Program-made: the position numbers and the translations under genes
Assembly (NCBI RefSeq): GCF_004216905.1
Contig: NZ_SGXJ01000010.1
Span: 1 to 64,000, forward strand
DNA length: 64,000 nt
Source of the DNA: Kribbella sp. VKM Ac-2569
GTDB taxonomy: Bacteria > Actinomycetota > Actinomycetes > Propionibacteriales > Kribbellaceae
Reading direction: 5' to 3'
Shown here: one piece after another, positions 1 through 64,000 of the stretch
Layout: every line of letters begins with the position of its first letter
Numbering within the stretch: position 1 is the stretch's first letter
Notes under the pieces: generated by a model
Told to the model about the DNA's origin: nothing
The model's input: the letters and a program-made list of their open reading frames with translations, nothing else
Database searches by the model: none

Positions 1-159
1 CCGTCAGCCCGAAGGCGACACCGAACGTAAGAGCCAGACAGCGGGTGCTCAGGATCCAACCACCGCGTGAGCGGCAGCATCACCCTGACACTGAGTCGAC
101 CGTACTGACCTCACCGGGTCGGCATGCGGAGGTTCGTGCGGTCAGGCACCATGGAGGCC

Positions 160-765
160 GTGAGTACCCCGAATCCGCGCCGGCCGATCCTGCCCGGTAA
201 CAAGCTGTTCGAGTCGCTGCCCGGTGCCGCCGATCCGGCCACCGTGACCGAGGCCGCGCACCGGACCGCCGAGCTGCTGGTCCGCGGGGTACGCAAGTCC
301 GAGGACACCGAGGTGCACGCCCGAGTGGTGAAACTCGCCGACGATTACGGTCTCGACGAGCTCGCCGAGCTGTGGTCCGACTCCCCCGCCGACTCGCTGC
401 CGGGGGCACTCTGGCGGCTGTACGTCCTGCGGTCCTGGGTGCACTCGAACGCCGAGGCGGTGTCGCGCGAGTTCGCCGGCGGCCGCAAGTACGCCGAGGT
501 GCACGCGGTCGTCGCAGGTGTCGCCGAACCACCCGGTCCGGCCGAGGTGCGGGACATGGTCGACGCCGTACTGCGGGGTGTCGCGACCGGTGATTTCGCG
601 ACCACCCTGGACCGGGCGGCCGCGTTCGCGCGGATCGTGGCTACCGGCCGGGCGCACCTCGCCGACGACGGCCACGAGCAGGTGCTGTCCGCGTCGAAAC
701 TGGTCGAGACCGCTGATCAGCTGCAGACCGCGGCGCGCGCCGAACGCGCCGGAAACCTGTGGTAG
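160..765 (+). CDS. conserved actinobacterial hypothetical protein
   Basis: About 201 aa from the GTG at 160; ATG starts at 124 and 151 are in frame and possible. I do not recognise a named family. The protein is soluble and mostly helical, with charged Ala/Glu/Arg-rich segments and no signal peptide or membrane span. The middle has a tryptophan-rich helix (LWRLYVLRSW near residue 85). Helical content and size resemble small actinobacterial housekeeping hypotheticals. The gene stands alone: nothing clear lies in bases 1-150, and a non-coding stretch follows. Codon use is typical of the window, so it is probably a real gene. Confidence 0.7.
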   Translation: MSTPNPRRPILPGNKLFESLPGAADPATVTEAAHRTAELLVRGVRKSEDTEVHARVVKLADDYGLDELAELWSDSPADSLPGALWRLYVLRSWVHSNAEAVSREFAGGRKYAEVHAVVAGVAEPPGPAEVRDMVDAVLRGVATGDFATTLDRAAAFARIVATGRAHLADDGHEQVLSASKLVETADQLQTAARAERAGNLW

Positions 766-1094
766 TTGCGTCCGGCGCCAACGGGTGTTATGGCGTCTCG
801 CGGCCTGGAATCCCCACAGGACAAGGGGTTTGAGCACCCGCTACACTGTTCGAGGTGTCGGACCGGTGCAAGCCCCGGGTCCCAAATTAAGCCGCTACGA
901 GCGGCCACGCGCCGTGAGGCGCTTCCCGGTCCGGCACCCTTGACGCCCCGCCCTGCCGCCCGCTGAAGCCGTGCAGCTCAGGGTCAGGCCCGGGATAACC
1001 CCCTATCGATCCAGCCCGAATACGAGCAGACTCGGTGGAAGTTGTTGACCGGTCTGCTGGGAGGCCGCTGATCAGCCAGGGAGGGCGATCGGCA
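766..1094. other. non-coding stretch of 329 bases
   Basis: No convincing gene on either strand. Two short GC hairpins are visible: 891-896 pairing with 900-905 (GCCGCT/AGCGGC) and 909-913 pairing with 918-922 (GCGCC/GGCGC). They could serve as a terminator for the preceding gene. The 3' end carries the ribosome-binding site GGGAGGG (about 1079-1085) of the next gene. I looked for a tRNA T-arm around 865-885 (GGTGCAAGCCCCGGG) but could not build a cloverleaf. Confidence 0.4.
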
Positions 1095-1832
1095 ATGGAG
1101 GGGACAGATTCAGTTGTGCACGCGAAGGGTGTCGTGCGCGTGTACGGCGAAGGTGACACCGCGGTCCGTGCGCTGCACGGAGTGGACGTGGAGATCGAAT
1201 CCGGGCAGCTGACGGCGGTGATGGGGCCGTCGGGGTCGGGGAAATCGACGCTGATGCACATCCTGGCCGGGCTGGACCGGCCGACGTCGGGCTCGGTCAC
1301 GATCGACGGTATCGAGATCACGACGCTGGGCGACGACGCGCTCACGAAGCTCCGGCGTCAGCACATCGGGTTCATCTTCCAGTTCTTCAACCTGCTGCCG
1401 ATGCTCAGCGCGCGGGACAACATCGTGCTGCCGCTGACGATCGCCGGTGCGAAGGTGGATCCGGAGTTCTTCGACAACCTGGTCGAGCGGGTCGGTCTCG
1501 CCGATCGTCTCGAGCACCGGCCGGCCGAGCTGTCCGGCGGTCAGCAGCAGCGGGTCGCGATCGCGCGGGCCTTGGTGTCGCGGCCGACCGTGGTGTTCGC
1601 CGACGAGCCCACGGGCAACCTCGACTCCCGGACCAGCGGCGAGATCCTCGACCTGATGCGGTCCTCGGTCGAGACGTACGGGCAGACGACGGTGATGGTG
1701 ACGCACGACGCCAAGGCGGCCGCGATGGCCGACCGGGTGCTGTACCTGGCCGACGGTGAGATCGTGAAGGAGACCGGGCGGTCCAGCCAGCACGAGATCC
1801 TGCAGATCATCGACACGCTGGACCTGCAGTGA
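1095..1832 (+). CDS. ABC transporter ATP-binding protein, MacB/LolD type
   Basis: A 245-aa ATPase that powers the FtsX-type permease encoded next. The Walker A motif GPSGSGKST is at residues 44-52, followed by a Q-loop, the ABC signature LSGGQQQR, Walker B VVFADEPTGNLD and a switch histidine in VMVTHD. The LDRPTSG segment after Walker A is typical of the LolD/MacB/FtsE branch. I chose ATG 1095 because GGGAGGG lies about 9 nt upstream; an upstream ATG at 1035 has no such site. The stop overlaps the start of the permease (GTGA), so the two are translationally coupled. The likely role is export or extrusion of a lipid, lipoprotein or peptide; the substrate cannot be read from the sequence. Confidence 0.95.
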   Translation: MEGTDSVVHAKGVVRVYGEGDTAVRALHGVDVEIESGQLTAVMGPSGSGKSTLMHILAGLDRPTSGSVTIDGIEITTLGDDALTKLRRQHIGFIFQFFNLLPMLSARDNIVLPLTIAGAKVDPEFFDNLVERVGLADRLEHRPAELSGGQQQRVAIARALVSRPTVVFADEPTGNLDSRTSGEILDLMRSSVETYGQTTVMVTHDAKAAAMADRVLYLADGEIVKETGRSSQHEILQIIDTLDLQ

Positions 1833-4486
1833 TCAAGTTCGCACTGCAAGGACTGCTGGCTCGCAAGCTACGGACGGCGCTGACCGCGATCGGCATCGTT
1901 CTCGGCGTCTCGCTGATCTCCGGCACCTACGTCCTGACCGACTCGATCTCCAGCGCGTTCGACTCGATCTTCAGCCAGAACTACAAGAACACCGACGCCG
2001 CGATCACCGGGAAGTCTGCCGTCGAGCTGTCCGACGACGGGACCCAGCAGGCGCCGTCGTTCCAGGCCGACCTGCTGCAGAAGGTCCGCGACCTTCCGGA
2101 GGTCGGCGCCGCCGGCGGAGCCGTGAACGGCGAGGCCCAACTGATCGGCAAGGACGGCAAGGCGATCGTCTTCGGCGGCGCTCCGAACCTCGGCTTCAGC
2201 GTCGATCCGTCGCTGCCGCAGTTCAATTCACTGAGCCTGGTCAAGGGCGGCTGGCCCGGAGCCGGCGAAGTGGTCATCGACACGAAAACCGCCGCGGAGA
2301 AGGGCTTCCAGGCCGGCGACACGATCGGCGTCCAGGCCCGCGGCGCGGTGGAGCCGATGCGGATTTCCGGGCTGGTCAGCTTCGGGGCGGTCTCGTCCAT
2401 CGGTGGCGCGACCCTGGCCGGCTTCGACCTCGGTACGGCGCAGCGGCTGTTCGACAAGACCGGGAAACTGGACCAGATCCTGATCGCCGCCAAGAAGGGT
2501 GTCGACCGGCCGCAGTTGCTCGCGGCGGTCCAGAAGATCCTGCCGCCCGCGACGCAGGTCCGCAGTGCGGAGGACCAGGCCGCCGAGGACGCCGCCGGGA
2601 CGAGCGAGTTCCTGAGCTTCCTGCAGACGTTCCTGCTGGTCTTCGGCGGGATCGCGTTGTTCGTCGGCTCGTTCGTGATCGCGAACTCGCTGTCGATCAC
2701 GATCGCCCAGCGCACCCGCGAGTTCGCGACGCTGCGGACCCTCGGCGCCGCGCGCAAGCAGATCCTCGGCACGGTCGTGCTCGAGGCGCTGGTGACCGGC
2801 ATCGTCTCGGCGGTCGCCGGGTTGTTCCTCGGGCTCGCGATCGCGACCGGGCTGTTCAAGCTGTTCGACGCGATCGGTTTCACCCTGCCGAACAACGGCC
2901 TGGTGTTCCGGACGCGGACCATCGTCGTCGCGCTCATCGTCGGCGTGGTCGTGACCGTCGTGGCGAGTCTGCGGCCGGCCATGCGAGCCACGCGCGTACC
3001 ACCGATCGCAGCCGTCCGCGAGGGCGCGGCGCTGCCGCCCGGGCGGTTCCACAAGTACCGCTCGGCGGGTGCCGTGGTGGTGGCCGTGGTGGGCATCGGC
3101 ACGATCCTGGTCGGGCTCTTCGTCGACGGTCTGGCGACCAGGACGCTGCTGATCCTGCTCGGCCTCGGCGTCCTGCTGCTGTTCGTCGGCATCGCGTCGT
3201 TCTCCGCGCGACTCGTCCGGCCGATGGCTGCCGTCTCGGATCCGGTGGCGCGCTGGTCGGTCGTCGCACTGACGGCGATCGCCTGGCCGTTCGTTCTGTT
3301 CCCGCTGTGGCTGATCCGGCGGCTGTTCGGGCGGCCGGCCGAGTTCCCCGGCGTACTGCCCGACGGCCCCGCGGTCACGCTCGGTGGGCAGAACAGCCGG
3401 CGCGACCCACGCCGTACGGCGTCGACCGCCGCGGCCCTGATGATCGGGCTCGCTCTGGTCACGCTCGTCGCGACCCTCGGCGCCGGGATCATCAAGCCGT
3501 TCGAGGATGCGGTCGACAAGATCTCCAGCTCCGACTACGCGCTCACCGCGCAGAACAACTTCAGCCCGTTGCCGCCGACAGTGGCCGCCGCGGCGGCGAA
3601 GGTGCCGTCGGTGACCGAACTGACCAGCGTTCGCGCCGGGCAGGCCAGGGCGTTCGACAAGACGATCTCGGTCACCGCGATCGACGAGACGGCGCCCAAA
3701 CTGCTCCGGTTCGACTGGCGCTCCGGATCCCAGGCGTCGCTGTCCGAGCTGGCGGCGAACGGCGCGATCGTCGACTCCGGTTACGCGGACGAGCACTCGC
3801 TCGCCCTGGGCTCGACCTTCCAGATGCAGACGGTGACCGGGAAGCTGCTACAGCTCACGGTGCGCGGCATCTTCAAGCCGCCGGCCGGCGGGTCGCCGTT
3901 CGGCAACGTGACGATCTCGACCGGCACCTTCGACTCCACGACCACCCAGCCGCAGAACGTCTACAGCTTCCTGAACATCGAAGGCGGAGTGACGCCGGCG
4001 AACACCGCCACGCTGAACGCCGCCCTGGCCTCGTTCCCGAACGCCAAGGCCGTGACCATCGAGCAGTTCAAGGACAACCAGACCGACGGCATCAAGAGCT
4101 TGCTGAACGTGCTCTACGTGTTGCTGGCGCTGTCTGTCCTGGTGAGCCTGTTCGGCATCGTGAACACCCTGGTCCTGACCGTCTTCGAGCGGACCCGCGA
4201 GCTCGGCATGCTGCGCGCGATCGGCCTGACCCGCGGGCAGGTGAAGCGGATGATCCGCCAGGAGTCGGTGATGACTGCACTGATCGGCGCGGTGATCGGG
4301 ATCGTCCTCGGCCTGGTGCTCGCGTCACTGCTGGCCGCGCGGCTGGACGAGATCAGCTTCACCGTTCCGGCCGGCCAATTGGTCGCGTTCGCCGTCGTCT
4401 CGGTCGTCGTCGGCATCGTCGCCGCGATCTGGCCGGCCCGGCGCGCGGCGAAGCTCGACCCGCTCGAGGCGCTGCAGTACGAGTAG
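1829..4486 (+). CDS. ABC transporter permease, double FtsX domain
   Basis: An 885-aa membrane protein starting at GTG 1829, inside the stop codon of the ATPase gene. Topology: an N-terminal membrane helix, a large extracellular MacB-like periplasmic-core domain (about 45-250), three helices of the first FtsX domain (about 265-385), a linker with two or three further hydrophobic segments (about 410-500), a second extracellular domain and a C-terminal FtsX domain (about 750-880). Both FtsX units carry the ERTRELGMLRAIG / QRTREFATLRTLG type coupling motif. This duplicated layout is common in actinobacteria, where one polypeptide replaces a permease dimer. Exported substrate unknown. Confidence 0.95.
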   Translation: MIKFALQGLLARKLRTALTAIGIVLGVSLISGTYVLTDSISSAFDSIFSQNYKNTDAAITGKSAVELSDDGTQQAPSFQADLLQKVRDLPEVGAAGGAVNGEAQLIGKDGKAIVFGGAPNLGFSVDPSLPQFNSLSLVKGGWPGAGEVVIDTKTAAEKGFQAGDTIGVQARGAVEPMRISGLVSFGAVSSIGGATLAGFDLGTAQRLFDKTGKLDQILIAAKKGVDRPQLLAAVQKILPPATQVRSAEDQAAEDAAGTSEFLSFLQTFLLVFGGIALFVGSFVIANSLSITIAQRTREFATLRTLGAARKQILGTVVLEALVTGIVSAVAGLFLGLAIATGLFKLFDAIGFTLPNNGLVFRTRTIVVALIVGVVVTVVASLRPAMRATRVPPIAAVREGAALPPGRFHKYRSAGAVVVAVVGIGTILVGLFVDGLATRTLLILLGLGVLLLFVGIASFSARLVRPMAAVSDPVARWSVVALTAIAWPFVLFPLWLIRRLFGRPAEFPGVLPDGPAVTLGGQNSRRDPRRTASTAAALMIGLALVTLVATLGAGIIKPFEDAVDKISSSDYALTAQNNFSPLPPTVAAAAAKVPSVTELTSVRAGQARAFDKTISVTAIDETAPKLLRFDWRSGSQASLSELAANGAIVDSGYADEHSLALGSTFQMQTVTGKLLQLTVRGIFKPPAGGSPFGNVTISTGTFDSTTTQPQNVYSFLNIEGGVTPANTATLNAALASFPNAKAVTIEQFKDNQTDGIKSLLNVLYVLLALSVLVSLFGIVNTLVLTVFERTRELGMLRAIGLTRGQVKRMIRQESVMTALIGAVIGIVLGLVLASLLAARLDEISFTVPAGQLVAFAVVSVVVGIVAAIWPARRAAKLDPLEALQYE

Positions 4487-4532
4487 TTCTACGCACGATC
4501 CCTAACCCCGAGCGCTGCTAGCTTCGCTGGCT

Positions 4533-5255
4533 GTGAAGCGAATCGCCGCCCTAGTGCTCATCATGGTCCTGGCCGGATGTTCGACGGTCGACTCGAAGGA
4601 CATCCGGACCAGCGGGATCACCGCCAACTACGTCGTCACGCTGCCCGAAACGGCCGATGCGGCGAGCGTGAGTGCGTCGTACCGCGTCGGCACGCTCACG
4701 TTCGTCGAGCTCGGCGACGGTGAGTCGGTCACGTCGTCCGGCGGCGGTAAGGACGTCAAGCTCAAGCACCACCGCTCCGCCGGGGTCACCGACTACGACG
4801 GTCAGCTGGACGGGGTGGTCGATGCGGGCACCGAGATCACGTTCAACCTCACCCGCGGGAAGGACGACGACTCCGCGCCGCGATCCACGGTGAAGCTGCC
4901 CGAACGCGTGCGGCTCACCGCTCCCCTGGCCGGTACGACGTACTCGCGTCGCGCCGCGATCCCGGTCCGTTTCGACACCCAGACATCCGAGCGACCGTCC
5001 ATGGTCACCTGGGCCGGCGAATGCATCCAGACCGGCAGCCTGGAGCTGGAGCCCGGCCGTACGTCGGTCAGCATCCCCACCGGCTCGATCCGGGCTGCCA
5101 CGGCAACGCCGACGCCCGGCGTCAAGCCCGCCACAACTTGCCCGGTCGACGTCACACTGACCCGACGTACCGAAGGCACGCTGGACGAGGCCTTCAAGGA
5201 CGGCCACATCACCGCCGAGAGCCAGTCGGTACGGCGGATCACCTCGGCACCGTAG
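4533..5255 (+). CDS. putative lipoprotein
   Basis: 240 aa. The N-terminus MKRIAALVLIMVLAGCS is a lipoprotein signal peptide, with lipobox LAGC and the modified cysteine at about residue 16. The rest is a soluble, beta-rich extracellular domain with no family I recognise. It starts at a GTG. It lies 46 bases behind the ABC exporter genes and could be a partner lipoprotein of that exporter, but that is inference from position only. The next gene is also secreted, so 1.1-7.1 kb is an envelope-related cluster. Confidence 0.8.
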   Translation: MKRIAALVLIMVLAGCSTVDSKDIRTSGITANYVVTLPETADAASVSASYRVGTLTFVELGDGESVTSSGGGKDVKLKHHRSAGVTDYDGQLDGVVDAGTEITFNLTRGKDDDSAPRSTVKLPERVRLTAPLAGTTYSRRAAIPVRFDTQTSERPSMVTWAGECIQTGSLELEPGRTSVSIPTGSIRAATATPTPGVKPATTCPVDVTLTRRTEGTLDEAFKDGHITAESQSVRRITSAP

Positions 5256-5368
5256 CCGTCTGGTAACCAGTGGTCCGCTTGGTGGCTACCTTCGCGAGGA
5301 CGTGGGTATGCCTGTGCACGACAGCCTCGGGCTGTGTCCGCCCACAACCCCTCCGGAAGGACCCCCTC

Positions 5369-7147
5369 ATGCGCCGCCTTCCCCGCGCACTGCTCCCGTG
5401 CGCGCTGATCGCCGGACTGCTGCTTCCGGCCGCCCCGGCCGCCGCCACGCGCGGTGACTTCGACATCCAGGCCCACCGCGGTGGTCTCGGCCTGACCGTG
5501 GAGAGCACGATCGCGTCGTTCTCGCACGGTCTCGAGCTCGGCGTCAGCACGCTGGAGCTCGACGTCCAGATCACCCAGGACGGGTACGCCGTGGTGACCC
5601 ACGACCGCAAGGTCACGGGCAGCAAGTGCCGCGACACCGCGCCGTACACGCAGGGCGACCCGGAGTACCCGTACGTCGGCAAGTTCATCAACACGCTCTC
5701 GCTGAACCAGGTGAAGCAGCTCGACTGCGGCTCGCAGACGCTGCCGAACTTCCCCGGCCAGCAGCCCGACCCGGGTGCCCGGATGCCCGAGCTGCGCGAC
5801 GTGTTCGCGCTCGTGCACCGTTTCCACGCGTACGGCGTGAAGCTGAACGTCGAGACCAAGGTCGAGGCCGGTGCGCCGTCGGAGACCGCGCCGCGCGAGC
5901 AGTTCGTCCAGGTGGTCTCGAAGGAGATCCGTAAGGCGAACATCGCCCGGCAGGTGACGATCCAGAGCTTCGACTGGGGTTCGCTGATGCGGATGCGCCA
6001 GGTGATGCCGCAGCTGCCGCTGGTCGCGCTGACGAACTACGACTTCCTGCAGGTCGGCCAGCCGGGCAAGTCGCCGTGGCTCGGCGGTATCGACATCGAC
6101 GACTTCGGCGGTGACCTGGTCAAGGCGACCAAGTCGTTCGGCGCGGCCGCGATCTCGCCGGTGCACGGTTTCCCGCAGGACGGGAAGGTCACCGACCCGA
6201 CGTACAAGCCGTATGTCACCGCCGACATGGTGAAGTCGGCGCACGCCGCCGGGATGAAGGTGATCCCGTGGACGGTGGACGACCCGGCGACGATGCAGTC
6301 GCTGATCGACAAGGGTGTCGACGGGATCATCAGCGACTACCCGGACCGGGTGCGGGACGTCGCCCGGGCCAACCACTTCAAGCTCCCGAAGTCGTACGAC
6401 GCTCCGGCCGTCCGGGCCCTGCCGTCGGCGCACGCGCACAACGACTACGACCACCGGCGGCCGTTGCAGGACGCGCTGGACCGTGGGTTCAACAGTGTCG
6501 AGGCGGATGTGTGGCTGATCGACGGCGAGCTTCGGGTCGCCCACGACCTGGAGGACGCGAAGCCCGGCCGCACCCTGGAGAGCCTGTACCTGAAGCCGCT
6601 GGCGGACCGGGTCCGCGAGAACCACGGTGAGGTGTACAAGCGCGGTGGCGGATTCCAGTTGCTGATCGACATCAAGAGCGACGGACCGTCGACGTATGCC
6701 GCGGTCGACAAGGCGCTGGCGAAGTACCGCGGGATCAGCACGATCTTCGTCGACGGACGGGTGCTCACGGGCGCTGTCACCTCGGTCATCAGCGGCAACC
6801 GCCCGCTGGACGCCATGAAGGCGCAGAAGCTCCGCTACGCCGGGTACGACGGACGCCTCGCAGATCTGCCGTCCGGGATGCCGGCGTCCTTGATGCCGCT
6901 CGTCAGCGACAACTGGACGAACGTGTTCACCTGGCAGGGCGTCGGACCGATGCCCGAGAACGAGAAGACCAAGCTGCACGACATCGTGGTCGCCGCGCAC
7001 CACGCCGGCTACAAGGTCCGCTTCTGGGCCACCCCCGACGTACCGGGCGCCGCCCGCGAGGCCCTGTGGCGCGAGCTCGTCGCCGCCAACGTCGACTACA
7101 TCAACACCGACGACCTGCACGGGTTGGAGGACTTCCTCCGAGGCTAG
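5369..7147 (+). CDS. secreted glycerophosphodiester phosphodiesterase, two GDPD-like domains
   Basis: About 592 aa from ATG 5369, with CCGGAAGG 8 nt upstream. The signal peptide is residues 1-26 (MRRLPRALLPCALIAGLLLP, then APAAA). The first domain has the GDPD signature AHRGG (H36, R37), metal ligands in LELDV (E63, D65) and VTHD (H78). A second phosphodiesterase-like domain begins near residue 354 (AHAHNDYDHRRPL, then EADVW and VAHD), so the protein is a tandem duplication of divergent copies. Expected role: extracellular hydrolysis of glycerophosphodiesters or teichoic-acid-like polymers for phosphate and glycerol supply. Its 3' end overlaps the convergent ligase gene by 47 bases. Confidence 0.9.
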   Translation: MRRLPRALLPCALIAGLLLPAAPAAATRGDFDIQAHRGGLGLTVESTIASFSHGLELGVSTLELDVQITQDGYAVVTHDRKVTGSKCRDTAPYTQGDPEYPYVGKFINTLSLNQVKQLDCGSQTLPNFPGQQPDPGARMPELRDVFALVHRFHAYGVKLNVETKVEAGAPSETAPREQFVQVVSKEIRKANIARQVTIQSFDWGSLMRMRQVMPQLPLVALTNYDFLQVGQPGKSPWLGGIDIDDFGGDLVKATKSFGAAAISPVHGFPQDGKVTDPTYKPYVTADMVKSAHAAGMKVIPWTVDDPATMQSLIDKGVDGIISDYPDRVRDVARANHFKLPKSYDAPAVRALPSAHAHNDYDHRRPLQDALDRGFNSVEADVWLIDGELRVAHDLEDAKPGRTLESLYLKPLADRVRENHGEVYKRGGGFQLLIDIKSDGPSTYAAVDKALAKYRGISTIFVDGRVLTGAVTSVISGNRPLDAMKAQKLRYAGYDGRLADLPSGMPASLMPLVSDNWTNVFTWQGVGPMPENEKTKLHDIVVAAHHAGYKVRFWATPDVPGAAREALWRELVAANVDYINTDDLHGLEDFLRG

Positions 7148-8201
7148 CGGGCTTGACCTCCGTGAGGGCGACCAGGTCGTCGCCCTCACGGAACGCCTTG
7201 CGCTGCTTGATCGCGCCGTTGCCCTCGCGCAGCGACCGTTCGACGCCGTCGCGCACCAAGTCGACCGCGTCGAGCATCTGCAAGGCCGGCTCGACGTACC
7301 GCAGCAGCTGCTCGATCACCTGGGCAATCGGCATCGCCTCCGCGCTCAGGACGTCAAGGCCTCGCGCAGTGAGCCCGTCCCGGGCGGCCAGCCAGTAAGC
7401 GGCCCGCAGTACCTCAGGCTCCAGCGTCGGGCCCTTGGCGCCGTCCTCCAGCGCGGTGAGTACGACGGCACGGACCAGGGTCGCGATCAGCACGGTCTCG
7501 TCGACTGTCAGCGGGATGTCGCTGACCCGGACCTCCACCGTCGGCAGGTGCCACGACGGGCGGATGTCCCAGTAGACCATCTGTTCATCCATCAACGTGC
7601 CAGCCGCCAGATGCATGGCCACCAGCGCGTCGTAGTGCTCGGCCGACTCCAGGTACGGCGGCGGGCCGGCGCTCGGCCACCGCGTCGTCATCAGCCAACG
7701 CCAGCTGGCGAATCCGGTGTCCTGGCCGAGATAGATCGGTGAGTTGGCACTGAGAGCGAGCAACACCGGCAGCCACGGGCGCAGGTAGTTGCTGGCCCTG
7801 GTGGCAGCCTCCTTGTCCGGCACACCCACGTGGACGTGACAACCGCACACGCCTTGCTCTCGCGCCAGCAGACCCCACTCACGGGCCAGCGCCTGGTACC
7901 GCGGCTTCCTCGTGATCGACTGCGCGGCCTGTCCGTGCGGCGGGACTGCGATCGCCAGCAGCCTGGCGCCTTCCCCTGCGGCCGCAGACGCCAGCCGGGA
8001 GCGCATCCGGAGCAGGTGGCCGCGGAGCTCGTCCGCCGTCGTGCAGACCGGTGTGTTGATCTCCACCATCGCCCTGGTCAGTTCCAGCGCGACGTCGAGC
8101 TCTCCCGCGTCCGCGACCACAGCTTTGCTCCGTGGCAGCGGATCACCGGCGGCGGACACTAGGAGTAACTCTTCTTCTACTCCAACGGACGGAAGCTTCA
8201 C
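7101..8201 (-). CDS. carboxylate-amine ligase, GCS2 / YbdK family
   Basis: 366 aa from a GTG at 8201. The N-terminus SVGVEEELLLV is the glutamate-cysteine ligase type 2 signature; CGCHVHVGV and the RPSWHLPTVEVRVSD segment form the ATP/metal site. Family members ligate glutamate to an amino compound; in actinobacteria some serve ergothioneine or mycothiol-related thiol chemistry, but no such neighbours are present, so the substrate is undetermined. The gene is convergent with the glycerophosphodiesterase, with their 3' ends overlapping, and divergent from the HipA-like gene across only 41 bases, which must hold both promoters. Confidence 0.9.
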   Translation of the reverse strand: MKLPSVGVEEELLLVSAAGDPLPRSKAVVADAGELDVALELTRAMVEINTPVCTTADELRGHLLRMRSRLASAAAGEGARLLAIAVPPHGQAAQSITRKPRYQALAREWGLLAREQGVCGCHVHVGVPDKEAATRASNYLRPWLPVLLALSANSPIYLGQDTGFASWRWLMTTRWPSAGPPPYLESAEHYDALVAMHLAAGTLMDEQMVYWDIRPSWHLPTVEVRVSDIPLTVDETVLIATLVRAVVLTALEDGAKGPTLEPEVLRAAYWLAARDGLTARGLDVLSAEAMPIAQVIEQLLRYVEPALQMLDAVDLVRDGVERSLREGNGAIKQRKAFREGDDLVALTEVKPASLGGSPPTRAGRRC

Positions 8202-8242
8202 CCTGAACCGGTACCCGCTGGCTAACAGCTAGAGTCTCCCGC

Positions 8243-8980
8243 GTGAGTTTGCCTGTTGTTACTGCCACGCGGTATGTGCTGCCGTTGCGTGAGGGAGGGT
8301 CGTTGCCAGGTGTTGTCGAGGGCAACGATCTCGGCACGTACGTGATCAAGTTCCACGGCGCCGGGCAGGGCCCGAAGGCGCTGGTCGCGGAGGTGATCGT
8401 CGGTGAGCTGTTCCGCCGGCTCGGCTTGCGGGTGCCGGAGCTCAAGCTGATCGAGCTCGACCCGGCGATCGGCAAGTCCGAACCGGACTTCGAGATCCAG
8501 GAACTGCTGATCCGCAGCGCCGGGCTGAACCTCGCCGTCGACTTCCTGCCGGGCTCTTTCGGGTACGACGGATCGGCCGGCAACCCCGGTGACGAAGCGA
8601 TGGCCAGGATCCTCTGGCTGGACGCGTTCGTCGCCAACGTGGACCGGTCGTGGCGGAACACGAACATGCTGGTCTGGCACAAGAACCTGTGGCTGATCGA
8701 CCACGGGGCCGCGCTGTACTTCCACCACTCGTGGATGCCCGCGGAGAAGTTCGCTTCGCTGCCGTACGACGCCTCCGACCACGTGTTCTCGGTTGCGGTA
8801 CCTGGGGTCGCGAAGGTGGACGCTGAACTGGCGGCGGCGATCACCCCGGAGCTATTGACCGAGGTGATCGGGCTCGTGCCGGACGAGTGGCTCGGTGAAG
8901 GCGACCGGGGGCGGTATCTGGGTCACCTGCTGGCGCGGCTGGAGAATCGGGCCGCGTGGGTTCCGGGAGGTGCGCAGTGA
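8243..8980 (+). CDS. HipA-like kinase-fold protein
   Basis: 245 aa from GTG 8243. It matches the HipA_2 type: a compact version of the HipA serine/threonine kinase fold without the N-terminal HipA subdomain. Visible landmarks are an N-lobe lysine in YVIKFHGAG, the catalytic-loop equivalent LDAFVANVDRSWRNTNML (D, R, N) and LIDHGAALYF in the metal-binding DFG position. All key residues look intact. The stop overlaps the start of the DUF3037 gene (GTGA). This pair recurs in many bacteria and resembles a split two-gene kinase module; whether it is a toxin-antitoxin pair or a signalling pair is not established. No HipB-like helix-turn-helix gene is adjacent. Confidence 0.85.
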   Translation: MSLPVVTATRYVLPLREGGSLPGVVEGNDLGTYVIKFHGAGQGPKALVAEVIVGELFRRLGLRVPELKLIELDPAIGKSEPDFEIQELLIRSAGLNLAVDFLPGSFGYDGSAGNPGDEAMARILWLDAFVANVDRSWRNTNMLVWHKNLWLIDHGAALYFHHSWMPAEKFASLPYDASDHVFSVAVPGVAKVDAELAAAITPELLTEVIGLVPDEWLGEGDRGRYLGHLLARLENRAAWVPGGAQ

Positions 8981-9351
8981 AGCCTTTCGACTACGTGATC
9001 CTGCGGGCCGCGCCGCGCATTCAGCGTGGTGAGTTCATCAACGTGGGAGCAGTGCTGTACTGCCGGGCGCTGGACTACCTCGGCGCCAAGTGGGACGTGA
9101 ATCCTGAGCGTCTGAAGGCCCTGGACCCAGCTGTCGACGTCGACGTCGTGTGTGCGGCGCTCGACCAGATCCGCGCCGTCTGCGCCGGTGACCCGGCCGG
9201 CGGTCCAGCGGCGGCGACGACGATCAGCGAGCGCTTCCGGTGGCTCGCTGCACCGCGCAGTACCGTCGTACATCCCGGACCGATCCACAGCGGGATCACT
9301 GAGGATCCCGCTGCGGATCTGGAGCGGTTGCTCGATTCCTTCGTGCGTTAA
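8977..9351 (+). CDS. DUF3037 family protein, partner of the HipA-like protein
   Basis: 124 aa, beginning at GTG 8977 inside the stop of the HipA-like gene. The opening [21 protein letters not shown] is the DUF3037 hallmark (Tyr, Arg and the GEFxNVGV turn). No enzymatic motif is visible. Genes of this family almost always follow a HipA-like gene, so the two products probably act together. The stop codon overlaps the stop of convergent phosphoglucomutase by four bases, leaving no room for a terminator. Confidence 0.85.
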
Positions 9352-10970
9352 GCGAGTGCTGCCGACACGACGTCGCGGGCCTGCTCGAAGACCTGCTCAA
9401 GGTGCTCGGCGCCCTTGAACGACTCGCCGTAGATCTTGTAGAGGTCCTCGGTGCCCGACGGGCGAGCGGCGAACCACGCCGACTCGGTGGTGACCTTCAG
9501 CCCACCGATCGCCGCGTCGTTGCCAGGAGCGTGTGTGAGCCGGTCCACGATCGGCTCACCGGCCAGCTCGGTCGCGGTGACCGCATCCGCCGACAGCGCC
9601 GCCAGCTTGGCCTTCTGCTCGCGCGTGGCTGGTGCATCGACCCGCGAGTACGCCGACGCACCGAACCGCTCCACCAACTTGGCGTGGGCCAGTGACGGCG
9701 TCTCGCCGGTCACTGCGGTGATCTCACTCGCCAGCAACGCGAGCAGGATCCCGTCCTTGTCCGTCGTCCACACCGTGCCGTCGAAACGCAGGAAGCTCGC
9801 GCCGGCCGACTCCTCTCCCCCGAAGCCGACCGAGCCGTCCACCAGACCAGGTACGAACCACTTGAAGCCGACCGGCACCTCCCACAGCCGCCGGCCCAGG
9901 TCCCCCACCACACGGTCGATCAGCGACGACGAGACCAGTGTCTTGCCGACAGCGACGTCCGGACCCCACTGGCGGTTGCTGAACAGGTAGGAGATCGCGA
10001 CGGCCAGGTAGTGGTTCGGGTTCATCAGGCCGGCGTCCGGCGTGACGATGCCGTGCCGGTCCGCGTCCGCGTCGTTCCCGGTCGCCACGTCGTATTTGTC
10101 CCGCTGCGCGACCAGCGAGGCCATCGCGTACGGCGAGGAGCAGTCCATCCGGATCTTGCCGTCGTGGTCCAGCGTCATGAACGACCAGGCCGGGTCGACG
10201 CGCGGGTTCACCACGGTCAGGTCGAGGTCGTGCCGTTCGGCGATCGCGGCCCAGTAGTCCACGCTCGCGCCGCCGAGCGGGTCGGCGCCGATCTTCACGC
10301 CGGCGTCGCGGATCGCGGCCAGGTTCAGCACCGACGGCAGGTCGTCGACGTAGTGCCCGACGAAGTCGTAGTTCCCTGCCTGCTCACGGGCCTGCTCGAA
10401 CGACTTGCGGCGTACCTCACGGTTGTCGCCGGCGATCAGCTGGTTGGCGCGGTCCGCGATCCACTTGGTCGCGTCGGAGTCGGCGGGGCCGCCGTGCGGC
10501 GGGTTGTACTTGATGCCGCCGTCGCGCGGCGGGTTGTGCGACGGCGTAATGACGATGCCGTCCGCGTCGGCGCCCGCGCCGCGGTTGAGCCGCAGGATCG
10601 CGTGCGACACCGCAGGCGTCGGCGTGAGCCGGTCGGCGCTGTCCACGAGCGTCTGTACGTCGTTACCCGACAGCACCTCGAGCACGGTGCGCCAGGCCGG
10701 CTCCGACAGGCCGTGGCTGTCCCGGCCGACGAGCAGCGGACCCGTCGTACCCTGGCCGGCCCGGTACTCGCAGATGGCCTGCGTGATCGCCAGGATGTGC
10801 GCCTCGTTGAAGGCGCTGTCGAGGCTCGCGCCGCGATGTCCCGACGTACCGAAGACCACCTTCTGGGCCGGGTTGTCCACGTCCGGGAGGAAGTCTCCGT
10901 ACGCCGCCAGCATGGCGTCGACGTCGACGAGGTCCTCGGGCTGTGCTGGCTGGCCTGCGCGTGGGTGCAT
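9348..10970 (-). CDS. pgm: phosphoglucomutase, alpha-D-glucose specific
   Basis: 540 aa from ATG 10970; the beginning [18 protein letters not shown] aligns with E. coli Pgm, which supports this start over the upstream one at 10988. The catalytic phosphoserine is S144 in ITPSHNPP. The metal-binding loop is NDADADRHG and the sugar-binding loop GEESAGASF. It interconverts glucose-1-phosphate and glucose-6-phosphate in the cytoplasm, feeding glycogen, trehalose and cell-wall sugar nucleotides. It is the last gene of a tightly spaced minus-strand run beginning at 15159, with a 23-base gap from the gene before. Confidence 0.95.
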
Positions 10971-10993
10971 GACCACATGCAACCACAAGACGG

Positions 10994-12463
10994 TCAGCCG
11001 CTGTACGGCGTGAGCAACTGGTCGACAGGCGCGTAGTCGTCGGTCAGCACCGGCGCGTCGCCGACGAAGCTGTCCGGCCGGTCGAGGACGTCCATCGACG
11101 GCTCGAGGTGGCCCACGATCGCCGGTACGTCGATCGGCTTGTCGGACGCCGCCACCACGAAGTTGCCACCGCTGTGGCCGGACAGTTCGTCCTTGCGCGC
11201 GATCACCGCGACGTACGGGAACACCGCCTGCGCCGTCTTGATCTCGGCCTTCGCGAACTTGGCGGCGCCGTAGTCGATGACGTTGACCAGGTAGAGCCCG
11301 TCCGGTCGCAGTACGCGTCGTACGTCGGCCACCAGCTCGCGGGTCGTCAGGTGCCAGGGCACGGAGAGTCCACTGAACGCGTCCATCAGCACCAGGTCCC
11401 GGCTGTCGGTCTCCTCGTCCCGTACGCCGAGCCGGCCGTCCTGCACTGTCACCGCCAGATCCGGACCGGTCTGGACACCGAGCTCCCGCTTGTCGAGCTC
11501 CACCACGGCCTTGTCGATCTCGTACACCTGGTGCTTGCTGCCGGGCCGTGTCGCCGTCACGTACCGCGTCATGGTCAGACCGCCGCCGCCGACGTGCAGT
11601 GCGTTCAGCGGCCGCCCCTCGGCCCAGGTGCCGTTGATGGCAGCCGCGAAGCTCTTGATGTACTCGAACTCCAGGTAGGTCGGATCCTTGAGGTCGACGT
11701 ACGAATGCCGCGCCTGGTCGAGGTACAGCGTCCGTCCACTCTCACGGTTCGGGTCCGCGACGACACGAGCGCAGTGGTACGCCGTCTCGACCTCACACGG
11801 CCGTGGCGCGACGAGGGTCAGCGTGGCGCCGACGACCGCGAGAGCGACCGGCTTCACCGCTGCCTGCACACCACGCAGCAAGAAGGTCAGCGCGGCCCCG
11901 ACGACCACCAGGGCGGCGCCCAGGGTCAGGACGATCGTGCTGATCGGAACGGTCGCCACGAACACGAACCCGGTCACTACAGTGCCGACAATGCCGCCGA
12001 CCGTGGCGTACGCGGACAGCCGGCCGACGACGGTTCCGGTCTGCGCCAGCGTGTCCAGCCGTAGCTTCGTCACCATCGGTGTGACGGCCGCTAAAAGCGA
12101 CGCGGGCGCGAACAGCGTGACAGCCAGTACCAGGAACACCAGCTCGCTCGCGCCGCCCCGGAGCGCTTCGCCCGTCCAGCGGACCACCGGGAGAACCAGC
12201 ATCACCAGCGCCCCAGCGAGCAGGAACAGCGGGCCGAGCGTTCGCTGTGGCGGCGCCACGTCCGCGAAGCGGCCACCGAGCGCCGCACCGGTCGCGATCG
12301 CCGCCAATGCGACTCCGATGACCGCGGTGTTCGTCTCCAGCGTCAGGCCGATGTACGGCGCCACCAGCCGAAGTGAAACGAGCTCCAGCACCATGACGGC
12401 GGCCGAACTCCCGAACGCCAGCGCAATCGCCAGCTTCTGACCAACCGGCCCACCCTCACCCAT
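10994..12463 (-). CDS. fused membrane / spermidine-synthase-like protein
   Basis: About 489 aa from ATG 12463. The N-terminal half has roughly six membrane helices with MFS-like GALLGG-type turns. The C-terminal half (after about residue 250) is a Rossmann methyltransferase/aminopropyltransferase-like domain with [14 protein letters not shown] and [17 protein letters not shown], the spermidine synthase motif I and acidic motif, and LVLMDAFSG. Members of this 'fused MFS/spermidine synthase' family are common in actinobacteria, but polyamine synthesis by them is mostly unproven. Gap to the upstream YjbR gene is 26 bases. Confidence 0.88.
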
Positions 12464-12489
12464 GTGCACCACGTAACCCTATAGAACGG

Positions 12490-12846
12490 TCAGACCTCGT
12501 CGAGCCGGGCGATGAGGGTCTTCGGTGCGATCTGGCGGTACGCCGTCTCGACCAGGTCCTCGAAGTGGGTCCAGTCCACGTCGACGTCGAGGTACACGCC
12601 GAGCCAGCCGCGGTGGCCGACGTACGGCGGCCGGTAGAAGTGCTCGGGGTCGTCCGCGACGAGCGACTCCTGCACACCCGGTGGCGCCGCCATCCACACG
12701 CCGAGGCGGTCGTCGTGGTGGTGGTCGGCGTACATCACGAAGGTCTTCTTGTCGCGGACGAACCAGGTCGGCTCACCATGACTCGGCCGCTCGGTCACCT
12801 CGGGCAGCGCGAGGCACAGGGCGCGTACGTGTTCCAGAACATCCAT
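12490..12846 (-). CDS. MmcQ/YjbR family DNA-binding-like protein
   Basis: 118 aa, full length for the family. It has the conserved opening LALPEVTERPSHGEPTWFVRDKK and the terminal WLGVYLDVDVDW segment of the YjbR double-wing fold. Biochemical role is not established; E. coli YjbR may bind DNA. The start lies 4 bases after the response regulator stop, so it is in the same transcript as the two-component system. Confidence 0.88.
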   Translation of the reverse strand: MDVLEHVRALCLALPEVTERPSHGEPTWFVRDKKTFVMYADHHHDDRLGVWMAAPPGVQESLVADDPEHFYRPPYVGHRGWLGVYLDVDVDWTHFEDLVETAYRQIAPKTLIARLDEV

Positions 12847-12850
12847 CTAG

Positions 12851-13516
12851 TCAGTGTCGCGGACCAGGGATCACTACACCCGCCTCGTACGCATAAACGA
12901 CGGCCTGGGCACGGTCACGCAGGTCCAGTTTGGTCAGGATGTTGCTGACGTGCGTCTTCACGGTCTGCTCGGCCAGCACCAGGTCGTCGGCGATCCGCCG
13001 GTTGGACAGCCCACGTGCGACCAGCCGCAGTACGTCGGTCTCTCGCGGAGTCAGGTGCACCGGTGTGGTCGGTACGACGGGCTGCGCGCGGGCGAAGTCC
13101 TCTACCAGTCGCCGGGTGACGGACGGTGCCAGCAGCGCATCACCAGCCGCTACGACCCGTACCGCTGCCGCTAGCTCGTCCGGAGTGGAGTGCTTCAGCA
13201 AGAAGCCACTCGCACCGGCGCGGAGTGCGGCGTACACGTAGTCGTCCAGGTCGAACGTCGTCAGCATCACGACCCGCGGCGGCTCGCCAGGAGTCGAGTC
13301 GGCGAGGATGCGCTGGGTCGCGGCGAGACCGTCGAGCACCGGCATCCGGACGTCCATGAGGATCACGTCCGGCGTCAGCTCGGCCGCCAGCTCGACAGCC
13401 CGGGCACCGTCGCCGGCCTGTCCGACGACCTCGATATCGGGCTGTGCGTCGAGCAGCGCACTGAACCCGGCCCGCACCATCTCCTGGTCGTCAACCACCA
13501 AGACCGTGATCGCCAC
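12851..13516 (-). CDS. LuxR/NarL-family response regulator
   Basis: 221 aa from GTG 13516, chosen because GAGGAGG sits about 5-9 nt upstream. The receiver domain has the acidic pocket VVDD (D9, D10), phospho-acceptor D55 in VILMDVRMP and a conserved lysine in FLLKHS. A C-terminal LuxR-type helix-turn-helix follows (LTPRETDVLRLVARGLSNRRIADDL, about 160-215). It is the partner of the histidine kinase whose 3' end overlaps it by 26 bases. The regulon is unknown, but the downstream genes in this run are the first candidates. Confidence 0.95.
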   Translation of the reverse strand: MAITVLVVDDQEMVRAGFSALLDAQPDIEVVGQAGDGARAVELAAELTPDVILMDVRMPVLDGLAATQRILADSTPGEPPRVVMLTTFDLDDYVYAALRAGASGFLLKHSTPDELAAAVRVVAAGDALLAPSVTRRLVEDFARAQPVVPTTPVHLTPRETDVLRLVARGLSNRRIADDLVLAEQTVKTHVSNILTKLDLRDRAQAVVYAYEAGVVIPGPRH

Positions 13517-14672
13517 TCTCCACCTCCTCAACCACTGGAATCAACGCCCGCACCAGGTAACCGCCTTCAGGGGTCGGGCCAGTGCTCAGAGTCCCGTCGA
13601 CGAGTGCCACGCGCTCCCGCATCCCAGTCAGCCCATGCCCACTCCCCGGCACCGGTACGACGGGCCGCGGCGGCTTCTCGTTCTGCACGATCACTTCCAG
13701 CTCACCCGCAGTACGTCGTACTGCCACCTCCACCACCGCGTGCAGTGCGTGCCGTACCGCGTTGCTGAGTCCCTCCTGCGCGACCCGGTACGCCGTCAGC
13801 TCGACAGCAGGGTCGAACCCGGTCGGCACGTCACCCACCAGTCGCACTTCTGCTCCAGCCCGTCGCGTGCTCTCGACGAGCTCAGCCACCTGGTCCAGAC
13901 CGGGCTGCGGTCCCGTCTGCGGTTGCTCGACCGGCTCGCGCAGCAAACGCAGTACGCGACGCATCTCGGTCAGCGAAGCCCGTGCCTCGTCAGCAATGCC
14001 GGTGAACTCCTCACGGACGGCGTCCGGTACGTCGGGCAGCCGGTGTGGCGCACTGTCCGCGCGGACCACCACCACGGACAGGTGGTGAGCCACGACGTCG
14101 TGCAGCTCGCGGGCGATCCTGGCCCGCTCCTGCAGCCGCTTGCGTTCTGCACGCTCGGCTTTGCTGATCGTCTCCTGCTCGACAAGTCGACGATTCGTGT
14201 CGGCCCGCGAGCGAAGCATGTCGCCGACTACCACCGCTACGCCCGACAGCACGGCCATGGTGATCAGACCGGGCCAGCTGCCACGGTCCGGTGCCAGCCC
14301 GAGCGCAACGACACCCAGAACCTGAGTCGCCACCCACCAGCCGACCAGCTCCCGTCGGCCGAGTCCACGCGCACCGGCGATCGCAACGACGAGCGAATGC
14401 CCGAAGGCTGACGTCGTACCCCACGGCCACGGTTCACTCGAGCTGACTGGAGTCGTCAGCGCAGCCATGACAGCAGTGGTGACCAGCGAGACCACCACCG
14501 CCGCTCGCGGCCGCAGCCACGACAGACTCAGGGACAGCGCCCGTGCAATTGCCAGGGTCAGCACAGCCGCGACCGGTACGTCGTAGTGCTGTGCGAGATC
14601 CATGACGGTCAGCACCAGCAGCGCGGCGACGGCCAGCCCAGCGCCCCACGGCCGCCTCATCGGTATCTGCAC
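13491..14672 (-). CDS. sensor histidine kinase, NarL-type (HisKA_3)
   Basis: 393 aa from GTG 14672; ATG 14660 is an alternative. The N-terminal half has about four or five membrane helices and no large extracellular loop, so it probably senses a membrane or intramembrane cue. The dimerisation and phospho-acceptor box is RARIARELHDVVAHHLSVV, typical of the LuxR-partner class. The C-terminal ATPase has the N box (EGLSNAVRHA) and G box (GSGHGLTGMRERV). It pairs with the overlapping response regulator gene and lies 13 bases after the membrane protein gene, a layout typical of actinobacterial stress two-component systems. Confidence 0.94.
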   Translation of the reverse strand: MQIPMRRPWGAGLAVAALLVLTVMDLAQHYDVPVAAVLTLAIARALSLSLSWLRPRAAVVVSLVTTAVMAALTTPVSSSEPWPWGTTSAFGHSLVVAIAGARGLGRRELVGWWVATQVLGVVALGLAPDRGSWPGLITMAVLSGVAVVVGDMLRSRADTNRRLVEQETISKAERAERKRLQERARIARELHDVVAHHLSVVVVRADSAPHRLPDVPDAVREEFTGIADEARASLTEMRRVLRLLREPVEQPQTGPQPGLDQVAELVESTRRAGAEVRLVGDVPTGFDPAVELTAYRVAQEGLSNAVRHALHAVVEVAVRRTAGELEVIVQNEKPPRPVVPVPGSGHGLTGMRERVALVDGTLSTGPTPEGGYLVRALIPVVEEVESGDHGLGG

Positions 14673-14685
14673 GGTTGGACCTTAC

Positions 14686-15159
14686 TCACAGCTGCTGCAG
14701 CCAGGACCAGAAGAACGCCAGGCTGCCGGCCGCCAGCACGATAGTTGCCGGAAGCACCCACCTGCGCGTCCCCTGCACCAGGAGGGTCTGCAGTGCCGCA
14801 ATGCCGCGCAGCACGAACAGGAACACGACAATGCCCGGCACGGCGATCAGACCGTGCTCAACGAATCCCCAGAACGGCCCGCGGACCACGGCCAAGACCA
14901 TCAGCAGCATCACGAACCAGCTCGTCAGTCCGAGCACCGCACTGAGCAGCCCGTACCCGAAGGTCCGCGCGTTGCTCATCGACTGCACATCACGTGCACC
15001 GAGGCGACGCCACCGTCTTACTGCGGTCTCCTCCTCGCCCAGCATCGCGTCCGCCATCGTCTGTACGCCGACCGGCACCAGCAACGCGCCGTACACCAAT
15101 GAACGGCCCAAGGGCCTGCGCTCTCTGTCTACTTCGGGGCGGGTGAGTACGTCCGTCAT
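14686..15159 (-). CDS. small multi-pass membrane protein
   Basis: 157 aa from ATG 15159, with GAGGAGA 6-7 nt upstream; the longer form from 15228 lacks a site. It has about four hydrophobic segments (near 30-45, 75-100, 105-125 and 135-155). I do not recognise the family. It is the first gene of the run containing the histidine kinase and regulator, so it may be an accessory sensor or a target of the two-component system. Confidence 0.75.
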   Translation of the reverse strand: MTDVLTRPEVDRERRPLGRSLVYGALLVPVGVQTMADAMLGEEETAVRRWRRLGARDVQSMSNARTFGYGLLSAVLGLTSWFVMLLMVLAVVRGPFWGFVEHGLIAVPGIVVFLFVLRGIAALQTLLVQGTRRWVLPATIVLAAGSLAFFWSWLQQL

Positions 15160-15275
15160 CGTCGTCTCCTCGGTCTCAAGTCCTGAGATCGAGGCTAGGA
15201 ATTCGCGGCCGTCCGCACCTCCAGCCACGGAGCCGATCTGGGACCAGTACCCCAGTAGGGGTCGCCTGTGATTCA

Positions 15276-15288
15276 GGTCACAGTGACC
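15276..15288. promoter_or_regulatory. perfect 13-bp palindrome, candidate operator
   Basis: GGTCACAGTGACC is a perfect inverted repeat (6-bp arms, 1-bp centre). It lies in the 221-base divergent interval between the kinase operon (start 15159, minus) and the lipoprotein gene (start 15381, plus). The position suits a regulator site acting on either promoter. Binding is inferred. Confidence 0.4.
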
Positions 15289-15380
15289 ACGATGCGTGTC
15301 GCGGCGTTACACGGTCAGTGCCGAACGGTGTGCTACGCCGCGGCGCGAGCGGTGAGTCCAACAGGAGGTACTCGGACACC

Positions 15381-15920
15381 ATGCGCATGCGGAACCTCGC
15401 TCTGACCGCCACGCTGACTCCGGTTTTGCTGCTTCCCGGCTGCGGCAACGAGACCGACAGTAATGTCGCCGCGGCGGCTCCTGCGGCGCACAAGGCGGCC
15501 CGGACCACGACCACCGACGAGGCGGTCGGTATCGACGACCCCGTGCTGAACGCCTACTACACCTACCGCGTCGCGCTCGATGTGATGATGCGCAGCGGCG
15601 GCGGCAAAACCAAGCAGTTGGAACCGGTGATGACGCCCGCGATGTTCCAGGCGATCAGCGCGCAGGCGAAGTACTTCCGGACCCACAAGCTGCGCAACAC
15701 CGGCAACACCAAGGTGGTCTGGGCGAAGCGCACGTTGGCGGCGAACGGCGTCATCGTCAGTGCCTGCTACGACACCTCCTCGGCCCGCACCGTCAACGTC
15801 CGCGGTCGCGGCGTACTCCCGAACACCACCCCGACCCGCTGGCTCGACCAGATGCGCGTCGTCAACCAGCAGTCCAACTGGATCGTCGACGGCGGCACCA
15901 CCACCCCGAACGCCTGCTGA
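15381..15920 (+). CDS. putative lipoprotein
   Basis: 179 aa from ATG 15381 (AGGAGGT 11 nt upstream; ATG 15387 also fits). The signal MRMRNLALTATLTPVLLLPGCG has a lipobox-like LPGC. The mature domain starts with an Ala/Thr-rich linker and then resembles a small NTF2-like fold: DPVLNAYYTYRVALDVMMRSG, a helix pair, then alternating strands ending WIVDGG. This shape is common among actinobacterial secreted lipoproteins; no ligand is apparent. It is divergent from the two-component operon and could be one of its targets. Confidence 0.8.
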   Translation: MRMRNLALTATLTPVLLLPGCGNETDSNVAAAAPAAHKAARTTTTDEAVGIDDPVLNAYYTYRVALDVMMRSGGGKTKQLEPVMTPAMFQAISAQAKYFRTHKLRNTGNTKVVWAKRTLAANGVIVSACYDTSSARTVNVRGRGVLPNTTPTRWLDQMRVVNQQSNWIVDGGTTTPNAC

Positions 15921-16030
15921 ACACATCCCATTTGTGGCAGTGGGATCACGATTGCGCGGTCCCCGGATTCCTCTGCGTAGGCGCGGGCAGACTCACTGAC
16001 AAGTGCCGGAACAGGTCGAGGGGTCCACCG

Positions 16031-16519
16031 ATGATCGACACGAGTATTGGACGTTGGCTGCCGTTCCTCGGCCGCCGCCGTACGCCGGAATCGCTGCGGC
16101 CACGCGGTACGAGTTCGCGGGTCAGCCGGCTCGCGGCGCAGTACGACGCCGAGGTCGACGCAGCCCTGCAACGCCTGTGGCCGAAGGCGCGGATCTACCA
16201 CGATCGCGAGTTCACCCGGGACCGCGCCGACTTCCTGCTGGTGGTCCGCGGCCGCGGCGTGATGATCGAGACCAAGGTCAAGAGCGACCCCGGCCTGTTC
16301 CGCGGCTCGACACTCCCGCCGCTGCTCGACCGGTTGCAGCGCGACGGCCGGCGACTCGTCGTACTCGTGAACCAGGGCGACCCGACCCCGGCTCGCGACC
16401 TGATCAGCACCAAGCTCGGCGACAAGGGCCGCATCGTGGTCTGGTCCGGTCCGCACGACGACACCGAACTCCGCCAGGCCGTCGAGTCGCTCCTCCAGCA
16501 AACCACCCGCCACGCCTGA
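16031..16519 (+). CDS. small PD-(D/E)XK-like nuclease-fold protein
   Basis: 162 aa from ATG 16031; the open frame extends upstream but lacks a good site. The core reads D67 (RADFLLVV), then E80-T-K82 (VMIETKVK), with hydrophobic strands around both: the spacing of a PD-(D/E)XK nuclease (NERD or Mrr-like) active site. A basic N-terminus precedes it. No methyltransferase or helicase partner is adjacent, so a restriction role is not indicated. The assignment is by motif only. A strong terminator hairpin follows at once. Confidence 0.65.
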   Translation: MIDTSIGRWLPFLGRRRTPESLRPRGTSSRVSRLAAQYDAEVDAALQRLWPKARIYHDREFTRDRADFLLVVRGRGVMIETKVKSDPGLFRGSTLPPLLDRLQRDGRRLVVLVNQGDPTPARDLISTKLGDKGRIVVWSGPHDDTELRQAVESLLQQTTRHA

Positions 16520-16525
16520 CAAACA

Positions 16526-16565
16526 GCGGGGACGTCGACAGCTCGTGAGCTGTCGACGTCCCCGC
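16526..16565. terminator. perfect 19-bp hairpin, bidirectional terminator
   Basis: Arms 16526-16544 and 16547-16565 are exact reverse complements with two bases between them. The hairpin sits in the 63-base gap between convergent genes (plus-strand nuclease-like gene and minus-strand YceI), so it can stop transcription from both sides. A short T-containing tract follows on the plus strand (GCTTGATTGCTTGCT). Confidence 0.85.
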
Positions 16566-16582
16566 CGCTTGATTGCTTGCTG

Positions 16583-17134
16583 TCAGGCGTTCTTGATCGC
16601 CGAGACCTCGAGCTCCAGCGTGACCTTCTCGCTGACCAGTACGCCGCCGCCCTCGAGCGCCGCGTTCCAGCTGACGCCGAAGTCCTTGCGGTTGATCACG
16701 ACCGAGCCCTCCAGGCCGACCCGCTGGTTGCCGAACGGGTCGGTCGCCGACCCGGTGTACTCGAAGGTGACGTCGACCGACTTGGTGACACCGCGGATCG
16801 AGAGGTCACCGGTCACCACGAACTCGGCGTCGCCGGCCGCCTTCACGGCGGTCGACACGAAGGTGATCTCCGGGTTCTCGTCCATCGCGAGGAAGTCGTT
16901 GCCGCGCAGGTGCTCGTCGCGCTGGCTGTTGCGGGTGTTGATGCTCTTCGCCTGGATCGTCACCTTCCCGGAGGAGTTCGCCGGGTTCTCGCCGTCGATG
17001 TGGAACGAGCCCTCGAACTCGTCGAACGCGCCCCGGACCTTGGTCACCATCGCATGCCGGGCACTGAAGCCGATCCGGGTGTGGGAGGCGTCGAGGGTGT
17101 AGTCACCGGTGAGCGCGGCGTACTCGCTGGACAT
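16583..17134 (-). CDS. YceI family protein
   Basis: 183 aa from ATG 17134 with GGAGGA 7 nt upstream. YceI-like lipocalin fold: opens GDYTLDASHTRIGFSARHAMVTKVRG, with the conserved HLRGNDFL and LSIRGVTKSVDVTFEY segments. No signal peptide, so it is cytoplasmic, unlike the periplasmic E. coli YceI. The family binds polyisoprenoids or amphiphiles and is often induced by stress. The region upstream is unusually A/T-rich for this genome (about 17145-17195), indicating a strong or regulated promoter. Confidence 0.92.
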   Translation of the reverse strand: MSSEYAALTGDYTLDASHTRIGFSARHAMVTKVRGAFDEFEGSFHIDGENPANSSGKVTIQAKSINTRNSQRDEHLRGNDFLAMDENPEITFVSTAVKAAGDAEFVVTGDLSIRGVTKSVDVTFEYTGSATDPFGNQRVGLEGSVVINRKDFGVSWNAALEGGGVLVSEKVTLELEVSAIKNA

Positions 17135-17349
17135 CGCGGATTCCTCCAGAAAGGTAGTTGAAGTTTAGATAGTACAGAGTTCACCCTTAACACTCAGATG
17201 TCCACCCCACACCCGGAGTGTCCGAGTCGTGGACCCGATCTCGCCGGAAGACGGCCGGACAGAACCGTTGCCTGTAGCAACGGAGTTATTCGGTTGCACC
17301 GGCCCGGGCCGGCCTTGTCTCATGGGTGGTCGAAGATCGGAGGACCGTC

Positions 17350-17838
17350 GTGGAACCGCTCAGCGCCGAGGACATCAGGCGCTCGTTCGTCAATTCGTCC
17401 AGGAGCCAGGTCAAGGCGATGGCGCTGCCGCCCAGGTTCACCGAGCTGCCCTGGGAGTCGCTGGACTTCCTCGGCTGGCGCGACGGCAGGGCGCCGAACC
17501 GCGGGTACGTCGTCGTACGGCGGGACACCGGTGTCACCGGGATCGCGGTCAGCACCCAGACGTCGGGCGCCGCGCGCCGGTTCGCCGGGCTGTGCGACCT
17601 GTGCAACACCGCGCATCACGTCAGCGACGTCGCGCTGTTCGTGGCCCGGCGAGCGGGTTCGGCCGGGCGGGAGGGCAACACGGTCGGGATGTACATCTGC
17701 GCCGACCTGGCCTGCTCGCTGTACATCCGCGGCCTGAAGGACCTCGACCTGCCGCAGGGTGAAACCGCCGGCCCGGACGTCCGGGCGAAACGCCTCGCGA
17801 CTCGCCTGGAGAGTTTCGTTCAGCGCGTCCTCGCCTGA
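17350..17838 (+). CDS. FBP (FusB-like) zinc-finger domain protein
   Basis: 162 aa from GTG 17350; GGAGG at 17339-17343 fixes the start. The C-terminal domain matches the EF-G-binding treble-clef fold: CDLCNTAHH near residue 90 and CADLACSLYIRGL near 125 give the four zinc-ligand cysteines. FusB-type proteins bind elongation factor G and release it from stalled ribosomes, giving fusidic acid resistance in staphylococci; in actinobacteria the function is untested. A predicted helical N-terminal region contacts the same target in the known family. Confidence 0.85.
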   Translation: MEPLSAEDIRRSFVNSSRSQVKAMALPPRFTELPWESLDFLGWRDGRAPNRGYVVVRRDTGVTGIAVSTQTSGAARRFAGLCDLCNTAHHVSDVALFVARRAGSAGREGNTVGMYICADLACSLYIRGLKDLDLPQGETAGPDVRAKRLATRLESFVQRVLA

Positions 17839-17897
17839 CGTCCGGAGCACTACGCTGGTGGTGCACAATCGGCCCGCGGAGCACCAGGGAGAGCGCG

Positions 17898-18152
17898 ATG
17901 ACCGAGTTCCGGATCACTCATGAGATCCACCAGACGCACCCGGACATTCGCGAGCGGCTCACCGCCACCACGATCGAGGCGATCAACGAGTCCAGTGCCC
18001 GTTCCGCCGAGGATGCGGCCCGGGTCCTGCGCCACAAGCTCGGCGAGATCGGCGTGGAGATGAGCGACGACGCCTGTCTGTCGGCGATCGAACGCATCCG
18101 CTCCGGCAAGCAACTCCGGTTCGAAATCGAACCACTCGCCGACGAGGAGTGA
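17898..18152 (+). CDS. small conserved hypothetical protein
   Basis: 84 aa from ATG 17898 with AGGGAGAG upstream. Soluble and mostly helical, with an acidic C-terminus (PLADEE). No recognised domain. It follows the FBP gene in the same direction after 59 bases and is convergent with the MBL gene, whose stop is 7 bases away. Confidence 0.65.
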   Translation: MTEFRITHEIHQTHPDIRERLTATTIEAINESSARSAEDAARVLRHKLGEIGVEMSDDACLSAIERIRSGKQLRFEIEPLADEE

Positions 18153-18159
18153 TCCGGCG

Positions 18160-18939
18160 TCAGATCGGCACCGTGCCCGGTTTCCCGGGTTCCAGCCAGG
18201 TGAGCTCCGGACCCGCGGCCGAGAAGGCCGCCTCGATTCCGTCGCGTCCCTGCCGGAAGTGACTCCAGCCCTCGTAGTGCACCGGGACGACCGTGCGCGG
18301 CTTCAGTAGCGAGCACAACTCGACGCCGTCGGCGCCGGTCATCGTGTACCGCAGGGTGCCGCTGACTCCGAACTGCACTCCGCCGAGATGCAGCAGCACC
18401 GTGCCGACGTCGAACCGCGTGCCGACCTCCCGGAGGCCGCCGTACAGCACCGAGTCGCCGGTGATCCACAGCGCGCCGTGCTCCTGCCCAGGCCAGCGTA
18501 AGGCGAAGCCGATCACCTCGCCGGTGATCCGGCCGCTGAGCGGCGGCCCGTGCCGGCACGGCGTCGCGGTGATCTCCAACGGCGACCGGCCAGGCCGCCG
18601 CAGGGAGTGCACGGACCACGGCCGCAGTCCGACGGCGCCACCTCCGAGGCGCGCGGCTCCGCTGAAGGTCGTGATCACCGTTCCAGCCGAAGGCAGCACG
18701 GCCCGGCCGGCATCGTCCAGGTTGTCCGCGTGCTGATCGTGGGTGAGCAGTACGGCGTCGATCGGCGGCAACTCGTCGGCGGCGATCGCGGGCCCGGCCA
18801 GCTTCCGGGACGCCGATCCCCAACCGAACGCGTAACGCCGTCCCGGCGGATCGAAGGTCGGGTCGGTGAGCAGTCGCCAGCCGTCGACCTCGATCAACGT
18901 GGTCGGGCCACCGATGTGGGTGATGTGCGCTTCGGTCAC
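18160..18939 (-). CDS. MBL-fold metallo-hydrolase (UlaG-like)
   Basis: 259 aa from GTG 18939, which overlaps the stop of the hydrolase gene upstream (GTGA). The metal motif is LLTHDQHADNLD, with a further site ITATPCRHGPP and WITGDS. The opening THIGGPTTLIEVDGWRLLTDPTFD is typical of the UlaG/RomA-like branch, which acts on lactones or phospholipid-like substrates. Substrate unknown. It is coupled to an alpha/beta hydrolase, so the two may process the same compound. Confidence 0.88.
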   Translation of the reverse strand: MTEAHITHIGGPTTLIEVDGWRLLTDPTFDPPGRRYAFGWGSASRKLAGPAIAADELPPIDAVLLTHDQHADNLDDAGRAVLPSAGTVITTFSGAARLGGGAVGLRPWSVHSLRRPGRSPLEITATPCRHGPPLSGRITGEVIGFALRWPGQEHGALWITGDSVLYGGLREVGTRFDVGTVLLHLGGVQFGVSGTLRYTMTGADGVELCSLLKPRTVVPVHYEGWSHFRQGRDGIEAAFSAAGPELTWLEPGKPGTVPI

Positions 18940-19730
18940 GACGCGTGTTTCACGGCCCAGTCGAGGACCTCGTCCGCGATCTTCTCCCACCCCGCCTGGG
19001 CCGGCAGGAGATGCGCGTACCCGTCGTACTCACGGATCTCGGTGGCCGTGTTCGACTTGTAGTGCTTGGCGTTGGAGCGCTGGATCTCGGGCGGCATGAT
19101 GTGGTCCTCGGACCCGGAAACGAACAGCAGCGGCGCGCGGGCGTCGTTGTGGTAGTCGACCCAGGTGTCCTGGTGGCCGGGCTGGAAGTTCGCCAGCACA
19201 CTCCCCCACAGGATCCCGCCGTTCGCCGGGATCGCGTAGCGCTCGTACAGCGCCCGTGCCTCGTCCTCGCCGAAGGTGTTCGTGAACGCGTACTTCCACT
19301 CGTCGAAGGACAGCGGGATCGCCTTGTGCCGGTTAGCCGGGCTCTTCAGCACCGGGAACGTCGACTTCACCTGCGAGAACGGCACGACCTTGACGCCTTC
19401 GGTCGGCGCCGAGTTCAGCGCGACCCCGGCCGCGCCGAAGCCGTGGTCGAGGAGGATCTGGGTGAACGCTCCGCCGGCCGAATGACCGATGATGATCGGC
19501 GGCTGGTCGAGTTCGCGGATCACCGCTTCGACATGCTCGATGATGGCCGGCACGGTCACCTTCAAGATGGGCTCCGGGTCGGCGTTCAGTGCCTCCACCT
19601 CGACCTCGAAACCCGGGTACGCCGGCGCCAGCACCCGGAAGCCACGCGCCTCGTAGTGCGTGATCCAGTGTTCCCAGCTCCGTGGCGTCACCCAGAAACC
19701 GTGCACCAGCACGATGGTGTCAGCAGGCAT
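18936..19730 (-). CDS. alpha/beta hydrolase
   Basis: 264 aa from ATG 19730; a longer open frame upstream is antisense to the AraC gene and not credible. The opening is IVLVHGFWVTPRSW with the HGF oxyanion strand. The nucleophile elbow is GHSAGG, the acid is in LFVSGSEDHIMP and the catalytic histidine in YDGYAHLLPAQ. It is probably an esterase or lipase-like enzyme. It faces an AraC regulator across 138 bases, which is a likely local regulator. Confidence 0.9.
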   Translation of the reverse strand: MPADTIVLVHGFWVTPRSWEHWITHYEARGFRVLAPAYPGFEVEVEALNADPEPILKVTVPAIIEHVEAVIRELDQPPIIIGHSAGGAFTQILLDHGFGAAGVALNSAPTEGVKVVPFSQVKSTFPVLKSPANRHKAIPLSFDEWKYAFTNTFGEDEARALYERYAIPANGGILWGSVLANFQPGHQDTWVDYHNDARAPLLFVSGSEDHIMPPEIQRSNAKHYKSNTATEIREYDGYAHLLPAQAGWEKIADEVLDWAVKHAS

Positions 19731-19868
19731 GATCGCGGCTCCGTCCGTGCGTGAGGTTTGCCGAAACCGTAGTTTCCGGTACGGCGTGCTCGGTAGGATC
19801 TGGCTGCACGGATCTGGGCTGTGTGTGCACAGTTTCGCCCACCGGATTCCAGGGGTGGAGGGGGCAAC

Positions 19869-20825
19869 ATGGCCGTGCTGCTCGACACAGCTGTCCTGCC
19901 GCGGCGGGACCGGTCCGAGGCGTTCCACGCGGCGATGATGTCCGCGAGTGTGCCGTCGCGCGTGGAGCACGAGGATCCGGACGGCGACGTCCACGCGCGC
20001 ATGGACTTCTGGCAACTCGGAACGCCGGACCTGTTCCGCAACGAGGGCTCCGGGATCCGGCTGGTCCGGACGCCGAAGCATGTTCGCATCGGTGGCCCGG
20101 AGCGGCTCGCGCTCGCGGTGCAGGTGACCGGGTCGGGTGTGTTCGGCCAGGGCGGCATCGACCGGCGCGTCCGGACCGGTGAGCTGATGCTGGTCGACCT
20201 GACCGCGCCGTACGACTTCGCCTGGCGCGGGCTCGGCGCGTCGCAGGCGTTCCAGATCGACTACGCCGACCTCGGGCTGAGCGTCGAGACGATCCGCGCG
20301 GCGGCTGCACGACTGCCGAGCAGCCCGATGTACGACCTGGTCCTGCACCATCTCACCGCACTGCCAGGCGTCCTCGAGGCGTTGCACGACACCCCGTCGG
20401 CAGCGATGGTCGGGGAGGCCTCCACGCAACTCGTCCGTGCGCTGCTGACCTCCGCCGCGGACGACGGCACCGCCCCGCCCGCGATGGCCGACGTGCTGTT
20501 CTCACGCATCACCTGGTACCTGCGTAAGAATCTCCGGGATCCAGCTCTCGGTCCCGCCCAGATCGCGGCGGCGCACAACGTGTCGGTCCGCTACCTCTAC
20601 AAGTTGTTCGCCGAGCATCACCGCAGCCTCGAACAATGGCTGATCGCCGAACGGCTGAAGGGAGCTGCACGTCAACTCGCCGAGCCTGGAAGCAGGCACC
20701 TCCCGATCGCGGTCGTCGCAGCGCGGTGGGGATTCGACGACGCGGGCCACTTCACCCGGCGCTTCCGTAGGGCGTACGGCATGACCCCGCGCGAGTTGCG
20801 CGATCGAGTCAGGCCGCCGGCGTGA
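19869..20825 (+). CDS. AraC-family transcriptional regulator
   Basis: 318 aa from ATG 19869 with GGAGGGGG upstream. The N-terminal ligand/dimerisation domain is of the AraC_binding_2 type (about 20-190). Two C-terminal helix-turn-helix motifs follow: DPALGPAQIAAAHNVSVRYLYKLF and IAVVAARWGFDDAGHFTRRFRRAYGMTPRELR. It is divergent from the hydrolase/MBL pair; the interval contains a short dyad GAAAC-CGTA-GTTTC and CTGTG-N4-CACAG near 19818-19831, either of which could be a site. Its 3' end overlaps pyrE by 17 bases. Confidence 0.92.
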   Translation: MAVLLDTAVLPRRDRSEAFHAAMMSASVPSRVEHEDPDGDVHARMDFWQLGTPDLFRNEGSGIRLVRTPKHVRIGGPERLALAVQVTGSGVFGQGGIDRRVRTGELMLVDLTAPYDFAWRGLGASQAFQIDYADLGLSVETIRAAAARLPSSPMYDLVLHHLTALPGVLEALHDTPSAAMVGEASTQLVRALLTSAADDGTAPPAMADVLFSRITWYLRKNLRDPALGPAQIAAAHNVSVRYLYKLFAEHHRSLEQWLIAERLKGAARQLAEPGSRHLPIAVVAARWGFDDAGHFTRRFRRAYGMTPRELRDRVRPPA

Positions 20826-21342
20826 GGTCTTCGGAGGTGAGGAGAGGGCGCAGAGTAAGCCCGGCCGCGGTCAGCGGTGCGGGCGTGTCCGAGTTGCGAT
20901 TGATGACGCACAACGCGTCGGTGATGTGGGCGCCGAGCGCGCGCAGTTCGTTGGTGGACAGCACGATCTGGCCGCCGGTGGTGACCACGTCCTCGACGAT
21001 GGTCACCCGTCGTCCGGTGGTCTCGGCGCCCTCGGCCAGTCGGCGGGTTCCGTAGGACTTCGCCTCCTTGCGAACGAAGGCGCACGGCAATCCCGTGTGA
21101 CGCGCGAGCGCAGTCACCACCGGAATGCCACCCATCTCCAGGCCGGCCAGCACCTCGGTGTCCGCGGGCACGAGCGGAACCATCGCCTCGGCGACCGCAT
21201 CCAGCAACACCGGGTCGGCCTCGAACCGGTATTTATCAAAGTACTCGTGTGTCGTCTGCCCCGAGCGCAGGACGAACTCCCCGGTCAGATGAGCTGTCGC
21301 GTAGATCCGTCGGCCCAGTTCGGTTAGCTCCACGCCCAGCAC
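20809..21342 (-). CDS. pyrE: orotate phosphoribosyltransferase
   Basis: About 177 aa from GTG 21342, with GTG 21333 as alternative. The PRPP loop is VTIVEDVVTTGGQ. Earlier conserved parts are FVLRSGQTTHEYFDKYRFEADP and FVRKEAKSYGT. The enzyme makes OMP from orotate and PRPP in pyrimidine synthesis. It lies 8 bases after the DnaQ-BRCT exonuclease gene and is probably co-transcribed with it; no other pyr gene is nearby. Convergent overlap with the AraC gene. Confidence 0.92.
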   Translation of the reverse strand: MLGVELTELGRRIYATAHLTGEFVLRSGQTTHEYFDKYRFEADPVLLDAVAEAMVPLVPADTEVLAGLEMGGIPVVTALARHTGLPCAFVRKEAKSYGTRRLAEGAETTGRRVTIVEDVVTTGGQIVLSTNELRALGAHITDALCVINRNSDTPAPLTAAGLTLRPLLTSEDLTPAA

Positions 21343-21350
21343 CCTAACCG

Positions 21351-22580
21351 CTAGCCTGCCTTGCGCTCCTCGGCGGGGAGGAGGCGGCGGAAGTCGTCTG
21401 CGGAGATGATCGGGATGTTGAACTCGCGGGCCGCGCGGGCCTTGACCGACAGGCTGTCCACGTCCGCGGCGACCACGAACGTGGTGTCCGAGCGGACCGC
21501 CTCCTGTGGCACGAACCCGGCCGCCACGGCCCGGTCCCACCACACCTCTCGCGGCTTGACCATGTCCCCGGTGAACACCAGCGTGCTCCCCGGCGGATAC
21601 CGGCGCGCACCAGGACGATCCGGTACGACGTACCGCCCGGCACTCACGCGGAGCAGCGCCTCGTCGACGTCGGACACACGCTGCCCGAGCATCACCGCCA
21701 CCTGGTCGAGGTCGCTGCGCTGGTCGGGTGAGATCTCGCCGGTCCCCCACGACGCGGTCGCCAGCGCGGACACGTACCACCGATGGAGATGGTCGACCTG
21801 CGGGCGGGTCATGCCCAGCTCGGTTGCCACCTGCACCAGTTGGTCGGCGTCCGCCGCCGTGATCTCGCGGTTGGCGAGGATCGTGTCGAGCAGGACGAGA
21901 TACGAGTCGGCCTGCGGCGGCTCCGGGACGCGCGGCAACTGGTCGACAAGTCGGCTCATCCAGCCGTGGCGTCCGCCGGCATGCACCGGTCGCACGGTCG
22001 GCGCGACGTTCGTGCCCGGGAGGTCGGGCCAGGGCAACCGACGTACCTCCTCGTAGGCCCACTGCCAGGGTGGCGGCGCAGCGAAAGCCCCGAGATATTG
22101 AGCGAACAACTCCGCCGTCGCCCGAGTGTCCGCGAGCGCCGAATGCCAGCCCTCGATCGAGATCCCGGCCGCCGTGCAACAGGCGCCGAGCGTCCGTTTG
22201 GCACCTGGATGCAGATACCCGGCCAGCGCCATCGTGCACATCGACCGCTCGGTGATCAGCGGAACGGTGACACCGAGGCGCGCGAATTCGGCCCGCAGAA
22301 ATCCGAGATCGAACTCGACGTTGTGCCCGACAACCATCCGTCCGGCGAGCAGCTCGCCCAGCTGTCGTGCGATGTCCCGGAACTCCGGCGCCGCCAGCAC
22401 GTCGGCAGTGAGGATCCCGTGGATGTGCTGCGGGCCCAGGTCGCGTTGGGGATTCAGCAACGTCACCCACTCGCGCTCGACCCGCCCGCGCGCGTCCAGC
22501 AACACGACGGCGATCTCGATGATCCGATGCCGATGGGTCGGCAGCAGACCGGTCGTCTCGGTGTCGATAACCGCGTACAT
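21351..22580 (-). CDS. DnaQ-like 3'-5' exonuclease with C-terminal BRCT domain
   Basis: 409 aa from ATG 22580 (GGAGGAGG 7 nt upstream). DEDDh exonuclease: VIDTETTGL (D6, E8), VVGHNVEFDLGFL and HSALADTRATAELF with the catalytic histidine and aspartate. The middle (about 180-310) is helical. The C-terminus from about 325 (GSTLVFTGDMVKPREVWWDRAVAAG) is a BRCT domain as in NAD-dependent ligase. Known in actinobacteria as an epsilon-like exonuclease fused to BRCT; probably acts in DNA repair or proofreading. Confidence 0.92.
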   Translation of the reverse strand: MYAVIDTETTGLLPTHRHRIIEIAVVLLDARGRVEREWVTLLNPQRDLGPQHIHGILTADVLAAPEFRDIARQLGELLAGRMVVGHNVEFDLGFLRAEFARLGVTVPLITERSMCTMALAGYLHPGAKRTLGACCTAAGISIEGWHSALADTRATAELFAQYLGAFAAPPPWQWAYEEVRRLPWPDLPGTNVAPTVRPVHAGGRHGWMSRLVDQLPRVPEPPQADSYLVLLDTILANREITAADADQLVQVATELGMTRPQVDHLHRWYVSALATASWGTGEISPDQRSDLDQVAVMLGQRVSDVDEALLRVSAGRYVVPDRPGARRYPPGSTLVFTGDMVKPREVWWDRAVAAGFVPQEAVRSDTTFVVAADVDSLSVKARAAREFNIPIISADDFRRLLPAEERKAG

Positions 22581-22650
22581 CCCCGGCCTCCTCCGGCTCG
22601 CTGACCGACTGAGACAACCCAATCACACGCCGCCGACAGTTTCGGTTCCG

Positions 22651-23286
22651 TCAGGTATCGGACGGAATCTCGACCTCGATCTCTTCGCCGAGCCGCGCTC
22701 CGTGCGCCAACTGGAGTTCATCGCCGCTCCAGAACCGACCCGGGTCGTACCAGTTGAGCTTCCGCCCGCGCAGCAACCCCATATCCTCGTACGTCACCGC
22801 GACCACCTCGGCGCAGTACGCCGACTCCAGTTCGAGCTCGCGCGATCCGCGGCGAATCGCCGGCAGCCGCCCGCGTACCCATCGCGAGGCGAGCCGGGCA
22901 GTCGACGGGAACGGCGTACCGTCCAGGCGAGCGACAGTCCGCAGTACCGCGTCCTCCATCTCCCGCGTGACGGGATGATCGAGCTGCCGCAGCCAGGCTT
23001 GCTGACCGTACCTGCGGGCCCACACCAGCACCGCGTCGCGCAGATTGTGCAGCTGCGCACCACGCTGGTGCTGGCCGGTCCACATGTCCGGGAGCGAGCG
23101 ACCCAGTTCCGCGTGCCACATCAGCGGCGGGAGGTCCTCGACGACGATCGCCATACCGACGTGGTTGACGGGGCTGTTGGTGGTCAGCTGGATGGCGCGA
23201 TCCGCCGCGCTCCCGCCGCGGAACAGCCAAATGTCACCTGTTCGTGTCAGTTCCGTAGCGTCATCCAGTGAAATCCGGCTGTTCAC
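22651..23286 (-). CDS. permuted NlpC/P60-like (YiiX-type) candidate
   Basis: 211 aa. Opens TRTGDIWLFRGGSAADRAIQ; then H42 (SPVNHVGMAIV) and C158 (ESAYCAEVVAVTYEDMGL) with a following acidic residue. That order, GD strand, His before Cys, matches circularly permuted papain-like NlpC/P60 (LRAT/YiiX) enzymes. No signal peptide, so it is cytoplasmic or exported by another route. Substrate unknown; the family includes amidases and acyltransferases. It lies 70 bases upstream of the exonuclease in the same direction. Confidence 0.65.
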   Translation of the reverse strand: MNSRISLDDATELTRTGDIWLFRGGSAADRAIQLTTNSPVNHVGMAIVVEDLPPLMWHAELGRSLPDMWTGQHQRGAQLHNLRDAVLVWARRYGQQAWLRQLDHPVTREMEDAVLRTVARLDGTPFPSTARLASRWVRGRLPAIRRGSRELELESAYCAEVVAVTYEDMGLLRGRKLNWYDPGRFWSGDELQLAHGARLGEEIEVEIPSDT

Positions 23287-23303
23287 GTCGCTAGGTTAGT
23301 GGC

Positions 23304-23459
23304 ATGAAGGTATGGAAGGTGGTAGGGCTTGCGGGACTCGTCGGCGTCGCCGCGACGGGCGTCGTGATCGCACGGGGCGAGCGCAAGCGCCGTGCGTACA
23401 CGCCGGAAGAGGTCCGCGATCGCCTCAAGACCCGGGTCAAGGAAGCAGCTAACGCCTAG
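23304..23459 (+). CDS. 51-aa single-pass membrane protein
   Basis: ATG 23304 to TAG 23459. The product begins MKVWKVVGLAGLVGVAATGV, one membrane helix, then a basic stretch ARGERKRRAYTPEEVRDRL and a charged helical tail. Third codon positions are GC-rich as in real genes here. It diverges from the YiiX-like gene with only 17 bases between starts. Small 'MKxWKxxGLAG...YTPEEVRDRL' proteins are a familiar actinobacterial type with no known role. Its stop is immediately followed by the large hairpin element. Confidence 0.7.
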   Translation: MKVWKVVGLAGLVGVAATGVVIARGERKRRAYTPEEVRDRLKTRVKEAANA

Positions 23460-23461
23460 GG

Positions 23462-23619
23462 CGTGTCTGACGGTTCCACGCCGTAGCGAGCAGGTGCTCG
23501 GTGCGGTGGCTCGGCGTGCTGGAGCGAAGGCGTCGATGTGGTTTCATCGTCGCCTTTGCTCCAGTGCGGCGAGGTGCCGTGCCGAGTGCCGCGCAGTAGG
23601 CGTGGAACCGTCAGACACG
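23462..23619 (+). ncRNA. 158-nt long hairpin, candidate structured RNA or MITE-like palindrome
   Basis: Outer arms 23462-23482 and 23599-23619 are perfect 21-bp complements. After a small internal loop (23483-23492 against 23591-23598), pairing continues from 493/590 to 519/564 and from 520/563 to 538/545, closing on a 6-nt loop at 23539-23544. Only three or so mismatches occur (509/574, 514/569, 533/550). Nine pairs are G-U or U-G when read on the plus strand (495/588, 496/587, 502/581, 503/580, 507/576, 508/575, 517/566, 518/565, 526/557). On the minus strand these would be A-C mismatches, so the fold favours a plus-strand transcript. Confidence 0.6.
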
Positions 23620-23640
23620 ACCTCCCCCGGGCGACAGAGT

Positions 23641-23703
23641 CGGCCGGGCAGTCGTGGTGCGCCGTAGCTCGGTGGTACGGCGTCGTCCACGTCTGCCCGG
23701 CCG
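23641..23703. terminator. second long hairpin, probable terminator
   Basis: Arms 23641-23657 and 23687-23703 pair over 17 positions with one T-T mismatch (23652/23692). An inner stem 23660-23666 with 23676-23682 (CGCCGTA/TACGGCG) closes on a 9-nt loop. It lies just past the 3' end of the minus-strand phosphoesterase gene and after the 158-nt hairpin, so it can end transcripts from either side. Confidence 0.65.
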
Positions 23704-23723
23704 CAGTCGTTGCAAGACGCAAC

Positions 23724-24215
23724 TTAAAGGTTGTGCAAGGCAACCTGTTCCAGGCGGCCGGCGGTGATCGTCGCGGTCTGGTAGGTGCAGTACGGCTGCC
23801 GCCTCCGGTCGGTCGGTGACCCCGGGTTCAGCAGCCGGAGCCCACCCGGCCCGGTCGTGTCCCACGGGATGTGGCTGTGCCCGAACACGAGCAGATCAAC
23901 CCCCGGGTACGCCGCCGCGCAGCGTTCTTCACGCCCCTTGGCCGGACCGGTCTCGTGCACCACGGCGACCGACAACCCGTCGAGCGTCACCCGCGCGACC
24001 TCGGGGAGTCGCGCACGCAGCTCGGGTCCGTCGTTGTTGCCCCAGCACCCGATCAGCCGGGCCGCACGTGACTCCAGCTCGTCCAGCAGCCCGACGCTCA
24101 CCCAGTCGCCTGCGTGGATGACCACGTCGGCGTCGTCGACCGCGTCCCAGACCGCCGCGGGCAACTTCTTCGCCCGCACCGGCAGATGAGTGTCCGAGAT
24201 CAGCACGAGACGCAT
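23724..24215 (-). CDS. metallophosphoesterase, YfcE/MJ0936 family
   Basis: 163 aa from ATG 24215. Metal-binding motifs in order: ISDTHLP (D and H), AGDW (D), GNND (N), VVHE (H) and FGHSHIP (two H). This is the compact phosphodiesterase type active on simple diesters. The start lies 11 bases after the epimerase stop, so the two form an operon. An antisense-like extension of the frame upstream is not credible. Confidence 0.92.
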   Translation of the reverse strand: MRLVLISDTHLPVRAKKLPAAVWDAVDDADVVIHAGDWVSVGLLDELESRAARLIGCWGNNDGPELRARLPEVARVTLDGLSVAVVHETGPAKGREERCAAAYPGVDLLVFGHSHIPWDTTGPGGLRLLNPGSPTDRRRQPYCTYQTATITAGRLEQVALHNL

Positions 24216-24226
24216 GCGCCCACTCT

Positions 24227-25216
24227 CTACGCCTTCAACGCCGCCAGCAACTCCTTCTCCTTGGCCGGGCTGAGGCCTGCCTTGCGCTCGCGGTCCAGGC
24301 CGAGCTCGCGCTCCCAGGCGAGGGTGTCCTCGACGAACTCCCGGCGGGACCGGTGGGTGAGGCCGGCCGCGACCGCCGCCGCACCGCTGCGGGACGACCA
24401 GCCCTCGTAGCCCGGCTCGGTCAGCCACATCGCCAGCGAGTCCGACCCCATGTACTGCTCGACCTTCTGCTCCTCCAGCCACTCCCGCGGCGCGAGGACC
24501 ACCGGCCCGGTGTGACCGCCGACCTCGCGCATCAACTCGATCCACTCGCCGAACGGCACCACCGGCCCGAACGTGTCGAACGTCCCCGTGCGCCCCTCGG
24601 TCGCGTTGTCCAGCAGCCATCCGGCGAGGTCCCGTACGTCGATCACCGCCGTCGCCAGCTCGGGAGTGTCAGGCACCAGCAAGGGCTCCTCGGGCGCCCG
24701 CGCCGCCCGCGCGACCCATGCACCCGCGCGATCGCTGCGGTCCCCCGGCCCACCGATCAGCCCGGCGCGCGCGATCACCAACCGATCCCCGACGACCTCG
24801 CGGGAGGCGAGCTCACACGCGACCTTCGCCTCGCCGTACAGCTCCCGATCGGCCACGTCGTCCGCAGCCGGCTCCCGCAGCTCCGCCGTCTCGTCCGCGC
24901 CGGGCGTGTCGTACTTCTCGTACGCGTTGCACGAGGACACGTACGTCCAGTGCTTGGCGCGGGCGCCGAACGCGGCCAGCGCGCCCTTCACGAAACCTGG
25001 CTGCCACGAGACCTCGAACACCGCGTCCCAGTCCTGTGCAAGCACCGCGTCGTACGCGTCCGGACTGCTGCGATCGGCCGCGACCAGCGTGGCGCCGTCG
25101 GCGACCGTGCCGCTCTCGCCACGGGCCACACAGGTCACCGCGTGCCCGCGGGCGATCGCCTGCGTCGCGATTTCCCGACCGAGCCACGCCGTACCACCGA
25201 GGATCAGAATCTCCAT
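24227..25216 (-). CDS. NAD(P)-dependent epimerase/dehydratase-like protein
   Basis: 329 aa from ATG 25216. Rossmann glycine motif MEILILGGTAWLGREIA at the N-terminus, VSSCNAYEKY in place of the usual serine-Tyr region and LYGEAKVACE with YxxxK catalytic residues. An extended SDR; the substrate is probably a nucleotide sugar or isoflavone-like carbonyl compound, not determinable here. First gene of a pair with the phosphoesterase. Confidence 0.88.
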   Translation of the reverse strand: MEILILGGTAWLGREIATQAIARGHAVTCVARGESGTVADGATLVAADRSSPDAYDAVLAQDWDAVFEVSWQPGFVKGALAAFGARAKHWTYVSSCNAYEKYDTPGADETAELREPAADDVADRELYGEAKVACELASREVVGDRLVIARAGLIGGPGDRSDRAGAWVARAARAPEEPLLVPDTPELATAVIDVRDLAGWLLDNATEGRTGTFDTFGPVVPFGEWIELMREVGGHTGPVVLAPREWLEEQKVEQYMGSDSLAMWLTEPGYEGWSSRSGAAAVAAGLTHRSRREFVEDTLAWERELGLDRERKAGLSPAKEKELLAALKA

Positions 25217-25406
25217 GCGGGCAAGCCAATCAGGCCCGGCGGACAATTCCCAGACGCCTCTGCCGAGGGCAGAAACTCCCGTGCGTAATTCGTTGCCCTC
25301 GTCACGTGACCGTAATGGTCGTCCCCTTGCCAGGCAGGCGATCCGGGCGCACTGTCGAACCAACAAGACACCCAGGGGTGAGTGTCTGTGGAAGCAGGGG
25401 GAAGTG

Positions 25407-25709
25407 ATGGCTGGTTTCGTTCAGATCATCGAGTACCGGACCTCCAAGCCGGACGAGGTCGCGGCGCTGATGGAGGACTTCCGCGCGAAACGTGAGGCCG
25501 AGGGCGACGGGCCGGCGCCGACCCGCGGCATCACCTGCGCCGACCGCGACGAGCCGGGGCGCTACTTCGCGATCGTCGAGTTCGAGTCGTACGAGGCGGC
25601 GATGGAGAACTCACAGCGTGCCGACACCACCGAGATGTCGGAGAAGATGATGGAGCTGTGCGACGGTCCCGGCGCGTTCTACAACCTCGACGAGATCTCC
25701 TCGATGTAG
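25407..25709 (+). CDS. small dimeric alpha/beta-barrel (ABM-like) protein
   Basis: 100 aa from ATG 25407 with AGGGGGAAG upstream. The pattern FVQIIEYRTSKPDEVAALMEDF, RYFAIVEFESYEAAMENS is that of stress-response/monooxygenase-like ferredoxin-fold barrels. No catalytic residues can be assigned. It stands alone: the 190 bases upstream hold its promoter and that of the divergent epimerase. Confidence 0.75.
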   Translation: MAGFVQIIEYRTSKPDEVAALMEDFRAKREAEGDGPAPTRGITCADRDEPGRYFAIVEFESYEAAMENSQRADTTEMSEKMMELCDGPGAFYNLDEISSM

Positions 25710-25715
25710 CGGAAT

Positions 25716-25764
25716 CCTCAGGTACGGCGTACGCCGGCTCGCCCAGGCGTACGCCGTACCGAGG
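25716..25764. terminator. hairpin terminator 1 of a tandem pair
   Basis: Perfect 15-bp arms 25721-25735 and 25746-25760 (GGTACGGCGTACGCC and its complement), extended by CCTC/GAGG across one bulged A. Lies between convergent genes ending at 25709 and 25811. Confidence 0.8.
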
Positions 25765-25766
25765 TG

Positions 25767-25799
25767 ACCGGTGCCGGGAGGGGAGGAGCCGGCACCGGT
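25767..25799. terminator. hairpin terminator 2 of a tandem pair
   Basis: Perfect 11-bp arms 25767-25777 and 25789-25799 (ACCGGTGCCGG and its complement) around an 11-nt purine loop. Two bases after hairpin 1; together they insulate two convergent transcripts. Confidence 0.7.
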
Positions 25800-25810
25800 G
25801 GACCGGGATC

Positions 25811-26206
25811 TCAGCGGAACACGCGGTACGACGACCAGGTGGACGGCGGCGCCGCGCCGTTCGACCCGAGGTCGCGTTCGGAGTGCAGCGGGTCGGGGTC
25901 CTGCGGTTCGGGTGTGGAGTGCAGGTCCGGCCACGGCCGGGGCGGGAGGGACTCGCGGGGCGGCAGTTGGAGGTCGGGATCGGGACCCCGTTCGGGGTCG
26001 AGCCACTCGACCGTCGTGGCTCCGCCGTGCCCGTGGATCGCGACGACGGACTCGATACCGTCCCAGACGGTCGTGGTCGGGTAGTCGCCGTACCAGCGGA
26101 GCGCGACCGAGCCGTCGGTGAACTGCACACCCTCGGCGACGGGCCCGGTGCCGCTGACACCGGAGACATCTTGATGACGGATCAGCCGGAAGCGACGGGA
26201 GCTCAT
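25811..26206 (-). CDS. conserved hypothetical protein
   Basis: 131 aa from ATG 26206, which overlaps the stop of the preceding gene (ATGA). The N-terminal 60 residues form a compact beta domain (FRLIRHQDVSGVSGTGPVAEG, ALRWYGDYPTTTVWDGIES) seen in many actinobacterial hypotheticals. The C-terminal half is Pro/Asp-rich and probably disordered. Function unknown. Confidence 0.7.
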   Translation of the reverse strand: MSSRRFRLIRHQDVSGVSGTGPVAEGVQFTDGSVALRWYGDYPTTTVWDGIESVVAIHGHGGATTVEWLDPERGPDPDLQLPPRESLPPRPWPDLHSTPEPQDPDPLHSERDLGSNGAAPPSTWSSYRVFR

Positions 26207-26448
26207 TTCGGTGCTACCTCCCACAGCCGCTCCCCCGGCAGCTTCCGTTCCGGTCCTGGATCGTGGTCCGGAACCGGGTCACTGGTCACCCGCAACCCGG
26301 CGAACCTGCGCGACATGGCCGCGGCGTACCGCTCGGCCAGCTCCGCTTCGGCCCGGTAGTCGGCAACCACATGGTCCCCGAACCAGACCCTCACCCGACG
26401 ACGCTCCACCCGGACCGTGGCCGGGCGCGGATCACCACCGTCAGGCAT
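26203..26448 (-). CDS. small hypothetical protein
   Basis: 81 aa from ATG 26448. Basic, with a short beta section RVRVWFGDHVVADY and a helix AELAERYAAAMSRRFAG. Translationally coupled to the next gene by ATGA overlap, so the two products probably work together. No family recognised. The 182 bases upstream to the immunity gene contain nothing I can identify. Confidence 0.65.
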   Translation of the reverse strand: MPDGGDPRPATVRVERRRVRVWFGDHVVADYRAEAELAERYAAAMSRRFAGLRVTSDPVPDHDPGPERKLPGERLWEVAPK

Positions 26449-26630
26449 CTCAATACACCCGGCACCGACTCGAGCCGGATCCCATCAGCGACCTCGCATG
26501 ACAACCCTTCACGGCAATCACTTCCACTTCCCTGTGGGGATGGGTTCACAGGTAGTGACGGCCCTCCCAACCGTTCATGACGCGATTCCCAAGAAATTTC
26601 TCCCCCGGTCCCACCAACAGCAACCCGCGC

Positions 26631-27107
26631 TCAGCCGCGAACCCAGCCCCGCCAGCTGTCGATGTCGGGCGCGTCGAGAGTGGTGCCAGGCTGGAAGGTG
26701 TGAACGCCGGCACCTGGCAGGTACGCCGCGGTGATCAGGGCCATGTTGTGACTGAGAACCAGTGCGATATCCGGGCGATTGCTGACCAGTTCGTCGAACA
26801 GCGCCCGTGCTTCGCGCTCCTGTGCTTCCTCGTCCTTCGCGCCCGCATGCCGAACACCAGCCACCCCCTCGTAGCGGTCGATCGCCGACACATCCTCAGG
26901 CTCCGGGTCCGTCTCGCCGTACACATTCGGCTCGACCAGAACATAGAGCTCGCCGTCCACCGATCGCCCGCGACCGCGGAACAGGTAGGCACCGTCCTTC
27001 AGGTCAGGGTCCTCGACGGGTTCGAGCGCCAGCGTCTCGGCCAACCATCCGGCCACCTCGCCGAGCGACTGGTTGCCCGCGAAGAAGATGTTGTCGTCGC
27101 TCGACAT
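26631..27107 (-). CDS. candidate immunity protein for the CdiA-CT-like toxin
   Basis: 158 aa from ATG 27107, directly abutting the toxin stop (TGA then ATG, no spacer). Acidic, soluble, alpha/beta. Recognisable pieces are AIDRYEGV, EAQEREARALFDELV and a C-terminal block ITAAYLPGAGVHTFQPGTTLDAPDIDSW. This looks like an immunity family seen beside polymorphic toxins, but I cannot name it. Acidic immunity proteins commonly block basic nuclease active sites. Position and size make immunity the best reading; a free-standing role is possible. Confidence 0.7.
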   Translation of the reverse strand: MSSDDNIFFAGNQSLGEVAGWLAETLALEPVEDPDLKDGAYLFRGRGRSVDGELYVLVEPNVYGETDPEPEDVSAIDRYEGVAGVRHAGAKDEEAQEREARALFDELVSNRPDIALVLSHNMALITAAYLPGAGVHTFQPGTTLDAPDIDSWRGWVRG

Positions 27108-28376
27108 TCACTGCTCCTTGGTAAAGGTGACCATACGTCCGTCACCGAGGATGACATGAACAACAGGCGCCACGGTGGCACCAGGCTGCCCAAGAGCCCT
27201 GCGGAACGATCGCAGCGCGGTGTCTTCCGACAAGCCGACGGGGCGGCCGTCGATGACTACTTCGTGACGGGCCCTGAGCGCTGCCGCGGCCTCGATCGCC
27301 TGTCCGCTCGCCGTCAGTATGTTCCGCTTGACCGCGCTGGACGTGTCGACGTCCTGGGTTTTGAACTCCACGATCGCCCCCTCGTCACTACCCGACCTTC
27401 GAAGCACCGCGTCCGGGTTCTTCTGACCTGAGCCGTGGTCCTCCGGGCGTGCATCAACTCGCCAGCCTTCGCCTTCGAGGCGCTCGGCGATCTTGCGCTC
27501 CTTCGCCAGGAACCGGCGCTGCGGGTCGTGCACCCCCGGAGCGAAGTCGCTGCCCAGCGGGCGCAGGTCGAGGGCCGGGTCGAAGTCCAGGAGGTTCGGG
27601 GTTGGGAGGTCTGGGAGGTTGACGTCGACGATGAGCGGGGCGGGGGTGGGCTGCTCGGGGTAGCCGAACGCGACTTCGATGTGGGTTGGGGTGATGGTGA
27701 GGGTGGCGTGTTGCCATTTGTCGGCGTCGGCTTCGGTCATGGAGTCGAGGAGGAGTTTTACGGCTTCGGTGAGGTCGGGGTCGATCTCGAAGTCGCGGGC
27801 CAGGCGCTCGGCGCGCTTGTCCTCCTCCTTCTCGTCCGGTTCTTCGAAGAGCACTTCGCCGGTTTCGGTGACGGTGATTTCGAGTTCCAGGAGGTTCTCG
27901 TCATCGCGTTCCTGATCGTCCTCCTCATAAGCCTTGCGGTACTTCTCGAAGGCCTTGCGGGCGACCGTGACCAGTGGCGGCTCGTTGTCCTCGGCAACTT
28001 CCAGTTCGTCGTACGTCGCGGTGAGGCGTCTCGTGCGGACCTGGACGTCGCTGGTGCCGCTGGTCGACTTGTTGCGGTCGGCGGAATCGGACGAAGGGCG
28101 ATTGGTCGACGGTCCCGGCGTACCGATCAGGCCCTCGGCCCAGCCACGTGCTTTCGGCGGCGCCATCGACAAAAAGTGCGCAGCGGCTTCACACGCGCGC
28201 GCCGCGGCGTCGAGCTGCTGGGCGGCGACCGTTGCCTGCCCGCGGGATGCGATCAGCGCGACCTGTGCGTTCTCCCGGCAGCGCGCCGCCGTACGCAGGA
28301 GCTGGTCGACGACCCGGGGGATCTCGTCGAAGCAGTCGACCAGGCCGCGGGCGACGCGCTGCAGCTCGGACGGCAC
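27108..28376 (-). CDS. polymorphic toxin with CdiA-CT-like tRNase/nuclease C-terminus
   Basis: 422 aa from GTG 28376. N-terminus (1-90): helical, Ala-rich, resembling an ESX/WXG-type trafficking region. Middle (about 90-285): acidic, disordered-to-beta linker. C-terminus (288-422): EGEGWRVDARPEDHGSGQKNPDAVL, then GAIVEFKTQ, then GQAIEAA; D322, E337 and K339 make a PD-(D/E)XK site, and the arrangement matches the CdiA C-terminal tRNase family. No signal peptide, so export must be by dedicated machinery or the protein acts inside the cell. Fourth gene of the FtsK-led operon, 16 bases after the WXG100-like gene and abutting the immunity gene. Confidence 0.75.
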   Translation of the reverse strand: MPSELQRVARGLVDCFDEIPRVVDQLLRTAARCRENAQVALIASRGQATVAAQQLDAAARACEAAAHFLSMAPPKARGWAEGLIGTPGPSTNRPSSDSADRNKSTSGTSDVQVRTRRLTATYDELEVAEDNEPPLVTVARKAFEKYRKAYEEDDQERDDENLLELEITVTETGEVLFEEPDEKEEDKRAERLARDFEIDPDLTEAVKLLLDSMTEADADKWQHATLTITPTHIEVAFGYPEQPTPAPLIVDVNLPDLPTPNLLDFDPALDLRPLGSDFAPGVHDPQRRFLAKERKIAERLEGEGWRVDARPEDHGSGQKNPDAVLRRSGSDEGAIVEFKTQDVDTSSAVKRNILTASGQAIEAAAALRARHEVVIDGRPVGLSEDTALRSFRRALGQPGATVAPVVHVILGDGRMVTFTKEQ

Positions 28377-28392
28377 CTTGATAACTCGAGCG

Positions 28393-28653
28393 TCAGATCT
28401 GGTCGGCGTAGTTCTTGCAGCCGGCCGACGCGATCTCCAGCGCCTCGGCGGCCTGTTCGACGGCCTTGCTCGCCGCCTCCAGGATCTCGGTGATGTCGCG
28501 GTCGATGCCGGTGGCGGTCCCCGCGATCAGGCTCTCCACCAACTGACTGTGCTGCGTGAACCGGAGCTTGAATCCGGCCAGGCCACCCGCTGCCTGCTTG
28601 GCCTCCATGGAGACCTGGTGCAGCTGTTCCTTGAGCCGCAGTACGTCGGACAC
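28393..28653 (-). CDS. small helical WXG100-like protein
   Basis: 86 aa from GTG 28653. Two predicted helices with a turn near residues 40-48 (AGTATGID), the size and shape of ESX/WXG100 proteins, but without the WXG turn. C-terminal helix EAASKAVEQAAEALEIASAG is amphipathic. It sits between the membrane protein and toxin genes with 18- and 16-base gaps. In type VII systems such small proteins are co-secreted partners or chaperones of the toxin; here that is inference from size and position. Confidence 0.65.
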   Translation of the reverse strand: MSDVLRLKEQLHQVSMEAKQAAGGLAGFKLRFTQHSQLVESLIAGTATGIDRDITEILEAASKAVEQAAEALEIASAGCKNYADQI

Positions 28654-28671
28654 CTCAACCCACTCCCAAAT

Positions 28672-29349
28672 CTAGTTGCGCTTCTTCGGCAGCACGATCG
28701 CCGTACCCGCCACGACGACCGGGACCAGGATCCCGAGCCACCACGGCAGACCGGCCGCCATCGCGACGACGACGAGGACCGCACCGCCCCAGCCCCACCA
28801 ACGCGCGCCGGGCAGCCGTGGCAGCCCGAGCACCCGCGACGCGGCCAGCATCGTGAGAGCGGCGATCGCTGCAGCCTCGACCCCAACCAGGAACGAACCA
28901 GTGAGGATCCACACCAGTACGAACCCGACCAGTGCCAGGACCGCGCTGATGGTACGCCGCTTGCGCTGCTCCTGGAGCGCCCGGGCTTTCGTTCGCAGCT
29001 CCTCCAGCTGGTCGACGGTCTCGGCGAGCTGCTTGGTGATCCGCTCCGCGACTGTCTCGATGTCGTTCAGCGCGCGGATCTCGGGCAGCGAGTGGTTCGC
29101 CCGCTTGCCCTCCGCGGGCAGCCCGGCCCGCTGCAGACTTTCCGCCGCCTTGTCGGCGAGCGAGTTCAGCCGGGTCTGCAGCTTCCGTCCCCGCTCGGCC
29201 ATCGCATCGGCCTCGGCCGCCGCGGTCGCCTCGGCCTTCGACTTGTGCGCCGTCACCCGGTCCTGCGCCTGCTGCGCGTCGGCCCGCGCCATCGCGACCG
29301 TCCGCAATGCGCGCACGTACTCGGACCACTCCTGCTCCACGGTCTTCAT
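28672..29349 (-). CDS. coiled-coil membrane protein of the FtsK-like operon
   Basis: 225 aa from ATG 29349, overlapping the FtsK stop by ATGA. Residues 1-130 are a long Ala/Glu/Arg/Lys coiled coil (includes ADAQQAQDRVTAHKSKAEAT). Residues 135-222 hold about four membrane helices, ending PKKRN. It could anchor the ATPase to the membrane or form the channel part of the system. No known T7SS core component (EccB, EccD, EccE) is recognisable in it. Confidence 0.75.
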   Translation of the reverse strand: MKTVEQEWSEYVRALRTVAMARADAQQAQDRVTAHKSKAEATAAAEADAMAERGRKLQTRLNSLADKAAESLQRAGLPAEGKRANHSLPEIRALNDIETVAERITKQLAETVDQLEELRTKARALQEQRKRRTISAVLALVGFVLVWILTGSFLVGVEAAAIAALTMLAASRVLGLPRLPGARWWGWGGAVLVVVAMAAGLPWWLGILVPVVVAGTAIVLPKKRN

Positions 29350-32078
29350 CGACGTACCAGCTCCACCGCGCGATCCACCTCGTCCGACCGCAGCGCGGCG
29401 AACGGTACGACGACCTGTGCCTCAGGATGCAGCCCATCCCAGAGCAAGGCCCGATGCGGTTCGGAGGCCCACCGCACCAGCGGACCCGCCACCGCGCGTA
29501 CGCCGTCCTGCGGGTGCCGGAGGAACAGGTGGGTCGCCACGTTGGCCCGCCCGTACCCGAGGTGCTCGGTGCACACATGCAGCCGGTTCCACCACCCGAA
29601 CGTGATGAGCCCCTGCGCCGGCCCGTCCCGCACGATGTCCTGCAACGCGTTCGCCGGGCTCTCGAAGAACCCCTCGGCGTGCAACTGCATCCGCGGTACG
29701 CCGTGGAACCCGAAGCCGATCAGGTACGTCCCGCCGGCCTCCCCGCTCCGCATCGCGTCCCGCAGCGCGAACAGTCGCGGCGCGATGTCGTCGTGCTTGT
29801 CCACGGTCTCGACCTCGCACCCGAGCTGCCGCAGCACCTGCACCAAGGCGTCCTTGCCCTCAGCAACGGACGGCGCCGAGTTCGTTCCATCCATGAAGAG
29901 GAATCGCGGCGGCTCCACAGCGGACGCGGCCGTCGACACCGCCAGCCCAGTCAGTACGCCGAGCGCATCCGGCGGCCCGTCTCCCAGCACGAGTACGCCG
30001 GCGCCGGGCTCCGGCCGCACCTCGACGGAAACCGGCTCCTCCGTGACCGCGATCGGGAGCCCGGTCCACGGCCGCCCCAGCTCGGGCTTCACCGCGGTCG
30101 CCGTGTCCGTCAACCGCGCCGGCTCGGCCAGATGGAACACCCGCGGCGGATGCACCGCCGTACCCGCGCGCGTCCACAACTCCTGGCGCAGCGAGTCCAG
30201 CACGGGCTTGTCCGCGTAGCTCACCAGCACGTGCTGGTTGTCGTCCGGCGACCCGAAGTTCGCGTTCAGCACCGCTTCGCCGCGGAACTGCAGCTCGGCC
30301 GCCGCCGTGTTCCCGCTACGCAGAATCGCCTGCGAGTCGGCCGGCGTCGTCTTCAGCGCGATGCGGTACGGCACCTGCCCGAAGATCGAGTCCCGCCGCG
30401 TCGACAGCCGCTTCACACCCTCGATCGTCTGCGTCGCCAGTACGACGTGTACGCCGTACGCACGCCCCAGCCGGACCAGCCGCTCCAGCAGCTTCGCCGC
30501 CTCGTCCGCCAACTCGTCGTCGTCCTCGAGCAGCACCTGGAACTCGTCCAGTACGACGAGAATCCGCGGCGGCCGATCCGGACCGGGAGGCAGCTCCGCG
30601 ATATCGGCGACGTTGCCGTGCGCCTTGAAGATCTCGCTGCGGCGCGCGAGCTCGTCCGACAGATGACGCAGTACGGCGAGACCGAACGCGCGATCGCTGT
30701 GGACGCCGAGCACGCGGATCTGCGGCAGCCAGTGCGGCCGGTCCGGCCCGGGACCGAGTGCCGAGAACTCGACACCGTGCTTGAAATCGAGCAGGTACAT
30801 CTCCAGGTCGGCCGGAGAATAACGCGCGGCGAGACCGTGGATCAGCACGAGCAGCAGGTTCGACTTGCCTTGGCCGACGGCACCGCCGACGAGCACGTGC
30901 GGCAGGGCCGGGTTGCCGCTGCGCAACCGCACCAGCGCCGGCGTGCGGTCGTCGTACCCGATCACCGTCCCGACCTCGTCCTTGACCGGCTGCCACCAGG
31001 TCGAGCGGTCCGGCAACGTCCGGTCGAAGTCGATGGTCGGGAGTACGGCGATCTCCGCCTGCTCGGCGATCACGTCACAGATGCCTGCGGCAATGGTCGC
31101 GTCGAACGGCGGATCGAGGCGGGCCGGCGGCAGCTGCGCGATCTCGACGCGATCGTTGACGATGGCAACCGGGTTGAGGAGGTCGAGCAACTGTTTCGAG
31201 TCCACGTCGAGTTCGGCCGCCGTCGACGCGTCGTAGTGGACCAGGAAGCAGATCCCACGCTTGCCCGCGGTCGCGGCCAGCCGGAGCAGGTCGCGCTGGG
31301 CGAGCGTATCGATCCCGGACGGGTAGTCGAACAGGACAACGATCCGGTAGGGATCGGTGACCTGGCCGGTCTCCTTCAGGAGGTCCTCGAAGCGTTCGTG
31401 CCCGAGCTGCGCCTGCCGGCTCGCGCGCAGCGACGACACGTCGACCAGCCCGGACAGCACGGTGTGCAACTGCTCGGCGGTGTGTGTTGCCCTGGGCACC
31501 AATTGCGGGTACTTCGTGGTCAGGTGACCGAGCAGCCCCATCATCCCGGTCAGCCGCGGATCGAACGCGTCGATGCGGAGCCGGAACGGTTCCGCCGCCG
31601 CCACGAGCCGCATGGCGACGCTCTGCAGCAGCCGGCGCGCGTTCTCGTTGCGGTCCGCGGTGACCTTCCAGCCGTTGGTGCGGAGCAGCGGCGCGACCAC
31701 CGGCGTACCGGCTTCCAGTTCGCCGACCCGCACGTACGCCGGGACACCCGCACCGACCAGTTGACGCGAACGCCAGCGGGCGTCGTTCGGCGGAATCGAT
31801 GCCAGGCCGGGTGCGAGCCGGTCCGCGAGAAGCCGCGCCTTGGGCTCGGCGTCGGACAAGGCCTCCGCGGTCTTCGCCTCGACCAGCGACCGCGACTCAC
31901 GCCGGGCGGTGGCGGTCTGCTCCTGCAGTTGACGATGCAGCTTCACGGCGCGCTGATGCTCGCCGTACGTCAGCCGCCGTGCGTTGTCCAGCAACTGCCC
32001 CAGCGCGTGCTGCAAACCGCGGATCCGCGCTTCCAGGAGCTCCGGAGCGGCCGGTCCCCCGTCAGGCTTCTCCGTCAC
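29346..32078 (-). CDS. FtsK/SpoIIIE-domain ATPase, tandem domains
   Basis: About 910 aa; annotated start ATG 32084, but GTG 32078 is preferred (see the insertion finding). Residues 1-100: coiled coil. 100-350: a non-catalytic alpha/beta region. First FtsK domain about 375-640: Walker A GGAVGQGKSN (400-409), Walker B ILVVLDEFQ (508-516), then VVLATQTIEGVKRL and RIALKTTPADSQAIL. Second domain about 660-912 has a degenerate P-loop (VLVLGDGPPDALGVL). One active plus one degenerate module recalls EccC of type VII secretion, but no N-terminal membrane helices are present. First gene of the five-gene operon; probably the motor for the toxin or a nucleic-acid translocase. Confidence 0.85.
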   Translation of the reverse strand: MTEKPDGGPAAPELLEARIRGLQHALGQLLDNARRLTYGEHQRAVKLHRQLQEQTATARRESRSLVEAKTAEALSDAEPKARLLADRLAPGLASIPPNDARWRSRQLVGAGVPAYVRVGELEAGTPVVAPLLRTNGWKVTADRNENARRLLQSVAMRLVAAAEPFRLRIDAFDPRLTGMMGLLGHLTTKYPQLVPRATHTAEQLHTVLSGLVDVSSLRASRQAQLGHERFEDLLKETGQVTDPYRIVVLFDYPSGIDTLAQRDLLRLAATAGKRGICFLVHYDASTAAELDVDSKQLLDLLNPVAIVNDRVEIAQLPPARLDPPFDATIAAGICDVIAEQAEIAVLPTIDFDRTLPDRSTWWQPVKDEVGTVIGYDDRTPALVRLRSGNPALPHVLVGGAVGQGKSNLLLVLIHGLAARYSPADLEMYLLDFKHGVEFSALGPGPDRPHWLPQIRVLGVHSDRAFGLAVLRHLSDELARRSEIFKAHGNVADIAELPPGPDRPPRILVVLDEFQVLLEDDDELADEAAKLLERLVRLGRAYGVHVVLATQTIEGVKRLSTRRDSIFGQVPYRIALKTTPADSQAILRSGNTAAAELQFRGEAVLNANFGSPDDNQHVLVSYADKPVLDSLRQELWTRAGTAVHPPRVFHLAEPARLTDTATAVKPELGRPWTGLPIAVTEEPVSVEVRPEPGAGVLVLGDGPPDALGVLTGLAVSTAASAVEPPRFLFMDGTNSAPSVAEGKDALVQVLRQLGCEVETVDKHDDIAPRLFALRDAMRSGEAGGTYLIGFGFHGVPRMQLHAEGFFESPANALQDIVRDGPAQGLITFGWWNRLHVCTEHLGYGRANVATHLFLRHPQDGVRAVAGPLVRWASEPHRALLWDGLHPEAQVVVPFAALRSDEVDRAVELVRR

Positions 32079-32088
32079 GAGCATCGTC
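32079..32088. repeat. left copy of 10-bp direct repeat flanking the TnpB element
   Basis: GAGCATCGTC, repeated at 33422-33431 right after the element's right end. The match extends leftward as CGTCA with one differing base between (CGTCAc/CGTCAa). Confidence 0.6.
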
Positions 32089-33421
32089 GCGGTGAAGGCC
32101 CGACCTCAGCGAAGGGAGGAACCGCGACTCCCTCCCTTCGGAAACTGAAAACTGTCGGCGCTGCCTGTTTGGGTGGATTCCGTGTCCCGGTTCCGGATGT
32201 ACCCGACTCCCGCGCAGCAGGCCGCGTTGCTGCAGCAGTGCCGGCATTCCCGATCCGTATGGAACCTGGCTCTTGAGCAGTGGTCGATGTGGACTCGCGA
32301 CAAGCCTGCGACACCCGGCTTCGCCGAACAGTGCCGGCAATTGACCGAGGAGCGAGCCGCGTTCGACTGGCTGCGAGCCGGATCGCAGACCGTGCAACAG
32401 CAGGCACTGCGAGACTTCAACCAGGCGGTCAAGAACTTTCACGCCGGCACCCACCGGCGGCCGACCTGGCGCAAAGCTAGGCTGCACGAGGGATTCCGCA
32501 TCGTCGGCGCCCAGGCGTCCCGGATCGTGAAGCTGAACCGGAAGTGGGCCGCGATCAACGTGCCCAAGGTCGGCTGGGTCCGAGTGCGGCTGTCCCGCGC
32601 CGCACCCGACGCGAAGTCCTACCGCATCACCGCCGACCGGACAGGCCGCTGGCACCTCGCGTTCGCCGTCATCCCACCGTCGATCCCCGCACCCGGCGCA
32701 GGTGAGGTCGTCGGCGTGGACCGCGGTGTGACGGTGTCTGCGGCCTTGTCCACCGGTGAGCTCTTGTCGTGTCCCGGCCTGTCGGAACGTGCGAAGGTAC
32801 GCCTGAAGCATCTGCAGCGCAGGCTTGCCAGGTGCCATCGCGGTTCCAACCGGCGTCGACGGGTGAAGGAGGCGATCGCGAAGCTGAACGCACGAGCCGG
32901 CGATCGTCGCAAGGATTGGGTGGAGAAGGTCAGCACCGACCTCGCGCGACGGTTCGACGTCATCCGAGTCGAAGACCTGCGCATTGCCCAGATGACCAGG
33001 CGCCCCAGGCCCAAGCCTCATCCTGCACGGCCGGGCGTCTACCGGTCGAACCGTCGCCGCGCGAAGGCGGGGCTGAACCGGGGCATCCTGGCCAATGGTT
33101 GGGGACTGCTCGTCCAGCGCTTGGAGGACAAGGCTCGGGGACGGGTCGAGAGAATCAAACCTGCGTACACGTCGCAGACCTGCAGCGTCTGCGGGCATTG
33201 CGCACCGGAGAGCCGCGAGAGCCAAGCGGTGTTCCGGTGCGTGGCCTGCGGACACCAGGCGCATGCGGACTTGAACGCGGCAGTCAACATCGCGGCCGGA
33301 CGGGCCGTCAGCGCACGCCGAGAGACGCCCGTACAGGTCTCGTTGAAGCGTGAACCTCAACTCGCTACCTCCACGTAGCAGTGGTTGGAATCCCCGTCCT
33401 TCAGGGCGGGGAGGACGTCAA
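32089..33421 (+). mobile_element. IS1341-type (IS200/IS605 family) element carrying tnpB only
   Basis: Left boundary set by the flanking repeat; right boundary set by the usual subterminal hairpin followed by GACGTCAA. A perfect 10-bp hairpin lies at the left end (32110-32119 with 32131-32140, CGAAGGGAGG and complement). The right-end hairpin is 33391-33412. No tnpA is present, so it cannot move without help. It sits directly upstream of the FtsK-like ATPase start. Ends are inferred by structure and could be off by several bases. Confidence 0.75.
32173..33378 (+). CDS. tnpB: TnpB RNA-guided endonuclease (IS605 OrfB family)
   Basis: 401 aa from GTG 32173; GTG 32182 (VSRFRMYPTPAQ) may be the real start. 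N-terminal OrfB helix-turn-helix/wedge region with RFRMYPTPAQQ. RuvC residues intact: D183 (VVGVDRG), E267 (VIRVEDL) and D366 (HADLNAA). Zinc ribbon C337/C340 and C356/C359 (CSVCGH, CVACGH). About 400 aa is full length. TnpB proteins cut DNA guided by an omegaRNA from the element's right end and help retain the element. No TnpA partner, no frameshift, so it looks functional. Confidence 0.95.
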   Translation: MDSVSRFRMYPTPAQQAALLQQCRHSRSVWNLALEQWSMWTRDKPATPGFAEQCRQLTEERAAFDWLRAGSQTVQQQALRDFNQAVKNFHAGTHRRPTWRKARLHEGFRIVGAQASRIVKLNRKWAAINVPKVGWVRVRLSRAAPDAKSYRITADRTGRWHLAFAVIPPSIPAPGAGEVVGVDRGVTVSAALSTGELLSCPGLSERAKVRLKHLQRRLARCHRGSNRRRRVKEAIAKLNARAGDRRKDWVEKVSTDLARRFDVIRVEDLRIAQMTRRPRPKPHPARPGVYRSNRRRAKAGLNRGILANGWGLLVQRLEDKARGRVERIKPAYTSQTCSVCGHCAPESRESQAVFRCVACGHQAHADLNAAVNIAAGRAVSARRETPVQVSLKREPQLATST

Positions 33422-33441
33422 GAGCATCGTCCTTCCACACT
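33340..33441 (+). ncRNA. predicted omegaRNA (right-end RNA) with guide
   Basis: Extent approximate. The scaffold ends with the hairpin 33391-33412: nine pairs (TCCCCGTCC with GGGCGGGGA, one U-G) around a TTCA loop, followed by GGACGTCAA at the element end. By analogy with known TnpB systems, the guide would be the next 16-20 bases from 33422 (GAGCATCGTCCTTCCACA). Scaffold 5' end not visible from sequence alone; it normally lies within the tnpB 3' end. Confidence 0.5.
33422..33431. repeat. right copy of 10-bp direct repeat flanking the TnpB element
   Basis: GAGCATCGTC, identical to 32079-32088. On the minus strand this copy is preceded by GGAAGG, which reads as the displaced ribosome-binding site of the FtsK-like gene. 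Confidence 0.6.
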
Positions 33442-33465
33442 TTTGCCCCGTGACTGTTCATTGCC

Positions 33466-33486
33466 TGGTGTAACCATGTCACACCA
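33466..33486. promoter_or_regulatory. 21-bp palindrome, candidate operator of the toxin operon
   Basis: TGGTGT-N9-ACACCA with an inner AC...GT pair also symmetric. Followed by a direct repeat CCAGTGG at 33484-33490 and 33493-33499. It lies in the region that would have been directly upstream of the FtsK-like operon before the TnpB insertion. The divergent or same-strand VOC gene ends at 33528, so no other promoter obviously needs it. Confidence 0.4.
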
Positions 33487-33527
33487 GTGGCCCCAGTGGT
33501 CACTCCAGGTATCAGTAGTCTCACCTG

Positions 33528-33923
33528 CTAATCAGGAGCGACGATCTCGAGCTCGTAGCCGTCGGTGTTGTAGAGGAAGGCGGCGTAATGCTGCGGGCCG
33601 CCGGCGTACGGATGGCGGTCGGCGAACATCAGCGTCCAGCCGTGCTCGGCGGCCTCCGCGACGATGCTGTCGACCTCGGCCCGGTCGGCCGCGTTCAGCG
33701 CCAGGTGGTTCATCCCCGGCCGCATCCGGTCGTGCTCGGCGGCCGACATCGCCGGGCTCTGCTCGACGACCACGTAGCAGCCGTCCGGGGCGGTCCAGGT
33801 CATGCCGCCCGGCCAGCCGTCACCGTCCTTCCAGCCCAGCCGGTTGAGGACCCAGCCCCAGCTCGTTACGGCCCGGGACAGGTCCGGGACCCAGATCTCG
33901 ACGTGATGCACCGCGGCAGCCAT
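33528..33923 (-). CDS. VOC (glyoxalase-fold) family protein
   Basis: 131 aa. Two beta-alpha-beta-beta-beta modules: AVHHVEIWVPDLSRAVTSWGWVL and MNHLALNAADRAEVD, with metal ligands H7, then H in MNHLAL, and E in YELEIVAPD. Single-domain dioxygenase or resistance-like protein; substrate unknown. Second in an operon with the small membrane protein (7-base gap). Confidence 0.88.
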   Translation of the reverse strand: MAAAVHHVEIWVPDLSRAVTSWGWVLNRLGWKDGDGWPGGMTWTAPDGCYVVVEQSPAMSAAEHDRMRPGMNHLALNAADRAEVDSIVAEAAEHGWTLMFADRHPYAGGPQHYAAFLYNTDGYELEIVAPD

Positions 33924-33930
33924 CGGAGCA

Positions 33931-34140
33931 TTATCTGTGCTCGGCGTGATGGTGCGACACGGCCGTCGAGATCCCTGCCGCGATCGCGCCGGAAAGCAGC
34001 AGCCAGACCAGCGCCGCGAGCAGCCACGGCCACCACGGCCGAACCTGCGCGGCTTCGGCGACAGCCTTGCCGAACAGCCCGCCGGCAGGCGCGAAGACGA
34101 GCACGAGCACCAACCGCGCGAACCTCGTCTCCCTGGTCAT
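33931..34140 (-). CDS. small two-helix membrane protein
   Basis: 69 aa. Two hydrophobic helices (FARLVLVLVFAPAGGLFG and WLLAALVWLLLSGAIAAG) and a histidine-rich end (SHHHAEHR). Function unknown. It starts 136 bases from the divergent AddB-like gene and leads the VOC gene. Confidence 0.65.
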   Translation of the reverse strand: MTRETRFARLVLVLVFAPAGGLFGKAVAEAAQVRPWWPWLLAALVWLLLSGAIAAGISTAVSHHHAEHR

Positions 34141-34276
34141 TTCTTCATTGTCCGAGGCAGCCGCCGAACCTGCAGAAACCTTGGCGTTTCGCGCCCGGTC
34201 ATCTTTCTGTCCGTGGGAGGGTTTACGGTCTCCGTGACAGTCGAAATCTGCGCTGGTTCAAGATGGGGAGTTCGTG

Positions 34277-37200
34277 GTGAGTACCACCCGGATCGAGAGC
34301 ACGGCGTACGGCGCCGCGGCTCTGGAGCGCCTGCAAGCCGTCGTCGCGCGGCTCAAGGCCGACGATCCGATGACCCCTGTCACTCTGCTCCTGCCGAACA
34401 ACCTGGCCGGCGTGATCGCCCGCCGCCACCTCGCCCGCTCGTCGGTCGCCGGTCTGTACCTGGCGACCCTCGAGCGGCTCGCCGAGCAGATCGCCGCCGG
34501 TTTGCTTTCGCCGCGACGTCCCGCGACCCGTCCGATCGTGGCGGCCACCTGGCGTACGGCGCTCGCGAAATCGCCCGGCGTCTTCGACGAGGTCGCCGAG
34601 CACCCGTCGACCATCCAAGCGCTTGCATCCGCCCATCGCGAGCTCCGCGACCTCTCCGAACCCGCGCTCGACAAGGTCGCGCAGGCGTCAGCGCTCGGCC
34701 CCGATCTGGTCCGCCTGCATCGGCACGTCACCGCCGAGCTGGCCGCGGACTGGTACGACGCGACCGATCTGCTCCGCGCCGCCGCGTCCCGGATCGCGGA
34801 CTCGCCTTCAACTGTCGATGAGCTGGGCGCGCTGGTGCTGTATCTCCCGCAAGAGCTGACCCAGTCCGAGGCCGCCTTCGTCGCCGCACTCGGGGAAGCG
34901 GCCGCCGATCTCACGGTCATCGTCGGGCTGACCGACGTACGCCGTGCCGACCGCGCCGTGCGGCGATCGCTCGAACGGATCGGGATCGATCTGCCGACGT
35001 CGATCTCGAAGAACTATCCGGTCGCGACCGAGATCCTCAATGCGTCCGATGCCGACGACGAGGTGCGTTGTGTCGTGCGGGACGTCGTCTCGGCGCTGGA
35101 GCACACGCCGGCACATCGGATCGCGGTGCTGTACGCCGCAGCCTCGCCGTACGCACGTCTGCTGCACGAGCACCTGTCCGCCGCTCGCATCGAGGTGAAC
35201 GGTCCCGGTACGCGTCCGGTGCACGAGCGCGCGATCGCGCGGACGCTCCTCGAAGTACTCGCGCTGGTCGATCAGGATCTGCCGCGCGCGGACGTGTTCC
35301 GAGCGTTGGCGAACGCGCCGACACGCGACTTCACGGGCGAACGCATCCCGGTGCCGCAGTGGGAGCGGATGTCGCGGGTGGCCGGGGTGGTGCGTGGAGA
35401 CGACTGGGACACGCGGCTGGAGCGGTACGCGCAGTCGGAGCGACGGACCGCTGACCAGGAGGAGGCGGCCGAGGATCCACGGCCGGCCGCGGTACGGCGC
35501 GCGCAGTCCAACGCGTCGACGGCCGAGCGGTTGCATACGTTCGCTTCCACCTTGCGGGCGCGGCTGAATGCCCTTGCTTCGTTGGAGACCTGGTCATCGT
35601 TGTCTGAAGGTGTGCTGCAACTGTTCCACGATTTGCTGGGCGACTACTCGTCCTTGCCCATCGAGGAGCAGTACGCCGCGGCCGCCGTCGAGGGGTCGTT
35701 GACGGGGCTGTCCACGCTCGACGAGCTCGGTACTCCCGCGAGTCTCGCGGTGCTGCGCGACGTACTCGATCTCGAACTGCAGCAGTCGCTGCCGCGGGTC
35801 GGGACGTTCGGGACGGGCGTGCTGGTCGCGCCGCTGTCCGCGAGCGTCGGCTTGTCGGCGGACATCGTGTACGTCGTCGGTCTGTCCGAGGATCTGTACC
35901 CAGGGCGAGTGCACGAGGACGCGCTGCTCCCCCATCGGGTGCGTGAGGCGGCTGCGCCGGAGTTGGCGTCGTTCCGGGATCGCCTCGACGAGAAGCAGCG
36001 GCATCTGCTCGTCGCGTTCTCGGCCGGTGCGCGTGTGGTCGCGTCGTTCCCGCGCGGCGATCTGCGACGGTCGTCGCGGCGGTTGCCGACACGCTGGCTG
36101 CTCGGGTCGTTGCGGGAGTTGACCGGCGATCATGCGTTGCCCGCGACGCAGTGGGACCGGTACGGCGAGGTGCTGCAGACGTCGGCGTCGTACGCCGGTT
36201 CGTTGACGACGGCAACGATGCCGGCGACCGAGCAGGAATGGCAGACGCGCGCGGCGGCGGCGCGACTGTGGGTTCAGGACGGGGTGCTCGTGCGGGCGCG
36301 GGAGTTGCTGCGGGGGCGTGCTTCCGCTGCCTTCACGCGCTTCGATGGGGACTTGTCAGGCATGTCGGGTCTGCCCGAGTTCGCGGTCGAGGATCGGATC
36401 GCGTCACCGACGTCACTGGAGTCGTATGCGACGTGTCCGCACGCGTACTTCGTGGAGCGGCTGCTGCAGGTAGAGCCGTTGGAGGCTCCGGAGGATCTGC
36501 TCGTCATCTCACCGATCCAGATCGGGAACCTGATCCACAACAGCCTCGATGCTTTCGTGACGCGGCTGGCCGGTTCGCTGCCGGGGTACGGCGAGCCGTG
36601 GACGGAGGAGCAGCGGAAGCTGCTGCTGGCGATCGGGGCGGACCTCGCGGATCAGTTCGAGGCGGAGGGTCTGACCGGGCATCCGCGGCTGTGGCAGCGC
36701 GAGCGGTTGCGGATCCTCGGCGACCTGATGGTGCTGCTTAACGACGACGACCGCTGGCGCGCTTCGCGGTCCGCGTCGGTTGTGGCGAGCGAGCTGACGT
36801 TCGGGTTCGACGGCGAGCCTCCGGTGGAGATCCCGGTGCCGTCCGGCCGGGTGTTGCTGCGCGGATCCGCCGACAAGGTCGACCTCGGCGCGGACGGCAC
36901 GATCTACGTGACAGATGTGAAGACCGGCGGCTTCTCGCGGTACGAGGGCATCGAGGCGGATCCGGTCGCGGGCGGGACGAAACTGCAGCTGCCCGTGTAC
37001 GCGTACGCGGCCCGCGCGCGGCTGGGTGAACCGTCCACTCCGGTCGAGGCGTCGTACTGGTTCGTCCGGCGCGGCGGCAAACGGATCCCGGTCCCGCTCA
37101 CCCCCGAGGTCGAGGCCCGGTACGTCGACACGCTCGACGTGATCGTGTCGTCGATCGCGGCCGGGCACTTCCCGCCGAAGGCACCCGAAATCCCGGACTT

Positions 37201-37348
37201 CCTGTGGGTCCAGTGCCCGTACTGCAACCCCGACAGCCTCGGCCACAGCGAGGTCCGGGCGCGCTGGGACCGCAAACGCCACGACCCGGTGCTCGAACGG
37301 CTCGTGCGGCTCATCGACCCCACTGCCCTGGAGGCCGCCGATGAGTGA
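34277..37348 (+). CDS. AddB/RecB-like PD-(D/E)XK exonuclease subunit
   Basis: About 1023 aa from GTG 34277 (GGGGAG 6 nt upstream; GTG 34274 also possible). Residues 1-600: inactivated UvrD-like helicase scaffold as in AddB, without Walker A. C-terminal nuclease about 700-1000: ATCPHAYFVERLLQVEPLE, then LRGSADKVDLG...YVTDVKTG with the D...DxK site, then VQCPYCN. One cysteine at about 720 plus the pair near 980 suggest an AddB-like iron-sulfur site, but the expected fourth cysteine after CPYC is not seen. Functions with the overlapping AddA-like subunit to process double-strand breaks for recombination. Confidence 0.88.
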   Translation: MSTTRIESTAYGAAALERLQAVVARLKADDPMTPVTLLLPNNLAGVIARRHLARSSVAGLYLATLERLAEQIAAGLLSPRRPATRPIVAATWRTALAKSPGVFDEVAEHPSTIQALASAHRELRDLSEPALDKVAQASALGPDLVRLHRHVTAELAADWYDATDLLRAAASRIADSPSTVDELGALVLYLPQELTQSEAAFVAALGEAAADLTVIVGLTDVRRADRAVRRSLERIGIDLPTSISKNYPVATEILNASDADDEVRCVVRDVVSALEHTPAHRIAVLYAAASPYARLLHEHLSAARIEVNGPGTRPVHERAIARTLLEVLALVDQDLPRADVFRALANAPTRDFTGERIPVPQWERMSRVAGVVRGDDWDTRLERYAQSERRTADQEEAAEDPRPAAVRRAQSNASTAERLHTFASTLRARLNALASLETWSSLSEGVLQLFHDLLGDYSSLPIEEQYAAAAVEGSLTGLSTLDELGTPASLAVLRDVLDLELQQSLPRVGTFGTGVLVAPLSASVGLSADIVYVVGLSEDLYPGRVHEDALLPHRVREAAAPELASFRDRLDEKQRHLLVAFSAGARVVASFPRGDLRRSSRRLPTRWLLGSLRELTGDHALPATQWDRYGEVLQTSASYAGSLTTATMPATEQEWQTRAAAARLWVQDGVLVRARELLRGRASAAFTRFDGDLSGMSGLPEFAVEDRIASPTSLESYATCPHAYFVERLLQVEPLEAPEDLLVISPIQIGNLIHNSLDAFVTRLAGSLPGYGEPWTEEQRKLLLAIGADLADQFEAEGLTGHPRLWQRERLRILGDLMVLLNDDDRWRASRSASVVASELTFGFDGEPPVEIPVPSGRVLLRGSADKVDLGADGTIYVTDVKTGGFSRYEGIEADPVAGGTKLQLPVYAYAARARLGEPSTPVEASYWFVRRGGKRIPVPLTPEVEARYVDTLDVIVSSIAAGHFPPKAPEIPDFLWVQCPYCNPDSLGHSEVRARWDRKRHDPVLERLVRLIDPTALEAADE

Positions 37349-40300
37349 GAAGTTGCTCGACGGGTCCGCTCGGGACCGGATCCGCACAGACACCGACACC
37401 ACCCTCTTCGTCGAAGCAGGCGCCGGGTCCGGGAAGACGCATGCGCTCGTCGAGCGAGTCAGCACGCTGGTGCTGCGAGACGGCGTACCGCTGCGAACGA
37501 TTGCCGCCGTGACCTTCACCGAGAAAGCCGGGGCGGAGCTGCGGGACCGGCTGCGGGTCGAGTTCGAGAAGGCGCGGAAGAGCGAGGACCGGCAGCTCGC
37601 CGACGCTGCGCTCGACGATCTGGATTCCGCGTCGATCGGCACGCTGCATGCCTTCGCGCAGCAGATCCTGCTCGCGCATCCGATCGAGGCCGGGCTGCCG
37701 CCGCTCATCGACGTACTCGACGAGGTCGGCTCGTCGGTCGCCTTCGAGGAACGCTGGGCCGAGCTGCAACAGCAGCTCCTCGACGACGACTCGATCGCCG
37801 AGCCGCTGCTGCTCGCGATGGCGGTCGGGGTCGAGCTGAAGCATCTCCGGTCGCTCGCCCGCCTGTTCGGCAACGACTGGGACCTGATCGCGGATCGGGT
37901 TCTGGTCGAGCCGCCCGAGCTCGTCGCGATGCCGGATCTCAGCGGCCTGATCGCCGCGGCCGCGCAGATCGGCGCCGCAGCCGAGTCCTGCCTGGACCCC
38001 GAGGACCGGTTGCTGCCGAAGGTCCAGCAGATCCGCGAGCTCGGTCTGACGCTGGACGCGGCGTCCGACCAGGAGACGCAGCTCGCGCTGCTGCAGACGT
38101 TCCGCGGCCTGAAGGTGGGCAGGATCGGGCGCAAGGAGAACTGGCCTGACATCGCCAAGGTCCGCGGGGACTGCACCGAGGTCGTCGAGGTCGCCGGCTC
38201 GCTGGTTGAGCTGCTGCTCGACGCTTGCCTGCGGCATCTTTCGCACTGGATTGCGGAGCGGGTGCTGGAGTCGGCCGAGCTCCGGCGCGCCGACGGGCGG
38301 CTGGAGTTCCACGATCTGCTGGTGCTCGCGCGCGATCTGCTGCGGCGCGACCCCGAGGTGCGCGCGGACCTCCAGGAGCGCTTCGAGCGCTTGCTGCTCG
38401 ACGAGTTCCAGGACACCGACCCGATCCAGATCGAGCTCGCGGTGCGGATCGCCGGCGGCGCGGAGGCGGACGCCACCGACTGGCACGACGTCGAGGTCCC
38501 GGAGGGGCGGCTGTTCGTGGTCGGGGACCCGAAGCAGTCGATCTACCGGTTCCGGCGCGCCAATATCGCGACGTACCTCACCGCCCAGCAGCTTCTGGGC
38601 GAAACGGTTGCCCTCACCACGAACTTCCGCACGGTGCCGCCGATCCTGAGCTGGATCAACACCGTCTTCGCCACCCTCATCCAGGCCCACGAATCCGCCC
38701 AGCCGTCGTACCAGGCCCTCTCCCCCCACCGCACCAACCCGACCAAACCCACCAGGCCGCCCACCGTATCCAGCGCGCCGCCGCCCGACGCCCCGGTCAA
38801 GGGCGACCAACTCTCGATCTTCGACGAGCCCACCCTCTTCGACTCCCCTGACTCCGAGGATCAGGTGAGTGATCTCGCGGCCGTCCTCCCGTTCCGCCGG
38901 CGCGGCGCCGACGTACCGCTCGAACCACCGCCGGACGAACCCGAGGACCCATCGGCAGGCCCCGCCGTCACGATCCTCGGCGCCACCCCGCACGAGGACC
39001 TGCCGCGCGCACAAGCCTCCGTCCTCCGCGAACGCGAGGCCACCGACGTCGCCTCTGTCATCGAGGAAGCGCTCCGCGAGGGCTGGCTGGTGTACGACGA
39101 CCGCGCCGAAACCTGGCGCCCCGCGGAGGCCGGCGACATCGCCGTACTCGTGCCGGCCCGCACCTCGCTCCCGTTCCTGGAAGACGCCCTCGACCGCGCC
39201 GACATCCCGTACCGTGCGGAAGCCAGCTCCCTCGTCTACCAGACCGCCGAGGTCCGCGACCTGCTCGCCTGCGCCCGCGCACTCGGCGACCCGAGCGACC
39301 AGCTCGCCCTCGTCACCACCCTCCGCTCACCCCTGTTCGGCTGCGGCGACGACGACCTCTACACCTGGAAGCGCAACGGCGGCACGTTCACGCTGACCGC
39401 ACCGGTCCCCGACCAGCTGCTCACCCACCCGATCGGCGAGGCGATGGAGTGGCTCCGCCGGACGTACTACGCGGCCCGTTGGCTCACCCCCAGCGAGGTT
39501 CTCGCGAAGATCGTCGCCGACCGCCGCATGCTGGAAGTCGCCGCGATCGGCCCCCGCGCCCGCGACGCGTGGCGCCGGATCCGGTTCGTCGTCGACCAGG
39601 CCCGCGCCTGGTCCGAGGTCGAACACGGTGGCCTCCGCTCGTACCTCGCCTGGGCCGCCCACCAAGGCGAGGAGACGTCCCGCGTCGCCGAGGCCGTCCT
39701 CCCCGAGACCGACGCCGACGCGGTCCGGGTGATGACGATCCACGCCGCGAAGGGCCTCGAGTTCCCGATCGTCATCCTCTCCGGCATGACCGCCTCCCCG
39801 AACCGCCAGCGCGGCGTCCAGGTCCTGTGGCCGCTGCCGGGCGGATACGCGGTGAAGCTCAAGTCGTCCGTCCAGACCGAGGACTTCGACCTCGTCCAAC
39901 CCGTCGACGAACAGATGGACGACTACGAACGCCGCCGCCTCCTGTACGTCGCCGCGACGCGCGCCCGCGACCACCTGGTCGTCTCACTGCACCGCTCCGG
40001 CAACCGCCGCCACACGAGCAACGCCGAGCTCCTCGCGACCGCCGGCGGCGTCGACGCACCGCACGCCACGCTCTTCACAGGCCCACCGGTCCCCGACCGC
40101 GAACCGACCGGCAGCCCGGATGTCACCCCGCCGATCTCCCGCACCGAGTGGGAATCCCGAGCCGCCGCCGCCCAGGCCGCGAGCCGAGCCCGCTCCGCCC
40201 AGAGCGCCTCCGGTCTCGAAGGCACCGGCCCGGAACTGTCTGTCGCCGTCGGCACCGACGAGGCCGCCATCGACCCAGGAACCGCGAAGGGCGCCCGCGA

Positions 40301-40787
40301 CCTCGAGCTCCCGCCATGGTCCAAGGGCCGCTACGGCACCGCGATCGGCCGCGCAGTGCACGCCGTACTCCAGGTCGTCGACCTCTCCACCGGCGCCGGC
40401 CTCGAAGCCGCCGTGTCGACGCAATGCCTCGCCGAGGGCGTCCTCGAGTACGCCGACGTCGTCACCGCACTCGTCCGTTCGGCGCTCGCGTCCGACGTGG
40501 TGAAACGCGCCGCCGCCCGCGAACACTGGCGCGAGTCGTACGTCGGCACGGTCCAACCGGACGGCACCGTTCTCGAAGGTTTCGTCGACCTCATCTACCG
40601 CGAGGACGACGGCCGCCTCACCATCGTCGACTACAAAACCGACGCCATTCCCGCCGCGGCCCTGGACAGCCGAGTCGCGTACTACGCACCCCAGCTCCAC
40701 GCGTACGCCGAGATCCTGCCGAACACGGCTGCACCCATACTCCTGTTCCTGAACCCCAGCGGCGCGATCGAACGCCAGGTGTCCTAG
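37341..40787 (+). CDS. AddA-like UvrD helicase-nuclease subunit
   Basis: 1148 aa, starting at ATG 37341 inside the end of the AddB-like gene (8-base overlap). SF1A helicase: Walker A EAGAGSGKTHALVERV (about 27-33), AVTFTEKAGAELRDRL, LDEFQDTDPIQ (Walker B), GDPKQSIYRFRRA, then VMTIHAAKGLEFP and LLYVAATRARDHLVV. C-terminal RecB-type nuclease about 1080-1100: LEGFVDLIYREDDGRLTIVDYKTD. A Pro/Ala/Asp-rich insertion near 460-530 interrupts the helicase. With AddB-like it forms a two-nuclease, one-motor enzyme for DNA end resection. Stop overlaps that of the convergent LysE gene. Confidence 0.92.
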   Translation: MSEKLLDGSARDRIRTDTDTTLFVEAGAGSGKTHALVERVSTLVLRDGVPLRTIAAVTFTEKAGAELRDRLRVEFEKARKSEDRQLADAALDDLDSASIGTLHAFAQQILLAHPIEAGLPPLIDVLDEVGSSVAFEERWAELQQQLLDDDSIAEPLLLAMAVGVELKHLRSLARLFGNDWDLIADRVLVEPPELVAMPDLSGLIAAAAQIGAAAESCLDPEDRLLPKVQQIRELGLTLDAASDQETQLALLQTFRGLKVGRIGRKENWPDIAKVRGDCTEVVEVAGSLVELLLDACLRHLSHWIAERVLESAELRRADGRLEFHDLLVLARDLLRRDPEVRADLQERFERLLLDEFQDTDPIQIELAVRIAGGAEADATDWHDVEVPEGRLFVVGDPKQSIYRFRRANIATYLTAQQLLGETVALTTNFRTVPPILSWINTVFATLIQAHESAQPSYQALSPHRTNPTKPTRPPTVSSAPPPDAPVKGDQLSIFDEPTLFDSPDSEDQVSDLAAVLPFRRRGADVPLEPPPDEPEDPSAGPAVTILGATPHEDLPRAQASVLREREATDVASVIEEALREGWLVYDDRAETWRPAEAGDIAVLVPARTSLPFLEDALDRADIPYRAEASSLVYQTAEVRDLLACARALGDPSDQLALVTTLRSPLFGCGDDDLYTWKRNGGTFTLTAPVPDQLLTHPIGEAMEWLRRTYYAARWLTPSEVLAKIVADRRMLEVAAIGPRARDAWRRIRFVVDQARAWSEVEHGGLRSYLAWAAHQGEETSRVAEAVLPETDADAVRVMTIHAAKGLEFPIVILSGMTASPNRQRGVQVLWPLPGGYAVKLKSSVQTEDFDLVQPVDEQMDDYERRRLLYVAATRARDHLVVSLHRSGNRRHTSNAELLATAGGVDAPHATLFTGPPVPDREPTGSPDVTPPISRTEWESRAAAAQAASRARSAQSASGLEGTGPELSVAVGTDEAAIDPGTAKGARDLELPPWSKGRYGTAIGRAVHAVLQVVDLSTGAGLEAAVSTQCLAEGVLEYADVVTALVRSALASDVVKRAAAREHWRESYVGTVQPDGTVLEGFVDLIYREDDGRLTIVDYKTDAIPAAALDSRVAYYAPQLHAYAEILPNTAAPILLFLNPSGAIERQVS

Positions 40788-41425
40788 GCAACAATTCGGA
40801 CCGCCAGCACGACGATCACCGCAGCCGACGCCATCGCAGTCACCAGCCGCCCCAGCGGACCGGTGAGCAACCGCCCGAGCAAGGCGCCACCGCCCGCGAG
40901 CAGCAGCTGCCAACTCGCCGACGCCACGAACGCCGCCACCACGAACACGATCCGCTCGCCAAGCCCCGCGACGCCCGACCCACCGAGCACCAGCGCCGCG
41001 AAGTAGATCACCGTCCACGGGTTCAGCATCGTCATCCCGAGCATCCCGAAGTACGCCGCCCACGCGCCGACCGGCGTCTCCTGCTGCAGCGCAACGATCC
41101 GCCGCTCGCGATAGCGCCGTACCGCCTTGGCCGCCCCCATCACCGCGAGCCCGATCAGCACCACAACCGATGCCCACCGCAACGGCCCAATGACCGGCAC
41201 CAACAACGGAGCCAACACCGACCCGGCACCCGCAGCCACCGCCGCGTACACGCCATCAGCCGAAGCAACCCCGAGCGCCGCAAACGCCCCGATCCGCAAC
41301 GAACTCCGCGCCGTCAACGCCACCAAATAGGTCCCGACAGGCCCGACCGGCATGGCAACCCCATACCCAGCCAAAAGCCCCGCGACCACCACCCCGATCA
41401 CAACTGACCGGAGATCGACCCCCAC
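40784..41425 (-). CDS. LysE-family amino acid/metabolite exporter
   Basis: 213 aa from GTG 41425. Six predicted helices; the first carries the family signature AMPVGPVGTYLVALTARSSLRIG, and NPWTVIYFAAL is the second conserved block. Exports an amino acid or similar small molecule; substrate unknown. No LysG-type regulator beside it. The 242 bases upstream hold no recognisable gene. Confidence 0.9.
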   Translation of the reverse strand: MGVDLRSVVIGVVVAGLLAGYGVAMPVGPVGTYLVALTARSSLRIGAFAALGVASADGVYAAVAAGAGSVLAPLLVPVIGPLRWASVVVLIGLAVMGAAKAVRRYRERRIVALQQETPVGAWAAYFGMLGMTMLNPWTVIYFAALVLGGSGVAGLGERIVFVVAAFVASASWQLLLAGGGALLGRLLTGPLGRLVTAMASAAVIVVLAVRIVA

Positions 41426-41667
41426 CCACGACCAACCTGCTGCTGAACCCGAGCCGCCGAGGCCGCAGGTCCAACCAGCAAGAGTCCAAGGATCGTCGTA
41501 GTCATGCCCCCATCATGAGCACCCACCCCCACCCCCTCAACCCAATTACCCCCTCCCCCAACACCCACCCGCTCCACCTCCACAGCTACCCAAGCCGCAC
41601 GCCCACCCATCAAACTCGAGCGCGCCACCTTCGCGCCTGCTCCCCGATTACGTGCCGGGTCACCGCA

Positions 41668-42288
41668 TCAGCCCGCCACGTGGGCTCCTGGTGACGCAGC
41701 GATCTTCACGGCCAACTCGTCGCTGATCGGGTACGGCCGCTCCGCGGGCAGCTCCGCCTCAGCCGCACTCCTCGACACCTGGGCAAGGTCCCGCACGCGA
41801 TGCATCTCCGCAGTGACATCCTCCAGCCCGACGATCCACTCGTTCACATACCGTCGTACCGCCTCACCAGACAACCCGATCTGGATCGACCGCACCCGAG
41901 GCTCCGGCGTGAGCGTCACCGTCTGCTCCGGATCCCACTGAATCCGCACCGGTGCCCCCGTCAACGACGCCTTCCAAGCCGCCTCGGACTCATGAAACCC
42001 AGCCTCATAATGCGAAAGCACACCACGCCCCAACGCCCACTCGAACCCCTCACGCGTGATGTCAACCCGCAACACCCGAGTCTGCCCCGGCTTCGTCCCC
42101 CACCCCGACCGATAAGCCATCCACAAGAACGACGGCTTGATCCAAGTCATCCGCCCCATCCCAAACGGCTCCACAAACCGCCCCGCCGCCAACGCCGGCT
42201 CGGCGATCTCACTCGAGTACGCCTGATAAACCGCAACAGACGCACCGTCATACAAAGCCCGAACCTGCCGAACCACCCCAGCCACCAT
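41668..42288 (-). CDS. DUF4291 family protein
   Basis: 206 aa. Core signature VAVYQAYSSEIAEPALAAGRFVEPFGMGRMTWIKPSFLWMAYRSGW is diagnostic of DUF4291. Function unknown; widespread in bacteria and eukaryotes. It closes the run of accessory minus-strand genes downstream of the RHS toxin, but is separated by 205 bases, so it may be independent of it. Confidence 0.9.
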   Translation of the reverse strand: MVAGVVRQVRALYDGASVAVYQAYSSEIAEPALAAGRFVEPFGMGRMTWIKPSFLWMAYRSGWGTKPGQTRVLRVDITREGFEWALGRGVLSHYEAGFHESEAAWKASLTGAPVRIQWDPEQTVTLTPEPRVRSIQIGLSGEAVRRYVNEWIVGLEDVTAEMHRVRDLAQVSRSAAEAELPAERPYPISDELAVKIAASPGAHVAG

Positions 42289-42493
42289 CCCCCAACCCTA
42301 AACACCCCCAGGTCCGCAGCCCTGCCCACAGACCAACCAGCGCCCCGCCGCCCACTACCGGCTTGTTGCACCACTACCGGCCCTACAACCCGCCACCGCG
42401 GAAACAACCCGCCATCCCGAGCCAGCCCAACGCGTCCAACACCGCACGCCGCGGCCAACCGTCGCCGGCCGACACTCGCCTCGGAGCACCACC

Positions 42494-42808
42494 TCACATC
42501 GGCTCGTCCTCATGGCGCCGATACACCCATTCCTCGCCAGCCAACAGCTCCCGCGACTGGACGCCCGGCACAACCCACAGCCTCGAACCGGACATCAACC
42601 GGCGGTACGAGGTCAGCGACCACATGCGCACGACCTCGGAGACCAGGAGATGCTCCTCACGGCCGACAGTCTCGTACAGGAACCTCGCCTCGATGCGAGG
42701 GTACGTGGGGCGAACAGCAACGGCTCTGAGATTCGGCGTGACCAGGTCCCACAGAGCCCGCTGGAACGACAGCAGAACTTCGACCCGGAAAGCGGGATCT
42801 GTCGTCAT
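42494..42808 (-). CDS. immunity-like protein
   Basis: 104 aa from ATG 42808, overlapping the preceding stop (ATGA). The part FQRALWDLVTPNLRAVAVRPTYPRIEARFLYE is that of a small alpha/beta family often seen next to contact-dependent toxins. No catalytic residues. Third immunity-like gene behind the RHS toxin. May protect against a toxin no longer encoded here. Confidence 0.65.
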   Translation of the reverse strand: MTTDPAFRVEVLLSFQRALWDLVTPNLRAVAVRPTYPRIEARFLYETVGREEHLLVSEVVRMWSLTSYRRLMSGSRLWVVPGVQSRELLAGEEWVYRRHEDEPM

Positions 42809-43212
42809 CTTGGTTTGCCGCTCGCCGGTGAAGTTTGGGCACGCCACCACGCCACGTCGCGATCGGCGTCACCGAGTTTCTCGAGGTACTCGAGCGCATG
42901 ATCTACGAACTCCGCAGGGAGTCGAACGTCATGATCATCGACGTAGTGAGCCAGCCCATCGGGCCACAACCACACGCCATCGCTCAACTCAAGCGCACCG
43001 TTCTCCCGGCCGCAGAACCGGCAGGTCGAGAGCCCACCGAAAGCTCGATGGATGAAGCCGCACCGCAGGTAATCGGCGATGGTCTCCCGCTCGAGCCGAT
43101 CCCATGTCGCATCGACAAAATTCTTCGGGTCCGGCCAGTCGGGCGCCGTCGAGCCAGCCCAATAGCCGATCAGCCTCAGCGGCTGCGAGTCGGCATGATC
43201 CATCGCCACCAC
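42805..43212 (-). CDS. immunity-like protein with CxxC
   Basis: 135 aa from GTG 43212 (GTG 43209 and ATG 43203 also possible; GGAGGTGA just upstream). Conserved blocks LIGYWAGSTAPDWPDP, CRFCGRENGALELSDG, WLWPDGLAHYV and VRLPAEFVDHALEYLEKLG define a widespread uncharacterised family that often sits in toxin-immunity arrays. CRFCG may bind zinc with a nearby histidine. Translationally coupled to the next gene. Confidence 0.7.
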   Translation of the reverse strand: MVAMDHADSQPLRLIGYWAGSTAPDWPDPKNFVDATWDRLERETIADYLRCGFIHRAFGGLSTCRFCGRENGALELSDGVWLWPDGLAHYVDDHDVRLPAEFVDHALEYLEKLGDADRDVAWWRAQTSPASGKPR

Positions 43213-43322
43213 TCACCTCCGTCAAAGATCTCCAAGGTCTTCCCTCGACAACGCTCCGAGGCGTTTCCCGAAAGAGACGATGATCATGCGCAGAATTCGT
43301 GGTGAAGATTGCCAAACATCGC

Positions 43323-43814
43323 CTAATCGACATCTGCGAGTCCTCGGGCGTACTCCCTCAGCATCGTCAACTGCTGGTCCGAGATCGGCGAGATCGGACC
43401 GTCCGGATCCAATCCACACCCGAACTGGCCGTCCGCCGTCATCCAGGCCAACACACCTCTGGACATGCATCCGGGGTCGAACAACTGGGGCGGGTCGCAG
43501 AACGGAAGACCTTCAGCGCCGACCCACGCAACAGAGCAGCCTGACTCTATGATCGCTGCTAGCGAAACACGCAGCGCAGCCGCCATGCCGTCAACTGTCG
43601 GCCAGACGAGAATTGGCAGGTCCCAGGTCGGGATTTCCCATGCGTCACCGTGCAGGACAAACTCGTCGACGGCGGGTTCGCCGAACCAAACGTGGACAGG
43701 AAACACGACCGGACCCCAAGCTCCACGCCTCCCAAGACCGTAAATCGAGATACCTGGCACCTCGTCCCCGTCCACGATGACAACGAGAGCGTCACGCGCG
43801 CGTGTGACAGTCAT
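43323..43814 (-). CDS. candidate cognate immunity protein of the RHS toxin
   Basis: 163 aa from ATG 43814, overlapping the RHS stop (ATGA), the classic toxin/immunity junction. Acidic, alpha/beta, no signal peptide. Notable blocks are YGLGRRGAWGPVVFPVHVWFGEP and IPTWDLPILVWPTVDGMAAALR. Family not recognised. GC is visibly lower than the surrounding core genes, as expected for an exchanged cassette. Confidence 0.7.
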   Translation of the reverse strand: MTVTRARDALVVIVDGDEVPGISIYGLGRRGAWGPVVFPVHVWFGEPAVDEFVLHGDAWEIPTWDLPILVWPTVDGMAAALRVSLAAIIESGCSVAWVGAEGLPFCDPPQLFDPGCMSRGVLAWMTADGQFGCGLDPDGPISPISDQQLTMLREYARGLADVD

Positions 43815-46800
43815 CCGATCCCCCACATCTTCAGTTGGTTCTCCGAAGGCTTCGACGAGGAAGCCAGTTGTCCTGCATATGGGCCTTCTTTGTACACAAA
43901 GACTGCCACTTGTTCACCATCAATTACTCCCAGGAAGCCCTTGACGCGGTCTTCACCGAGTTTGTGATCAACGGTCGCCTCTGGGTGCTCCAGGATCGGG
44001 ACCAATTCGCGCCTGATGATCTCAGGACTCGTCTTGCCGGACCACTGGGGCAACAAGCCTGCCTTGACCAGATGGTTGGTTCCGTGCTGCAAACGCTTCG
44101 GTGTCAGGGCGCTAGCTCCCGTCCCTTCCGCATAGCCGAGCGCTGGCCTAGTAGTACCTACCGCAGCACGCGCTCGGCCGAGGGCGGGAAAGCGAGTCGC
44201 GACGAGGCCTACTGCTACGTCGGCCACTAGTTGGGAGCAGTTGCCTTTTAGGACGCAGGCTTGGGAGTCGAGGATGCCGGAGGCGCCGGCGGAGATTACA
44301 CCGGTGGCTGAGGAGATTTGGAGGAAGATGGGGATTGCGGGGGCGCAGGCTCGGGCGACTGTGCAGACTACGGCGCCCGTTAGGGCGGCTACGGAGATGT
44401 AGCCGGAGATGTGGGAGACGTCGGTGAGGGTGCCCTCGATGTCGTCGAGGCCTTGTAGGTCGGTGGTTTTGAGAGGGTTGCCGGTGGTGTAGGCGTAGGG
44501 GTTGGCGGAGCCTGCCTGGTCGGTGGTGAGGAAGGTGCCGGTGGTGGGGTTGTACTCGCGTTGGCCCAGGAGGTAGTTGCCGGACGGGAGTTGGAGCCCT
44601 CCGATGTAGCCAGGGGTTGGGGATGGCGTGGAAGTGGTTGGGGCTGTGGGGCCGGCACGGGTTTGGCCGTAGGGCTCGTAGTTGTGTTGGTCGAGCTTGG
44701 TGGTTGTTGCTGTGAGCACCGAACCGTTGGGCGTGGTGGTGAGCGGGGTGAGTGCGGTCGGGTTTTGTTGGGCGACGAGGCCGGAGCCGTACAGGTAGCG
44801 GATGGGTTGTGGGGCTCCTGTGGTGGCCAGGATTTGGGGTGAGAGGGGGTCCCAGAGGTAGTGGGTGGTTTGGGGGCCTGTGGTGGAGGTCGCTCGGCGG
44901 CCGTCGCCGGTGTGGGTGTAGGTGGTCTTAATGCCTGCGGTGGTTGAGGTGGTGGGTTTGCCGGCGGCTGACCAGGTGTATGTCGTGGTGCCGTCGGAGG
45001 TTTGGTTGCCGTCGGGGTCGTAGGTGTAGCGGCGGGTGGTGGGGACGTCGAGTGGGTAGGTGGCCGGTGTGGTGAGGGAGATCTGGAGTTCGTTGGCGGG
45101 GCCGTAGAGGGACCAGCTGCTGCCTGATGGGCGCTTCTCCCAGGTGCGGTTGCCGTTGGCGTCGTAGTCGTAGCGGATGTAGTCGGCCGCGTCGTCTGTG
45201 CACTGGTCGACGCCGTAGCAGGTCGCAGTGAGGCGGTTCAGCGGGTCGTAGCTGTACGACGACTTGCCGACGACGGAGTCGTCGGAGCGGGTGAGGTTGT
45301 CGGCGTCGTCGTACGCAGAGGTCATCGTGCGTAGCGAGCGGCTGTTCTGGATGATGGCCAGGGACGTGGTGCGACCGCGGACGTCCAGCTGCTCTGTCTT
45401 GATCAGCCCGCCGGGTTGGGTTGTCGTGATCGTGCCGCGGGCAGCGTCGTAGCGATACGAGGCCAGAGGTTTGCCGTCAGCGGCGGCAGAGGTCAGACGG
45501 TTGACGGCGTCCCACGTGTACGACTCGGTGTGGCCGGCTGCCGTCCGTCCGATGAGGTTGCCGACGGCATCCCAGCGGTAGGACACGGGGCCGGCCGACG
45601 TGAGCTGGTCGAAGGCGTCGTACTCGAAGCGGCTGAGGCCTAGTCCGTCGGTCATCGATGTACGGCGGCCCGCGGCGTCCCACGTGTAACTGACCGCGGG
45701 TGTCTTGTCGGAGTACGTGATCCGCAGCGGCGCACCGCGCGCATCCAAAACAAAGGACGCCGTCTTGCCTGACGGCAACGTGGTGCGGACCAAGCGGCCG
45801 GCCTTGTCGTACGCGAACTTCCAGGTGCGGCCGCCGTACGTCGTCGACGTCGTTCGGCCCGCGCCGTCGTACACGAAGGTTTGTGAACGACCGCTGGCGT
45901 CGACGGTCGCGGTGACTCGGCCGGATGCGTCGAAGGTTGTGGTGGCCTCGGGCAACGATGGTCTGGAGACGCCGACCACTGCGCCGGCACCGTCGTAGCG
46001 CAGCTTGGTGGTGCCGCCGCGGGCGCCGACCAGCGTTGACACGCGGCCTTGTCCGTCGTACGTCTGGCTCGTGGAGACATCGAGCGGTCCGTGCTGCGAG
46101 AGCGGCTGGTCGTCGTCGTTGTAGGTGACCGTGCCGACGGCACCACGCGGTGAGGTCGTCTTGATACGCCGCCCCCAGCCGTCGTACGCGATGCGGGTGA
46201 CCTGACGCAAAGGATCCGTGACGGTCGTCAGATCACCGTCAGCGGAGTATGCATACCGAAAACCACGACCCAGAGCATCGCGAGACGCCGTGACAAGGCC
46301 GCGCGTGTCGTAGCTGACCGACGAGGTGCGACCGGCGTACGCCGTGCCAGTCAGGCTCCCGCGGAGGTCATAGGTGTACGTCGTCCGCCGCCCGAGCGGA
46401 TCCACCGTCGCGACGACGTCGTTGCGCGCGTTGTACGTACGTCTGGTCACACCACCGACCGCGTCCGTCGAGGCGAGAACGCGACCGAGAGCGTCGTACT
46501 CGTGCCGCGCTCCATGCCCCAGGCTGTCGAAGACCCGGATGAGGTTGCCGTCGGCATCGTAATGGAACGTGGCCGTGGCACCGGTCGGATCGGTTTGGCG
46601 GATGAGCCAGTTCCGCTCGTACTCGTTGATCCACTTCCCACCCGTTGGGTCGGTCATCGTCGACGTACCGCGAATGCCCTCGGTCTCCCAGGACCAGGTC
46701 GACCGACCGCCCTTGGCATCGGTCTGCGCGACGACCCGCCCGTCGGAGTCGTACTCAGTCACGTACGCCGGCTTGGCCGCATCCCCCACCGACTCCGACG

Positions 46801-47920
46801 TCAGCCGCCCCTCGGAGTACTCGTACCGCGTCCGGGTCCCGCCCGGCGATGTCACCCCGACCAGCCGACCGTCGGCGTACTCGTACCGCACCGTCCGCGC
46901 CGCGACGCCAGGCCCCGACAACCTCACCGACGCGATCTGCCCCTGCTCGTTGTAGTCGTACGACAGCAACCGCCGACCGTTCGCGACCGTCCGCACGCGC
47001 CCCGAGGCCCGCGCGATCGTCACCCCTTGACCGTTGCGGTCCCGGATCGCCTGCAGCTCGCCGGTCGCCGAGAACTGCATCCGCACCTGGTCGACGCTCG
47101 TCAGCAGGTACGTCGATCCCGACCGCGCCAGCGTGAAGCGAGCGGGACCCTGCTCGACGGCGAAACCTGTCCCGCGACGCGTGAACCCGATCTCCCGCCC
47201 GTCGGACGCCAGGTACCGCGCGCCAGTCGGCCAGAGCTCGAGGCGATCCGAGTACGACGCTCTCCACCCGGCACCGAGCGAGCCGGTGGACCCGTCGTTC
47301 GAGTTGTACGTCCGCGTCACCGTCAGCGGTACGCCGAGCGCCGTCACCGAAGCGTCCGTCTCGACGGCGGCCAGCGCGCCCGTCAGGGAGTTGACGGGAT
47401 CGGACTGCATGGCGAACGGCCCGAAGAACGCCCGCGCCTGTTTGTCCGGGAGCACGAACCCAGGCGCACCGGCGTAGATCATCACCGAGGCGGACGCCGA
47501 ACCCTTGCCATTCGTCAAGGAAACGCTGAGCAGATTCGGTGAGCCGAGGAACTTGCAGTCGAGCGGCACGAAGACCGACCAGCTCAGCGACTGGGACCGC
47601 GCGGGCTTCGGTTTGGGCGCGTTCTCGCAGGGCCAGTGGTCGACCTGCCAGGTGCGGGCGTCGGTCATGCGAAGGTTGCACAGGTCGATCGTCAGATTGA
47701 ACGTTCGGGCCTGGAAGGTGAAGGTGAGCCCGGTCCCCGCGTGGGCCATGCCGCCGTCGAGGGCGATTTCGGTGCCGGTGCTCAGGACTTCGCCGTTCGC
47801 GGAGACGGTGACGTCCGGATGCAGACACGGATACGCGTCCGGCTTCTCTGCGTGTGCGACCGGGGTGAAAGGCACCAGCAGGAGGACAGCGAGGACGAGC
47901 GCAAGCAGCCGGTTCCGCAT
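43811..47920 (-). CDS. secreted RHS/YD-repeat toxin
   Basis: 1369 aa from ATG 47920 (GGAGG 7 nt upstream). Sec signal peptide 1-24 (MRNRLLALVLAVLLLVPFTP, VAHA). An N-terminal beta domain, then a DUF6531-like start (DPVNSLTGALAAVETDASV), then about 700 residues of YD repeats (YDADGNLIRVFDSLGHGARHEYD style) forming the RHS shell, and the RHS core with GYIGGLQLPSGNYLLGQREY ending NPLKTTDLQGLDD near 1170. A hydrophobic segment follows (about 1185-1235). The tip of about 95 residues (LTPKRLQHGTNHLVKAGLLP to KMWGIG) is the presumed toxin; it resembles small RNase-type tips (colicin D-like layout) but I cannot assign it. Confidence 0.9.
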   Translation of the reverse strand: MRNRLLALVLAVLLLVPFTPVAHAEKPDAYPCLHPDVTVSANGEVLSTGTEIALDGGMAHAGTGLTFTFQARTFNLTIDLCNLRMTDARTWQVDHWPCENAPKPKPARSQSLSWSVFVPLDCKFLGSPNLLSVSLTNGKGSASASVMIYAGAPGFVLPDKQARAFFGPFAMQSDPVNSLTGALAAVETDASVTALGVPLTVTRTYNSNDGSTGSLGAGWRASYSDRLELWPTGARYLASDGREIGFTRRGTGFAVEQGPARFTLARSGSTYLLTSVDQVRMQFSATGELQAIRDRNGQGVTIARASGRVRTVANGRRLLSYDYNEQGQIASVRLSGPGVAARTVRYEYADGRLVGVTSPGGTRTRYEYSEGRLTSESVGDAAKPAYVTEYDSDGRVVAQTDAKGGRSTWSWETEGIRGTSTMTDPTGGKWINEYERNWLIRQTDPTGATATFHYDADGNLIRVFDSLGHGARHEYDALGRVLASTDAVGGVTRRTYNARNDVVATVDPLGRRTTYTYDLRGSLTGTAYAGRTSSVSYDTRGLVTASRDALGRGFRYAYSADGDLTTVTDPLRQVTRIAYDGWGRRIKTTSPRGAVGTVTYNDDDQPLSQHGPLDVSTSQTYDGQGRVSTLVGARGGTTKLRYDGAGAVVGVSRPSLPEATTTFDASGRVTATVDASGRSQTFVYDGAGRTTSTTYGGRTWKFAYDKAGRLVRTTLPSGKTASFVLDARGAPLRITYSDKTPAVSYTWDAAGRRTSMTDGLGLSRFEYDAFDQLTSAGPVSYRWDAVGNLIGRTAAGHTESYTWDAVNRLTSAAADGKPLASYRYDAARGTITTTQPGGLIKTEQLDVRGRTTSLAIIQNSRSLRTMTSAYDDADNLTRSDDSVVGKSSYSYDPLNRLTATCYGVDQCTDDAADYIRYDYDANGNRTWEKRPSGSSWSLYGPANELQISLTTPATYPLDVPTTRRYTYDPDGNQTSDGTTTYTWSAAGKPTTSTTAGIKTTYTHTGDGRRATSTTGPQTTHYLWDPLSPQILATTGAPQPIRYLYGSGLVAQQNPTALTPLTTTPNGSVLTATTTKLDQHNYEPYGQTRAGPTAPTTSTPSPTPGYIGGLQLPSGNYLLGQREYNPTTGTFLTTDQAGSANPYAYTTGNPLKTTDLQGLDDIEGTLTDVSHISGYISVAALTGAVVCTVARACAPAIPIFLQISSATGVISAGASGILDSQACVLKGNCSQLVADVAVGLVATRFPALGRARAAVGTTRPALGYAEGTGASALTPKRLQHGTNHLVKAGLLPQWSGKTSPEIIRRELVPILEHPEATVDHKLGEDRVKGFLGVIDGEQVAVFVYKEGPYAGQLASSSKPSENQLKMWGIG

Positions 47921-48000
47921 AGTTCGCCTCCGCTCAGTCGTGGGCCTGTGACAGAGAGTTTACGGAGATCGGCATGCGAAAAGAGCGGATGGTTACAGGT

Positions 48001-48009
48001 TGTGGATAA
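48001..48009 (-). promoter_or_regulatory. consensus DnaA-box sequence
   Basis: Minus strand reads TTATCCACA exactly. It lies in the 216-base divergent gap between the RHS gene and the DUF6308-like gene. Only one copy seen in this gap; no origin features nearby. Could be chance or a DnaA-responsive promoter site. Confidence 0.3.
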
Positions 48010-48136
48010 CGGGCAGTGACATTGGCGTGCGGGGGGCCGTGGAGTCGCTACGATCTGCGGAAACAGGTGTGAGGAACGTTCGAATGATGGTCCGCCCGCT
48101 GGCGGGTCTGCCACCACAAGTGTGAGGGTGTGGCTC

Positions 48137-48763
48137 ATGAACATCGGTACCCGGAAGATCGTCGTCGACGAGGCGATCGCTCAACTGCGGCTGTACGCCG
48201 AGACGAACGGCGCCGTGCTGCAGTACTACGACGGGCTGCCGGGTATGACTACCGTCGGTGGCTCCGACCCGAATCAGGTGACGTTCGAGGACCTCGGCCG
48301 GATCATGGTGATCGGCGCCGACCTGCGGGTGCTCGACATTCCCTGGCTGCTCGAGGTGGAGGCCGAGAAGGAGCTCGCCGCGATCCCGGTGGACGCGCGC
48401 CTCGAGGACGCGGCGCCGGGCACCGAGCTGTTCGACGCGGCGATGGCGCTGGACGACAAGTTCACCGGCCACCGCGGGTTCGGGCACGCGAAGAAGTCGA
48501 AGCTGCTGCACCTGAAGCGGCCGTACCTCTACCCGGTCACCGACAGCTTCATCCGGATGACCTACGGCTCGGCCTCGGCCGGAGCCGAGTTCCTCAAGGC
48601 AGTCCGTGAGGACCTGGTGAACCCGGCCAACGTCCGTGACTTCAAGCTGCTGCAGGTCCGCCTGACCGCGGAGCCGGCGACCAGCGCCGCCCGTCTGCTC
48701 GGCGAGGTGCCGACGCTCCGCCTCCTCGACATCCTCGCCTCCCTGCTGGGCGAAGCAAAGTAG
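48137..48763 (+). CDS. DUF6308-like hypothetical protein
   Basis: About 208 aa from ATG 48137 with GAGGGTG 8 nt upstream; a GTG at 48122 is also in frame. Helical, with the pattern FTGHRGFGHAKKSKLLHLKRPYLYPVTDSFIRMTYG that marks this actinobacterial family (helix-hairpin-helix glycosylase-like look). Enzymatic role unproven. Stop is 3 bases from that of the convergent LLM gene. Confidence 0.75.
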   Translation: MNIGTRKIVVDEAIAQLRLYAETNGAVLQYYDGLPGMTTVGGSDPNQVTFEDLGRIMVIGADLRVLDIPWLLEVEAEKELAAIPVDARLEDAAPGTELFDAAMALDDKFTGHRGFGHAKKSKLLHLKRPYLYPVTDSFIRMTYGSASAGAEFLKAVREDLVNPANVRDFKLLQVRLTAEPATSAARLLGEVPTLRLLDILASLLGEAK

Positions 48764-48766
48764 GAC

Positions 48767-50272
48767 CTACAGAACGCCGAGGCGCGCCAGCGGCTCGACC
48801 AGCTCGCGTTCCTCGTAGGACAGGTGCGACAGCAACGTGTCGTCCAGCAGGTCGACGGCCGCCCGCAGACCGTCGATGTCACCTGACCCGTCAACCAGCG
48901 CGACGAGTGCTTTGTCGACACCTTCCAGTACGTCGTGAATGACCTTGTGCTCCTCCTGCAGCCGGTCCACGACCGGCACCAGGTCAGGGTCGGCGCGGCG
49001 TAGATGCGGGAACAGCGAGGCGTCCTCGAGCGAATGGTGCGTCGTCACGAGCCGGCAGTATGACTCGCAGTACGTCCCCAGCGTCCAGTTGTTCTGCCGC
49101 ATCGTCATCGTGTTGATGTGCGACCGCGCCGCACCAACCCCCAAGGTCCCGGCCGCGACCTGCTCCACCAGGTCGCGCACCTGGTCGAGCTCCGCACGCA
49201 GGTGGTCGTGTACGTCGATCAAATGCTGACCGGACTGCAGCTGGTACGGCGTGTACGTCCGAGACGGGTCCTGCGCCGGACCGGTCGGCCGAGCAGACTC
49301 ATCCAGCAGCTGTACGGCGCTACGTCGTACAGCAGGAGCTGGTGTCGGTACAACGCCAAAGCCCGTAGCAACCACACGCCCAGCAGCAACAGCACCCGAC
49401 CGAGCCACCGCAACGGCGTCCCGTACACCAGCTGCCACCTCAGCGAACCGCCGGATGTCGTCAGGATTGTCGGAGGCAAGGATGTAGGTGCTCATCCCCT
49501 CCCCCAGCGTCAGCTCGGTCAGCTGGTCGATCCACAGCTCCTGAGGCCCCTGCAGGAACCTACCACCGCCGCCAAAGGCACCGGAGATGTTGTACAGCCG
49601 CCGTACCGCAGCAGGGTCCCGGCCGGCCTCCACGGCTGCCTCGTCGATGATCTTGTTCATCGCGGCCAGCTCTTCCGGCCCGGCGTACCCGCTGCTCGGC
49701 AGCCATCCGTCGGCCAGCCGTCCGGTGAGTGCGAGCATCCGTGGCTTGTACGCACCCAGCCAGATCGACACGTCATGCGCCGGCGCCGGGCCGCGCTTCG
49801 CACCTGACACCGTGTAGTGCTTGCCGGCCAGCCGGATGCCGCCACCACCTGGTGTCCAGACCTCGCGCATGATCGCGATGGCCTCTTCCAGCGCGGCGAT
49901 GCTCTGCCCGGTGGTCAACCTAGGCCCGCCGTTCGCTGCAACCGCGTCGAGGAACCCGCCGGCGCCCAGGCCGAGCTCAACTCGCCCGTTGGTGATCAGG
50001 TCCAGGGTCGCGACACTGCGCGCCAGGACGACCGGGTGCCGGAGCGGGAGGTTGGCGACGTTGGTGGTGACCTTCACGCGCTCGGTGTGGGCCGCGACGA
50101 CAGACAGCAGCGTCCAGGCGTCCATCAGCCGCGGCTGGTACGGGTGGTCCTGGAAGCTCACCAGGTCGAGGCCGACCTGCTCGGTCAGCTGGGCCAGCGC
50201 GATCACGCGGTCCGGGTTGTCGACCGCGGGGGTCAGGAACGTGCCGAAGACCAGCTCGTGGCCGTAATCCAT
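48767..50272 (-). CDS. LLM-class flavin oxidoreductase fused to hemerythrin domain
   Basis: 501 aa. Residues 1-310: luciferase-like (F420- or FMN-dependent) barrel with LVSFQDHPYQPRLMDAWTLLSVVAAHTERVKVTTNVANLPLRHPVVLARSVATLDLITNGRVELGLGAG-type blocks. Residues 345-501: hemerythrin HHE helical bundle with DVHDHLRAEL, VTTHHSLEDASLFPHL, LQEEHKVIHDVL and LSYEERELVEPL, giving His/Glu iron ligands. A fusion that pairs a flavin redox site with a diiron oxygen/NO-binding site. Single gene, convergent with its left neighbour. Confidence 0.92.
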   Translation of the reverse strand: MDYGHELVFGTFLTPAVDNPDRVIALAQLTEQVGLDLVSFQDHPYQPRLMDAWTLLSVVAAHTERVKVTTNVANLPLRHPVVLARSVATLDLITNGRVELGLGAGGFLDAVAANGGPRLTTGQSIAALEEAIAIMREVWTPGGGGIRLAGKHYTVSGAKRGPAPAHDVSIWLGAYKPRMLALTGRLADGWLPSSGYAGPEELAAMNKIIDEAAVEAGRDPAAVRRLYNISGAFGGGGRFLQGPQELWIDQLTELTLGEGMSTYILASDNPDDIRRFAEVAAGVRDAVAVARSGAVAAGRVVATGFGVVPTPAPAVRRSAVQLLDESARPTGPAQDPSRTYTPYQLQSGQHLIDVHDHLRAELDQVRDLVEQVAAGTLGVGAARSHINTMTMRQNNWTLGTYCESYCRLVTTHHSLEDASLFPHLRRADPDLVPVVDRLQEEHKVIHDVLEGVDKALVALVDGSGDIDGLRAAVDLLDDTLLSHLSYEERELVEPLARLGVL

Positions 50273-50343
50273 GGTTCACCTTCTCGAAGTGGGTTCGGGA
50301 GCAAAACTACTTCGATAGACGAATAATCTCAACTACAGAACAT

Positions 50344-53300
50344 CTACTGCCGGACGAGCAGCCCGAACGCGTCAGCCGGGCTCAAACCCTCGCCACGGGA
50401 GAACGCCGCCCGATACGCGACCGGGTCCAGCGCGGACTCGGCCGCAGCGACCGCCCGGGCGAGATCCTCCTCCTCTGTCGAGGCCATCAGATAGTTCTCG
50501 GTGGCCCTGGTCGCGGACGAGCTCCCCAGCAGGGTCGCAGCGAGGGTCTTGTCCGGGTGAGAGGCCGCGATGCCCTCCAGCGCCCAGCACATGCCCCGTA
50601 GCGAGTCGAACTCCTCCGAGACCCGGAAGGCCTCCATGTGCAGCTCCAACGCGTCCTCCGGCCGGCCCTGGAGCTCCCTGACGAACCCGAGCTCTTCCAG
50701 GACGATCGACAGATACAGAACGGATTCCGTCTGCAAGCGGGCGGCGTCGATCAATGCCTGCAGCCGCTCCGAGGCCTCGTCCAGAGCGCCGGAGCGACGA
50801 GCCGCGAAGCCGAGCACCAGCTCCGCCAGGGCCTGCGTCGCGCGCTGCCCCTGCTCGGTCGCCAGCCGCAGCGCACGTTCGCCGTACGTCCGGGCCGGCT
50901 CGTAACGTCCTCGCCGGATCGCCGTCCACCCGAGCATGCCCAACGCGTTGGCGACCTCGGGCCACAGCCCGATCTCCTCCGCGGCCTCGGCACCTTCGAG
51001 GTGCAGCCGCTCCGCCTCGTCGAAGTCGCCGACGAGCTCGGCGTGCGCCCCGAACCAGCCCGTCGCCTGCAGCACACCCCACCGGTCCCCCAGCGCCCGG
51101 AAGATCCCGATGCTCTGACACGCGTCGTCGTAAAGGGCCGGCAGATCCGCCCGTACGTGCGCATGCTTCGCGCGCGCAGCCAGCACGGCCGCCACGCCCC
51201 ACTGGTTCCCGTCAGCCTCGAAGGTCTTCAGGGCCTGGTTGAGCATCGACAGGCACGCTGAGAGGTCGCCGACGTCGCTTGCGGCATGGGCGATCCACCA
51301 CTGCCCCATGGCATCCGCACTGTCCAGCCAACGGTCTCGCTCCGCCGGAGCGTCTGGATGCCCGAGCAGGTACATGAACCCGGCCCGCCACACCCCAGCC
51401 CGAGCAGAACCCGGCACAGTGTCCAGAGACCGCATGGCCTCCACATACCGACCACGCAGGAACCAGTACCAAGACAGCGCGTCCACAAGCCGTTCAGCGA
51501 GGTCCAACTGACCTGTGGTCACTGCACGATCCAGTGCGGTCCGGAAGTTGGCGGAGTCCTCGTCCAGCAGCTGCAGCCACCTGCTCTGCTCGTCACCGAA
51601 CAACCCGGGCCGCGCCGCCTCAGCCAGCGACACGTAGTAGGACAGGTGCCGCTGACGAGACGACTCCAGCTCACCACTCACCCGCAGCTTCTCGACGCAG
51701 TACGCCGCCACTGACTCGAGCAACCGGAAGCGACCGCCGTCGACCGGTACGACGAGCGACCGGTCGACCAACCGCACAAGGACGTCCAGTACGTCGTCCT
51801 CACCGCACACAGCCGCCGCAGCGTCCGCCGTACAGCCATCTGCGTGTACGGCGAGCTGCCGCAGCACGGACTGCTCCTCACCCGCGAGCAGCTCCCAGCT
51901 CCAGTCAATCATCGCGTGCAGCGTCTGCTGTCGTGGCGCAGCACCGCGGTGTCCTGTCGCCAGCAACCGGAAGCGGTCGTCCAGCCGCGCTACGAGCCCA
52001 CGTACCCCGAGCGCTCGTACTCGCGTCGCAGCGAGCTCCAACGCGAGCGGGATCCCGTCCAGCCGCCTGCACAGTACGGCGACATCGGCAACGGTCTCGT
52101 CCGTCAGGGCGAAGCCACGTGACGCGGCCGCCGCACGTGTCACGAACAGCTGCGCCGCACTGCACTCGCCAACGGCCTCAACGCCCGCCGACACAGGCGG
52201 GACGGACAAGGGCGGAACACTCCACACCACCTCACCAGCCAGGCCCAGCGGCTCACGACTCGTCGCCAGCACCCGTAGACCCGGAGCCGTGGCCAGCAAG
52301 CGGTCCGTCAGCGCGGCGACCTCCTCGACAATCTGCTCGCAGTTGTCCAGCACCAGCAGGCGGCTGCCCATCACTGAGGCCAACCGATCGACAACTGGTG
52401 TGCCCCCGGTGTCGCGGAGATCCAGAGCCGCCTGCACCGCGTCAGTGAGCGAGTTGGCGACCGACAACGCGTCAGGAGTTACGGCAGCGAGCTCGACCAG
52501 CACGACGCCGTCCGCGAACCGGTCCGCAACACCGGCCGCGGCAGCCAGCGCCAAGCGAGTCTTGCCGACACCTCCCGGACCAGTCAGCGTGACTAACCGT
52601 GATGTGCCCAAACAGGCACCCACATCGGCCAGCGCCTCGGTGCGGCCGATCAACTCAGTCAGCTGAGCAGGAAGGTTGCTACGTGCGTGCGGCAGCTCCT
52701 GAGCGAGGATCGACTGCTGCAGCGCCACCAGTTCCGGGCTGGGGTCCAGCCCGAGGTCCTCCAACAGGAGCTGCCGTAGGTCATCGAAACTCTCCAGAGC
52801 CTCCGTCTGTCGCCCAGCCCGGTAGAGGGCCTTCATGTGCGCGGCACGGAGCCCCTCACGCAGCGGGTGCTCTTTCACGAGGGCCGCGAGATCCACAACA
52901 GGTAGATCGGCCTGCTCGAGAGCAGTGAGCCGCAGATCGGTCAGCCGGGCTACAGCTGTCTCGACGAACGCGTCGTCCGCAAAATCGGCGTACGCCGGAC
53001 CGCGCCACAACGCCAGCGCCTCGTCGACCGAGCCGGCAGCCAGCAGTTCACCAAACTGCAGAGCGTCGTACGTCCCAACAGAAACCACTAGCGAGTAGCC
53101 GGCCGGGCCGGACTGCACCAGCGAACGGCTGCCGGGCTCAGCGTCCTCAAATGCTCGCCGCAGCTGGGACACCTTCGCGGACAACGTCCCGGACGGGTTA
53201 CCGGGCAGCTCCGATCCCCAGAGGTCGTCGATGAGTCGGTCCGCGGGGACAGGTCGCCCCTCGTGCACCAGCAGGTTCGCCAGTAGTGCACGCACCTTCA

Positions 53301-53370
53301 ACCCCTGGATGACCACGGGCGTCCCCGCGTCCGTCCACGCCGTCACTGGTCCCAGTACCCCGAAGCGCAT
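50344..53370 (-). CDS. AfsR/SARP-like regulator with BTAD, NB-ARC and TPR domains
   Basis: 1008 aa. OmpR-type winged helix 1-95 (FGVLGPVTAW, GLKVRALLANLLVHEGRPVPADRLIDDLWG), BTAD 100-240, STAND ATPase with P-loop GPGGVGKT (264-271) and LLVLDNCEQ, then winged-helix/helical and TPR-like repeats to the C-terminus. Such regulators switch on nearby genes, often for secondary metabolism. It faces the FMN reductase gene across 92 bases holding a clear inverted repeat (53383-53408), a likely site for itself. Confidence 0.94.
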   Translation of the reverse strand: MRFGVLGPVTAWTDAGTPVVIQGLKVRALLANLLVHEGRPVPADRLIDDLWGSELPGNPSGTLSAKVSQLRRAFEDAEPGSRSLVQSGPAGYSLVVSVGTYDALQFGELLAAGSVDEALALWRGPAYADFADDAFVETAVARLTDLRLTALEQADLPVVDLAALVKEHPLREGLRAAHMKALYRAGRQTEALESFDDLRQLLLEDLGLDPSPELVALQQSILAQELPHARSNLPAQLTELIGRTEALADVGACLGTSRLVTLTGPGGVGKTRLALAAAAGVADRFADGVVLVELAAVTPDALSVANSLTDAVQAALDLRDTGGTPVVDRLASVMGSRLLVLDNCEQIVEEVAALTDRLLATAPGLRVLATSREPLGLAGEVVWSVPPLSVPPVSAGVEAVGECSAAQLFVTRAAAASRGFALTDETVADVAVLCRRLDGIPLALELAATRVRALGVRGLVARLDDRFRLLATGHRGAAPRQQTLHAMIDWSWELLAGEEQSVLRQLAVHADGCTADAAAAVCGEDDVLDVLVRLVDRSLVVPVDGGRFRLLESVAAYCVEKLRVSGELESSRQRHLSYYVSLAEAARPGLFGDEQSRWLQLLDEDSANFRTALDRAVTTGQLDLAERLVDALSWYWFLRGRYVEAMRSLDTVPGSARAGVWRAGFMYLLGHPDAPAERDRWLDSADAMGQWWIAHAASDVGDLSACLSMLNQALKTFEADGNQWGVAAVLAARAKHAHVRADLPALYDDACQSIGIFRALGDRWGVLQATGWFGAHAELVGDFDEAERLHLEGAEAAEEIGLWPEVANALGMLGWTAIRRGRYEPARTYGERALRLATEQGQRATQALAELVLGFAARRSGALDEASERLQALIDAARLQTESVLYLSIVLEELGFVRELQGRPEDALELHMEAFRVSEEFDSLRGMCWALEGIAASHPDKTLAATLLGSSSATRATENYLMASTEEEDLARAVAAAESALDPVAYRAAFSRGEGLSPADAFGLLVRQ

Positions 53371-53382
53371 GACGGCACCTTA

Positions 53383-53408
53383 TTCCGGTCGGCCCGAAAC
53401 GACCGGAA
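53383..53408. promoter_or_regulatory. 26-bp inverted repeat, candidate operator
   Basis: Arms TTCCGGTCG (53383-53391) and CGACCGGAA (53400-53408) are perfect 9-bp complements around an 8-bp spacer. Located midway between the divergent AfsR-like gene (start 53370) and FMN reductase gene (start 53463), so it can govern both. Confidence 0.5.
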
Positions 53409-53462
53409 AGAAACCGTAAACCCCTTCCGGCAGAGTCTGTGTCAGACGGAAGGAGGACGCAG

Positions 53463-54026
53463 ATGCGACTGGCAGTGATCATCGGCAGCACCCGGCGCGG
53501 CCGGTTCGGACCGACCGTGGCGCACTGGCTCGCAGAGCAGGCAGCCAAGCAGTTCGAGGTCGACCTGGTCGACCTGGCAGCTGCGGACCTGCCGACCACG
53601 CTGCCCGACGCGGACGACGAGACGCCGCAGGAGGTCGCCGTACTGAGCAGCAGGCTGGCAGCCGCGGATGCGTTCGCTGTAGTCACGCCGGAGATCAACT
53701 GCAGCTTTCCGGCCACGCTGAAGACCGCACTGGACTGGTACTACGAGGAGTGGCACGCCAAGCCGGTAGCGATCGTCAGCTACGGCCGGGAGAGCGGCGG
53801 CTGCCACGCCACCGCACAACTGCGGCAGGTCTTCACAGAACTCCAGGCCGTCACCATTCGCAACACTGTCGCACTGCCCTGCTACTGGGAGCAGTTCACC
53901 GCCGACGGCGGCTGGCCACGGCCGTCCGCCGGCTACGAGGCAAACGCCAAACTCATGCTCGACCAGCTCGTCTGGTGGGCCGAAGCACTACAGGACGCCC
54001 GGAACCGGCGTCCGTACCAACCCTGA
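53463..54026 (+). CDS. NADPH-dependent FMN reductase-like flavoprotein
   Basis: 187 aa from ATG 53463 with AGGAGG upstream. Flavodoxin-like fold: LAVIIGSTRRGRFGPTVAHWL (FMN phosphate loop) and VVTPEINCSFPATLKTALDWYY. Reduces FMN or quinones with NAD(P)H. First of two or three genes transcribed away from the AfsR-like regulator, 13 bases before the DHFR-like gene, so likely under its control. The pair resembles small regulated redox cassettes. Confidence 0.9.
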   Translation: MRLAVIIGSTRRGRFGPTVAHWLAEQAAKQFEVDLVDLAAADLPTTLPDADDETPQEVAVLSSRLAAADAFAVVTPEINCSFPATLKTALDWYYEEWHAKPVAIVSYGRESGGCHATAQLRQVFTELQAVTIRNTVALPCYWEQFTADGGWPRPSAGYEANAKLMLDQLVWWAEALQDARNRRPYQP

Positions 54027-54039
54027 GAGGAAAAGACCC

Positions 54040-54579
54040 ATGAGGAAGCTGATCGAATCCACGTTCGTCACCCTGAACGGCGTCATCGACGAGCCGCAGA
54101 ACTGGAGCCCGCCGTACTGGGACGAGGAGCACATGGCCTACAACCAGTCCCTGATGGAAGGCGTCGAGGGACAGGTGCTCGGCCGCGTCACCTACGAGGG
54201 CTTCGCGGACGCCTGGTTGTCCCGGGCCGGAGACCCGCTCGCCGACACCTTCAACGCGATGCCGAAGTGGGTCGCCTCCCGCACGGTCACCGAGTGGAAG
54301 TGGAACGCACAGCCGCTCGAGGGCGACGCGGCCGAGGCCGTCCGCAACCTCAAGGAGTCCGACGGCGGTGACCTGATCAAGTACGGCACCGGGTCGTTCT
54401 CGAAGACGCTGCTGGAGAACAAGCTCGTCGACGAGTACCACTTCTGGATCTTCCCGGTGGTCGCCGAGGGCGAGAACATGTTCCGCGGCACCGGCGTCGA
54501 CATCACCCACCTCGACCTCCTCGGCACGACGACCTTCAAGTCCGGCATCGTCGTCCACAAGCTCGCCCCCAAGGCCTGA
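54040..54579 (+). CDS. dihydrofolate reductase/RibD C-terminal-like protein
   Basis: 179 aa. Opens MRKLIESTFVTLNGVIDEPQ, with LGRVTYEGFADAW, ASRTV and DLIKYGTGSFSKTLLENKLVDEYHFWIFPVV, the RibD-C/DHFR-like signature. NADPH-dependent reductase of unknown substrate; not the essential folA. Downstream of the FMN reductase gene. Confidence 0.9.
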   Translation: MRKLIESTFVTLNGVIDEPQNWSPPYWDEEHMAYNQSLMEGVEGQVLGRVTYEGFADAWLSRAGDPLADTFNAMPKWVASRTVTEWKWNAQPLEGDAAEAVRNLKESDGGDLIKYGTGSFSKTLLENKLVDEYHFWIFPVVAEGENMFRGTGVDITHLDLLGTTTFKSGIVVHKLAPKA

Positions 54580-54586
54580 CCCGCAC

Positions 54587-54617
54587 GCGGCCGGTACGTC
54601 GATGGCGTACCGGCCGC
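54587..54617. terminator. hairpin, probable terminator
   Basis: Perfect 12-bp arms 54587-54598 and 54606-54617 (GCGGCCGGTACG and complement), 7-nt loop. Lies after the DHFR-like gene. Its stem sequence recurs at 56700-56733. Confidence 0.7.
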
Positions 54618-54645
54618 ACCACGAACCCACGGGAGAACGAATCCA

Positions 54646-55437
54646 ATGACCGAGCTGAACGCGGAACATGCCCGGCGAGCGATCGTCGAACACACCCGCC
54701 GGCTGGCGGAATCGGCCGCCGTGGCCGGACCTGACACCGTCGTGCCGACGGCCCCGAAGTGGACCGTCGCCGACTTGGTCGAGCACGTGGGCCAGACCCA
54801 CAACTGGATCGCGGAGATCATCGAGCGGCGGATCACCGACCCCACCCAGCTGCCCACGGAGGTGGCCGTACTCCCTGCCGACCCGCGCGAGTGGCCGACG
54901 TGGCTGTCGGAGTCCGCGCAGCGCGTCGCGAACGCGTGCTCCGACGACGCACTCGACGCGCCGGTGTTCAACGCCTCGGGCGACGAGCGCTCCGGGACGC
55001 GGTTCTGGATGACCAGCGCCCTCAACGAGTCGGTCGTGCACGGCGTCGACGCGGCCAACGCGGCGGAGTGGCCGGCCGACATCGACGCCGAGGTCGCCGC
55101 CGCACTCATCAGCAACCACCTCGCGATGCTCACCTCCCCCACCTGGGAGATGCGGCGGCCCCAGTCCGCCCACGCCATCCGGGGCACCGGGCAAACCCTG
55201 CAGTGGGTGGCGACCGACGCGGGCGCTTGGCTCGTGGAACGGCGCCCTGAAGGGGCGACGTGGCGACCCGAAACCCAGCAGGCCGATGTGACGGTGAGCG
55301 GCCCGGCGCAATCGTTGCTCCTGACCTTGACCCGCCGACGCCGGCTCGCCGACCGCGAGGCGACCGGCATCACCGTCGACGGCGACGTCGACCTCGCCCA
55401 GCACTGGCTCGACAACACCGGCCACGACGCCGACTGA
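54646..55437 (+). CDS. mycothiol-dependent maleylpyruvate isomerase-like (DinB fold) protein
   Basis: 263 aa. Four-helix DinB-type bundle with metal histidines: WTVADLVEHVGQTHNWIAE and ALNESVVHGVDAANA; C-terminal MDMPI-C-like alpha/beta domain with a D-rich end (ITVDGDVDLAQHWLDN). Members use mycothiol as cofactor for isomerase or transferase reactions. Read in the same direction as the redox pair but after a terminator hairpin. Confidence 0.88.
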   Translation: MTELNAEHARRAIVEHTRRLAESAAVAGPDTVVPTAPKWTVADLVEHVGQTHNWIAEIIERRITDPTQLPTEVAVLPADPREWPTWLSESAQRVANACSDDALDAPVFNASGDERSGTRFWMTSALNESVVHGVDAANAAEWPADIDAEVAAALISNHLAMLTSPTWEMRRPQSAHAIRGTGQTLQWVATDAGAWLVERRPEGATWRPETQQADVTVSGPAQSLLLTLTRRRRLADREATGITVDGDVDLAQHWLDNTGHDAD

Positions 55438-55452
55438 CCCACGGTCATTCAA

Positions 55453-55487
55453 CCGGCCGGTCACCCGCAGCAAGGGTGGCCGGCCGG
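55453..55487. terminator. hairpin, probable terminator
   Basis: Arms 55453-55466 and 55474-55487 pair over 14 positions (one T-G wobble), 7-nt loop GCAGCAA. Follows the MDMPI-like gene by 15 bases. Confidence 0.7.
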
Positions 55488-55624
55488 AGGCTTGTTCGCA
55501 TCTTCCGTGGGTACCGGTCGGGGCCATGGGGGATTGAGGCGGCGCTGGGGACCGTCTGCCAGGGATTCTCGCGATCGGCCGGTGCGGATCGCGGATCCAC
55601 ACGTGCGACCGGACTGGAGTTCTG

Positions 55625-56194
55625 ATGGGTACCGTCCTGACCATCGTGATCATCGTCGTGGTGCTGATCGCGGCCGCGGCGCTTCTGTACCTGTACCAGC
55701 GCAGACGCTCGGGCGAACTGCAGCAGCGGTTCGGCCCGGAGTACGAGCGCACCGTGGAGGAGTCGGGCGATCGCCGCAGCGCCGAGCGTGAGCTGCGTGG
55801 GCGGGAACGCCGGGTGTCGCGGCTGGACATCACGCCGTTGAGCCGTGAGTCCGCCCAGACCTACCGCGCCGAGTGGGCCGAAGTGCAACAGAGCTTCGTC
55901 GACCGCCCTGCCGGAGCAGTCGTGGACGCGGACCGGCTGGTCCTGCGGATGATGCGCGAGTCCGGCTATCCGGTCGACGATTTCGACCAGCGGGCCGACG
56001 ACGTGTCCGTCGAGCATCCCGACGTCGCCATGCACTACCGCGAGGCGCACCGGATCGCCGTCGCGGAGGCACGCGGCGACGCCGATACCGAGGACCTGCG
56101 GCACGCGGTCACGGCGTACCGCCATCTGGTCGACGCCCTGCTGGACGACAGCGAGAACACCTCCCGCCCCACGAACACCAAGGAGCAAGCATGA
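55625..56194 (+). CDS. membrane-anchored hypothetical protein, paralogue A
   Basis: 189 aa. One N-terminal membrane helix (VLTIVIIVVVLIAAAALLYLY), a basic and charged coiled stretch, then a C-terminal helical domain from about 78 (YRAEWAEVQQSFVDRPAGAV ... TEDLRHAVTAYRHLVDALL). The same domain is found in the following gene. No known family name. The stop overlaps the start of the next gene (ATGA). Confidence 0.75.
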   Translation: MGTVLTIVIIVVVLIAAAALLYLYQRRRSGELQQRFGPEYERTVEESGDRRSAERELRGRERRVSRLDITPLSRESAQTYRAEWAEVQQSFVDRPAGAVVDADRLVLRMMRESGYPVDDFDQRADDVSVEHPDVAMHYREAHRIAVAEARGDADTEDLRHAVTAYRHLVDALLDDSENTSRPTNTKEQA

Positions 56195-56685
56195 CCACCA
56201 ACGATCGCCGTGACGTCCCCCTGGACGACGACCGCACGCTGGACAACGACGACCTCGAAGCCGATCCCGACCTGGGCGGCAACCGCGGCCTGGACGACGA
56301 CCGTACGACGGACGAACCGAACGGCCGTACGACGGACCTGGACGAGCGGACCAACCGTACTGATGACCTGGACGGTAGTACGACGACCGACGAGCCGAAC
56401 GGCCGTACGAGCGCGGCCGACGAACCGTTGGTGGCCGAGGACTCGGCCGTCGACTACCGGGCCCGCTGGGAGGTTGTCCAGCAAGGATTCGTGGACGACC
56501 CGCGCAACGCCGTCAGCGAGGCCGACAAGCTCGTCGACGACGTGCTCAAGCACCTGGCGGACGGCTTCGACCGCCAGCACCAGGACCTCGAGCAGCAGTG
56601 GTCGAACGGTGAGCCGTCGACCGAGGACCTCCGCTCGGCGCTCCAGCGGTACCGCGCGTTCTTCCAGCGCCTGCTGACGTTGTGA
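56191..56685 (+). CDS. Asp/Thr-rich repeat hypothetical protein, paralogue B
   Basis: 164 aa from ATG 56191. Residues 1-75 are a disordered acidic region with repeats (TTDEPNGRT occurs twice; D/N/R/T-rich spacers). Residues about 88-164 match the C-terminal domain of the preceding gene: YRARWEVVQQGFVDDPRNAV, SEADKLVDDVL, TEDLRSALQRYRAFFQRLL. No membrane helix, so this is a soluble partner of the membrane-anchored paralogue. Confidence 0.75.
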   Translation: MTTNDRRDVPLDDDRTLDNDDLEADPDLGGNRGLDDDRTTDEPNGRTTDLDERTNRTDDLDGSTTTDEPNGRTSAADEPLVAEDSAVDYRARWEVVQQGFVDDPRNAVSEADKLVDDVLKHLADGFDRQHQDLEQQWSNGEPSTEDLRSALQRYRAFFQRLLTL

Positions 56686-56699
56686 CGTCGTGAGCAAAG

Positions 56700-56733
56700 G
56701 GTGCGGCCGGTACGTCGTCGTACCGGCCGCACC
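56700..56733. terminator. perfect 15-bp hairpin, bidirectional terminator
   Basis: Arms 56700-56714 and 56719-56733 with tetraloop TCGT. Sits between the convergent paralogue B and oxidase genes. Shares its 12-bp stem core with 54587-54617. Confidence 0.8.
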
Positions 56734-56741
56734 GCTACGTC

Positions 56742-58100
56742 CTAAGGCGCGATGTTCTGGTTCAGGTGGAACACGTTGCCCGGGTCGTACTTGCGCTTGA
56801 CCTCGGCCAGCCGGTCGTAGTTCTGCCGGTAGTTCTCCCGGATCCGGCCCTGGTCGTCGTCGGCCATGAAGTTGATGTACCCGCCGGCCTCGGAGTGCGG
56901 CGCGACATCGTCGTAGTAGGACCGCACCCACTCGATCCCGGCCTCGTTGTCGGCCGGGTCCGGCCACATACCGGCGATCACGGTCGCGAAGTTCGCGTCC
57001 CGGTAGGCGAACGCGGTCGCGTCCGGAGTCACCCGGTGGCAGGCGCCGTTGATCGGGTAGATGTGCACGGTCGAGTTCACCGACGGGAGACCGGGCGCGT
57101 GCCGCACGTGCGCCTGGATCGCCTCGTCGGTCAGCTCGGTGACGAAGTTCGCTTTCCAGTAGTGCTGCAGGCCGGGCGGCACCAACGCGTCGAAGGCGCT
57201 GTTCAAGGCCGGGTACGGCATCGGCCCGACGTGCTCGGCCATCACCGGCGCGAACTCGCGGAACTTCGAGATCTGCGTCTGGCCCTCGTCGAGATCTCCG
57301 GCCCAGCAGCCGACGATCGCCACGAACGGCTCACCGTGCCGGTTCTCCGGGATGAACGGCAGCGGCGGCGCGATCTGGAACGCCGGGAACCCGCCGAGCT
57401 GCTCGGGCGCGTCCTTGATCAGTTCCCGGAAGCCCGACAGTACGGCGACCGCGTCGGACATCTCGAAGAACATCGGGCCGCCGTAGATCGTCGACACCGG
57501 CGCCAGCCGGAACTCGAGCGCGGTCACCACGCCGAAGTTGCCGCCACCGCCGCGCAACGCCCAGAACAGGTCCTCGTTCTCCTTCTCGCTCGCGATCAGG
57601 AACTGCCCGTCCGCCGTCACCACGTCGGCCGACACGAGGTTGTCGCAGGACAGCCCGAGGCCCCGGTCCAGGTACCCGATCCCGCCGCCGAGGGTCAGCC
57701 CGCCGACCCCGGTGGTCGAGATGATCCCGCCGGTCGTGGCCAGCCCGAACGCGTGCGTCGCCGCGTTGAAGTCGCCCCACGTCGCGCCGCCGCCGGCCCG
57801 CGCCGTCCGGTTCACCGGGTCGACCCGGACGTTCCGCATCCCGCTCAGATCGATGACGAGCCCGTCGTCGACCGTGCCGAATCCGGGCACGCTGTGCCCG
57901 CCGCCGCGCACCGCGAGCTCGAGCTCGTTCGTCCGCGCGTAGTCGATCGCCGCCATCACGTCACCGGCGTTCTCACACCGGACGACCACCTGCGGCTGCT
58001 TGTCGTGCATCGCATTGTTGACCCGGCGCGCCTCGTCGTACCCCTCGTCGCCGGCCGTGAAGACCTGTCCGCGCGTGCGTTCTCTCAAATCGTCGATCAT
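56742..58100 (-). CDS. FAD-linked oxidase, berberine-bridge (BBE) type
   Basis: 452 aa from ATG 58100. PCMH-type FAD-binding domain with RGGGHSVPGFG (histidine for covalent FAD) and GLSCDNLVSADVV (cysteine in the second attachment position), so bicovalent flavin is likely. C-terminal BBE segment: YDRLAEVKRKYDPGNVFHLNQNI. Oxidises a sugar, alcohol or alkaloid-like substrate with O2. Monocistronic; 189 bases upstream hold nothing recognisable. Confidence 0.92.
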   Translation of the reverse strand: MIDDLRERTRGQVFTAGDEGYDEARRVNNAMHDKQPQVVVRCENAGDVMAAIDYARTNELELAVRGGGHSVPGFGTVDDGLVIDLSGMRNVRVDPVNRTARAGGGATWGDFNAATHAFGLATTGGIISTTGVGGLTLGGGIGYLDRGLGLSCDNLVSADVVTADGQFLIASEKENEDLFWALRGGGGNFGVVTALEFRLAPVSTIYGGPMFFEMSDAVAVLSGFRELIKDAPEQLGGFPAFQIAPPLPFIPENRHGEPFVAIVGCWAGDLDEGQTQISKFREFAPVMAEHVGPMPYPALNSAFDALVPPGLQHYWKANFVTELTDEAIQAHVRHAPGLPSVNSTVHIYPINGACHRVTPDATAFAYRDANFATVIAGMWPDPADNEAGIEWVRSYYDDVAPHSEAGGYINFMADDDQGRIRENYRQNYDRLAEVKRKYDPGNVFHLNQNIAP

Positions 58101-58289
58101 TGTCCGCTCCCCGAACCACTGCCGTCTGCCGCAGATCGGCGCGCGCACACGGCGCACACCACGCAGACCGGTCATCGCCGTCGAGCGCAGCGCGAGACTT
58201 CCCCCAGAAGCGTCTGACCCCCGACGGGCTCCGGCCCTCCCCCAGACCCACCCCGTTCTCCCCGACCTTCCCAAGCAGGACCGGTTTCG

Positions 58290-58955
58290 TCAATGCCCAG
58301 ACAAAGTACTGAGCAAGCGGCCCTGGGCCTGCTCGAGGTGGTAGGCCAGGTGATCGGCCGCGGCCGACTGGGCACCCTGCTGGATCGCCTCGAGGATCGC
58401 CGCGTGCTCTTCGGCGACCGTGGTCGGCGCGGCCTTGCGGTGCGCCTGGTACTGGCCCATGGTCAGGTGCACCTCGCCGATGATCAGCTCGTGCATCCGG
58501 GTCAGCCGGCGGCTGCCGACCGCGGCCACCAGCGCCGTGTGGAACGCGATGTCCGCCTCGACCTGGTTCTCGAACAGCCGGTCGCGCGCCGCGTACTCGA
58601 TCGCGACCTGGGCCCGGGCGGCGTCGGCCGGCACCTGGCCGGTCGCGGCCAGCGCGGACACCGCCGCCTTCTCGATCGTCATCCGGCTGAAGAACAGGTC
58701 CCGGATCTCGGCCTCGTCGAGCACCGGAACGACCGCTGTCTTGTGCGCCGTACGCCGCAACAGGCCGAGCGCCGTCAGCCGCTCGAGCGCCGCCTTCGCG
58801 GTCGGCCGGGCCACGTCGTACTCCGTGGCGAGCCGGACCTCGGTGAGTTTCTCCCCCTGCGGGATCTCGCCGTTCACGATCCGCTTGCGGATCGACTCGT
58901 AGAGCGCGTCGGTCAGCGAGGACGGCCCGAGCTCAAGACGCGCTTCGGTACTCAC
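58290..58955 (-). CDS. GntR-family regulator, FCD domain
   Basis: 221 aa from GTG 58955 (GGAGGGGG just upstream). N-terminal winged helix (LYESIRKRIVNGEIPQGEKLTEVRLATEYDVARPTAKAALERLTALGLL) and C-terminal FCD ligand domain with metal-binding AFHTALVAAVGS and HAAILEAIQQG. FadR-type repressors of this class sense sugar acids or hydroxyacids. 41 bases after the dehydrogenase gene in the same direction, so it likely controls the sugar operon it ends. Confidence 0.92.
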   Translation of the reverse strand: MSTEARLELGPSSLTDALYESIRKRIVNGEIPQGEKLTEVRLATEYDVARPTAKAALERLTALGLLRRTAHKTAVVPVLDEAEIRDLFFSRMTIEKAAVSALAATGQVPADAARAQVAIEYAARDRLFENQVEADIAFHTALVAAVGSRRLTRMHELIIGEVHLTMGQYQAHRKAAPTTVAEEHAAILEAIQQGAQSAAADHLAYHLEQAQGRLLSTLSGH

Positions 58956-58996
58956 AGCACCCCCTCCAACGAAACTGGTCTGGCAAGTGTACTGGC

Positions 58997-59911
58997 CTAG
59001 TAACCCGCGGCCTTGTCCACCACGTTCCGCAACGGCTCGCCGCCGACGAAACGGCGGATGTTGTCCGCGACGATCTCCTGATGCCGCCGGACGGTACCGT
59101 CGCTGGTGGCGCCGTTGTGTGGCGTGACGACGACGTTCGGCAGCGACCAGAACGGGCTGTCCGGCGGCAGCGGCTCGACCCCGTGCGCGTCCAGGCCGGC
59201 GCCCGCGATCTGCCCGGTCCGCAACGCCTCCAGCAGGGCCTCGTCGTCGGCGATCCCACCGCGCGAGATGCAGATGAAGTACGCCGTCGGCTTCATCCGC
59301 GCGAACGCGTCCCGCCCGAAGACACCGAGCGTCGAGGGCGTCCGCGGTGTCGTCACCACGACGAAGTCCGACTCCGCGAGTAAGTGGTCGAGATCGCACA
59401 GCTCGTCGACGTTCGGCGATGGCTGCCCAGGACGCCGCCGTACGCCGAGAACCCGCATGTGGAACGCCTTCGCCTTCAACGCGAGATCGAGGCCGGAGTT
59501 GCCGAGACCGTAGATACCGACAGTCCGGCCGGCCAGCTCGCCGTGGCGGTAGTGGTCCCAGCGGTGCTCGGCCTGCGCCCGCATCCACCGCGGTACGTCG
59601 CGATTGAGCATGAGCATCAGCAGGATCGAGTGCTCGGCGAGCGAGATCCCGCCGTTGCCGGCGCTCGACGTGAGGACGATCGGCGACGCGAGCATCTCCG
59701 GCGTGAGGTCGGAGTCGACCCCGGCCGACGGGCTGTGCACCCAGCGCAGCCGCGGCGCCTTCACCAGCACGTCCGGCGGCACGTGACCGACCACCGCCTC
59801 CATCTCACCGAAGCGGTCCGAGGCGTCGTCGAGTGAGCCGACGAAGCGCACCGCCACCTCCCCCGCCGCCTCGACGTACGCCGGCGATTCCTTGCCAACT
59901 ACAACGATCAT
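58997..59911 (-). CDS. D-2-hydroxyacid dehydrogenase
   Basis: 304 aa from ATG 59911, which overlaps the permease stop (TGATG). NAD-binding GIYGLGNSG, catalytic arginine in ISRGGIADDEAL, acidic residue in GAGLDAHGVEPLP and histidine in VVVTPHNGAT (PHN in place of the usual PHI). Reduces a 2-keto acid or oxidises a 2-hydroxyacid; in this operon the product probably comes from the imported sugar. Confidence 0.92.
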   Translation of the reverse strand: MIVVVGKESPAYVEAAGEVAVRFVGSLDDASDRFGEMEAVVGHVPPDVLVKAPRLRWVHSPSAGVDSDLTPEMLASPIVLTSSAGNGGISLAEHSILLMLMLNRDVPRWMRAQAEHRWDHYRHGELAGRTVGIYGLGNSGLDLALKAKAFHMRVLGVRRRPGQPSPNVDELCDLDHLLAESDFVVVTTPRTPSTLGVFGRDAFARMKPTAYFICISRGGIADDEALLEALRTGQIAGAGLDAHGVEPLPPDSPFWSLPNVVVTPHNGATSDGTVRRHQEIVADNIRRFVGGEPLRNVVDKAAGY

Positions 59912-60789
59912 CACTTCAGTCCCGTCGTCGCGATGCCGCGGATCAGGTACTTCTGGGCCACGGCGAAGAAGATCAGGATCGGCACCAGCGACAGCAACGA
60001 CATGGCGAACAGCATGCCCACCCCACTCTGGGTCTCGGAGTCGACCATCGAGTTCAGCGCCACCGGCACGGTGAACGCCTGCGTCCTGGTCAGGTAGATC
60101 AACGGTACGAAGAAATCGTTCCAGGTCCAGATGAAGGTGAAGATCGTGGTCGTCACCAGAGCCGGTCGCATCAGCGGCAGCACGACGTACCAGAAGGTCA
60201 GGAACGGGCCGGCGCCGTCGATCCAGGCCGCCCGGTCGAGCTCGCGCGGCAGCGTCCGGATGAACTGGACCATCAGGAAGACGAAGAACGCGTCGGTGGC
60301 CAGGAACTTCGGGATCAGCAGCGGCCAGTAGGTGTTCACCAGGCCAAGCTGCGAGAAGAAGATGTACTGCGGAATGACGAGCACGTGGAACGGCAGCATC
60401 ACCGAGGCGAGCGTGATCGCGAAGTACGCCTTCCGCATCCGGAACTGCAGCCGGGCCAGCGCGTACGCCGTCAGCGAGCACGAGAACAGGTTGCCGGCGA
60501 TCGAGGCGATCGTCACCACCAGCGAGTTCACGAAGAACACCGAGAACGGCCGGTTCAGCGCGTGCCAGCCGTCCTTGAAGTTCTGGAACGTCAGGTCGGA
60601 CGGGATGATGCCCGGCTCGGTCAGGATCTGTTCAGGCGGTTTGAACGCGCTCACCACCATCCACACCAGCGGATAGATCATGAACGCCACGAACACCAGG
60701 AGCCCGGTGTGCTTGAGAGCGGCCCGGAGCCGCCGCTGCCGGACCGGCGCCGGGCTGCTGATCACTTTTCCTGCGGTCAGACTCACCAT
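59911..60789 (-). CDS. ABC transporter permease, CUT1 (MalG-like)
   Basis: 292 aa from ATG 60789. Six helices and the EAA loop ELDRAAWIDGAGPFLTFWYVVLPLMRPAL. Partners with the MalF-like gene, whose stop overlaps its start. No ATPase gene in the operon, so a shared MsiK-like ATPase elsewhere is expected, as usual in actinobacteria. Confidence 0.94.
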   Translation of the reverse strand: MVSLTAGKVISSPAPVRQRRLRAALKHTGLLVFVAFMIYPLVWMVVSAFKPPEQILTEPGIIPSDLTFQNFKDGWHALNRPFSVFFVNSLVVTIASIAGNLFSCSLTAYALARLQFRMRKAYFAITLASVMLPFHVLVIPQYIFFSQLGLVNTYWPLLIPKFLATDAFFVFLMVQFIRTLPRELDRAAWIDGAGPFLTFWYVVLPLMRPALVTTTIFTFIWTWNDFFVPLIYLTRTQAFTVPVALNSMVDSETQSGVGMLFAMSLLSLVPILIFFAVAQKYLIRGIATTGLK

Positions 60790-61688
60790 CAGCTGTCTCC
60801 GTAGAAGACCCAGTACTTCGAGACGAGGAAATGCAGCGCCGTCACCACGGCGATCGCGGCCATCAGCACCCAGGCGAGCGCGGACGCGTAGCCCATGTCG
60901 AAGGCGACGAATCCCTGCTGGTAGATGTACAGCGTGTAGAACAGCGTCGAGTTCGCCGGGCCCCCGGTGCCGCCACTGATGATGTGCGCCTGGGTGAAGG
61001 TCTGGAACGCGCCGATCGTCTGCAGGATCAGGTTGAAGAAGATGATCGGCGTGAGCAGCGGCACCGTCACGTGACGGAACTGCTTGACGATCCCTGCGCC
61101 GTCGACGCGCGCCGCCTCGTACAGCTCGTCCGGGATCTGCCGCAGGCCCGCCAGGAAGATCACCATCGGCGACCCGAACGTCCACACGTTCAGCACGATC
61201 AGCGTCGCCAGCGCCGTACTCGGGTTCTGCAACCAGCTCTCGCCGTGGATCCCGATCAGCGCCAGCCCCTTGTTGATCAGGCCGTCGTCACCGAAGATCT
61301 CCCGCCACAGGATCGCGATCGCCACCGAAGACCCCAGCAGTGACGGCAGGTAGAACGCGCTGCGGTAGAACGCCAGTCCGCTCAGGCCACGGTCGAGGAT
61401 CAGCGCGAGCAGCAGGGCGAAGGCGAGCTGCAGCGGCACCGACACCAGCACGTAGATCAGGGTCACGCGGACCGAGGCCCAGAACTGGTCGTCGTGGATC
61501 ATCCGCTGGAAGTTCTCCAGCCCGGTCCACTCCGGCGGATTGAGGATGTCGTAGTTCGTGAACGCCAGATACAGCGACGCGAGCAACGGCACCGCGGTGA
61601 TCAGCAGGAACCCCAACTGCCAGGGGATCAGGAAGACGTGGGCCGCCCGCCCCTGGCGATTGAGGTAGAACCTCGAGCGGGACGTCAT
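60789..61688 (-). CDS. ABC transporter permease, CUT1 (MalF-like)
   Basis: 299 aa from ATG 61688, overlapping the solute-binding gene stop (ATGA). Six helices; EAA loop ELYEAARVDGAGIVKQFRHVTVPLLTPII. First permease of the heterodimer. Confidence 0.94.
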   Translation of the reverse strand: MTSRSRFYLNRQGRAAHVFLIPWQLGFLLITAVPLLASLYLAFTNYDILNPPEWTGLENFQRMIHDDQFWASVRVTLIYVLVSVPLQLAFALLLALILDRGLSGLAFYRSAFYLPSLLGSSVAIAILWREIFGDDGLINKGLALIGIHGESWLQNPSTALATLIVLNVWTFGSPMVIFLAGLRQIPDELYEAARVDGAGIVKQFRHVTVPLLTPIIFFNLILQTIGAFQTFTQAHIISGGTGGPANSTLFYTLYIYQQGFVAFDMGYASALAWVLMAAIAVVTALHFLVSKYWVFYGDS

Positions 61689-62983
61689 GCGGCCCGCTTG
61701 ATCCCGGCGCCGATCTCGTCGACCAGCTTCTTCGCACCGGCCGGTACCGCGGTCTTGCCCAGCGCGATCTCCTCGCAGATCCGGCCCATCGTGGTCCGCC
61801 AGGTGCTCGAGCCGGGAGGCGCCTCGTACCGCGGCTTGCGCTCGGCGGCGCGTTCCTTCGCGACCACCGCGAGCATCTCCTTCTCGTCCGGGCTCGCGAA
61901 CGCGGCGGCCTGCTCGGCGACCTTCGGGTTCGTCGGCGCGCCCATGGTCAGCCGCACGGTCTTCAGCATCTCCGCGTTGTTCACGTTGTAGTCGAGGACC
62001 TTGCCGGCCGCCTCCAGGTTGCCGTCGTCGATCCGCTGGTAGATCGCCATCCGCGGGAAGTACAGGTACTTGTGCCCGGCCGGCGCGCCCGCAGCGATCG
62101 GAGCCGCCCGCAGCCGGAACTTCTCCTTCGGGAACATCTTCGCGTCGTCGATGATGTGGTTGGAGTTGCCGAAGTTCACCAGGACCTTCTTTCCCACCTG
62201 AGCCCAGTCCGGACCCATCCCCTCCTGCTCGCTCAGCGACAACGCACCGCCGGCCTTGCGCAGCTTCTCCCACCAGTCGAGCCAGCTACCCAGGCCGTCA
62301 ACGGTGAACCCGACCTGACCGTCCTGGGTCCACAGCTGCTCACCCCGCTGCCGCAGCCAGGCCTCGAAGGTGAGGTCGTGGTCGGGCGCGTACGGCGTAC
62401 CCTTGCGCTTCCCGGGATTGTTCTTGCTGTAGGCAACGAGGAGTTCGGCGAGAGCGTCCCAGGTCCAGCCCGGCCCTTCGGCCGGAATGGTCACGCCGTC
62501 GGCCGTCGCGACGGTCTCGTTGTAGCGGATCACCGGAGTGAAGATGCCGAACGGCAGCGTGTTGAGCTGCCCGTCGAGCTTGAACGTCTCCAGGTCTTCC
62601 TTGCTGTAGTCGTCCCACTTCAGCGTGGGGATGTCGTCGAGCTTCCGGTACAGCTTGCTCTTGTGGTACGTCATCACCTGCGGCGACGCGATCCAGAAGA
62701 TGTCCGGCACGTCGCGGGCCGCGATCTGCGTCGTCATCCGTTCCTGGAAGGCGGTGTAGTCGGCGAACTCCGGCTCGATCGTGATCGACGGGTTCGCCGT
62801 ACTGAACTGCTTCAGGGCCTTGGTGTAGTTCTGCTGGCGGATGTTGTTGCCCCACCACGCATACCGCAGCGTGACGTCGCCACCACCACCCGACGGTCCG
62901 CCGCCACTCCCGCTGCAGCCGGCGACCGCGGCCGCCGCGAGCCCCGTGCCCAGTGAAACCTTGAGAAATCCTCGCCGATCCAT
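61685..62983 (-). CDS. extracellular sugar-binding lipoprotein (SBP family 1)
   Basis: 432 aa from ATG 62983 (GAGGAGA upstream). Signal MDRRGFLKVSLGTGLAAAAV carries a twin-arginine-like RRGFLK and a lipobox VAGC. Mature part: VTLRYAWWGNNIRQQNYTKALKQF and RMTTQIAARDVPDIFWI, typical of CUT1 binding proteins. Probably binds an oligosaccharide or glycoside; the glycosidase upstream suggests a galactoside. Confidence 0.94.
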   Translation of the reverse strand: MDRRGFLKVSLGTGLAAAAVAGCSGSGGGPSGGGGDVTLRYAWWGNNIRQQNYTKALKQFSTANPSITIEPEFADYTAFQERMTTQIAARDVPDIFWIASPQVMTYHKSKLYRKLDDIPTLKWDDYSKEDLETFKLDGQLNTLPFGIFTPVIRYNETVATADGVTIPAEGPGWTWDALAELLVAYSKNNPGKRKGTPYAPDHDLTFEAWLRQRGEQLWTQDGQVGFTVDGLGSWLDWWEKLRKAGGALSLSEQEGMGPDWAQVGKKVLVNFGNSNHIIDDAKMFPKEKFRLRAAPIAAGAPAGHKYLYFPRMAIYQRIDDGNLEAAGKVLDYNVNNAEMLKTVRLTMGAPTNPKVAEQAAAFASPDEKEMLAVVAKERAAERKPRYEAPPGSSTWRTTMGRICEEIALGKTAVPAGAKKLVDEIGAGIKRAA

Positions 62984-62993
62984 CTCGTTCTCC

Positions 62994-64000
62994 TCACACA
63001 CAGACGAGTACGTCGAACAATCCGATCTCCGGCACCTGCACCCACCCGTCGCTGACCGGCAGGTCCTCCTCCGCCACCAGCGCCCGTACCTCGCGGACCT
63101 CGGCCGGCACCCGCAACCGGCCCGGCCCGATCCGTACGGGTGGAGCGAATCGCTGGTCGCCGTCCCCCGATCTGTTCAGCAGATGTACGACGAACCCCGC
63201 GGCCGACCGCCCGATGACGATCTCCACCTGCTCCGGCAGGTCCGTCTCCATCGCTCCGCCCACCTGATCCACGAACAGATCGCGGTGAACGCTCAACCCC
63301 ACTTCCCGATAGGCCCGCCCGATCGTCCACGGGAACAGCACCACGTTGCCGTGCTTGACCATCCCGGGATGGTCGAGCGGCACGTGTCCGTAGCACTTCT
63401 CCGGTGGGCCGTACGGCGCTCTCGACAGGGCTCGTAGCGCGACCTCGGCGTCGGACGGCGCCTCGATGACCTCGAAGGTCCCGAACACCGGGACACCACC
63501 CTCGAGGTGCAGCGACCGGGTCTCCGCCTCGGTCTCGTACCGGGCGAGCGGCCGGACGGAAAGCGCCGGCACGGTTGTGGTGCCGGTGGCAACGACCGCT
63601 CCGTCGTACGTCCCGAGATCGACCGGCCCGAGGTCCGGCAGCACGACCACCTGATAGCGACTCAGGTCGACGTCGGCGAGACGGTGTTCGGGAAGGACGT
63701 CGAAAGGTACGTGGCGTTGAAGGAGCGCCAAGTACAGGCCTTCGAACTCCGCCCGCGAGCGCTCCGACCTGACCAGAAGGGTCTGCGCAGCCGGTACCAG
63801 GTCGCGATAGACCTCCGCGTGGTCACGGTGGAACCGCGTGATGTGGGACGCGACGTCCAGGCAGGCGTACGGCGTGGTGGCCGGCGTCCCCATGATGTAC
63901 GTCGACGGGTTGGCGCCGCGGGCGATCGCCTGCACCAGATACTGCGCGAAATGATGAGGATCTTCACTGGCTATCCGGTACGGCATGTCCACGAAGCCCA
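62994..64000 (-). CDS. C-terminal part of a GH42-like (beta-galactosidase-type) protein, cut by the window edge
   Basis: The frame is open through base 64000 (GFVDMPYR at the edge), so the start and catalytic barrel lie outside. Visible: end of barrel (FAQYLVQAIARGANPSTYIMGTP), then a Rossmann-like trimerisation domain (VYRDLVPAAQTLLVRSE, RYQVVVLPDLG) and beta-sandwich C-terminus (EQVEIVIGRSAAGFVVHLLNRSG). This layout matches GH42-type or related glycosidases with a class I glutamine-amidotransferase-like domain. Stop is 10 bases before the solute-binding gene, so it heads the transport operon. Confidence 0.75.
   Translation of the reverse strand, partial: GFVDMPYRIASEDPHHFAQYLVQAIARGANPSTYIMGTPATTPYACLDVASHITRFHRDHAEVYRDLVPAAQTLLVRSERSRAEFEGLYLALLQRHVPFDVLPEHRLADVDLSRYQVVVLPDLGPVDLGTYDGAVVATGTTTVPALSVRPLARYETEAETRSLHLEGGVPVFGTFEVIEAPSDAEVALRALSRAPYGPPEKCYGHVPLDHPGMVKHGNVVLFPWTIGRAYREVGLSVHRDLFVDQVGGAMETDLPEQVEIVIGRSAAGFVVHLLNRSGDGDQRFAPPVRIGPGRLRVPAEVREVRALVAEEDLPVSDGWVQVPEIGLFDVLVCV

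Follow-up and report, generated by a model that had tools for sequence, protein, structure and literature searches.

What kind of genetic element is the 158-nt hairpin that lies beside a small membrane protein gene in Kribbella sp. VKM Ac-2569? The hairpin (positions 23462-23619) falls within the window analysed here, a 64,000-nucleotide stretch of contig NZ_SGXJ01000010.1, and a first-pass annotation made from the letters alone had called it a candidate structured RNA. In particular, that annotation observed that departures from Watson-Crick pairing in the inner stem were mostly G-U on the plus strand, where the opposite strand would carry A-C, and took this to be the product of selection on the fold of one strand rather than of a plain palindrome or a decaying MITE.

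The hairpin at the window site

Folding confirmed the hairpin, which is far stronger than chance would produce. The plus strand of 23462-23619 folds at -132.6 kcal/mol (z -16.3; 0 of 200 shuffles folded equally well) and the minus strand at -102.8 kcal/mol. The plus-strand MFE fold contains 43 G-C, 17 A-U and 9 G-U pairs, the nine G-U pairs being those of the original description. The 21-bp perfect arms, also as first described, constitute the longest perfect inverted repeat (span of 200 bp or less) in the 64-kb window; in 30 first-order Markov resamples of the window the longest was 12-16 bp. Complementarity of the arms extends to 23458-23482 and 23599-23623 with one mismatch, and 23458-23623 is a 166-bp imperfect palindrome, of which the covariance model of the family described below matches 23459-23622. 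The features of the site are as follows.

23458-23623, plus strand: the complete mobile hairpin, A GGG...CC T (the covariance model matches 23459-23622)
23459-23482, plus strand: 5' outer arm, complementary to the 3' arm and variable among copies (mean column entropy 0.85 bits)
23483-23512, plus strand: conserved core, 5' half (GTAGCGAGCAGGTGCTCGGTGCGGTGGCTC), with conserved tandem G-U pairs (mean entropy 0.25)
23513-23565, plus strand: inner stem and apical hairpin (TCGATG..CATCG), also retained in a second subfamily (mean entropy 0.44)
23566-23598, plus strand: conserved core, 3' half (GCGGCGAGGTGCCGTGCCGAGTGCCGCGCAGTA) (mean entropy 0.19)
23599-23622, plus strand: 3' outer arm, which covaries with the 5' arm (mean entropy 0.98)
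23456-23459, plus strand: CTAG of the 5' junction, with the TAG stop of the 51-aa gene, its final two bases coming from the element
23304-23459, plus strand: upstream 51-aa gene, by inspection that of a small membrane protein; flank, outside the element, and matched in 38 of 38 genomes
23641-23703, no strand assigned: second hairpin, -52.1 kcal/mol, outside the element and retained in close relatives that are free of the element

The element had been placed as starting 2 bases after the small gene; instead, the TAG stop of the 51-aa gene (23457-23459) overlaps the first two element bases. Four close relatives in which the site is empty (G022, G016, G011 and G025) carry TGA at this stop. The second large hairpin reported to follow the first is indeed present at 23641-23703, although it is not part of the element: close relatives without a copy have it too, between two convergent genes. 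(This segment, like the 3' flanks in L096-L122, holds a terminator-like double hairpin, with an inner CGCCGTARCTCGGTGGTACGGCG in most of the relatives shown, flanked by the convergent small gene and a metallophosphoesterase-like gene, so named by inspection.)

A dispersed family in Kribbella

The hairpin belongs to a non-coding family of about 164 bp that matches significantly in 37 of 38 Kribbella genomes (best match E <=1.6e-8 in all 37 and <=5e-31 in 33 of them); the exception is G028 (0.06). The genome from which the window comes has nine full-length or near-full copies, the window copy included, together with fragments and reverse-strand echoes. Three complete assemblies have 21-28 matches each, split partial matches being counted, and listed copies number 9-26 per assembly across ten complete assemblies. 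Outside the genus, 59 genomes from three other families of the order gave weak matches only (best E 6e-5), and among at least 120 stretches listed by a scan of a whole contig collection, those recognised as elements from fold and core were, judged by eye, all from Kribbella. Phages, plasmids and viral contigs, searched partly by exact core pattern, gave no match. Nothing in Rfam reached the gathering score, the hits below threshold being almost only unrelated microRNA hairpin models, and our literature search brought up no recognised description of the family or of a replichore-oriented hairpin element in actinobacteria.

For analysis of the arms we took 178 copies, of which 2 were skipped and 21 were set aside as shared sites under a flank-identity rule, leaving 155. 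In these independent sites the length between arm ends is 162-165 bp and the arms are 24 bp. As in a MITE, there is no coding capacity, the length is under 600 bp and the terminal repeats are inverted. The interior is conserved (0.19-0.25 bits per column in the core, 0.44 at the tip) and the arms are variable (0.85-0.98). A covariance model built from 27 diverse copies (less than 86% identical to one another) also reached a second subfamily, in which the arms are different and the core and apical loop are related.

Shortened derivatives of about 30-99 bp and solo arms also exist. At L278, L279, L286, L288, L291 and L295, solo arms or tiny hairpins (for example CTAGGGCGTGTCTCTCTAG) sit at CTAG and look like remnants of excision or deletion of the element. 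Separately, a Kribbella steppae locus (L234, around 7201, minus strand) retains the core with wholly different arms and no TAGGGCGTGTC ends, and L046 (1505-1827) holds two copies in direct tandem with a few bases between them.

Insertion at sites that are empty in relatives

The family is dispersed, intergenic and mobile. To model empty sites, we joined the flanks of 14 copies and aligned the joined flanks to relatives. At 13 of the 14 sites at least one relative aligned at 93% or better straight over the junction with the element absent; at the remaining site, L088, the sole alignment was 85% with a gapped junction. Identities over all relatives shown ranged from 85 to 97%. Two sites, L007 and L009, are filled in other genomes, where an interruption about as long as the element divides the matches.

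The first-pass annotation had named many dispersed copies with target duplications as the sign of a MITE. The dispersed copies and empty sites are there, but exact short duplications occur at only 3 of 14 sites (TA at L073 and L076, TCA at L008); the other tested sites are one to a few bases off a clean duplication, or can be read as an insertion of A GGG...CCC T with no duplication. TA flanks both ends in 14 of 65 copies. At the 5' junction, C, T and A occupy positions -3, -2 and -1 in 35, 42 and 47 of 65 copies; at the 3' junction T comes first in 52 of 65 copies and is followed by A or C, A being second in only 23. The flanks are thus asymmetric in the same sense as the orientation described below, CTA being common before the 5' end. 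(Two loci, L423 in G025 at the L091 site and L443 in G011 at the L002 site, have a few terminal element bases between the flanks and are candidate footprints.)

Gene context was determined for 147 of the 155 sites. None of the 147 is spanned by a predicted gene, and neighbouring genes point in mixed directions (52 <<, 31 >>, 33 <> and 31 ><). Where a 3' gene end faces the element, the stop lies within 3 nt of the element end in 71 of 145 cases, whereas 5' gene ends come this close in 5 of 149. These counts are approximate, since the codon-score script misses short genes (the 51-aa gene among them) and for a further 21 of the 145 facing genes the predicted frame overlaps the element by more than 3 nt.

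One strand is maintained as a fold

If the family had spread as a plain palindrome, or were decaying, mismatches need not respect pairing. Standard pairs fill 98.9% of the pair cells in the 27 diverse copies, and pairing drops to 34-49% when the partner is slid by 1-3 columns. Covariation analysis of these copies showed that 30 of 66 pairs have changed on both sides, with 209 double-change cells compared with 49 in shuffles; the inner stem, 99.5% paired, takes part in this covariation. Neither a plain palindrome nor a decaying MITE fits, as the annotation had argued, and we rejected the latter because the double changes keep the pairing intact.

The excess of G-U over A-C likewise holds across the family. 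Among non-Watson-Crick cells in the 24 arm pairs of the 155 independent sites, 91 are G-U, 28 A-C and 68 other mismatches. Arm pair 1 in one subfamily accounts for 19 of the 28 A-C cells (setting this pair aside, after the fact, leaves 91 G-U and 9 A-C), and G-G at arm pair 5 makes up 30 of the 68 others. On a tree, 67 changes lead into G-U and 11 into A-C, with 41 from Watson-Crick to other mismatches. In 19 of the 20 loci of the second subfamily, aligned with a scoring that treats the two alike, the counts are 222 G-U and 11 A-C. The plus strand folds better than the minus strand in 155 of 155 copies with both RNA and DNA energies (means of -138 and -106 kcal/mol with RNA parameters). The element is thus maintained as a fold of one strand, that which is the plus strand in the window, and this strand may be selected as single-stranded DNA rather than as RNA. 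The tree also contains 369 double changes between Watson-Crick pairs, 168 of which are transversion pairs; these are hard to reach through G-U steps and speak against a simple path of successive RNA changes, and some repair or exchange between arms may therefore also act.

Copies lie in one orientation relative to replication

We set the origin at dnaA and placed the terminus opposite it. The plus strand then points toward the origin in 163 of 166 listed copies from ten single-chromosome assemblies (G011 26/26, G035 23/23, G023 19/19, G012 18/18, G013 18/19, G002 16/17, G015 12/12, G034 11/11, G027 11/12 and G004 9/9). In this count each place was given its higher-scoring strand, shared insertions were counted once per genome, and we excluded a 32-base partial in G011 (3185746) that agrees with the rule. 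In G013 and G002 the exception is one shared wrong-way insertion (L069, L350), which by its flanks is also present in G008 (L362). (The three positions, G013:C1:647876, G002:C1:2770218 and G008:C11:288542, would be useful for testing counter-selection.) When the nine copies of the genome under study were projected by synteny onto G011, eight followed the rule by eye, the window copy among them; L009 is opposite. The plus strand accordingly has the sense of the leading-strand template, not of the lagging-strand template.

Neighbouring gene directions are mixed, so replication is a likelier cause of the orientation than transcription, and we rejected an orientation set by transcription. We likewise rejected strand-asymmetric mutation. 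Read in plus orientation, the flanks of the 155 sites have a GC skew of -0.014 (Wilcoxon p 1e-5; 101 of 155 negative) and no T-A skew (p 0.94), whereas the skews of the element itself are +0.153 (GC) and +0.183 (T-A); since the flank GC skew is opposite in sign to that of the element, host GC skew explains neither the orientation nor the G-U bias. Because the two arms are near-identical, a transposase that reads only the ends cannot set the orientation, and because the orientation is almost absolute while the ends are symmetric, only the asymmetric interior or the target can supply the information. This interior asymmetry is exactly what leaves one strand foldable and the other less so.

A proposed mode of spread

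Given an orientation that is kept despite symmetric ends, and an interior asymmetry that amounts to strand foldability, the folded plus strand is the most economical candidate for the substrate. We therefore propose, with about even confidence, that the element is a non-autonomous mobile hairpin whose spread, in the form of a single folded strand, is coupled to the replication fork. The propagating form would be the plus strand folded as a hairpin, whether single-stranded DNA or a copied-back RNA. A putative enzyme acting in trans would integrate it at the replication fork, leaving the plus strand in the sense of the nascent lagging strand (that is, of the leading-strand template); the apical loop and the asymmetric G-U core would make a hairpin that is otherwise symmetric recognisable and polar. 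Targets would be short CTAG-, CTGA- or TA-like sites, often stop codons, with the terminal AG of the element restoring the stop. More tentatively, and with the balance somewhat against it, the family could represent a new class of bacterial mobile element, in which a hairpin spanning the whole element moves as one folded strand (single-stranded DNA, or RNA in a SINE-like manner) and is inserted at forks by an enzyme that is neither a Y1 transposase nor a transposase limited to reading terminal repeats; the near-absolute replichore orientation and the strand-specific G-U covariation would be its traces.

Several observations weigh against the single-strand route. The plus strand is off the lagging-strand template that IS200/IS605 elements use, the exact TA, TA and TCA duplications at 3 of 14 sites resemble the product of a double-strand transposase, the outer ends resemble the termini of resident IS5-type elements, and the 168 transversion pairs among the 369 inferred double changes are a further point. 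In addition, the Y1_Tnp profile PF01797 matched in only 1 of 38 Kribbella genomes, although it matched in 5 of 14 control genomes, E. coli included. On this ground we rejected mobilisation by Y1 or RAYT enzymes; PF01797 covers TnpA-REP only partly, according to the sections of PMC6006769 available to us, and a very divergent enzyme could therefore be missed.

Links to IS elements, and alternatives

An unlikely alternative is that the element is an ordinary MITE, mobilised in trans by IS5 DDE transposases (IS630 for the second subfamily) that cut CTAG-like targets, with contact to the fork or clamp setting the orientation and the fold a by-product. Indeed, the outer 13 or so bases (TAGGGCGTGTCTGA...) resemble IS5-type ends of the genus, even as the arms differ widely among copies. 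A pattern built from the element's ends found IS5-type loci in which both ends are element-like (L297, CTAGAGCGTGTCTGACAA and CTAGAGCATGTCTGACAAATTCC, about 0.9 kb apart; L303, CTAGGGACTGTCTC and CTAGAGCGTGTCTC) or one end is (L312, CTAGGGGGTGTCTGACAATTCC). Likewise, the CTAGTG.. ends of the second subfamily resemble IS630 ends of the genus, and the TA and TCA duplications would suit such an enzyme. Orientation bias is reported for several IS families with clamp-binding transposases in the parts of PMC5371812 consulted. The resemblance of ends supports DDE mobilisation, and the arms may adapt to resident transposases.

The distribution of enzymes fits this alternative poorly. NF033580, the sole IS5 model searched, matches in 10 of 38 genomes and in none of the copy-rich G011, G035 and G023 or the window's own genome (G000), in which we saw no IS with matching ends. 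When we looked by exact pattern for an autonomous element bounded by the same ends, the matches listed included no pair separated by about 1 kb, and the 20 places from the end-pattern search that we examined held hairpins, tiny hairpins and solo arms. We did not favour an IS5 parent, the ends being alike but NF033580, the one model searched, not co-distributed, and for the main subfamily we rejected an IS630 parent, the ends being different. Moreover, the arms, which are the parts a transposase reads, are near-identical at both ends and cannot set an orientation; the IS630-type genes of G027, inspected by eye, all lie on the + strand in both replichores; and the conserved interior with variable ends, as well as the preference for G-U over A-C, would be left unexplained.

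Orientation might alternatively arise after insertion. In this improbable scenario insertion is blind to orientation, deletion or counter-selection removes copies whose stronger plus hairpin is on the lagging-strand template, and A-C is favoured over G-U on the exposed minus strand. The greater stability of the plus hairpin in every one of the 155 copies, the position of the plus strand off the lagging-strand template in all but 3 of the 166 listed copies and the existence of deleted derivatives of 47-99 bp are as it would predict, as are the solo arms. However, at the mean energies given above both strands form very stable hairpins, and mismatches should then accumulate, yet the inner stem is almost completely paired and covaries. 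The wrong-way insertion common to G013, G002 and, by its flanks, G008 indicates that wrong-way copies can persist.

Very improbable is a polar host-function site (KOPS- or Chi-like) or a terminator, spread by transposition and kept by the host: near-perfect polarity among the listed copies and the 71 of 145 closely abutting stops would suit it, but positions differ among close relatives, 33 of 147 sites lie between divergent genes and arm-only copies exist. Equally hard to credit is the discrete structured RNA gene first proposed, which we rejected in its plain form; the covariation and plus-strand bias behind that proposal stand, but an RNA gene is too narrow a description for mobile copies with empty sites, 9-26 of them listed in each of ten complete assemblies, polymorphic among relatives, in mixed gene neighbourhoods and with no Rfam family.

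Relation to known elements

Tn7 has unlike ends, whereas those of the Kribbella element are symmetric. The TnsE pathway of Tn7 nonetheless offers a precedent, in that insertion orientation correlates with replication (PMC5371812, in the part available). Closer in kind are IS200/IS605 elements such as IS608 and ISDra2, in which structure is strand-specific and orientation follows replication, as the accessible portions of PMC5371812 and PMC6006769 describe; the Kribbella element shares both properties (163 of 166 listed copies for the second). It differs in that its better-folding strand is off the lagging-strand template, where IS200/IS605 elements have their structured strand, one hairpin spans the whole element, some sites have 2-3-bp duplications and Y1_Tnp is unmatched in 37 of 38 genomes. 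Together with REPINs, elements of the IS200/IS605 type partly fit a folded-single-strand mode, to judge from excerpts of PMC5371812, PMC3116915 and PMC6006769.

REPINs themselves (REP doublets associated with RAYT/TnpA-REP) are, in the excerpts at hand, short dispersed intergenic hairpins with compensatory changes that are thought to move via single-stranded DNA. Their ends are conserved and their spacer varies, whereas in Kribbella the ends vary and the interior is conserved; the lack of a Y1_Tnp match in 37 Kribbella genomes and the near-absolute replichore orientation of single listed copies set the two further apart.

MITEs of the Correia/NEMIS, RUP and ERIC type are dispersed elements of roughly 100-200 bp with inverted ends and tightly folded transcripts, and RUP ends resemble a resident IS630 (partial texts of PMC10969869 and PMC3049150). 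The Kribbella element is like them in size class, dispersal and inverted ends; unlike theirs, its ends are not conserved among copies, and we found neither a G-U strand bias nor replichore orientation described for them in those partial texts. Finally, IS5-family elements of Kribbella (L297, L312) share terminal CTAG(G/A)G..GTGTCTGA-like bases with the element; they encode a transposase, which the hairpin element does not, and NF033580 is confined to 10 of 38 genomes.

Discussion

The window hairpin is a member of a mobile hairpin family with replication-linked orientation in the soil bacterium Kribbella, and its near-uniform orientation suggests an unusual, testable form of single-strand spreading. 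A near-symmetric element that follows a 98% orientation rule among listed copies and shows wobble on one strand is a natural record of strand-specific, fork-coupled movement without a known enzyme. If this reading is correct, a new mobilising activity could be sought in actinobacteria, and the combined signature of covariation and polarity could find similar elements in genomes already sequenced. Where insertions reuse a stop codon, they illustrate how elements of this sort can remain nearly neutral, and the family as a whole lends itself to testing the influence of replication on mobile DNA.
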